Assembly: GCA_020072565.1 (NCBI GenBank)
Contig: JAIQGI010000059.1
Coordinates: forward strand, 1 to 33,555
Source: Terriglobia bacterium
GTDB lineage: Bacteria > Acidobacteriota > UBA6911
DNA length: 33,555 nt
Direction of reading: 5' to 3'
Shown here in pieces: positions 1-33,555 of this stretch (positions within the stretch are counted from its first letter, which is position 1; each line of letters opens with the position of its first letter). Both the position numbers and the translations under genes were made by a program. The notes below the pieces were generated by a model, which was not told the DNA's origin, ran no database searches, and was given only the letters and a program-made list of their open reading frames with translations.

Positions 1-123
1 GCAAAAAGCAGCGAGACTTTCCCACATTTCCCACAGGCCCTACTGGTCTTTCTTTTTCTGATGTCAAGACAAAAACACCCGGTAGCGAAAGCACCTTAAG
101 AAGATCGATTTTCTGTCTAGACA

Positions 124-585
124 ATGGGGTACACCTTACACCGCCAGATCGGCATACCCGAGAAACCGGTAGATCCGGCAAATCCGGGTCAGGAAACAGC
201 ATGGGGCCCGTCGGGCACGCGCGAAAAACCGACAGGTCTAGGTATCGTCAATCTCAGGACCCGAGAGATGACAATTGCCGGTCAAACGCCATCAGGCAGC
301 GGTTTATGGCATGTCAATGGATCCGAAGATGGCCGTTGGGCGGTCGGGGATGATTTTTCAAGGGGTATATATCTGATTGACAGGCATTCACACGAAATGA
401 TCCTGCTCTCATCCGGACATAAGGCCACTGCAGCCGATCATCCCCATCCCACTTTCAGTCCTGATGGAACAAGAATTGAAATCCAATCAGCGATGCTTTC
501 TGAAAATAACCGCTCAATGAATATCTGTATTATCCCTGTCCCTGAAGCATGGCTTAAAAGAAAATATGATGCTCCTGTTAAATGA
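124..585 (+). pseudogene. C-terminal fragment of an oligogalacturonate-lyase-like beta-propeller protein
   Basis: The 153-residue reading frame looks like the last two or three blades of a WD40/PD40-type propeller of the oligogalacturonate lyase kind (pectin breakdown). The recognisable parts are LWHVNGSEDGRWAVGDDF, then ADHPHP followed by TFSPDGTRIEIQSA, and the closing MNICIIPVPEAWLK; this order is typical of the C-terminus of that family. An in-frame TAG lies at 118-120, just before the ATG, and nothing family-like is visible in any frame of bases 1-120. The N-terminal two thirds, with most of the active site, is therefore absent. There is no signal peptide. It is probably a dead remnant. 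The family assignment is from memory of the motif pattern and is moderately sure. Confidence 0.55.
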
Positions 586-695
586 AGAGGAACTTGGTGA
601 CCTCTTACAGTCGACATTCATGGATGAGCATTGCTTCCATGAAACATGGAACTGCAAAGATAAGTATTACGTCCCCGGGACTCCGTCCAAGGGAC

Positions 696-2141
696 TCATC
701 GAAGGGCGGGAAGAGGCGTGATCACATTGCTGTTCCAGCTGCCTATGCTTCCGAGCACGGCGATCGGTCCATTTGAGTTTATTTTGAGGTATCCGCTACG
801 GACTTTTTCTTCGATCAGGCTGACAAAGCGCGCCGTGGGAGACAGTGAGACATGTCTAGGAGGGCCGACGGGATGGCCCTCTGGATCGAACAACTCGATC
901 GTGATGTCCGTTTGCACGGTGAGCAATTCGTTTGGATTGGCGATCGCATAACCTGTATAGAAAGCAGAATCGTTGATAACGAAGGGCAGCGTCGCACTGA
1001 AATAGGATGGAGCCCCGATCGGATAAAGCATCGCCGCCGTGTCGGACCCGGAGGTGATGTTGATATCGCCGATCACCTGCAACGTTCCGCCGCCTGATGC
1101 ACGGATGCGAATGTACCCGGTGAGCAACGGAGGCGGGAACACCGCTACACTGACGACGCCGAAAAGGCTGAGCACATCTTCACGGAAAGCCTGCCCAGGC
1201 TTCAACGCGCGGCGTGCCGGCTGCCCGATACCTGTTCCACGATCATCTTGCGCCACCATGTCCAGGGTCACGGGCGCGTCAGCGGCATTGATAAGATTGA
1301 GTTCTGAGCGATACAGGGCAGGGCTGCCGGAAGCAAAATGACTCACCATCACCAGGCGCTCCGGGACGATTTCATCCATGCTGCAGCCGTACAGCAACCT
1401 CCGGGTGAGCGGCGTTTCGATTTGCAGCCAGGCCGCAAGTCCCGAATCGGATATGGCTTTCATGTAGCCGTGGAAAGTCCGTCCCCCCACCGGGTTCGGA
1501 GGCAGCACATCGCGAAATGCCTCAGAAACACGCAACGTGTGACTGCCATGCGCCGGGATAGAGACGGTAAGCTTACCGACGGTGAGACCGTCCAAGCCGA
1601 TCAACTCGATCTGCCCGTTCGCCGCGGCACTTCCGGGATTGACCAGGCTTACCAGAGTATCCGTGTGCTCCAGTTCCATGAATCCCGTGGCAACAGCGAT
1701 GTGGGGCAGGATGATCGCGGTGGACGACCGCGAAACAGGCGCCGTGGCGTCCACAATCCCGTCACGACCTGTTGTCATGTAACTCAGAAGACCCGCCTCC
1801 GAGGAGTCGATGCGAATCCATCCCTCAGTCAGTTCCGCTGGGAGGTCGAGAATCTCCCTGACAAGGGCTACGCGCTGGGATCCCGAGGGCAACGACAGGG
1901 ATCCCGTCCGGGCAACCGTCCCCTCCGAGTCAGTCCATGTGACGGCCACATCATTTCTTGCGACGGATGTGTTTATCAATGACAGGCCGACGAACTCGCC
2001 GGCGTCAGACCCGAACACCGGAAACAGGCTGGTTTGGGAGGGGATGACGTCCTGTGCGTGAGGTACGGGGTGTAGCGGAGCCGTGGCAATCATGTTGCTG
2101 AGGAGCAATAGAATGAAGCTTCCTACGATAGGAATTGTCAT
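696..2141 (-). CDS. Secreted repeat protein with beta-sandwich-like modules (unknown function)
   Basis: 481 residues. A hydrophobic signal peptide covers about residues 4-22. The rest consists of about four modules of roughly 100-120 residues, each with the pattern LxLxNP...(V)xLxxxDxxG...G...xxxLxPxgxxxxxLxxLF...GYIRI/GYLKI. Examples are LVNPGSAAANGQIELIGLDG, ANPNELLTVQ and GYLKINSNGPIAVLGSIG. No catalytic motif is visible. The start is supported by GGAGG about 8 bases upstream (plus-strand 2149-2155). The same module type and the same closing style (GYIRV...AAFGT...VPA) make up the C-terminal half of the protein at 12878-14629, so both belong to one exported protein family. A structural, adhesive or cell-surface role is an inference. 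The gene converges on the fragment at 124-585. Confidence 0.75.
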   Translation of the reverse strand: MTIPIVGSFILLLLSNMIATAPLHPVPHAQDVIPSQTSLFPVFGSDAGEFVGLSLINTSVARNDVAVTWTDSEGTVARTGSLSLPSGSQRVALVREILDLPAELTEGWIRIDSSEAGLLSYMTTGRDGIVDATAPVSRSSTAIILPHIAVATGFMELEHTDTLVSLVNPGSAAANGQIELIGLDGLTVGKLTVSIPAHGSHTLRVSEAFRDVLPPNPVGGRTFHGYMKAISDSGLAAWLQIETPLTRRLLYGCSMDEIVPERLVMVSHFASGSPALYRSELNLINAADAPVTLDMVAQDDRGTGIGQPARRALKPGQAFREDVLSLFGVVSVAVFPPPLLTGYIRIRASGGGTLQVIGDINITSGSDTAAMLYPIGAPSYFSATLPFVINDSAFYTGYAIANPNELLTVQTDITIELFDPEGHPVGPPRHVSLSPTARFVSLIEEKVRSGYLKINSNGPIAVLGSIGSWNSNVITPLPALR

Positions 2142-2441
2142 ACATCCTACCTCCAGTGCCGCGATGCGCGGGGATTTCCTCTATCATATCAGACGCGAGT
2201 CAGGCGCATAATGTTCATCGCGGGCAGGAAGGATGTGCCGGACAAACCTTCGGTCTCCTGGCAGAGGGGCTGCGGGGATATGAATCGCGTGCGGAGACAG
2301 GCTCCACCACCGCCTGTCAGCAGATGCGCGGCAACTGCTCGCCGCTGAGCATGTCGACGATACGGCCGGCGCCGATGCGGCTGCGCATTGTGACGAGTCC
2401 GGCGGGATCGGCAGTCACGGAGCCGATCAGACTGGAAACAT

Positions 2442-2462
2442 GGGGACGTCCACCCCGTTTCC
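2442..2462 (+). repeat. REP-like short repeat, copy 1
   Basis: The sequence GGAAACATGGGGACGTCC, followed by ACCCCGTTTCC, contains the GGGGAC core seen in the other copies and the self-complementary GGACGTCC. It directly abuts the gene scrap that ends at about 2441. Confidence 0.45.
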
Positions 2463-2593
2463 TCGTTTTGGCGCTCGGGGCATCCAGACTCCGGGGCGAA
2501 ATAGAAAGGTATGGCGATAGATGCCGCAAATTTCCCAGGTTTCCTTCAGAGTGAAAAATAGCGCCCAAAATCGATCAGGCGGCATCTTCGTTT

Positions 2594-2637
2594 TTAGAAG
2601 TTGAAGCGCATGGCCAGCTGAATCTGGCGCGGAATCG
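2594..2637 (-). pseudogene. C-terminal scrap of a TonB-dependent receptor
   Basis: Read on the minus strand this gives SIPRQIQLAMRFNF followed by TAA. A terminal aromatic residue after RQIQLxxRFxF is the outer-membrane barrel end signature of Oar/TonB-type receptors; compare RNIQAVLRFNF at the end of the intact receptor at 16581-20513. Upstream coding sequence is missing: the REP-like copy at 2639-2657 starts right where the reading frame loses resemblance. Short, but the match to the family end is distinctive. Confidence 0.55.
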
Positions 2638-2638
2638 A

Positions 2639-2657
2639 GGGGACTGACGACGGCAAC
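2639..2657 (+). repeat. REP-like short repeat, copy 2 (left flank of RAYT)
   Basis: GGGGACTGACGACGGCAAC. The identical 19 bases recur at 14705-14723. Inverted copies lie at 14984-15003 and, with one or two changes, at 3743-3760 on the other side of the transposase. Confidence 0.7.
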
Positions 2658-2889
2658 CAAATGATCCAATGTGAATTGGGCGAATCACCGGGCCCTCGGA
2701 AGCGTTTAAATCAAAAAATCAGGCCCAAAATTTGAGAATAAGAGGAAATAATCTCTCCTCGCGCGAAACATCATGGGTGTCTGGTTAACGTGGGGGGGAA
2801 GGATCCTTGCAGCACGCGGGTCTTCTGAATAGATGAACATCGGATCCTTCCATAGGAACCCTGATTTTGATCAAAGAGGAACAAATCCG

Positions 2890-3660
2890 ATGCCCAGATC
2901 CGCACGCATCCTCCTGCCGGGATATATCTATCATCTGACGCACCGATGTCACAACGGCAGTTTCTTTCTCCGATTCAACCTTGTGCGCGCCGAATACCGC
3001 AGAAGGCTATGGCAGTCCGTGCGGCAATTTGAGATCCGGATGTTGAACTATTGCATCACTTCGAATCATACGCATCTGTTGTTGGTTGCGGTGCGGCCAA
3101 ACAGGATCAGCGAAATGATGAGGCATCTCGAAGGAGAATTTGCTTCAAGCTACAACCGCAGGAAAGGAAAGAGCGGAACCTTTTGGAGTGAGCGCTATCA
3201 CAGCACCCTGATTGAAGACGGCGACCATCTTTGGAACTGCATGAACTACATAGATCTGAACATGGTGCGCGCGAGTGTGGTGGGTCACCCCAGGGATTGG
3301 CTTTGGTGCGGTTATCAGGAGATTATGGGCTTTCGACAACGCTATCGTATCTTGGATCTTGAAGGGTTAGTGCACCTTGGGGGAGTGACCGATCAATGCA
3401 GATTCGCTGAATGGTACGATGCCAGGCTCGCAGAGAGGTTAAAGTCCGGGAGCCTGCAGCGCGAGCCCGTTTGGACCGAGAGTATTGCCGTCGGGAGCGA
3501 AGGATTCGTACTACGGATCGCAGCACTGATGAGGGATCGAAAGAAACTGGAAACTATCAGATGGGGCGAAACCTGCTGGTCTGTGCGGGAGCAGGTTGGA
3601 TGCTATGCTATCAGGCAAGATTCTGGAGACCTTCCGCTCGGAGGGCCGATGCAGCCTTAG
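2890..3660 (+). CDS. REP-associated tyrosine transposase (RAYT, Y1/HUH family)
   Basis: A single-strand DNA transposase-like nuclease related to IS200/IS605 TnpA. From the ATG at 2890 it is 256 residues. Residues 1-20 carry the family opening (MPRSAR...GYIYHLTHRC). The HUH motif is H60-T-H62 in NYCITSNHTHLLL, and the likely catalytic tyrosine is Y88 in SSYNRRKGKSGTFWSERY. An upstream in-frame ATG at 2833 exists, but AGAGGA at 2875-2880 fits the 2890 start. RAYTs act on palindromic REP sequences and are usually single copy (known of the family). Here inverted copies of one repeat flank the gene (2639-2657 and 3743-3760), which fits this enzyme acting on them. The C-terminal 100 residues are less conserved and end in GGPMQP. 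Confidence 0.88.
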   Translation: MPRSARILLPGYIYHLTHRCHNGSFFLRFNLVRAEYRRRLWQSVRQFEIRMLNYCITSNHTHLLLVAVRPNRISEMMRHLEGEFASSYNRRKGKSGTFWSERYHSTLIEDGDHLWNCMNYIDLNMVRASVVGHPRDWLWCGYQEIMGFRQRYRILDLEGLVHLGGVTDQCRFAEWYDARLAERLKSGSLQREPVWTESIAVGSEGFVLRIAALMRDRKKLETIRWGETCWSVREQVGCYAIRQDSGDLPLGGPMQP

Positions 3661-3742
3661 ACTGAAAAAACAGCCTCGAAAATTGAAGCTAACGTCCCTC
3701 TGGAACGAGTGCTTTTAGACTTTCCCTATATTTTTTCGGCAC

Positions 3743-3787
3743 TTATCGTCGTCAGTCCCCCATCCCCATCCCGCATCCCCCATCCCC
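3743..3787 (-). repeat. REP-like short repeat, copy 3 (right flank of RAYT) with tandem tail
   Basis: TTATCGTCGTCAGTCCCC is the inverse of the copy at 2639 with small changes. It is followed by about four degenerate tandem CCCCATC-type units up to about 3787. Other copies have CCCCGGTT units in the same place, so the tail seems to be a short tandem array of variable unit. Confidence 0.6.
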
Positions 3788-3808
3788 ACGCTGTAAATCT
3801 TGCCGGTC

Positions 3809-5008
3809 CTAACGGTTCGTCTGGACCTCACTGCACTTGCCGCCGGGGCACTGGGCGGCAATGAGCATGCGAAGAATCGCGTCGTATTCAGATTGTGTGA
3901 CGGACCGGTTCCGTTGTCCATGAGCCGATCTCTGGCTGGTGTCCGTCTTGTGCGCGACTACCATGTCGAGCTTCGGGATAACCGTGATGTACTGCCCGCC
4001 GGCTCCAATACCCGTAAATGCACCCTCAAATGGACCGGGGGAATTGGGAGCATCCCACACCCACCACATGCAGCCATATCCCCAACGGTTTCCGGATCCC
4101 AACGATCGGTAACCGGGCGGGTTCATTTCGTTCAAGGGGGTCACGAGGCTCGAAATCCGCTTCACCCAAGCGCGCGACGCGACCTGATTTTCGCTCCATT
4201 GGCCGCCGCGCAACATCAGAAGCCCTACTCGGGCCATGTCGCGCACGGAAAGAAAAATGTGATATGCCATGTGCTGCGACCGAGTGGCGTCACCGCTCTT
4301 CCGCTGCGCCGAGCGATTGAAGTCCTCCATGCCGATCGGTTTGGCCAGCTCGGTTTCCAGGACATCATAGATGTCCTCGCCGGTGAGTTTCTCAAATACC
4401 GCCCCGGCCGCGTTGAAGTCCCAATTGTTGTAGAGATAATAGGTGCCGGGTTTCTGAGATCCTCGAGGCGGAGCGCTGGCGGTGCTGTCGCCGCTGTTGG
4501 AGGCCGGGTGATAGACTCCGGAGCGCGCCGTGATCAGATTCTCGACGGTGGCTTGGAGTTCCTGGGGGAGCAATCCGCCGACGTCTGTGATGCCGATCTC
4601 TCCAAGGGTCTTGCTGAGCTGGATGGTCCCGTTTTCGACATATTTCCCATACATGATGGCCAGCAGGCTCTTGCGCACGGATGCCAGGTAACTCAGGTGA
4701 GTCATGTCGCCATATTCAAAAAGCGACTTGCCACCAACCGACACCATCATCGATGTGGTATCCAGCGAACCGACCCATGCCCGCAGCGCGTTCAAGCGCT
4801 CCGACGAATAGCCGATCGACTCCGGCTTCTCGATCTTGTCCCAGGTTTTCCCGGGGAAAACAGGCTGGGCGGAAGCCTGGCCCGGCTTCAATTGGGCGTA
4901 GGCGACCGTTCCAGAATTGATTTGGGAGGACAGCAAAACCACGAAGAAGAGCAACCCTGCCCGGAGAAATAATCCTCCGGCACGGCACATCCGGATACCT
5001 GTTCGCAT
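3809..5008 (-). CDS. Exported serine hydrolase, beta-lactamase/penicillin-binding-protein fold (class C type)
   Basis: 399 residues with a signal peptide (hydrophobic about 12-28, AYAQ end near 38). The nucleophile motif S110-V-R-K113 sits in YLASVRKSLLA and the second motif Y193-N-N195 in YLYNNWDFNAAG. The third motif is probably HKT in VVAHKTDTS near the C-terminus. Length and motif order fit the Pfam Beta-lactamase group (esterases, D-aminopeptidases, DD-peptidases), so substrate and true beta-lactam activity cannot be told. The C-terminal tail holds CPGGKC, a possible disulfide. It is transcribed alone; the downstream end faces the RAYT repeat. It is unlike the second serine hydrolase at 29285 in motif details. 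Confidence 0.88.
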   Translation of the reverse strand: MRTGIRMCRAGGLFLRAGLLFFVVLLSSQINSGTVAYAQLKPGQASAQPVFPGKTWDKIEKPESIGYSSERLNALRAWVGSLDTTSMMVSVGGKSLFEYGDMTHLSYLASVRKSLLAIMYGKYVENGTIQLSKTLGEIGITDVGGLLPQELQATVENLITARSGVYHPASNSGDSTASAPPRGSQKPGTYYLYNNWDFNAAGAVFEKLTGEDIYDVLETELAKPIGMEDFNRSAQRKSGDATRSQHMAYHIFLSVRDMARVGLLMLRGGQWSENQVASRAWVKRISSLVTPLNEMNPPGYRSLGSGNRWGYGCMWWVWDAPNSPGPFEGAFTGIGAGGQYITVIPKLDMVVAHKTDTSQRSAHGQRNRSVTQSEYDAILRMLIAAQCPGGKCSEVQTNR

Positions 5009-5182
5009 CCTGTTTTCTCCTTTGTTTTGTGCGTTTTTATCCTCCTATTCAACAAGAATCAAGCGAGAAGTGGATTGATCCGTAGACTGCGCTTCTGGAT
5101 TCGCCATAAGGACTGCCGATAGTCCCGGATTGCCTTTTGGCGCCATGTAAGGGCCCGCGCTTTTGATTTTTCGCAAACTCGA

Positions 5183-5719
5183 TCATTCATTCCAGGCCCC
5201 GTTCCGGCTGACGCTGCCAGGACCGAACAGTGGCACGATAAGACCAGTGACGTAGATGAGGAGACCAACCGCCAGGACCAGGAAGGCCGGAAATGCTCCT
5301 GGCATGTGGATGATGTCCATCGTCGCTCCGCCGATCCTTGACGAGGTGAGATCAATCTGAGCACGTCCGTCAACCAACCAGTACGCAAGTACACCGAGGC
5401 TGGCGGCAAGTCCCGTCAGTGCCGCTGCCAACGAAAAGCGCTCCTGCTTGATCACCGCCGATACGGAATCAGCCCCAGAGAGGGGCGCAACTGCGCGACC
5501 TTGGAGTGCTATGCGCTCAAGAATGGCTGCTTCGAGTCCTGCGGGCAGCGGCGGCTCAGGCAGTCGCGACAACTGAAGGTCCAGTGCCTTCGATGATGTC
5601 ACGACAGGTGTGCACTTTCTGCAATTCCTCGCGTGGCGTTCCGCGGCCTCGAGTTGAGCCCGTGGATATTCTGCGAGAGGCAGCGCATTCATTAGCGCGC
5701 GAACCTGTTTGCATGTCAT
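5183..5719 (-). CDS. Anti-sigma factor with zinc-binding (zf-HC2/ZAS) domain
   Basis: 178 residues. The N-terminus carries the zinc-type anti-sigma motif H29-x3-C33-x2-C36 (HARNCRKC), with a possible extra ligand at C3. Two transmembrane stretches follow, about residues 95-116 and 143-165. This layout fits a membrane-bound anti-sigma factor that holds its ECF sigma partner in check. Its start overlaps the stop of the sigma gene by four bases (ATGA at 5716-5719), so the two are translationally coupled. It is the last gene of a three-gene operon. The loop between the membrane segments carries no recognised sensor domain. Confidence 0.85.
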   Translation of the reverse strand: MTCKQVRALMNALPLAEYPRAQLEAAERHARNCRKCTPVVTSSKALDLQLSRLPEPPLPAGLEAAILERIALQGRAVAPLSGADSVSAVIKQERFSLAAALTGLAASLGVLAYWLVDGRAQIDLTSSRIGGATMDIIHMPGAFPAFLVLAVGLLIYVTGLIVPLFGPGSVSRNGAWNE

Positions 5720-6354
5720 GTGGATTCCTCCTGATGGTTTGCGCCGGCGTCGTCCAGGGTTCGGCGCAGCCGCTGCCGTGCGCGAAACAGTAATGTTTTC
5801 ACTGTGCCGCTTGTCACGCCGAGCGCGCGAGCTATGTCACGCACCTTCATCTCATCACGGTAGTAGAGGATGACCGCGGTGCGCTCACCGGAAGGGAGCC
5901 CTGCCACAGATCCCCACAGATGCCGGCCGCGCTCGTCGATGATGAGCTCATCAAGCACATCGGTGGTTGTGGCAGGCCCGTGGATCGGCTCGAGCGCAGC
6001 CGGTTCGTGCATCCTGACGCGTGCGTGGCGCTTCAGCCAGTTCTGTGCCAGCCGAACCACAATGGTCGCGATCCAGGGATAGAACGGGCGATGCTCATCG
6101 TATTGATCCAGATGTGTGAAGGCGCGAAGGAAGGCATCTTGCGTCACTTCCTCGGCTCCCGAACGGTGTCGGACCATCATCAGGGCAAGACCGAAGACCC
6201 GCCCCTGGTACAATTCTACCAGCCGGCCATACGCTTCCCGATCGCCCAGGCGGACTGCGCGTACGGCCGCGACTGCAACCCCCGTCTCCGGCGCCACGGC
6301 TGTAGTCCGGCCTTCCTTCATGCTGAACCGATCCTCAGAAGCGCTTACGCTCAT
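5716..6354 (-). CDS. RNA polymerase sigma factor, ECF subfamily
   Basis: 212 residues. Region 2 lies at about 40-112 (EAYGRLVELYQGRVFGLALM, then EEVTQDAFLRAF and FYPWIATIVVRLAQNWLKR). Region 4 lies at about 143-200, with the helix-turn-helix in VRDIARALGVTSGTVKTLLF. The N-terminal 30 residues are an extra leader; an alternative ATG is at codon 12. The start overlaps the preceding gene's stop (ATGA, 6351-6354) and its end overlaps the anti-sigma start in the same way. It probably directs transcription of its own operon and of envelope or stress genes; targets are unknown. Confidence 0.9.
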   Translation of the reverse strand: MSVSASEDRFSMKEGRTTAVAPETGVAVAAVRAVRLGDREAYGRLVELYQGRVFGLALMMVRHRSGAEEVTQDAFLRAFTHLDQYDEHRPFYPWIATIVVRLAQNWLKRHARVRMHEPAALEPIHGPATTTDVLDELIIDERGRHLWGSVAGLPSGERTAVILYYRDEMKVRDIARALGVTSGTVKTLLFRARQRLRRTLDDAGANHQEEST

Positions 6355-6686
6355 GCCTGCGGCTGATCGCCGTCATCAACGAGCCCGAGCCCCATCGAAG
6401 TGTAGGCAACCTTTCGCGCGCCGTAGAAGAACGGGATGACCCCGACGAGCAGGAATGGAGATAAGATAAGCCCGAGCAGACAAATGACCAGGCCCTTGAG
6501 GGCGAGATCAACGGCGTCCCGCTTCTCCGCGTCGGAACGCGGTGCGGCGCGCAGATAGGCGCCGAGTGTGGCATAACCAGCCTGCCGCGCTTTGCGCCGG
6601 AGCATCATCCAGATCATGAGGACCAGGCCGATGACGATCGCGGCAATCACGACCACGAACCCGTTCATGAGGATATTGTTTATCAT
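6351..6686 (-). CDS. Small membrane protein heading an ECF sigma operon
   Basis: 111 residues from the ATG at 6684-6686. AAGGAG lies eight bases upstream; the longer frame from 6713 lacks a comparable site. Two hydrophobic segments: FVVVIAAIVIGLVLMIWMML near the N-terminus and VICLLGLILSPFLLVGVIPF near residue 75. Between them is a cytoplasmic-looking, charged stretch (RRKARQAG...RSDAEKRDAV). It resembles the small DUF6249-like membrane proteins often found beside ECF sigma genes, but I cannot name the family firmly. The four-base overlap with the sigma gene means the three genes are co-expressed. It could tune the sigma/anti-sigma pair. Confidence 0.7.
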   Translation of the reverse strand: MINNILMNGFVVVIAAIVIGLVLMIWMMLRRKARQAGYATLGAYLRAAPRSDAEKRDAVDLALKGLVICLLGLILSPFLLVGVIPFFYGARKVAYTSMGLGLVDDGDQPQA

Positions 6687-7225
6687 GAGACATGCTCCTT
6701 TCCGTTGTACCATTCAGTGAGCCGGTGCGTCTCCATCGGCCCGTGATTTCCACTTCTATCATGTATACAACGTACGCCTTGCGCCGGTTGACAAGAAAAA
6801 TCGGCGAGCCGGCACAGCAGAGGCGACACTGAGAATTTCGCGCTGTCCAAATTAGCTATAAAACCGGCATAAGCGCCGCGTAAAGACTTGAAAACAAATC
6901 AGTGTGGAATTCGGTCCGCATCGAGGTTACCTGCCGGGATTTCGGCCCTTCGGGCCTCCATTGAGGCTCCCGTGAGTATATCGGTGCCTGGTTATCCTGT
7001 CCCTGCGTGCATGCAAGAAACGACATTACAAAAAAGGACAGGATAACCAGGCACCGGGATTATGTCGGCATTCAGGCGCAGAACGCGGAAGCCATGGCAA
7101 CCAATCCTGGCATGGACCCGATTTTCGATGCACCATCGCTCGGAAACACCGTCCGCGGAGTAGCGCCGCATTCCTCATACTAAAAACGCGCGGGCAGCGT
7201 CAATAATACCGAAGGGTAACGAAAG
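6687..7225. other. Intergenic region between two divergent ECF sigma transcription units
   Basis: 539 bases holding the start regions of both divergent units, a long inverted repeat (6982-7056) and a coding-like scrap. The scrap, plus-strand 7058-7183, reads 41 residues (DYVGIQAQNAEAMATNPG... ending GVAPHSSY) to a TAA, looks like a gene C-terminus, and begins exactly at the repeat. No clear sigma-70 or ECF promoter could be picked with confidence. Confidence 0.4.
6982..7056. repeat. Perfect 21-bp inverted repeat (REP pair)
   Basis: The arm GGTGCCTGGTTATCCTGTCC (with a preceding C) at 6982-7002 is exactly inverted at 7036-7056, with a 33-base spacer. Both arms carry GGACAGGATAACCAGGCACC pointing away from the spacer. 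It resembles other REP-pair units in this window in layout but has a different core. It could form a long hairpin in single-stranded DNA or RNA. Confidence 0.8.
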
Positions 7226-7741
7226 ATGCTAAAACAGGTCGAGAAGGCGTACCGGGCGGAGCGGGAACACATGCTCCGCTACGCCGAGCGCCACGTGAAT
7301 CGCGAAGAGGCCGAAGATATCCTCCACGACGTGTTCTTCAACGCGCTGCGCTCCCTCGACAGCATGGAGCCTATCCACAACGTGGCCGCGTGGCTCTTCA
7401 CGGCGCTCAAGAACCGGATCACGGACTGGTATCGCAACAAGCAGCGGCGCAAGGGGATCACCGCGTCCCCGTCCGAAAGACTCCTCGACGAGGTGGTGGA
7501 CGAGCGCGAGCTCTCGCCGCTCGAATCCCTCTGGCGCGCGGCGCTCGAGGACGAACTCGAACTCGCGCTCGGAGAGCTTCCGGCGCCGGAGCGCGAGGTC
7601 ATCGAGCGGAACGTGTTCCGGGGCGAGACCTTCGAGGCCATGGCCAAAGCGACCGGCACGTCCATCAACACGCTCTTGGGACGCAAGCGCTACGCGATCA
7701 AACGGCTCCGCGCGGCGCTCGAGGAATATCTGGAAAATTGA
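7226..7741 (+). CDS. RNA polymerase sigma factor, ECF subfamily (second)
   Basis: 171 residues. Region 2 is near 10-75 (REEAEDILHDVFFNALRSL, then VAAWLFTALKNRITDWYR). Region 4 is at about 110-165, with the helix-turn-helix FEAMAKATGTSINTLLGRKR. GAAGG at 7211-7215 precedes the ATG. The coding sequence is GC-richer at third positions than its neighbours, so it may have a different history from the other ECF operon. No zinc anti-sigma gene follows. Instead a small membrane protein gene starts 25 bases downstream, which is probably its regulator or partner. Confidence 0.9.
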   Translation: MLKQVEKAYRAEREHMLRYAERHVNREEAEDILHDVFFNALRSLDSMEPIHNVAAWLFTALKNRITDWYRNKQRRKGITASPSERLLDEVVDERELSPLESLWRAALEDELELALGELPAPEREVIERNVFRGETFEAMAKATGTSINTLLGRKRYAIKRLRAALEEYLEN

Positions 7742-7766
7742 TCGCCCGAAGGGCAGGGAGGTAAGT

Positions 7767-8081
7767 ATGCTCAAAAAATTCAAGGAATTGCGGCTTCCGG
7801 TCAAGATCCTCATCGTATCAGGCATGATTGCGATGGCGGCGGGCTTCACGTTCCTTTACGGACTTGTCGTGATGCTGCTCTGGAACTGGCTCATGCCGGA
7901 CATTTTCAGTCTGTCGAGGATTGATTACTGGCACGCGTGGGGGGTGGTGCTGCTTTCCCACATCCTCTTCAAGTCATGGGGTGGGCGACATTGGGGACCG
8001 AAGCGCCATATGGGCCGCAGCCGATTCGGGCGCGACTCAGGCGAGGGTGAGAAAGAACCCGCGCCCACCGGCGAAGCGTAA
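7767..8081 (+). CDS. Small membrane protein paired with ECF sigma factor
   Basis: 104 residues. GGGAGG at 7756-7761 gives a strong ribosome binding site. Two hydrophobic stretches: ILIVSGMIAMAAGFTFLYGL running into VVMLLWNWLM, then DYWHAWGVVLLSHILF. The tail is basic and then acidic (GGRHWGPKRHMGRSRFGRD). Proteins with this DYWxAWGLxxLSxILF signature commonly follow ECF sigma genes in diverse bacteria. That is from memory; their function is not established. The close spacing to the sigma gene supports an operon. A membrane-held sigma regulator is an inference. Confidence 0.75.
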   Translation: MLKKFKELRLPVKILIVSGMIAMAAGFTFLYGLVVMLLWNWLMPDIFSLSRIDYWHAWGVVLLSHILFKSWGGRHWGPKRHMGRSRFGRDSGEGEKEPAPTGEA

Positions 8082-8260
8082 CGAATGGCGCTCGTGTTCC
8101 GCTCCGCCCTCCCGGCCTGTTTCCGCATCTTTCGTTCAACGATGGAAGGAGCAGGCCAGCGCAGCGGAGGAACGGCGATCGTAGCGCGCCATGCACCCTT
8201 GATTCAATCGCCCGCTAAAGAGGTAAAGAGTATGAGCACAGTTCAGGAGGAAGACCCGAT

Positions 8261-8968
8261 ATGACAGTCCGTACTATAGAACCGGCACAACATACCGCTG
8301 CCAAAGTCGCCGGCTTCATTTACCTGTTCACGACGTTTATCTCGGTCTTTGGGGTGTTCTATGTGCGCGGTCAGCTGATCGTCAGCGGTGATGCTGTGCA
8401 GACCGCCAGGAACATTGTGGCATCCGAACGGTTCTTTCGCATCGGCACTGTCTGCGATGTGATCGGGTTCGTGGGTGTCTTATTGGTCGTGGCTCTTTAC
8501 GTCGTGCTCAAGCCCATTAACAGGCACGTGGCCTTGTTTGCGGCGTTCTGCCGGCTCGGCGAATGCTTTGTTATTGCGGTGATCACCGTGAACGACTTTG
8601 CAGCCTTGTCGCTCCTGAGCGGCGCCGATTACTTGCGCGCGTTTGACACGCAGCAGTTGCAGGCGCTGGCGTACACGTTCCTCCGCGTGCACACGGCCGG
8701 ATATCAAATCGGGATCGTATTTTTCGCAGTGGGATCGACCGTGTTTGCCTGGCTGTGGTTCAAGTCGCGCTACATCCCTCGAGGACTGGCCGCTTTGGGA
8801 ATCTTCTCGTCGTTGGTGATGGCAATCCTCATGTTGGCCTTTATGGTGTTCCCCGGTTTGACGACCGTCGTGACTCCCGCCTACTATGGACCACCGGGCT
8901 TTATCTTCGAAGTCGGTCTGGGCCTTTGGCTGCTTGTCAAGGGAATACAAGCACCGATTATCGAGTAA
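8261..8968 (+). CDS. DUF4386-family integral membrane protein
   Basis: 235 residues with about six transmembrane helices. The opening AAKVAGFIYLFTTFISVFGVF and the middle RxGxxCDVIGFVGVLLVVALY fit the DUF4386 family, as does the LxHxxGYQIGxxFF-like segment (here RVHTAGYQIGIVFFAVGS). GGAGG at 8246-8250 lies ten bases before the ATG. The family has no established biochemical role. It lies 180 bases after the sigma/membrane pair on the same strand, with a gap in which no gene was found, so co-transcription is possible but unproven. Confidence 0.85.
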   Translation: MTVRTIEPAQHTAAKVAGFIYLFTTFISVFGVFYVRGQLIVSGDAVQTARNIVASERFFRIGTVCDVIGFVGVLLVVALYVVLKPINRHVALFAAFCRLGECFVIAVITVNDFAALSLLSGADYLRAFDTQQLQALAYTFLRVHTAGYQIGIVFFAVGSTVFAWLWFKSRYIPRGLAALGIFSSLVMAILMLAFMVFPGLTTVVTPAYYGPPGFIFEVGLGLWLLVKGIQAPIIE

Positions 8969-9139
8969 CGACCGCTACTGGGAGCCACCGCACGAAATGG
9001 ACTCCTGTGCACGCTGGGCGCAGCCGAGTCATCGATTGTGTCGCCGCACCGGAGATGACCTTGACGGGCCGTTCATCAAGGATGCAATCACTGTCTCGCC
9101 GATTCCGGTCCGGTGATGAGCCACTTGGGAGTAACATTT

Positions 9140-10744
9140 TCAACGCGGCGGGCGATGATTTAGCTTGCGTGATAACTCCGGGCAATAAGGGACGCCTGTC
9201 CCCGGTTCCTTAACAGCGATGGTGTATGCGGTGTGGTCTTCCGTCAGCACGAATAACCGGCGGCCATCGTCGCTGAAGCGTGCGAAAACCACGCGCGAGG
9301 AGAACGTCATTTCGTCCCGCTTCTCCATCTGCGGCAGCGAATAGAGAGTCACCTCGCCGGGATTGTTCTGCACGAACACCGTAGACCCGTCTTTGGACAC
9401 TTCCATCGGCGTGCCGAACGCATGTCCGAGCTGCTTTCCCGTCGCCAGCGAATACACCAGTGTACGGTTCTGGTTGTCGCGCATCACGATATTGTCGCCC
9501 ACCGTCACGATGGACTGCACCCGGAGGCTCCCGTTGCCGAGATCGATCAGGAGGTTGCCACGCGGTTTCCCGCTGGCGAAGTCGACCACCTCGGCCACAT
9601 CCACGTTTTCCCTCCCCGTCTTCATGGCGCTGAACTGGGCGTTCAGGTCGGGGTTGGCATCCAGGATTTTGCGACCGCCCTCGCCGTTGAGATGCCAGAA
9701 GAAGGCGAGCGTGTTGTGGCGCCCTTCGGCCTGTATTCGGTCGGGCTCACTTTTGGGAAACGAACGCGACCACAGCTCTTTGACGCTCCTGGCTTCATAG
9801 ATGACGATGCTGGAGGCATTCCTGGCTTTCGTGGCCTCGAGCCAGCCGACGAGGTATGGCCCGTACTGTGCCACGCGCGCGGCGGTGATCGTGGTCTGGA
9901 CCGGCATCTTCCCCTGCGGGACCGTCGTGGCATCCTTCTTTGCCGTCGAGGCGCCGGCCGGAGGCTCGATGCCGACGAGCGGGTCGACCCTCATGCTGGC
10001 CGCGTTGACACGCACGATCGCGCGTTGCACCTTGTCTTCCTTCGGGGAATCCAGGTAGGCGCACTGGTCGGCGTCGAGATAGGCCCCGCGGAAGCCGCGC
10101 ACGAAGGTCTTGCGTTGTCCGCTCTTCAGGTCCCAGAGCGCGCCGCGCGTCCGCTGCGAGATCGCGAGCAGCCCGAAATCTGCCGACACTTCAGCCGCCC
10201 GCAATTGCCCCAGCGGCCCGGTCGGGATCATAACCGCATTCACCGGACCCTGGGTGTCGAACCTGTACAGGCCCAGTTCGCCGCTTTTGCGTTCGCTGAG
10301 AAAATATCCATCGTAGATGTCGAAACCGGCAGTCTGATTGGCCAGCACAAGCTTGTTTTCCTTCACGTTGAAGATGCCGACCGGGGCGTTCGCGATCGGC
10401 CGTACCACGAAGTAACCGTCTCCATGGGTCGCCGCGATCAACGTCCCCGCCCCGAGCTTCAGCCTGGCGACCACCTGGCCCTGCGGGAATGTGACGATGG
10501 CCGATTCCCTTGAGTTGTCCATGTTGAGGCCGAGGATGCGATCGTTGCCCAGAAACGAGAAGGATTCGCCGATGCGGTCGCGAACCGCACCCGGGATCGA
10601 GAACGTCGTAAATTTCGTCAGGTCCAGCGCCACATAGGTGTCGCCCCTCGCCACCAGCAGGCAGCGGACGTCAGGGGAAAACTGAATCTGGAAAAAGTGT
10701 CGGTTGCTCTCCGGGCTGAGCAGTCCCGCGAGCACGAAACTCAT
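9140..10744 (-). CDS. Beta-propeller (WD40-like) C-terminal half of an M48-type protein
   Basis: 534 residues of propeller-type repeats (FFQIQFSPDVRCLLVARGDT, TFVRGFRG, MEVSKDGSTVFVQNN, VVFARFSDDGRRLFVLTEDH). There is no signal peptide of its own, and the N-terminus (SPESNRHFFQIQFSPD) looks like the linker found after the peptidase domain in long acidobacterial M48/propeller proteins (recalled). Its ATG overlaps the TGA of the M48 fragment by four bases. The simplest reading is one ancestral gene split by an internal deletion and frameshift; a coupled two-gene arrangement is the alternative. The last 15-20 residues (EPGTGVPYCPELSRKLNHRPPR) are encoded by and beyond a REP-like repeat (9189-9209), so the native C-terminus was probably replaced. 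Confidence 0.6.
   Translation of the reverse strand: MSFVLAGLLSPESNRHFFQIQFSPDVRCLLVARGDTYVALDLTKFTTFSIPGAVRDRIGESFSFLGNDRILGLNMDNSRESAIVTFPQGQVVARLKLGAGTLIAATHGDGYFVVRPIANAPVGIFNVKENKLVLANQTAGFDIYDGYFLSERKSGELGLYRFDTQGPVNAVMIPTGPLGQLRAAEVSADFGLLAISQRTRGALWDLKSGQRKTFVRGFRGAYLDADQCAYLDSPKEDKVQRAIVRVNAASMRVDPLVGIEPPAGASTAKKDATTVPQGKMPVQTTITAARVAQYGPYLVGWLEATKARNASSIVIYEARSVKELWSRSFPKSEPDRIQAEGRHNTLAFFWHLNGEGGRKILDANPDLNAQFSAMKTGRENVDVAEVVDFASGKPRGNLLIDLGNGSLRVQSIVTVGDNIVMRDNQNRTLVYSLATGKQLGHAFGTPMEVSKDGSTVFVQNNPGEVTLYSLPQMEKRDEMTFSSRVVFARFSDDGRRLFVLTEDHTAYTIAVKEPGTGVPYCPELSRKLNHRPPR
9189..9209 (-). repeat. REP-like short repeat inside the 3' end of the propeller gene
   Basis: On the minus strand it reads GGAACCGGGGACAGGCGTCC and then C. 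It has the GGRAACCGGGGAC head shared with other copies plus a self-complementary GGGAC...GTCCC core. It lies within the reading frame at 9140-10744 and supplies codons for its altered tail. Confidence 0.65.
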
Positions 10745-11199
10745 GGAGTCGAGAGCGCTGCAGAGACCGCGCGTTCCGAATCGCGGCTCACGATGTGCCC
10801 GAATTCATGCGCCAGGACGCCGGCCAGTTCGTCCTCGGTGCGCGCAAACGACACGAGCTTGCGCGAGAGCAGCACGCGAGCGCCGGGGAAGGTGAAGGCG
10901 TTCAGTTCGGGCAGATCGATCATCGCCACCCGCACTTTGCCCACGCCCGACACCTCGGCCATGCGGTCAGCGATGTTCTGCAGATACTCGTTCAGGGCCG
11001 GGTCGCCCACCAGTTTGAACTCGCGTGAAACCTGCTGCATCACGATGCCGCCCAGCATTTCGGCCTGCTCCGGCGTGAAGATGTTGGCTTCGCGCGAGGC
11101 CGCGGCCACCTGGGGCATGGGACAGGGCTGTTGCCGCGGCGCAGCGAAAGTCGGCGGGAAATGCAGGCACAGGACCAGAAAGGCCTGGAATAACGTCAT
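10741..11199 (-). CDS. M48-family metallopeptidase, truncated after the HExxH motif
   Basis: 152 residues. A signal peptide (about 1-20) is followed by the typical exported M48 N-terminus (FTPEQAEMLGGIVMQQVSRE, ALNEYLQNIADRMAE, LNAFTFPGARVLLSRKL). The zinc motif is H131-E-F-G-H135 in GVLAHEFGH. The frame ends only 17 residues later (AALSTP, TGA). The third zinc ligand, normally a glutamate on a helix some 60-80 residues further on, and the rest of the fold are missing, so the product should be inactive. The next frame (beta-propeller) starts in a four-base overlap. An internal deletion in a former M48-propeller gene explains both halves. Confidence 0.75.
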   Translation of the reverse strand: MTLFQAFLVLCLHFPPTFAAPRQQPCPMPQVAAASREANIFTPEQAEMLGGIVMQQVSREFKLVGDPALNEYLQNIADRMAEVSGVGKVRVAMIDLPELNAFTFPGARVLLSRKLVSFARTEDELAGVLAHEFGHIVSRDSERAVSAALSTP

Positions 11200-11373
11200 G
11201 GCGATCGTTCCTCGCTTTCTGGGGGAAACCCAGTATAGTCCACCCCCGGCGCTGTCGCAACGGAACAGAGAATTCCGTCATATGTTCCGCGCTTTCGCGC
11301 TGATCGAGGGACGGCAGGAGCGAACACTGCACCCTCCTCATCGGCATCGGATCGGCGCTGGGCCTGGCTCATT

Positions 11374-12045
11374 TTGTCGCCCGCTTCCTCTTTTGACGTG
11401 ACCGCCGGCGTCCAGGGCTTGCGCGTCGGCTATGTCCCGATATGGATAGCGGCGCCGCCGGCGTCGGAGGTGGACCGGGCGGCGCTCGAGACCGCAAAGC
11501 GCGCCGGGATGGTCCCCGTCGAGGTGTCGCTCCCCGATTGGGCTTACGTCTCCCTGGGCATCATTCTTTTTGCCGAGGCTGCCGCCGCATTCGAGGAGCT
11601 CACCCTTTCCCATGGCGCCGAGGCCCTCAAGATGCAGGTGCCCGATGCCTGGCCCAACATTTTTCGTCAGGCGCGCTTTTTATCGGCCGTCGATTTCGTC
11701 CAGGCTGACCGGTTGCGTCGCAAGGTCACCCAGGAAATGGCGCGCATTTTTGCGGGCGTCGACCTGCTGTTCGTCCCTTCGCTGCGCGACGAGATCCTCA
11801 CCATCACAAATTTCACAGGGCACTCGTCCCTGAAGCTGCGCGCGGGCTTCGTCGAGGTGGAGAAGGCGCGCAGTGATTGGGCGCCGGATCCGGCACACCC
11901 GCTCCCGACTATCTCGCCAAAGCGACGTGTGCCCCACGGGATCACATTGATCGCTCGGCTCTTTGATTAGGGGTTGCTCGAACGTGCCGGCATCGCCCTG
12001 GAGCGCGAGTTCGGTGTGGCCGCCGGACGCCCGCCCGGCTCTTGA
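11374..12045 (+). pseudogene. Amidase-signature enzyme, N-truncated with internal stop
   Basis: The frame from about 11374 reads like the C-terminal third of an amidase-signature (GatA-like) hydrolase: TAGVQGLRVGYVP, LFAEAAAAFEELTLS, SAVDFVQADRLRRK, DLLFVPSLRDEILTITNFTG and PHGITLIARLFD. A TAG at 11968-11970 interrupts it. The same frame then continues for 24 codons (LLERAGIALEREFGVAAGRP) to a TGA at 12043-12045, exactly the expected family ending, so the TAG is a nonsense change, probably from GAG. The N-terminal part with the Ser-Ser-Lys catalytic triad is absent, and the apparent TTG start is not a real one. Both defects mark a pseudogene. Confidence 0.8.
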
Positions 12046-12196
12046 GAGGTGGCCGAACCGGCCATTTACTATTCACGGCAGTCAGGAATATAATTGATCA
12101 ATAATTACAATGCCGAAGGTATGGACGCTTCGGTGTGACACGCATCGACTCCACTGGAGTTTTTGTTTCCTCTATCTTCGATGGGGAGGCATTGCC

Positions 12197-12850
12197 ATGA
12201 AGCGACACTCTGCAGGAATGCGGTTACTTCTATTGCTTTGGATCGCCCTCCTGACACACCAGCCGGCAAGTTCAAAATCTTGGGCCAGTGCCGGCCCGCA
12301 GGATCGGCAGAGTGGCGCTACTCCTGCCAATGCCTCCGGCGGCAATGCCACTACTCTCTATTTCCCGAGACTAGTTGCTGGAAAATCGGTCGTCCCGTAT
12401 CCGGACCACATTTGGACAAGTTGCGGGCTGCGGGGTAACGTGAGTGCCCTGGCCATCGCCCCTTCCAATCCCAATATCTTGTATGCTGCCATTGCTTCCG
12501 GGAACGAGGATGTCACGGCAAACAGAGTTTTTAAAAGCACGGATGGGGGAAGGAGCTGGACTCCGATACTCGAGCGGAGTGTAGCTACGGCTCTGAGCGT
12601 GCACCCGTTAAATCCCGAAATCGTTTTTGCCGTGATTCAGACTCCGCCTTCATGGGAGATGGTTCTCATTCGGAGCACAGATGGCGGCACAACGTGGGAT
12701 CGGATTGGGCATTGGAATTACTGCAGCTCCCTCCAAATCCATCCTGCGGATGGCAATATCGTAGATTTTCTTGCAGGAGATACCCTTTACAGAAGTCGGG
12801 ATGGTGGCACCACCTGGATCGATAATGGCGTTGATCTCTGTTTGGCTTGA
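12197..12850 (+). CDS. Secreted BNR/sortilin-like propeller protein, N-terminal part (stopped by in-frame TGA)
   Basis: 217 residues from the ATG at 12197, preceded by GGGGAGG at 12183-12189. A clear signal peptide (MKRHSAG, then LLLLLWIALL) is followed by BNR/Asp-box blades: IAPSNPNILYAA, FKSTDGGRSWTPI, IRSTDGGTTWDRIG and YRSRDGGTTWIDNG. The TGA at 12848-12850 is in the same frame as the next coding region, and the blade pattern continues without a gap across it (...DLCLA, stop, WSIDCSLQSLAVDPQNPDIMYAA). The gene is therefore one 810-codon frame, 12197-14629, interrupted by a single TGA. Sense codons one change away include TGG, CGA and GGA. It is either a recent pseudogene or a sequencing error; readthrough is less likely. 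Confidence 0.75.
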   Translation: MKRHSAGMRLLLLLWIALLTHQPASSKSWASAGPQDRQSGATPANASGGNATTLYFPRLVAGKSVVPYPDHIWTSCGLRGNVSALAIAPSNPNILYAAIASGNEDVTANRVFKSTDGGRSWTPILERSVATALSVHPLNPEIVFAVIQTPPSWEMVLIRSTDGGTTWDRIGHWNYCSSLQIHPADGNIVDFLAGDTLYRSRDGGTTWIDNGVDLCLA

Positions 12851-12877
12851 TGGTCTATCGACTGCAGTCTGCAGTCA

Positions 12878-14629
12878 TTGGCCGTTGATCCTCAGAATCC
12901 CGACATCATGTATGCTGCTGCGGGGGATAATCTGTTCAAGAGCGCCAATGGCGGCCTGAACTGGTCGGCGCCCTCAAAATTGTTCGCCATGCCACATGCT
13001 CTGGCGGTCGTGCCGCAGCATCGCTACACGCTGTTGGCTGCCACAGGTTCCGGAATCTACCGCAGTACCAGTGATGGAAGCTTATGGATGCCGGCCGAGG
13101 GTGGCAGCGGTAGCGCCAACATCTTTGCGCTCGATCCGATCAGCCCCGATGACATCTACGCCGTGCTCAACGCCCAGGTGGTCCGGAGCACAGATGGCGG
13201 AGTCACCTGGAGCCCGATGGGGACGGGATCCGACGATTCGGAATTCGCCACGGTGCTTGCTACCCATCGGCAGAATCCCGGAGTGGTCTATGCCGGCACC
13301 GACCGAGGATTGTACGTCAGTTCAGACAGCGATCCCAGCGAAGCCACAGGGGTCGGCATCGTCAACCTGGACGCCACTGATGCAGAACTGGCTTTCACCG
13401 CTTATGGAGTTGATGGCACACCCATTTCCGGAAGCGGCATTACCAATCCCGCGACTCGGACTCTAAAGGCGGGCGCGCAGGTTTCGATCCTGGATGTCGA
13501 ACTTTGGGGGGAAGGCCTCGCGGCAGCTCAGCCTGTAGGCTGGTTCGAGGTTGAAAGCAGTGCCAGAATCGACGGCTTCTTCCTGACGTTCAACAGGAGC
13601 CTCTCGACCATTGACGGAGCAGGTGCTTTTTCGAAAACTCTTCGATCCTGGCTGTTCACTGAAATCACGCCCGGCGGTTCCACCCAAATTCACGTGGCCA
13701 ATCCGAATCTCGAAACCGCGAACGTGCGTTTCGAACTGGTGGATCCAGGCGGCATCACACGCGGCGAATGCGCGCGCAGTATTCCACCCAAGGGTGCACT
13801 GGCGGAACCGCTCACGTCGCTTTTCCCCGAGCTTGTCTGTTCTCCTTCCGATTATCTGAGGGTCCGGTCCGATCAGCCCGTGGTTCCATACGAAAACATG
13901 GGCAAAGTGTCGCAGTTCATAGCGGGTCTGGACGGGCAGGATTCGTCCGGCGGCGCGGCCTCGCTCTTCTGTCCCCAGTACGTCACCGGCGGGCAGGACT
14001 GGAGCACGACACTCACGATTGTCAACCCGTCAGACCAGGAGGCAACCGCCGAATTGCGCTTCATCGGCGACGACGGCGCTCAGGTTGGATCTGCGCGCAC
14101 GGTGACAATTCCAGGTAAGGGGAAAACCTACATCGACGACCCGAAGTTTTTCGTGGCGGCCGGCTCTGTCCAGGTCCAGGGATATGTGGCAATCAGGAGC
14201 TCAGGGCCCGCTGGGGCTCCACTCATCGGCAGCGCGACGTTTGGCGATCCGGCCAGGAGAACGTTAGGTTCCGCTCTTCCCTTGGTGCAGACACTCACGA
14301 GTGATTTGGTGTTCAGCCAGGTTGCGTCGAACGCGACGTGGTGGACAGGTGTTACGATTGTAAATCCTGGCGACAACGCGGCCACGCTGAAGATGCAGCT
14401 CTTCGATAAGACCGGCTCTGCGATACGTTCCAGAACCCTGGTGATCCCACCCGGGCAGCGCATCTCGAAGCTTTTGACCGAGCAGGAGTACTTCAAGGAC
14501 ATTCTGGGCTTGGACATCAACTCGGGGTACATCCGCGTTTCAGGCGACCAGGGGGTGGCCGCGTTCGCCGCCTTCGGCACCCACCGCATGTCGGCGGTGG
14601 CCGCCGTGCCCGCCCAAGTGGTCCGATAA
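12878..14629 (+). CDS. Secreted BNR-propeller protein, C-terminal part with surface repeat modules
   Basis: Downstream part of the gene beginning at 12197; the TTG at 12878 is only the first possible start after the TGA. Residues 1-150 finish the propeller (PDIMYAAAGDNLFKSANGG, GIYRSTSDG, VVRSTDGGVTWSPMG, VVYAGTDRGLYVS). From about residue 160 on there are about four modules of the type LTIVNPSDQEATAELRFIGD or VTIVNPGDNAATLKMQLFD, closing with GYIRVSGDQGVAAFAAFG and VPAQVV. These modules match in pattern those of the protein at 696-2141. Known BNR proteins of this kind are extracellular; the joined module is of unknown function. TAA ends it at 14629. Confidence 0.75.
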   Translation: MAVDPQNPDIMYAAAGDNLFKSANGGLNWSAPSKLFAMPHALAVVPQHRYTLLAATGSGIYRSTSDGSLWMPAEGGSGSANIFALDPISPDDIYAVLNAQVVRSTDGGVTWSPMGTGSDDSEFATVLATHRQNPGVVYAGTDRGLYVSSDSDPSEATGVGIVNLDATDAELAFTAYGVDGTPISGSGITNPATRTLKAGAQVSILDVELWGEGLAAAQPVGWFEVESSARIDGFFLTFNRSLSTIDGAGAFSKTLRSWLFTEITPGGSTQIHVANPNLETANVRFELVDPGGITRGECARSIPPKGALAEPLTSLFPELVCSPSDYLRVRSDQPVVPYENMGKVSQFIAGLDGQDSSGGAASLFCPQYVTGGQDWSTTLTIVNPSDQEATAELRFIGDDGAQVGSARTVTIPGKGKTYIDDPKFFVAAGSVQVQGYVAIRSSGPAGAPLIGSATFGDPARRTLGSALPLVQTLTSDLVFSQVASNATWWTGVTIVNPGDNAATLKMQLFDKTGSAIRSRTLVIPPGQRISKLLTEQEYFKDILGLDINSGYIRVSGDQGVAAFAAFGTHRMSAVAAVPAQVVR

Positions 14630-14704
14630 ACGTTCTCGCCCAACCCTTTTTCGCCTGGTGGCAGGTAGAGGTCGGACCCAATGCCGTCAACTTAAGTATG
14701 CGAC

Positions 14705-14723
14705 GGGGACTGACGACGGCAAC
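14705..14723 (+). repeat. REP-like short repeat, identical to RAYT left-flank copy
   Basis: GGGGACTGACGACGGCAAC, the same 19 bases as 2639-2657. Confidence 0.75.
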
Positions 14724-14896
14724 TGCTTGAATGCGCTTGTGGAACCGCACTTCAGATGCCTCTTTGAGGGGCGTAGAATCAAAATTGCGGGCCCATTTTT
14801 CAAGCTAAGGCCCGCGCCCGACGCATCAGAATGATTCCCGACAACACGGCTCCCACTCTCCCGAGCTGTTGAGATTAGTCACGCATAGTCATCCGC

Positions 14897-14934
14897 CTTA
14901 CAGGCAATAATCAAGCCTGTTTTCTTGCTGTAAG
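14897..14934 (+). other. Two mutually exclusive small hairpins
   Basis: ACAGGC (14900-14905) can pair with GCCTGT (14915-14920), followed by TTTCTT, which resembles a weak terminator. Alternatively CTTACAG (14897-14903) can pair with CTGTAAG (14928-14934). The two stems share ACAG. This may be chance. Confidence 0.25.
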
Positions 14935-14983
14935 CGTAAGTCTTGAGGGTGAAAAGTTGTCGAAATATTATCTGATCAGCACC

Positions 14984-15018
14984 TTGCCGTCGTCAGTCCC
15001 CGGTTCCCCGGTTCCCAG
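14984..15018 (-). repeat. REP-like short repeat with CCCCGGTT tandem tail, inverted copy
   Basis: TTGCCGTCGTCAGTCCCC is the inverse of 14705-14722. It is followed by GGTTCCCCGGTTCCC, a two-unit tandem tail like the one after the copy at 30610-30627. Confidence 0.7.
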
Positions 15019-15076
15019 GTCAAATTTGGGGTTGCGAAGAGACATTCGGTCCTGTAAGTTATTGCAGCTAAAGGAT

Positions 15077-15153
15077 GCGCCCGTAGCTCAGCTGGATAGA
15101 GCGTTTGACTACGAATCAAAAGGCCGCAAGTTCGAGTCTTGCCGGGCGCACCA
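15077..15153 (+). tRNA. tRNA-Arg (anticodon ACG), CCA encoded
   Basis: A complete cloverleaf is visible. The acceptor arm GCGCCCG (15077-15083) pairs with CGGGCGC (15143-15149). The D arm is GCTC...GAGC. The anticodon stem TTTGA/TCAAA encloses loop CTACGAA with ACG at 15111-15113. The T arm is around GTTCGAGTC. Discriminator A and encoded CCA end at 15153. An integrase remnant ends 20 bases downstream, which fits the use of this tRNA gene as a phage or island insertion site. Confidence 0.95.
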
Positions 15154-15172
15154 TAAAGCCTTTTGAATTCCA

Positions 15173-15463
15173 CTATTTAACGGGCTGTTCCTCTTCCTCA
15201 TTTTGTTCCTCATTTTCGTGGTGATCACCCTCGGTGACTAGCCGCTTCCGGGGCACCGACCTTTGAGCTGCCTTCGTTTTGCCCTCCAGGACGTGAATCA
15301 AGCCACCGTTCTCGCCCAGGATAATATTTTCCCGTCTCAGCGAGAACACTTCTCCCGGTCTCATTCCAGTCCCGAGCATGATTGCGGCAGCGTCCTTCCA
15401 CGGCTGGGGACACTGTTCGAGGTACTGGATGGTGCGACGCAAGGGCAGCAATAGGAAGAGCAA
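15173..15463 (-). pseudogene. Tyrosine recombinase (phage-type integrase) remnant next to tRNA-Arg
   Basis: The frame holds RTIQYLEQCPQPWKDAAAIM followed by LGTGMRPGEVFSLR, which is the box-I arginine region of tyrosine integrases, then LIHVLEGKTKAAQRSVP. After that it jumps to an acidic tail (ENEEQNEEEEQPVK) that looks like an integrase C-terminus. Box II (HxxR) and the catalytic tyrosine are absent, as is the N-terminal arm-binding part; the TTG start is not real. An internal deletion near 15230-15250 explains this. Orientation toward the tRNA 3' end is the usual one for tRNA-targeting integrases. No second copy of the tRNA 3' end (att) was found by eye. Confidence 0.7.
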
Positions 15464-15484
15464 GGCCCCGAGAAGATGTAGTGT

Positions 15485-15503
15485 GGAAGGGTCCTACCGT
15501 CCC
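15485..15503 (-). repeat. Possible further REP-like copy
   Basis: Read on the minus strand: GGGACGGTAGGACCCTTCC. It resembles the copy at 2442 (GGGGACGTCC...CCCCGTTTCC) in layout, and a nearby inverted AAAGGGAC lies at 15513-15520. It sits between the integrase remnant and the ywbE fragment. Tentative. Confidence 0.3.
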
Positions 15504-15537
15504 TTTCTAATAAAAGGGACAATCGCAAAAGGAACAT

Positions 15538-15678
15538 ATGGACGGAAGGAATCGAGCGGATATCAAACCTGGAGCGCACGTGCGAATTGTTCAAAAAAAG
15601 GATCAACGCTCCGGTAAAATAACTGAGGGAATTGTCGCAGACATCCTGACGAAGCTCCATTGCAACAATTATTATTAG
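15538..15678 (+). pseudogene. ywbE: Truncated YwbE-family (DUF2196) protein
   Basis: A 46-residue frame: NRADIKPGAHVRIVQKKDQR then SGKITEGIVADILTK. This is the N-terminal two thirds of the small YwbE family (normally about 60-65 residues), in which ILTxSPTHPHGIKVRLxDG should follow. Here the frame instead runs into LHCNNYY and TAG at a point (about 15655) where the DNA becomes AT-rich. AAAAGGA lies just upstream of the ATG. A break or insertion at about 15655 removed the C-terminus; the missing end was not found in the next kilobase. Function of the family is unknown. Confidence 0.7.
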
Positions 15679-16580
15679 TAATTTCTTATGTTAGCTGACT
15701 AGATATTTAAATGATTTTAATATACGTGGCTTTGGGCTGGTACGCCCAGCCGTTAATGCGGAATCACGGGCAGAGATGTGATGCAATTATAAGGACTGTG
15801 ATAGGAAATCGCCTATTGTCAACGTCGGGGGGGGCGTGGCCCCATTCTTGGAAGTGGAGTATACATATCATTAGTAAAAACTTATATATGTTTCTTGGCG
15901 TCATTTGATTTATCCAATGCGTGGCCGGTCAAAAAATCCCACCTTAAGTATCAATAAGCATTTAGCAATGAATCTGCGTGCGTTGGAAACCGCTAGACAG
16001 TGCCAGCTGTCATGCGTTGTATGGAATCTCACAACCCTCGTATTTATTAACGTTTTCGGCTGCGGGGATTTTCCAAACTCCGGCGTGCGAGGTTGAAAAC
16101 ATTAATATCTTTCGATGAAGTATCCAGGAGAATTAGAGCGGCTCAACAAAAGTCCTTGTCATGTGAAGTGAAGAGGGTTTATGATGGCGTCAAATCGTTA
16201 AGTTGACACCTTGGGTGGCAGTTACGCCCGAACAGTACACGAAGGGGATGCATACTTGTTTTTTGGGGATTTCGAAGCCGCCATCCTGTTGTTACCGCGG
16301 GTTCCCCCCTGACAGATCCGCAGATTGTGCAGCCCGATGTCTGTGGCGCGGGCACGCTGCTGTGGCGAGAGACTGGCCTCGGGCCGGCGCCAAAGTCAGG
16401 ACGGCTGTGCCGCATGTGCGGGCCAGCCGTCACGGCTGATCCTAATGGATCCATGGCGGTCGCGGGCAGTGACGGGATCAACCGATTTCTTCTGCCTGCA
16501 TTTCGGGAGAAAATTTGTGGGAGCGGGACTTCGCAGTCGCGCACTTCCGAGGAACAATGTTTCTAAGTTGAGGAACCCTT
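15679..16580. other. Gene-free, partly AT-rich block
   Basis: 902 bases with no convincing coding region. From about 15655 to 16160 it is clearly AT-richer than the surroundings (runs such as AATTATTATTAGTAATTTC), with scattered stops in all frames. A small hairpin GGCTGG/CCAGCC lies near 15734-15751. The last 400 bases are of ordinary composition and form the upstream region of the receptor gene. TTGACA occurs near 16202, but no matching -10 box was confirmed. It could be a degraded insertion linked to the integrase remnant. Confidence 0.45.
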
Positions 16581-19500
16581 ATGAAAAAAATTGCATTCAG
16601 AATGGTTATGGCATTGCTGCTGATCGCGTCGGTCAGTGCGCTGTGCCACGCCCAGGTCGCAACGAGCTCCTCGCTCGTCGGGACAGTTAAGGACCAGTCC
16701 GGCGGGTTCATTCCGGGCGCGGACGTTTTGGTCAAGAACAATAATACAGGTGCGGAGTACAAGGCCGTTACCGGTGAGGACGGTGTATTTCATATTCCCG
16801 CCCTGAGCCCTGGCACATACACGGCGACCGTGACCGTGCCGAACTTCAAGCAGGCGATCGTCAAGGACATCGTGCTGACCGCAGGCAACCCCGGTGCGAT
16901 TACGGTAACCCTCCAGGTGGGCGGTACTAACGAAGTGGTGACCGTGCAGGCGAACGCCGAAATTGTGCAGTCGCAGACGGCCACCATCACGACGACAATG
17001 AACGTCAGCCAGATATCCAGCCTGCCGCTGTCTACCCGCAGCGCGCTGGACTTTCTCGTCAACCTGCCGGGCGTGAACACGACGAGCAGTGCTCGCAACG
17101 CTACCGTCATGGGCCTGCCCAACGCCACCATCAACATCACCATCGATGGCACCAACACGCAGGATAACTACCTCAAGGGCAGTATCGGCGGCGACGGCAT
17201 GTTCAGCATGATCATGCCGCGCATCGACTCCGTCGAGGAAATGACGGTTTCCACGGCCACGCCGGGGTCGGAATCATCCGGTCAGGGCGCCGTCCAGATC
17301 AAGTTTGTCACCCGCTCGGGAAACAACGACTACCACGGGAGCTTTTACGAATATCATCAAAACTCGTGGCTCAATGCCAACACCTGGGCCAACAACCGCG
17401 ACAAGGCCCCCGCTTACAACGGCACGGGCGTGCCCTGCACGGCTGCTCAAATGGCCAACGAGTTCGATAAGTGCAAGGCGGCGCGCAACAAGCTGATCCT
17501 CAATCAGTACGGCGGCCGCTTCGGCGGGCCTATTTCGGTCCCGAAGTGGCTCTTTGGGCCCTTGGGTTTCAGCGGCAAGGATCGCGCTTTCTTCTTCGTC
17601 AACTATGAAGAACTGCGTCAGCCGGCACAGGTGACGCGCACGCGCACCATTTTCAATCCGTTGGTCGATCAGGGCATTTTCCCCTACACGGTGGGAAGTA
17701 CTGTCCAGCAGGTAAATCTATTTACGCTGGCGGCGGCCAACGGGCAGACTGCCACGTGGGACCCGACCATCCAGAAACTGCTGGGGGACATCCGTAATGT
17801 CTCACAACAGATCGGGAGCACGAAACAGCAGACCAATCCCGCGTTGATGGATTACGTATTCGTCAACCGTGCCCCGAGTAAGCGCAAGTCTCCGGTGGTG
17901 CGCGGGGATTTCAACATCACGAGCAAACAGCGCGTCGAGTTGAGCTGGTATTTCAATCAATACCCCCAGACCGTCGATATCACCAACAGCGTGGATCCGG
18001 CCTATCCGACATTCCCGAATTTCGGCACCCAGGGCGGTAACCGCTTTTCAGGTTCTGTGGCATTGCGTTCGACCCTTACGCCCAGGATCGTGAATGAGGC
18101 GCGCTTCGGGTTCATCGGCGGCGGCACGCTCTTTTGGCCCGACGTCAATGCCGGCCAGTTTGCGACATCAGGGATAGGCAACCAGGACGGCTTCGCCCTC
18201 AGCCTCAGCCCCATTAGCAATGCTTATATTGCTAATGGACCGGAGCGCCGCAATACGCCGAACGAATCCATCAACGACACACTGAGCTGGTCCAAGGGAT
18301 CACACAACATCAGCATTGGCGGCTCGTTTACCAATGTTGCGCTGTGGATCCAGGACTTCACCTACACCGTGCCGAGTATCAGCTTTGGGGTGAACACCAG
18401 CTATGATCCGGCGCGGTTCATGTTCGATGCCACCAACGGACCGAAGAACTTCCAGGGCTCCTCCCCTACGCAGTACACTCAGGCCCAGCAGATCTACGCG
18501 CTCATGACCGGACGCGTCACCGCCATTAACGGCAATGCGTACCTGAATGAGGCCTCCAACCAGTACGCCTACAACGGAGACTTCACGCGTCGCGGCCACA
18601 TGCGTGAGATTGGGGCGTTTGTGTCCGACTCCTGGCGTCTTCGCCCGGGCTTTACCTTGAATTACGGCGTCCGTTGGGAAGGACAGCTGCCTTTTGTCCC
18701 GCTCAACAACGTGTACACCTTCAATACCATCCAGGACCTCTGGGGGCTTTCCGGAGTGGGCAACCTATTCAAGCCCGGCACCCTGACAGGGACGGCCCCG
18801 ACTTACAAGCAATACGTAGCGGGATCTCCTGCCTATAACACCAGCTATAAAGGTTTCGCTCCGAGCGTGGGCTTTGCCTGGACCCCGAAAGGGGAGGGCT
18901 TCCTGAAGCGCATCATGGGCGATAGCGGACAGACCGTGCTCCGCGGCGGTTTCTCGCTTGCTTACAACCGCAACGGGATGTATGAGTACGACACCATGTT
19001 TTCCGGCAACGTCGGGCCGAGCATCAGTGCCACGCGCAACGTCAACAACGGCAATCTGGTCAGCGGCGTTGGTAGCGACACCTGGCCGCTCCTGTTCAGC
19101 CAGAAGAGCCGCCTTGGGCCACCTTCGTTTCCAACCACGCCGACGTATCCGCTGTCAGGGTCGTCGCCATCGGATCAGGTCAATGTTTTCGATCCCGGTC
19201 TGAAGATACCTTACACCCTGTCCTGGAGCTTCGGCGTCCAGCGGGAGATCACCAAGGACATGGTCATCGAGGTGCGCTATGCTGCCTCGCGCAATCTCCA
19301 GGCTTGGAACTATCGCAATCTCAACGAAACGGTTCTCGTCGAAAACGGCTTCCTAAGTGAGTTCAAGCTGGCGATGGCAAACCTGAAGGCAAATCAGGCT
19401 GCCGGCAAGGGGAACACTTTTGCCTATACCGGGGCGGCCGGCACTTCGCCGTTGCCGATCACGCTGGCTTACTTCTCGGGGATTTCGGCGTCACAGGCCG

Positions 19501-20513
19501 GAGATACGACCAAGTACAACTCTTCCAACTTCGGCAGCAGCACATTCACGACTTATCTGGCACAGTTCAACCCGAATCCGGGTTCCTACGCCAGCGCTCT
19601 GTACGGTAACGCAACCTATCGCACCAATGCAACCAATGCCGGATTGCCTGTCAATGAATTCCAGGTCAATCCGACCGTCTCCTCGGGCGGTGCCTACATT
19701 ATGACCAATGGCGGTCGCAACTACTATGATTCCATGGTGGTGGAGCTGCGCCGCCGCTTGTCCAGGGGATTGCTGGTACAGGCCAGCTACGTCTGGGCCA
19801 AAAATCTTGATCTGAACCGCGTATCGTTCCGTTCGGATTATGTGAAAACCATAGGCACGACCCTGCCGCATACCTTCAAGGTCAACTGGATTTATGAGCT
19901 GCCGTTGGGCAGCGGCAAAATGCTGCTTGGCGGCAGCCACGGCGTGCTCGACCGCGTGATCGGCGGCTGGCAGTTCATGGGTGTCAGCCGCTGGCAGAGC
20001 GGCACCCGGCTGGCCCTCGGCAATGTCAGGCTGGTCGGCATGACGCTCGACGACGTGCGCAATCTCGCCGGGCTGCGCTTCGATGATGTAAACAGGCAGC
20101 TGTATTACTTCCCTGCGGACGTCATCGCCAACACAATCGCGGCCTATAACGTCAGCGCAACCTCATCGACCGGCTACAGCCCCGCTTACGGTGTCCCCAC
20201 CGGTCGCTATTTTGCGCCGGCAAACAGCAACTACTCGGTCGACGGCTGCCTCCAGGTCGTCACCGGAGACTGTGCACCGTACAGCAACTATATCCGGGGC
20301 CCGAGGTTCATCAACTTCGATTTGAGTCTGGTGAAGCAAATCCGGTTCACCGAATCGAAGAACTTCGAGATCCGCGCCGAGATGTTGAATGCCTTTAACT
20401 ATGTGACCTTCAACGCCGCCATGTGCGCCAGCAGCAGCGCGTCATGCGGCCAGTTCTCAGGCACTCAGAGCGGCCCGCGCAACATTCAGGCCGTCCTACG
20501 CTTCAACTTCTAA
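16581..20513 (+). CDS. TonB-dependent receptor, Oar-like, with carboxypeptidase-regulatory-like domain
   Basis: 1310 residues. GAGGA lies ten bases before the ATG. A signal peptide covers 1-24 (ending LCHA, then QVATSSS). Residues about 28-110 form the Ig-like CarboxypepD_reg domain (GTVKDQSGGFIPGADVLVKN, then GVFHIPALSPGTYTATV). A TonB plug follows at about 120-240 (NLPGVNTTSSARNATVMGLP, TIDGTNTQDN, EEMTVSTATPGSESSGQGA). The rest is a large beta-barrel rich in aromatic and Asn/Gly residues, ending in AVLRFNF, the outer-membrane assembly signal. Proteins of this Oar group are numerous in Acidobacteriota and are thought to import or bind large substrates; the ligand here is unknown. It is transcribed alone, with a strong hairpin right after the stop. 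Confidence 0.93.
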   Translation: MKKIAFRMVMALLLIASVSALCHAQVATSSSLVGTVKDQSGGFIPGADVLVKNNNTGAEYKAVTGEDGVFHIPALSPGTYTATVTVPNFKQAIVKDIVLTAGNPGAITVTLQVGGTNEVVTVQANAEIVQSQTATITTTMNVSQISSLPLSTRSALDFLVNLPGVNTTSSARNATVMGLPNATINITIDGTNTQDNYLKGSIGGDGMFSMIMPRIDSVEEMTVSTATPGSESSGQGAVQIKFVTRSGNNDYHGSFYEYHQNSWLNANTWANNRDKAPAYNGTGVPCTAAQMANEFDKCKAARNKLILNQYGGRFGGPISVPKWLFGPLGFSGKDRAFFFVNYEELRQPAQVTRTRTIFNPLVDQGIFPYTVGSTVQQVNLFTLAAANGQTATWDPTIQKLLGDIRNVSQQIGSTKQQTNPALMDYVFVNRAPSKRKSPVVRGDFNITSKQRVELSWYFNQYPQTVDITNSVDPAYPTFPNFGTQGGNRFSGSVALRSTLTPRIVNEARFGFIGGGTLFWPDVNAGQFATSGIGNQDGFALSLSPISNAYIANGPERRNTPNESINDTLSWSKGSHNISIGGSFTNVALWIQDFTYTVPSISFGVNTSYDPARFMFDATNGPKNFQGSSPTQYTQAQQIYALMTGRVTAINGNAYLNEASNQYAYNGDFTRRGHMREIGAFVSDSWRLRPGFTLNYGVRWEGQLPFVPLNNVYTFNTIQDLWGLSGVGNLFKPGTLTGTAPTYKQYVAGSPAYNTSYKGFAPSVGFAWTPKGEGFLKRIMGDSGQTVLRGGFSLAYNRNGMYEYDTMFSGNVGPSISATRNVNNGNLVSGVGSDTWPLLFSQKSRLGPPSFPTTPTYPLSGSSPSDQVNVFDPGLKIPYTLSWSFGVQREITKDMVIEVRYAASRNLQAWNYRNLNETVLVENGFLSEFKLAMANLKANQAAGKGNTFAYTGAAGTSPLPITLAYFSGISASQAGDTTKYNSSNFGSSTFTTYLAQFNPNPGSYASALYGNATYRTNATNAGLPVNEFQVNPTVSSGGAYIMTNGGRNYYDSMVVELRRRLSRGLLVQASYVWAKNLDLNRVSFRSDYVKTIGTTLPHTFKVNWIYELPLGSGKMLLGGSHGVLDRVIGGWQFMGVSRWQSGTRLALGNVRLVGMTLDDVRNLAGLRFDDVNRQLYYFPADVIANTIAAYNVSATSSTGYSPAYGVPTGRYFAPANSNYSVDGCLQVVTGDCAPYSNYIRGPRFINFDLSLVKQIRFTESKNFEIRAEMLNAFNYVTFNAAMCASSSASCGQFSGTQSGPRNIQAVLRFNF

Positions 20514-20523
20514 CCCACACACA

Positions 20524-20556
20524 GGAGAGGAACGCGGCCCCGCCGTGTTCCTCTCC
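20524..20556 (+). terminator. Strong hairpin after the TonB receptor gene
   Basis: The arm GGAGAGGAACGCGGC pairs over 15 positions (one G-T) with GCCGTGTTCCTCTCC around a CCC loop. The stem begins 11 bases after the TAA and is followed by a pyrimidine-rich run (TTCTTCTCCTTCC). It is a likely intrinsic-type terminator, though the T run is not pure. Confidence 0.75.
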
Positions 20557-20665
20557 TTCTTCTCCTTCCCCCTTCGATTCTACTTCAGCCCAAATTGACT
20601 TAAATGTAGTAAACCCTCGCTAACATACTGGAACACAGGATCTGTCGCGAAACAGGGTCCTGGAC

Positions 20666-21013
20666 GTGGGCGTGGATTGGGGTGAAGCCACTCACGTAGG
20701 GCGATACGATAACACGATGACTCTGCAAATTACCGATCCTATCACGCTCTTTCTCATCGGGAGCGGAACCCTCACCGCTGCGAATGGCGACCAGTTGTTC
20801 TGGAATAGAGTAGATCATGTGTTTACATTCACTGGCGGTACAGGACGATTCAAGAACGCCACGGGCGGGTTCCAAATAACTCACCCACCTGCAGTTCTCA
20901 CCGTCCTGGATCCAAATACCATAGTCGCGACGCATACCTATGTGAAAGATTGCCCGCGCCGGAAATTCGAGCTATGCGAAATGCCCCGTGCCCGCATGCT
21001 GATTATGATATAA
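20666..21013 (+). pseudogene. Fragment of a small exported beta-protein (GGTGRF motif)
   Basis: The frame reads EATHVGRYDNTMTLQI, then LTAANGDQLFWNRVDHVFTF and TGGTGRFKNATGGFQI. A THxGxY/F...ANGDxL...GGTGRFxxATG order is typical of small secreted proteins of unknown function common in soil bacteria, which normally have a signal peptide and about 150-170 residues. Here no signal peptide is present, and the GTG start sits inside the expected domain. The last 25 residues (CPRRKFELCEMPRARMLIMI) do not look like the family. Probably truncated at both ends. Family recognition is by motif only. Confidence 0.4.
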
Positions 21014-21171
21014 AATCGGCGACATCAATTGAATCAGCTCCCCCAGGGCAGTCGATGGAAGTGTTCATAAGACTTGCAACTCTGCCCACTGCCATTCGTT
21101 TTCTTTGTTAGCGAGGCCCCGACCTTTCAGGCTGGAGGCAACACGGAACTTCATCCAAGAGGAGATTTAAC

Positions 21172-23583
21172 ATGAAAGTGCGAAAGTTCGCGATGCGAGT
21201 CGCGGTCGTGCTGGCGGTTGTGATTGCGATGTCCATGTCTGCGGCGGGGCAGGGGGGCAAGCCCGCGCCGGGAGGCCCGACGCCGATCAAGGTGGACGGC
21301 AAGGTCATCAGGAGCTACATCGAGTGGATGGCCGCACCCGAGCGTGAAGGCCGTCGCACGCTGACGCCCGGCTACGAGAAGTCGGTCGAATGGGCCGTCG
21401 CAAAGTTCAAGGAATGGGGAGTGAAGCCGGCCGGCGAGAACGGCACCTACCTGCAGAACGTGCCGATGAGCGGCACTTACGTCGCCACGACGGGCACGCC
21501 GGAGATGATCGTCGACGGGCGCGCCTTCTTTTTCAAGGATGGCGATTTCGCGATTGACAACCGGTCGACGCCGGGTGCGTCGGCGAGCGGCGAGATTGTT
21601 TTCGTCGGCTATGGGATTTCGGCGCCCGACAAGGGGCTTGACGAATACGCGGGCGTGGACGTGAAGGGCAAGATCGTCCTGGCCTTCAAGGGCTCGCCGA
21701 AGGATGCGCCGGCCGCCCGCGGCATGTTCGGTGTGGCGCCGCCCGAACCGAAAAGCGCCGAAGCGTGGGCCGCGGAATCGACTCCATTTGCCAAGATCAT
21801 GAAGGCGTATGAGAAGGGGGCCGCGGCGATCCTGCTGTTCGAGCCGACCAGGCTCGCCAGCGGGAGCCTGATGGGCGGTCCGGCCCCGGCGCCCGCACCG
21901 GCGATGGTCGCAGGCGGCATCACACAGACGCTCGATCCGTCCGCCTTCACGCGCCCCTTCCTCGCGTTCACCGACATCGACGTTCGTGTTTTCCGCCAGG
22001 TCATGCTGCGCGATCCGCAGGAGTCGTCCCGCGGCTTCAGTGCGCGCATCGAGCAGATCCGGCGCGACATCAAGGGCAAAACTGCGCGCTCGATGGCGAC
22101 CGGCGTCGCGGCGCAGGTGAAGGGCTACGCCACTGCGTCATTCTACGGCGAGAAGTACAAGAACAACATCTCGCACAACGTCCTCGGCAAAGTGGAAGGC
22201 ACCGATCCAAAGCTCAAGAACCAGTACATCGTCATTGGCGGCCACATGGACCACTTGGGTGTGACCAACGGCGTCATCTATCCCGGCGCCGATGACGACG
22301 CCTCAGGCACGGCCCTGACCATGGAGATGGCGCGCCTGCTTACGACCAATGCCGCCACCATCAAGCCGAAACGCACGATCATCTTCGGCTTGTGGTGCGG
22401 CGAGGAGGAGGGCCTCGTCGGTTCGAACTACTACGGGACGCATCCGACCGACGGCGTGACCATGGACAATATCGTCGCCAACTTCAACGGCGACATGATC
22501 GGCCTCGGGGATGGTATCGGCGCGCCCGGCGCCCTGAACTTCCCGGCGATCTTCGACGTGATCATGAAGAACCAGGACCCGGACGTTGCGAAAGCAGTGC
22601 ACCCGTCCACCGGTGGGCCGGGCGGCAGCGACTTCTCGACGTTCATCGAGCGCGGTATCGAGTCGCTGGCGCTGATGACCGACGGCGGCATCGGCCATCC
22701 GGACTATCACGATTCGGGCGATCGCACCGACAGGATCGATGCGGAAATCCTGCGCAAGACGGGGCAGTTCGTGCTGCAGGGCGTCATCAACGTGGCCAAC
22801 GATACGACCACGGAGATGGCCATTCCCGACCGGCTGCACCTCTATAACGCCATGCGCATGACCCTGCTCAACCTGAACGAGGTACGTGCCATGATGATGA
22901 TGAGCATGTCGCAGGGCGTCGTGCAGCAGGTACGGCGTCCCGGCCTCGCGCCGGCCCTCGAGCCGTCGGCGTTCGCAGGGAACCTGACACTCATCGACGC
23001 TGCCGCGAAGCTGTACGGCATCAGCCGCGTGGACGTCCGCACTGATGGCAGCTGGTTCACCTCGAGCAACGTGACCGACCGCGGCAAGGACGCGGTGAAG
23101 GCGTTCGAGGCGAACGGGATGGTGCTGAACGCGATCAACCCGTCGGCGACGCTGTTGACGGATCTGCTCGACAACGCGAAGAAGCCGTTCATCGTGTCCG
23201 GGCTCGCCGCGATGCCCGATGCTGTGCTCGCGAAGCGGATCAAGGAGCAGAATGTGCTCGTGGCGGTGGACTTCGACATCAGCGATCCGCAGGCGGTCGC
23301 AACGAGCCTGATGGACTACAAGAAGTTGTTCGGCGATTCAGGCAACCTGCTGCTGATCACGCGGGTGCCTGCGCCGGCCGATCCTGCAGCGAGCAGGAAG
23401 TTCAATGCGGCCAAGCAGCAGCTGTTCCTGGCGCTCATCAAAGCAGGCTGGACAAAGGACGAGATCTACTCGATGGTGGGCGTCAGCCCGCGGCCGACCG
23501 GACCGACGCCGACGCCGCCCGACCCCGGCCGCCTCGGCGGCAACCTCGGCAAGCTTTCGGTGCCGCAGCCTCCGACCACCTAG
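21172..23583 (+). CDS. M28-family zinc peptidase with PA domain and extra C-terminal domain
   Basis: 803 residues, with signal peptide 1-26 (ending SAAGQ). AGAGGAG precedes the ATG. A PA (protease-associated) insert covers about 120-290 (GEIVFVGYGISAPDKGLDEY, VKGKIVLAFKGSP). The catalytic M28 domain covers about 325-540, with ligands visible: H358 and D360 in GGHMDHLG, D374-D376 in GADDDASG, E411-E413 in CGEEEG, D441 in NFNGDMIG and H513 in HPDYHDSGD. It should cleave N-terminal residues from peptides in the periplasm or outside. Residues about 600-740 form a further domain that looks like a degenerate membrane-dipeptidase (M19) barrel (VTDRGKDAVKAFEANGMVLN, KKPFIVSG). The C-terminus is Pro-rich. 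Confidence 0.9.
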   Translation: MKVRKFAMRVAVVLAVVIAMSMSAAGQGGKPAPGGPTPIKVDGKVIRSYIEWMAAPEREGRRTLTPGYEKSVEWAVAKFKEWGVKPAGENGTYLQNVPMSGTYVATTGTPEMIVDGRAFFFKDGDFAIDNRSTPGASASGEIVFVGYGISAPDKGLDEYAGVDVKGKIVLAFKGSPKDAPAARGMFGVAPPEPKSAEAWAAESTPFAKIMKAYEKGAAAILLFEPTRLASGSLMGGPAPAPAPAMVAGGITQTLDPSAFTRPFLAFTDIDVRVFRQVMLRDPQESSRGFSARIEQIRRDIKGKTARSMATGVAAQVKGYATASFYGEKYKNNISHNVLGKVEGTDPKLKNQYIVIGGHMDHLGVTNGVIYPGADDDASGTALTMEMARLLTTNAATIKPKRTIIFGLWCGEEEGLVGSNYYGTHPTDGVTMDNIVANFNGDMIGLGDGIGAPGALNFPAIFDVIMKNQDPDVAKAVHPSTGGPGGSDFSTFIERGIESLALMTDGGIGHPDYHDSGDRTDRIDAEILRKTGQFVLQGVINVANDTTTEMAIPDRLHLYNAMRMTLLNLNEVRAMMMMSMSQGVVQQVRRPGLAPALEPSAFAGNLTLIDAAAKLYGISRVDVRTDGSWFTSSNVTDRGKDAVKAFEANGMVLNAINPSATLLTDLLDNAKKPFIVSGLAAMPDAVLAKRIKEQNVLVAVDFDISDPQAVATSLMDYKKLFGDSGNLLLITRVPAPADPAASRKFNAAKQQLFLALIKAGWTKDEIYSMVGVSPRPTGPTPTPPDPGRLGGNLGKLSVPQPPTT

Positions 23584-23786
23584 CGGGACGTGAGGGAAAC
23601 GGCAGGCAGTAGAAGGTAGGGCGGTAGATAGCAGATTGCGGATGGTAGCTGACCGACGAATTGTCAAAGCAGGGGCGGTCTACAAACTGCCGGCGAAGGT
23701 TTACCGGCAGTCAAGGGTTTGGGGATTCTTGGCGAGTCGTGCCTGAAGACATCACTCCTTTGTTTACGGCAGGTGGAGAAACACCC

Positions 23787-26700
23787 ATGCGAATCTTCCA
23801 CAGGGCAAAGCTACTCGGCTTTACAGTCACAACCGCTGCCTTTCTCGGGGCGTGGATCGTTTCGGCGCAGAACTCAGGTGATGCGCTCGAGCGTGGCTTC
23901 CAGAACCCGCCGGACAGCGCCAGACCGCGCGTCTGGTGGCATTGGATGAACGGCAACATCACCAAGGACGGGATCAGGCTTGACCTGGAATGGATGAAGC
24001 GGGTCGGAATCGGCGGGTTCCAGAACTTCGACGCGGCGCTCAATACGCCGCAGGTCGTGGACAAACGGCTTGTCTACATGACGCCGGAGTGGAAGGACGC
24101 ATTCAACTATGCCGCCATGCTGGCTGATCAGTTGGGGCTGGAAATGGCCATCGCCGGTTCGCCCGGATGGAGCGAGAGCGGTGGACCGTGGGTGCCGCCT
24201 GCGCAGGCAATGAAAAAGTTCGTCTGGAGTGAAATCCGGGTCGAGGGTGGTGGGCCGTTCACCGGAGTGCTGCCCAAACCGCCATCCACGACCGGACCGT
24301 TCCAGAACATCGGTGGCGGGCGGGGAGGATTCGGCGGTGGACAAGCAGCCACACCTCCACCTGAGTTTTATGCGGATGCCGCGGTGATCGCCTATCGCGC
24401 ACCGGAAAGCGACCGTACGCTGGCGGAATTGCAGGCGAAAGTGACCTCCAGCGGCGGGACCTTCGACCTGGCCGCGCTGACCGACGGCGACCTCGCGAAG
24501 GCCACCGCATTGCCGTTAGCGCCCGCCGGGCAAAAAGCGTGGATTCAGTTCGAGTTCGCAACCCCGCAGACAGTTCGTGGGCTCACTCTGATAACCGGCG
24601 GTGGCGGAGGAAGAGGTTCTGGCGGCGGCAGGGGGGGCAGCGGTGTCGGCAGCCCGGAGTTGGAATCGAGCGACGACGGCGAACAGTTCAGGACAGCCGT
24701 GGCATTTCCGAGTGGGGCGCGCACCATCTCCTTTCCGCCGGTTACCGCCAGATTCTACCGTGTGACGTTCCAGACGCGGCCACCGGCGGCTGGCCGGGGC
24801 GGGGCAGTCGGAGCTGTGGCGCCGCCCTCCGGGGGACCCCCACCGGGAGCAGCAAACCCGGCACCTGCCGCCCCTGCCGGAATTCAAATTGCCGAACTCG
24901 TCCTGCACACGGGAGCGCGGGTGAACCGGTTCGAAGAGAAGGCAGGATTTTCGGCGGCGATCCGCCCCTATGAGCTCGTGACTCCTGTGGTGCCGCCTCA
25001 GGATGCCATCATCAAGACCGACGTCATCGACTTGACTTCGAAGATGCGCCCGGACGGGACCCTTGACTGGATGCCCCCGACCGGCCGATGGGTAGTACTG
25101 CGCTTCGGCTATTCGCTCACCGGCGCACGAAACTCCCCGGCTTCCCCCGAAGCTACCGGACTGGAAGTGGACAAGCTCAACCGCAATTATGTCAAGGCGT
25201 ATCTCGACAACTATCTGGACCAATACAAAGACACGGTCGGTCCGCTGATGGGGAAACACGGCTTGCAGTATGTCATTACCGACAGTTGGGAAGCAGGCGT
25301 GCAGAACTGGACCGACGACATGATGGCCGAGTTCACCAGGCGCCGGGGCTATGATATCCGGCCCTGGCTGCCGGTTCTGGCGGGCTGGATCGTCGAGAGT
25401 GCGGAAGCCAGCGATCGCTTTCTCTGGGACTTCCGCAAGACCATCGCCGACTTGACTACGGAATACCACTACGACCAGATCACCGCGTCTCTGCACGAGC
25501 GCGCGATGGGCCGCTACACCGAATCGCACGAATCGGGCCGGGCATTCATCGGAGACGGCATGGAGGTCAAACGCAATGCCGAAGTCCCCATGAGCGCCAT
25601 GTGGATGCCAAGAGGAGCCAACGACGAGCAGACCGGTTACTGCGCCGACATCCGCGAGTCGGCTTCGGTGGCCCACATCTACGGCCAGAATCTGGCGGCC
25701 GCCGAATCCTTGACGGCCAGCGGAAACGCCTGGTCGTGGTCGCCAGAAACACTGAAGCCGACCGCCGACAAGGAACTGGCTATGGGACTGAACCGCTTCG
25801 TAATCCACACTTCGGTTCACCAGCCGGTGTCGGATAAAGTGCCGGGGCTCGGCTTGGGGCCGTTCGGCCAATGGTTCACCCGGCACGAGACCTGGGCTGA
25901 GTTGGCAGCGCCGTGGGTTATGTATTTGGCCCGCAGTTCCTATATGCTCCAGCAGGGGAAGTTCGTGGCCGACGTCATCTATTTTTATGGTGAGGACGCC
26001 AATATCACGGCCCTGTTCGCAAGCAAGCTGCCGGAAGTGCCTGCCGGTTATGACTACGACTTTGTGAATGCCGACGCCCTGGTGAATCGCTTGACGGTAG
26101 AGGAGGGACGAATCACCACCCCAAGCGGCATGAATTACCGCGTTCTGGCACTCGATCCGAGCAGCCAGCACATGTCGCTTACAGTTCTGCGCAAGATTCG
26201 CGACCTCGTGAACGGCGGGGCTGCAGTGGTGGGTCCCAAACCCGTCGACAGCCCCAGCCTAGCCGATGACCAGGCGGAGTTCCGCGCCATCGTCGACCAA
26301 CTCTGGGCTTCGGACGCGGGCGAACGTGCAGTCGGCAAGGGCAGAGTCTACGCCGGCCGGACGGTCGCCCAGGCGCTGACGGCCCTGCAGGTGGAACCGG
26401 ACTTCGAATATGCCAGACCGCAGGCGGATACCAACCTCCTGTTTGTGCACCGCAGGCTGCCGGACGGAGAAATCTACTGGGTGAACAACCGCAACGCACG
26501 GGTGGAGAGTGTGGAAGCGACCTTTCGCGTGCAAGGGAAGGCCGCCGAACTCTGGTCTGCCGAAACCGGCAATGTGGCGCCGGCCTCCTTCAAGACTGCC
26601 GCAGGGCGGACCACGGTGCCGCTGCGCCTGCAGCCGAACGAAGCGGTGTTCGTGGTGTTCCGCAAGGCGGCATCTTCGCCGGCGCGCACCTTGCCGACGC

Positions 26701-27299
26701 CGGTGGAAACCAGGATTGCGACACTAGAGGGTCCGTGGGAGGTCAGCTTCCAGGCGGAACGCGGAGCCCCCGCCAGGATTACACTCGACAAGCTGGGCTC
26801 GTGGAGTGAGAACGCCGATGAGGGTGTGAAGTACTTCGCCGGCACGGGAACTTATACCAAGACATTCCAGGCACCGGCCGACTGGTTTACAACCGGGGCA
26901 CGGCTGTGGCTCGACCTGGGCGATGTGAAAAACCTCGCCGAGGCAGCGGTCAACGGCAAGTCGCTGGGCATCGTCTGGAAGACGCCATTCCGCGTGGATG
27001 TAACCGCTGCTATGAAACCAGGCGCGAACACTTTGGAAATCAAGGTGACGAACCTCTGGGTCAATCGTCTGATCGGCGACCAGCAGCCGAATGCCACGAA
27101 AAAGTATACGTACACCACCCAGCAGTTCTACAGGGCTGACTCTCCTTTGTTGCCCTCTGGCCTTCTGGGACCGGTGCAGATTGTGAGGCTGGCAACCGAT
27201 GCCCCGACGACGGCCCGCACCAAAAAGCAGCCCACGCCGGCAAGCGCCGTCAGCCCGCCCAGACGAGCCTCGTCCGGCCCGCGGACGGAGCGACGATAG
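23787..27299 (+). CDS. Glycoside hydrolase family 106 (alpha-L-rhamnosidase-like), exported
   Basis: 1170 residues from the ATG at 23787 (GGTGGAG upstream); a longer frame from 23661 adds 42 residues without family features. The signal peptide ends near SAQ (about 28). The opening PRVWWHWMNGNITKDGIRLD and GIGGFQNFDAA, then ITDSWEAGVQNWTDDM, YTESHESGR, YGQNLAAAESLTA and the C-terminal beta-sandwich LWLDLGDVKNLAEAAVNGK identify GH106, which removes rhamnose from pectic side chains. Glycine/arginine- and proline-rich loops lie at about 24305-24350, 24595-24650 and 24785-24880. The native end should be near GLLGPVQIVR. The last 35 residues (from about 27195) are encoded antisense to a DUF2182 gene fragment and are not native, so the 3' end is a fusion product. 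Confidence 0.9.
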   Translation: MRIFHRAKLLGFTVTTAAFLGAWIVSAQNSGDALERGFQNPPDSARPRVWWHWMNGNITKDGIRLDLEWMKRVGIGGFQNFDAALNTPQVVDKRLVYMTPEWKDAFNYAAMLADQLGLEMAIAGSPGWSESGGPWVPPAQAMKKFVWSEIRVEGGGPFTGVLPKPPSTTGPFQNIGGGRGGFGGGQAATPPPEFYADAAVIAYRAPESDRTLAELQAKVTSSGGTFDLAALTDGDLAKATALPLAPAGQKAWIQFEFATPQTVRGLTLITGGGGGRGSGGGRGGSGVGSPELESSDDGEQFRTAVAFPSGARTISFPPVTARFYRVTFQTRPPAAGRGGAVGAVAPPSGGPPPGAANPAPAAPAGIQIAELVLHTGARVNRFEEKAGFSAAIRPYELVTPVVPPQDAIIKTDVIDLTSKMRPDGTLDWMPPTGRWVVLRFGYSLTGARNSPASPEATGLEVDKLNRNYVKAYLDNYLDQYKDTVGPLMGKHGLQYVITDSWEAGVQNWTDDMMAEFTRRRGYDIRPWLPVLAGWIVESAEASDRFLWDFRKTIADLTTEYHYDQITASLHERAMGRYTESHESGRAFIGDGMEVKRNAEVPMSAMWMPRGANDEQTGYCADIRESASVAHIYGQNLAAAESLTASGNAWSWSPETLKPTADKELAMGLNRFVIHTSVHQPVSDKVPGLGLGPFGQWFTRHETWAELAAPWVMYLARSSYMLQQGKFVADVIYFYGEDANITALFASKLPEVPAGYDYDFVNADALVNRLTVEEGRITTPSGMNYRVLALDPSSQHMSLTVLRKIRDLVNGGAAVVGPKPVDSPSLADDQAEFRAIVDQLWASDAGERAVGKGRVYAGRTVAQALTALQVEPDFEYARPQADTNLLFVHRRLPDGEIYWVNNRNARVESVEATFRVQGKAAELWSAETGNVAPASFKTAAGRTTVPLRLQPNEAVFVVFRKAASSPARTLPTPVETRIATLEGPWEVSFQAERGAPARITLDKLGSWSENADEGVKYFAGTGTYTKTFQAPADWFTTGARLWLDLGDVKNLAEAAVNGKSLGIVWKTPFRVDVTAAMKPGANTLEIKVTNLWVNRLIGDQQPNATKKYTYTTQQFYRADSPLLPSGLLGPVQIVRLATDAPTTARTKKQPTPASAVSPPRRASSGPRTERR

Positions 27300-27502
27300 C
27301 TCGCCAGCATAGGCACGAGCGACAACAGCATCATGGCCGCCATCATCACCACCCACATCCCCATGAACGAGGCGGCGGCATCGAGCCAGGTCTGCCCGGG
27401 GATCCTCATCCACGCCATAGACATGGTCCAGCCGCCGGGCATCGCCATGCCGCCGGACATGGACCCGCACCAGTAGATGGAGTACGTCAACACCCCGGGC
27501 AC
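27128..27502 (-). pseudogene. N-terminal fragment of a DUF2182 metal-binding membrane protein
   Basis: The minus-strand frame starting at a GTG reads YSIYWCGSMSGGMAMPGGWT, MAWMRIPGQTWLDAAASFMG and MWVVMMAAMMLLSLVPMLAS, the typical N-terminal half of DUF2182 (predicted metal-binding integral membrane protein, normally about 250 residues). The match stops at about 27195 (VRAVVGASVA). Beyond that the frame is antisense to the GH106 gene (TICTGPRRPEGN), so the C-terminal half has been lost at a rearrangement joint. No downstream partner remains. Non-functional. Confidence 0.7.
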
Positions 27503-27628
27503 ATCGCATTCCGCGAGTGTGCCGTTTGTCGTCCCCGTAACGCGGGATTAAGGCCGGTTTACAGACAAACAGGGAACGCTTTTTCCGAAGACTTCGTCAT
27601 GATTACCAGGCGGCTCGAGGGAGAAAAC

Positions 27629-28651
27629 ATGAAGCGATGGATCGGCCGGCATGAGACGGCAGTATTTCTCATCATTACCTATGGCATCTCATGGCCGTTG
27701 TGGCTCATCTCCGGAGCGCTTCTGCGAACTCCCGTGCGCGCCCCCGACCTTCCCTGGCTCGTCGCCCAGATCGGTGTTTTCGCCCCCGCCCTTGCGGGCA
27801 TGGCGCTGGGGATCTGCGTCGATCCCGGCGGGCGCAGACGGGCATTGCGGCTACTCGGCCTTGTGTACGCGCCGGCCGTGGCACTGGGCGCCTGGATTGC
27901 AACACGCGGGTTCCCGTCGTTCACCGCCGTCGACGCCCGCTCGACATGGATACTGAACGCACTGGCGCTCTGGATCCTGGTGAGTCTCGGCCGGGAGCGC
28001 AACCGGCTGGTCCCCTGGACCGCTCAAAAATCCGACCGCACAAACACGGCCTTGTGGTCGGCGGGTTCCCTGCTCGCCCCGCCGGCCCTCTTCCTGGCCG
28101 CATGGGCAATGACACCGGCCACGGCAGGTCCGGCATCCAGGCTCCCTGTCATGCCGGTGCGGGAACTGACGCCGCTCGGCGTGCTCGCCAGCTTGAGCAT
28201 GAATCTGGCGTACGGGGGATCGCTCGGAGAAGAGCCCGGCTGGCGCGGCGCATGGCTTTCACGACTTCTCCAAAGCCATACGCCGTTCACTGCCAGCCTG
28301 ATCATCAGCTTCTGGTGGGCTCTCTGGCACGCACCGATCGATCTCTCGCAGGGCTTCGGTTTCACGGGCATAGGGGCCCTGGTAGTCCGCCAGATTACGA
28401 CATTGCCCATGGCCATCGTATTCACCTGGGTTACGCTGCGCGCAGGCGGGAGCCTGCTGCCGCCCCTGTTGTTCCACGCGTCGCTGAATGCAATTCCGGA
28501 TTTTGCTCTCGGCCAACCTGTGCGCTATGAGCGTGCTTTTGGCGTTTTTCTGGTGCTTCTCGTCATCATTGTTCTCGTCGCGGCCATGATGGATCCACGT
28601 TTCAGAGGTGCGCCGCACAAGGAACGGGAACAGTCAGCGAGGTCTCTATGA
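27629..28651 (+). CDS. CPBP-family intramembrane glutamic protease (CAAX/Abi type)
   Basis: 340 residues from the ATG at 27629; GAGGGAG lies eight bases upstream, while the longer frame from 27599 lacks such a site. Multi-pass membrane protein with the three family motifs: E201-E202-x3-R206 in GEEPGWRGAW, H234 in FWWALWHAPID and H283-x3-N287 in LFHASLNAIP. Members are Rce1-like glutamic proteases that act on peptides or modify membrane proteins. The substrate here is unknown. Its TGA overlaps the ATG of the next gene (28648-28651), so the two are co-translated. Confidence 0.9.
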   Translation: MKRWIGRHETAVFLIITYGISWPLWLISGALLRTPVRAPDLPWLVAQIGVFAPALAGMALGICVDPGGRRRALRLLGLVYAPAVALGAWIATRGFPSFTAVDARSTWILNALALWILVSLGRERNRLVPWTAQKSDRTNTALWSAGSLLAPPALFLAAWAMTPATAGPASRLPVMPVRELTPLGVLASLSMNLAYGGSLGEEPGWRGAWLSRLLQSHTPFTASLIISFWWALWHAPIDLSQGFGFTGIGALVVRQITTLPMAIVFTWVTLRAGGSLLPPLLFHASLNAIPDFALGQPVRYERAFGVFLVLLVIIVLVAAMMDPRFRGAPHKEREQSARSL

Positions 28652-29229
28652 CGAAAAACATACTCATTGCCGGATTCCTGGGAGGCGTGGTGATGTTCCT
28701 GGCGATGGTGGCCGGCCGAATTCTTCTCCCGGCCAACGAACTCCGAAGCATACCGGACCAGGTGCAGATTCACGCAGCCCTGAAGGAACGAATTACCGAA
28801 CCAGGCACGTACGTGTTCCCCTATATGGCTCCTGGCGACAGGAGCAGCCGCTTCCCAGACTATCTGAACGAACCTGTCTTTGCGGTCACATACAGGGGCT
28901 ACACTCACGCCACGGTCCCCGGGTTCGCCTCGGTCGGGATTCTCTCGTTTGTGCTGGCGCCGATCGCGGCAGCCTGGCTGCTGTCCCAGGCATCGGCAAG
29001 AATGCTGGCGACATATTTTCGCAGGGTGACGTTTGTTGCGGGACTGGGATTCTTCCTCGCCGTCTCCGCCGATCTTCTGCGGAGCCTCACCGACGAGAAG
29101 CCGTTCTCCGCGGTCGCAGAAATGGGCGTTATCACCCTCGTAACCTGGATGCTGGTCGGCCTAGTCCTGGCCTGGCGAATCAAACCGGAAACCATCGGCG
29201 CAGTCCGATCGGAAGAACCGCAGGCGTAA
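28648..29229 (+). CDS. Integral membrane protein of unknown family
   Basis: 193 residues with four likely transmembrane helices (about 5-22, 92-113, 126-145, 152-172) and one outside loop of about 65 residues between the first two (LPANELRSIPDQVQIHAALK, GTYVFPYM, FAVTYRGYTHATVPGFASVG). No catalytic motif. The ATG overlaps the stop of the CPBP protease gene, and the serine hydrolase gene begins 56 bases later, so these three may form one operon. I do not recognise the family. A role linked to the CPBP protease is only suggested by the overlap. Confidence 0.65.
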   Translation: MTKNILIAGFLGGVVMFLAMVAGRILLPANELRSIPDQVQIHAALKERITEPGTYVFPYMAPGDRSSRFPDYLNEPVFAVTYRGYTHATVPGFASVGILSFVLAPIAAAWLLSQASARMLATYFRRVTFVAGLGFFLAVSADLLRSLTDEKPFSAVAEMGVITLVTWMLVGLVLAWRIKPETIGAVRSEEPQA

Positions 29230-29284
29230 CGCGCGGTTTCTCCATCACCGAATGGTGACTTCCGGCTTCAAGAAGGAGTGAAAG

Positions 29285-30448
29285 ATGAACGGCAAATACT
29301 CGCTTACAGTCCTTTTTGCTGCGATCCTGTTTCCGGTGCTTGCCGCCGACACCGCTCCTTCCGGGCCGGTCACGTGGAAAACATTGGCAGGCGAGATTCG
29401 AACCGCGGATCAGGCCGAAACGCTGCTGCTCGACATTACCAAGAACTCCAATGTGTCGGCTCTCTCGGTGGCCGTTCTCCAGGACGACCGTGTGGTTATC
29501 GAGCGCATGATGGGTGTCGTGGACCGGGCAAGCCGCAAGCCGGTCGATTCTCGGACAGTCTTTAGAGCTGCATCTCTGAGCAAGCCGGTCTTTTCATATC
29601 TCGTGATGAAGCTGATCGACGAGGGCCTTCTGAATCTGGATCAGCCGCTGTTTCAGTTCATCGATCCTCCTTTTACAGCATACCCTCAGTACGACTCTCT
29701 TAAGAACGATGCGCGCTGCAGGGCGCTGACCCCTGCCGTCCTGCTCACCCATTCGGCTGGATTTCCGAACTGGAGACGCCAGCGCTGGACCGGGCCGCTG
29801 GAGATGCTTTTCAATCCGGGCCAGGAATTCAGCTACTCGGGCGAGGGTTACTACCTTCTGCAGTTTCTCCTGGAAAAGAAGACCGGGCGGGATCTCGCCG
29901 CGCTGGCAAAAGAGAAAGTCTTCGAACCTCTCGGCATGGCCGGAAGCTCGTTCCTCTGGGAAAGCCGGTTCGACGGCAACTTCGCCGTCGACCTCGGGAC
30001 CGGGCTGGGCCCTCTGATCCAGAGGACCCGGACAAACGCCAACAGCGCCGGATCGCTCCTGACTAACGCGTCGGATTACGCCAGGTTTGCGCTCGCCACG
30101 CTGAGCGGCCGGGGGTTGAAGACCGGAACGGCGAAGGCCTGGCGATCCCCCCGCATCCGGGTTGCAGGCAAGGCCCTTCACAGCCGCGAGAAGGACGACG
30201 CCGGCGTGAACGACAGCGTCCAACTGTCGTGGACTCCAGGCTGGGGCTGGTTCCGCAGTCCTGCCGGAGAAGCGCTCTTCCACATCGGGATGGAAGAGGG
30301 TTGCGAAAATTACGTCGTGCTTTTCCCTGAAAAGAAAACAGGAATTGTCGTCCTGAGCGTGTCAGACCTGTCGGTCGGCATCACGCGGTCAATTGTCAAA
30401 GGCCTGATCGGCGATACTTATTCTCCCTTTGACTGGATGCGCTACTGA
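29285..30448 (+). CDS. Exported serine hydrolase, beta-lactamase fold (second)
   Basis: 387 residues. AAGGAG lies nine bases before the ATG; signal peptide about 1-21 (LFAAILFPVLAA). The nucleophile motif is S97-L-S-K100 in FRAASLSKPVFSY, the second motif Y184-S-G186 in EFSYSGEGYYLLQ, and the third probably HIG in LFHIGMEEG near 335. Between them, LLTHSAGFPNW is a family hallmark. YSG instead of YxN is common in the esterase/peptidase-like members (family VIII type), so antibiotic hydrolysis need not be its role. It closes the possible three-gene operon starting at 27629. An REP-like inverted pair follows 86 bases after its stop. Confidence 0.9.
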   Translation: MNGKYSLTVLFAAILFPVLAADTAPSGPVTWKTLAGEIRTADQAETLLLDITKNSNVSALSVAVLQDDRVVIERMMGVVDRASRKPVDSRTVFRAASLSKPVFSYLVMKLIDEGLLNLDQPLFQFIDPPFTAYPQYDSLKNDARCRALTPAVLLTHSAGFPNWRRQRWTGPLEMLFNPGQEFSYSGEGYYLLQFLLEKKTGRDLAALAKEKVFEPLGMAGSSFLWESRFDGNFAVDLGTGLGPLIQRTRTNANSAGSLLTNASDYARFALATLSGRGLKTGTAKAWRSPRIRVAGKALHSREKDDAGVNDSVQLSWTPGWGWFRSPAGEALFHIGMEEGCENYVVLFPEKKTGIVVLSVSDLSVGITRSIVKGLIGDTYSPFDWMRY

Positions 30449-30533
30449 CCTGGGCCGCGGGATCCCGGCATGGCATCGGCAGGGATGCGCCCCGGAGCAC
30501 GCAACCATGGCTTGCGAGCCGATTCAAACAACT

Positions 30534-30644
30534 GGGGACGCTGACCGGTTTAGGCAAGCACCCTAACACAGAATCCGGGGAAGGTGATTGGGACTCATTG
30601 TCGAGTGAAAAACCGGTCAGCGTCCCCGGTTTCCCCGGTTTCCT
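30534..30644. repeat. Perfect 18-bp inverted repeat (REP pair) with tandem tail
   Basis: GGGGACGCTGACCGGTTT at 30534-30551 is exactly inverted at 30610-30627, 58 bases apart. The right arm is followed by GGTTTCCCCGGTTTCC, a tail of two CCCCGGTTT units like the copy at 14984. The unit ends about 35 bases before the truncated TPR gene. Confidence 0.8.
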
Positions 30645-30677
30645 CGTCCCACGCTGGCCGGCCGCGATCGGATCGAC

Positions 30678-31889
30678 TTGGCGGAGACGCTGAAAGAGCT
30701 TGGCCATATCGAGGCTGGACATGGCAACTTCGATCGTGCAGAGGCAATTTATCGAGAAGCACTCGAAATCTGCCGGGAGATTCTTGGGGAGGGCAATGTA
30801 AAGGTGGCGGACAGTCTGACCAATCTCGGCAACATTCATTGGTATCGAGGACAATTCAAGAAAGCCGAGAAATATTACCGTGATGCCATTTCCGTTGTGA
30901 AGCGCGCAGGAGCTTCGGAGGATGACGTCGCAAGGGAACAGGTGAATCTGGATTCCGTGCTCATCCAGCAGGACCAGCTTGACGCCGCGATCGAGATCTT
31001 GACGCAGTCCCTCGAGGTACTACAGCGCAGTCGCGGCCGAGACAACACCTTGACCTTACATGTGATGAACAGTCTGGCTGGTGCGCTGTACCGGATTGGC
31101 AAATACGCTGAGGCTGAGCAGCTCCAGCGCGAGCTGCTTGCAACCCGCCGCAAGATCCTCGGCAACGACCACTTCGACGTCGCCTTGTCTTTTTACAATC
31201 TCGGCAATACGCTTGATGAGTTAGGGCGGTTCGCTGAAGCTGAAGATGCGCTTGGGGAGAGCCTCAATATCTGGCGCAAGGCCCTGCCTCAACCGCATGT
31301 TCAGGTGGCTTGGGCTCTCAATGACCTTGGCATCGCGTTTCGGGATGATGGAAAGTACGAGAAATCAGCCCAGGCATACCAGGAAGCCCTGGCGATATTT
31401 GAGAAGGCCCCCAGCGCCAAGCCTGTGGATGCCGCATGGGCCTGGCAGGGTCTCGGGGATGTGTCCTTCGCACGAGATCAAAAGATCGAGGCAGAGAAAC
31501 TCTATCGCACGGCACTCCGGCTGCGGCAGAGCGCGCCTGGAGCCGGTCCCAGCGCCCTTGCGACTTCGGTGGCGGCGCTGGGCCGCCTGGTCTGCGAATC
31601 GGGCTCACATGGAGAGGGCGAACGGCTGTTGCGCGACGCCCTAGGCATTTTTCAACGGGTGTTGCCGGCCTCTCATTGGCGCATCGGGCACATGCAGGCG
31701 CTTTTGGGCCGCTGTCTATCAGCGCAGCGCAAGTTCGCGGACGCCGAACCGCTTCTCTTGAAAGGCTACGAACTCCTGCTCGAGAAACGCGGAGCCGGGC
31801 GCGAAGAGACGCCCGAAGCTGCCGGCGCTCTCGCGGCTCTCTACGTAACCTGGGGAAAGCCTGATCGGGCGGCAGTGTATCGAAAGTAA
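30678..31889 (+). CDS. TPR protein, probably the C-terminal part of a lost kinase-TPR gene
   Basis: 403 residues from a TTG; about nine tetratricopeptide repeats of the 42-residue type fill it (AEAIYREALEICREILGEGN, VADSLTNLGNIHWYRGQFKK, FYNLGNTLDELGRFAEAE, ALNDLGIAFRDDGKYEKSAQ). The end, LLLEKRG...TPEAAGALAALYVTWGKPDRAAVYR, is the closing pattern I recall from acidobacterial serine/threonine kinase-TPR proteins. There is no signal peptide, kinase domain or ribosome binding site. In-frame codons just upstream (TLAGRDRID) run straight into the REP pair at 30534-30644. The gene was probably cut there. TPR domains bind partner proteins; whether this piece is expressed is doubtful. Confidence 0.7.
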   Translation: MAETLKELGHIEAGHGNFDRAEAIYREALEICREILGEGNVKVADSLTNLGNIHWYRGQFKKAEKYYRDAISVVKRAGASEDDVAREQVNLDSVLIQQDQLDAAIEILTQSLEVLQRSRGRDNTLTLHVMNSLAGALYRIGKYAEAEQLQRELLATRRKILGNDHFDVALSFYNLGNTLDELGRFAEAEDALGESLNIWRKALPQPHVQVAWALNDLGIAFRDDGKYEKSAQAYQEALAIFEKAPSAKPVDAAWAWQGLGDVSFARDQKIEAEKLYRTALRLRQSAPGAGPSALATSVAALGRLVCESGSHGEGERLLRDALGIFQRVLPASHWRIGHMQALLGRCLSAQRKFADAEPLLLKGYELLLEKRGAGREETPEAAGALAALYVTWGKPDRAAVYRK

Positions 31890-32236
31890 GCCAGGATCAC
31901 CCGTTTCAATACGGAACGATACGGGGCCTGACCGAAACGAATTGAGTTCCAGCCCTTGTTCACAGGGAATCCAAGCTGCCTCCCGGGGCGGTACTGACTC
32001 CACTATATGATGCGATTCCTTTCCGGCCTGATGACCACGGATTTCAGGAGGGGATGGGTTCAACCCGGCCGCAGCTCCTGTTGCAGAGCCTGGGGGAATC
32101 CAGCCTGCTTTCTGGGAAGAGGTGTTTTTTGGAAAGGGTCCCTCAGGCTTCCTTTCGGCCCCTGCCGTGCTCCTCGTCCGCGCCCAGCCACAAAAAACGA
32201 TTTTCGGTTCTCCCGACTTGGATACGTTCTTCAGCA
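31890..32236. other. Intergenic region between convergent genes
   Basis: 347 bases between the TPR fragment and the minus-strand phosphoesterase. Open frames cross it on both strands, but none has a start signal or recognisable sequence. No clear terminator hairpin was found. Confidence 0.4.
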
Positions 32237-33217
32237 TTACCGCGCCAGAAGGTCAACATTCTTGACCACGGCGAACTGTGCCTTGCCATTGGGCGATTGG
32301 ACAACCTGAGCCGAGGCTGAGGACCCGTCGATACGAAAAGTGATCACTGTAATCTTGCCGTCGTCGGAGTTTCCCGCCCCGCCCGCATCGAACTGGTACA
32401 CTCCATCGGGCTCGAAGGGATAGCTCTTGCCATCGCTCGCGGGGCCGCGCGGATCACGCACGCGCATCACCGAATAGTTGTGCGTGTGCGCGGCCAGAAC
32501 GGCGCGGACTTTGTCGCGGTGGCGGACGATCATGTCCCAAAAACGATTCCGCAGATCCGGACACGCCTCGAATCCTTCTCCGACATGACGAACGCGGCAA
32601 AATGCGGGCACGTGCATGGCAACAAAAATATGATCCATCTCCTTCGCGGAATTTATCGTTTCTTCCACCCAGCGGATGCCGGCATCATTGATGCATCCTC
32701 CCCGCTCACCGGTCCCTTGATATTGGTCCACCACGATCATGCGTACATTGCGAATATCCATGTAGTAGCTGACCGCGGATTTGGCAAACTGGGCTTGAAT
32801 GCCTTCTTTGGGCAGGATCGTTTCGTTGATAAATCTCCGAAATCCGGCATCGTGGTTCCCAATTACCGGGAGAAACCGAGGGTAATGCGTTCCGGAAAAA
32901 ATACTGCGGTAGATCGCATAATTGATATCGTTGGGATCAAAGTCGCCCGCCACCAGGATGAATTCAAGGTTATTCGACTCCTTGTTTATTGGGTCATTCG
33001 CATCGCGGATCTGGTTCAGCGCCGCCTTAAAATCCTGTGTCCCCGAGCGTGCGTCGCCCACAACTGAAAAAGACCAGGATTGGCCCAAAGCCGGTGCTGC
33101 TGACAGCGCGAGAACCAATACGTACGCGAAATAGGAAATGAGTTTCCTGCGCTTGCGACTGATTCTAGTCAACGCCTGGCGCATTGCCGCGCCGGATTCC
33201 GAAATATGATGAACCAT
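32237..33217 (-). CDS. Exported calcineurin-like metallophosphoesterase
   Basis: 326 residues. A basic N-region (RISRKRRK) and hydrophobic stretch (FAYVLVLALSAAPALGQ) form a signal peptide ending near 46. Metal-site motifs appear in order: D55 in VVGDARSG, D92 in VAGDFDPND, N121-H122 in VIGNHDAGF, H202 in AMHVPAFC and H244-x-H246 in AAHTHNYSV. The first box is GDA rather than the usual GDxH, as in some secreted purple-acid-phosphatase-like members. It probably hydrolyses phosphate esters or diesters outside the cytoplasm. GAGGAAAG lies just upstream of the ATG at 33217; a second in-frame ATG at codon 12 is possible. Transcribed alone. Confidence 0.88.
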   Translation of the reverse strand: MVHHISESGAAMRQALTRISRKRRKLISYFAYVLVLALSAAPALGQSWSFSVVGDARSGTQDFKAALNQIRDANDPINKESNNLEFILVAGDFDPNDINYAIYRSIFSGTHYPRFLPVIGNHDAGFRRFINETILPKEGIQAQFAKSAVSYYMDIRNVRMIVVDQYQGTGERGGCINDAGIRWVEETINSAKEMDHIFVAMHVPAFCRVRHVGEGFEACPDLRNRFWDMIVRHRDKVRAVLAAHTHNYSVMRVRDPRGPASDGKSYPFEPDGVYQFDAGGAGNSDDGKITVITFRIDGSSASAQVVQSPNGKAQFAVVKNVDLLAR

Positions 33218-33555
33218 GCTTTCCTCGGCATCAGTCTGAATCTGTGGTCAAGGGTTAGGTACATACCGCAGTCCTCGTTCCGAACCGGGGACTGAGTGAT
33301 TCATTTTATTAGCTGTTTGCAGCAAATCACAGTGGGATCTGCACTGCGAAGCCCTGGCATCAGGTGCCTTCCTTAGAAGCAAAAACGGCTTGGCTATTTT
33401 GGCCGCAAGCCTCTTTTGAATGATAGGGAAGTGTTTTGGAGCGGGTCGGTGGGGATGGTCCACCTGGCCTGGAAGCATCTCGAAAATATCCCCGATTTCG
33501 GATGGGAAGCAGCTGCCGCGTCCTTGAAAGGGGGCCCCAGGAGGGGAGACGGGGA
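33218..33555. other. Intergenic region upstream of the phosphoesterase gene
   Basis: 338 bases to the window edge. It contains a repeat-like GAACCGGGGACTGAG (33282-33296) and a hairpin GGCTTG/CAAGCC near 33387-33412 followed by TCTTTT, a possible weak plus-strand terminator. No gene was recognised. Confidence 0.35.
33282..33296 (+). repeat. REP-like short repeat, head only
   Basis: GAACCGGGGACTGAG matches the shared head GGRAACCGGGGACTGA of the other copies, then diverges. Confidence 0.4.

Follow-up and report, generated by a model that had tools for sequence, protein, structure and literature searches.

The window, that is, the whole stretch of 33,555 nucleotides that was analysed (contig JAIQGI010000059.1 of a Terriglobia bacterium), contains a small mobile element of an established type, the TIRtron (Table 1). 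The gene of a 256-aa Y1/HuH transposase (2890-3660) lies between two GGGGACTGACGACG tips in inverted orientation, at 2639 and 3760, which form the actual ends of a ∼1.1-kb unit. The right tip agrees with the left in 14 exact bases and in 16 of 19 positions in all; the score of the inverted pair is 14, whereas shuffling these flanks 200 times gave a 95th percentile of 10 and 0 cases that reached 14. Together with the Y1_Tnp match of the gene product, this bears out the original prediction of a RAYT gene with inverted copies of one repeat on either side. The same prediction called the layout rarely seen, which does not hold: among the 26 orthologous genes for which the sequence on either side could be read, 20 have the same layout, in units of 830-1148 bp, and the kind was published by Di Nocera et al. 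in 2013, who introduced the names TIRtron for the unit and TIRYT for its enzyme and listed the Acidobacteria as one bearer group (PMC3733652).

Table 1. Features of the unit, its left neighbour and a gene-less element with the same ends (positions in the window)
Feature	Position	Strand	Basis
TonB-dependent receptor remnant, last 12 codons (PRQIQLAMRFNF) and stop	2594-2632	-	79% to receptor end at 20513
Probable true left boundary, ∼7 nt beyond left tip	2632-2638		Flanks of related copies; TonB homology stops at 2632
Left terminal tip, GGGGACTGACGACGGCAAC	2639-2657	+	Sequence search, alignment of ends
Left subterminal palindromic box, CTTA-N30-TAAG type	2704-2742	+	Alignment of 47 ends
TIRYT/RAYT transposase, 256 aa, HuH H60-T-H62, tyrosine Y120	2890-3660	+	Pfam, NCBIfam, ortholog alignment, PDB profile search, fold model
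Right subterminal palindromic box, overlapping the gene's last codons	3656-3694	-	Alignment of 47 ends
Right terminal tip, inverted, GGGGACTGACGACGATAAG	3742-3760	-	Sequence comparison, shuffle test
Gene-less 297-bp element, same inverted ends, in a 72-84% identical family	14705-15001		Repeat search, alignment

The transposase matches Pfam Y1_Tnp (E 3e-10) and the NCBIfam model of REP-associated tyrosine transposases (E 3.7e-19; 69.1 bits, under the model's curated cut-off of 80). There is an upstream ATG at 2833, but the aligned orthologs have their start, MP(R/K/N), where the window gene reaches 2890. The residues H60, H62 and Y120 are invariant across 23 aligned proteins. A PDB profile search with the protein matched ISDra2, IS608 and TnpA-REP, and the best solved match of its AlphaFold model (pLDDT 87.8) is 4er8, a RAYT bound to a REP hairpin (TM 0.71 by target); the model has an extra C-terminal region, to residue 237. 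With regard to the motifs, the HuH reads H-T-H in the window protein and in 5 of the 22 other aligned orthologs, where a hydrophobic residue is usual in the middle; the tyrosine is followed by N-M instead of N-P in all aligned orthologs. The gene is single copy in the window genome, where the next paralog is 32% identical. Its closest relatives among those fetched come from Acidobacteria MAGs, and orthologs are scattered across several phyla.

Do the same ends occur elsewhere in the genome? They do, on gene-less elements and with sharp junctions. The 14-mer GGGGACTGACRACG has 24 exact occurrences in the 7.46 Mb window genome (a draft of 135 contigs), and its reversed control has 0. Gene-less paired elements of 176-470 bp end in the same tips in this genome and in two related ones: the 19 elements compared (8 from the window genome, 2 from the same-genus genome G001 and 9 from G012, of another genus) supply 38 ends, in which GGGACTGAC is invariant (38/38) and the first G is kept in 36, followed mostly by [GA]-A-C-G-[GC]-[CT]-A-A. 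The 297-bp subfamily of the window genome has an identity of 72-84% and a 176-bp deletion form; other gene-less subfamilies measure 253-255 bp (86%) and, in G012, 242-243 bp (88-91%). Many tips in the window genome are single, without a detectable partner. At one site (L021 719-3434; C32:11718-14433), two inverted like ends of the 297-bp subfamily lie 2.7 kb apart and enclose ORFs without a Pfam match, an arrangement that is possibly a composite or cargo-bearing element. The window itself holds two further repeats. The one at 6982-7056 has two perfectly inverted 21-bp arms, 33 nt apart (CGGTGCCTGGTTATCCTGTCC), and looks like another repeat family; at 30530-30631 is a 22-bp inverted repeat with a 58-nt spacer and a GGGGAC tip of a different type (AACTGGGGACGCTGACCGGTTT), possibly the ends of another TIRYT lineage.

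Further in, ∼70-110 nt from the tip, a palindromic box, GCTTAnAnCCAAAAAnnnGGCCCGnTTTTTGAnTnTAAG, is common to 47 ends. It is conserved as a palindromic sequence only, and a structure-maintained hairpin is not supported: folding as ssDNA gave a mean z of -0.47, RNAalifold found 0 pairs, and the counts of covarying pairs did not exceed those of column shuffles, though they were well over those of slid partners. Because the box is palindromic, its orientation is split among the 19 elements, direct fitting better in 8 and inverted in 11; the idea that it stands direct at both ends, as in IS200/IS605, was dropped on this pairwise comparison.

As for the DNA outside the tips, the subfamily copies agree in 75% of comparisons at positions -1 to -6 (in 20 of 20 at -3 and -5) and in 25%, the level of chance, at -11 to -60. 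Given this fall to chance, either the copied unit ends ∼7 nt beyond the GGGG or insertion picks such sites. The outward flanks in the window genome carry GGGA 20 times on the tip strand versus once on the other, a bias that may reflect a target preference or leftovers of earlier tips. A tandem or partial tip copy lies directly outside the real tip at L134 2463-2495, L147 1466-1505, L039 776-821, L108 3749-3786 and L079 ∼1035-1052; such extra outer tips, seen in several lineages, give the impression that elements settle next to a tip already present.

How many tips a genome has goes with its RAYT lineage. The tips were counted in 38 genomes, at distances from genus to class level and, like all the genomes compared, MAGs or drafts: the window genome has 24, G012 has 19, G001 has 8 and all others have 0-1, as does the reversed control. 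The RAYT of G012 is 61% identical to that of the window, and G001 has no cognate RAYT above threshold. At the corresponding positions, more distant orthologs are flanked by other tips, among them GGGGACGGACCAG, GGGGTCGGACCAC, GGGGGCTGCCCTCG and GACGCTTCGCGTC. The window unit (genome G000) and the G012 unit have no DNA similarity outside the transposase gene. A second TIRYT in G012 (L051/L113), 54% identical to the query and apparently C-terminally truncated, has a GGGGTCGGACCA tip. In G006 and G009, two species of another genus, the unit occupies the same locus, with a phenylacetate-CoA ligase-like gene on one side and an nrfH-like gene on the other (names read from translations); hence the lineage can also be vertically inherited. 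The right tip at this locus (L039 1905-1922 in G009, and likewise in G006) falls inside the first codons of the nrfH-like gene and so encodes part of the N-terminus.

The search for an orthologous empty site of the window unit found none. The only same-genus genome, G001, has a 76% ortholog of the neighbouring beta-lactamase without the unit downstream; the remaining surroundings show no synteny, and G001 was rejected as an empty site since the genes around this ortholog differ. The left-hand protein and the 583-aa protein beside the 297-bp element have G001 homologs at only 24-41%. The genome G008 was likewise set aside as an empty site for the G006/G009 locus: its nrfH matches at 90%, but a different gene lies beyond.

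Another question is whether such a unit can move by itself. Kiritimatiellae bacterium STCSWMC_123 (G060), whose RAYT protein is 40% identical to that of the window, has two complete units that are 97.6% identical from one tip to the other (965 bp). Their flanks are unrelated, and the contigs on which they lie have similar coverage (5.09 and 5.66). Two further places hold forms with an internal deletion that retain both ends: 1-317 is fused to 934-968 in one, 1-281 to 863-968 in the other. Numerous single ends, each ∼110 nt, are dispersed in the same genome. These copies are the strongest sequence evidence on this question and are read here as autonomous movement with deletion derivatives, and the duplication of a whole unit in this distant relative suggests that such units can move themselves. 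None of the paralog pairs compared in the other ortholog-bearing genomes is near-identical, so that such activity is uncommon or short-lived. For the self-mobile unit of the original prediction, the support comes from the relative; the window copy, being the only one in its genome, gives none for its own mobility.

How the window unit came to its present place is a separate matter. It had been proposed to have landed in the TonB receptor gene, and the 39-bp receptor remnant does stop at 2632, 6 nt short of the left tip, which fits a unit boundary ∼7 nt outside that tip. Receptor sequence is found on the left only, as the last codons and stop; on the right there is none, and the next gene encodes the beta-lactamase (3809-5008). 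Further to the left, just beyond the remnant, lies a second orphan 3′ gene end (2317-2429, minus strand), which over 113 bp matches the 3′-terminal 113 bp of an intact hypE-like gene with AIRS domains (C13:145577-145689) at 86% identity and ends exactly at the stop. Because this truncated fragment also lies there, the left side has the look of a region littered with the remains of deletions, and an insertion into the receptor gene is improbable.

Are the tips connected with the transposase at all? A repeat that is due to chance or has a regulatory role, such as a protein-binding site, would suit the many single tips, but it is very hard to reconcile with the matching of tips and RAYTs by lineage, with the conserved inverted pairing and sharp junctions, and with the duplication of the gene and both ends as one block in the relative; such a reading is most improbable. 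More serious is the view that the RAYT is domesticated and immobile, kept for a host function, with the tips as fixed recognition sites and the gene-less elements as old relics. The single copy in the window genome and the retention of the unit at the same locus by two species of another genus agree with it, and the RAYTs of Pseudomonas and E. coli are single copy and apparently incapable of self-mobilization (PMC3116915). However, this view does not sit well with two near-identical complete Kiritimatiellae units at unrelated sites, accompanied by deletion derivatives, nor with the lack of DNA homology between the G000 and G012 units outside the transposase gene or the spread of orthologs over several phyla. 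On the whole, domestication is the unlikelier account, if one that keeps some weight.

The reading preferred here, with high confidence, is that the unit at ∼2632-3767 is a TIRtron with a TIRYT, similar to subclass 2.1 of Quentin, and its cognate inverted ends. Its likely working is this. On single-stranded DNA, the transposase would recognise each end by the tip together with the subterminal box, and the pairing of the two inverted tips would bring the ends together. Tyrosine 120 would cut near the tips, and the excised strand would be rejoined elsewhere; no target duplication would be expected. In the window genome, any present-day activity of the transposase would most likely be exerted in trans, on the few gene-less elements with the same ends, and its own unit would stay single copy.

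A broader proposal concerns TIRYT transposases in general, hitherto treated as domesticated or of unknown mobility. They may form true autonomous inverted-tip transposons, in which the unit is copied as a whole, MITE-like derivatives arise by internal deletion, and tip and protein evolve together across phyla; this is put forward tentatively, its chances being somewhat below even. If true, TIRYTs would represent a still-living link from IS200/IS605 to the REPIN/RAYT state, and would bear on how IS200-like transposons became single-copy RAYTs serving gene-less repeats. With one genome in which a single copy would serve gene-less elements, and a relative with duplicated units and derivatives, this transition becomes testable, and cognate pairs of tip and protein are in hand from several lineages.

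The window unit can be compared with several known systems. With IS200/IS605 (IS608, ISDra2) it shares the HuH/Y1 fold and, in one relative, copying at the level of the unit. Unlike that family, with its same-strand hairpin ends, it has inverted tips, although its palindromic box is split between direct and inverted orientation, and no TnpB was seen; multiple near-identical complete copies are absent from the window genome and present only in G060. Like REPINs, for which mobilisation in trans by a single-copy RAYT has been proposed (PMC3116915), the gene-less elements are inverted doublets with an end that is specific to the lineage. The window family differs from REPINs in its far fewer copies (tens), its longer doublets (176-470 bp), the missing GTAG foot and the lack of a demonstrated hairpin: by the classical REP/REPIN definition, the 38 ends gave neither a GTAG-foot consensus nor support for a hairpin.

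At the level of the protein, Quentin et al. in 2018 assigned 20 of 26 described TIRYTs to TnpA-Y1 subclass 2.1 (PMC6006769), which is RAYT group 1 of Bertels. Proteins of this subclass have ∼240 aa and a C-terminal extension (PMC6006769), to which the extra C-terminal region of the window model may correspond; NH-x-H and Y-x-x-x-N motifs, low copy number and patchy spread are common to both. Where the subclass has NHVH and YIELNP (PMC6006769), the window protein has NHTH and YIDLNM; in its motif Y120-I-D-L-N124-M, the N is kept and M stands in the place of P. The same survey reported no evidence of mobility for class 2 genes (PMC6006769), whereas the G060 copies are sequence evidence of that kind.

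The closest counterpart is the TIRtron, a RAYT-like gene between terminal inverted repeats unrelated to GTAG REPs (PMC3733652), and the window unit has both defining features, the RAYT-like gene and the bracketing inverted repeats. The terminal repeats of TIRtrons form families of singles and dimers, dispersed in some species (PMC3733652), and the window ends are likewise a dispersed family. Some TIRtrons, not all, carry a GGGGWSAS motif (PMC3733652), which the window tip GGGGACTG fits at 7 of 8 positions, with T for A at position 7. Unlike the described TIRtrons, the window unit has a tip of its own family (GGGGACTGAC), and it goes beyond them in two respects: a conserved subterminal box ∼70-110 nt in, and a complete unit duplicated in a relative.
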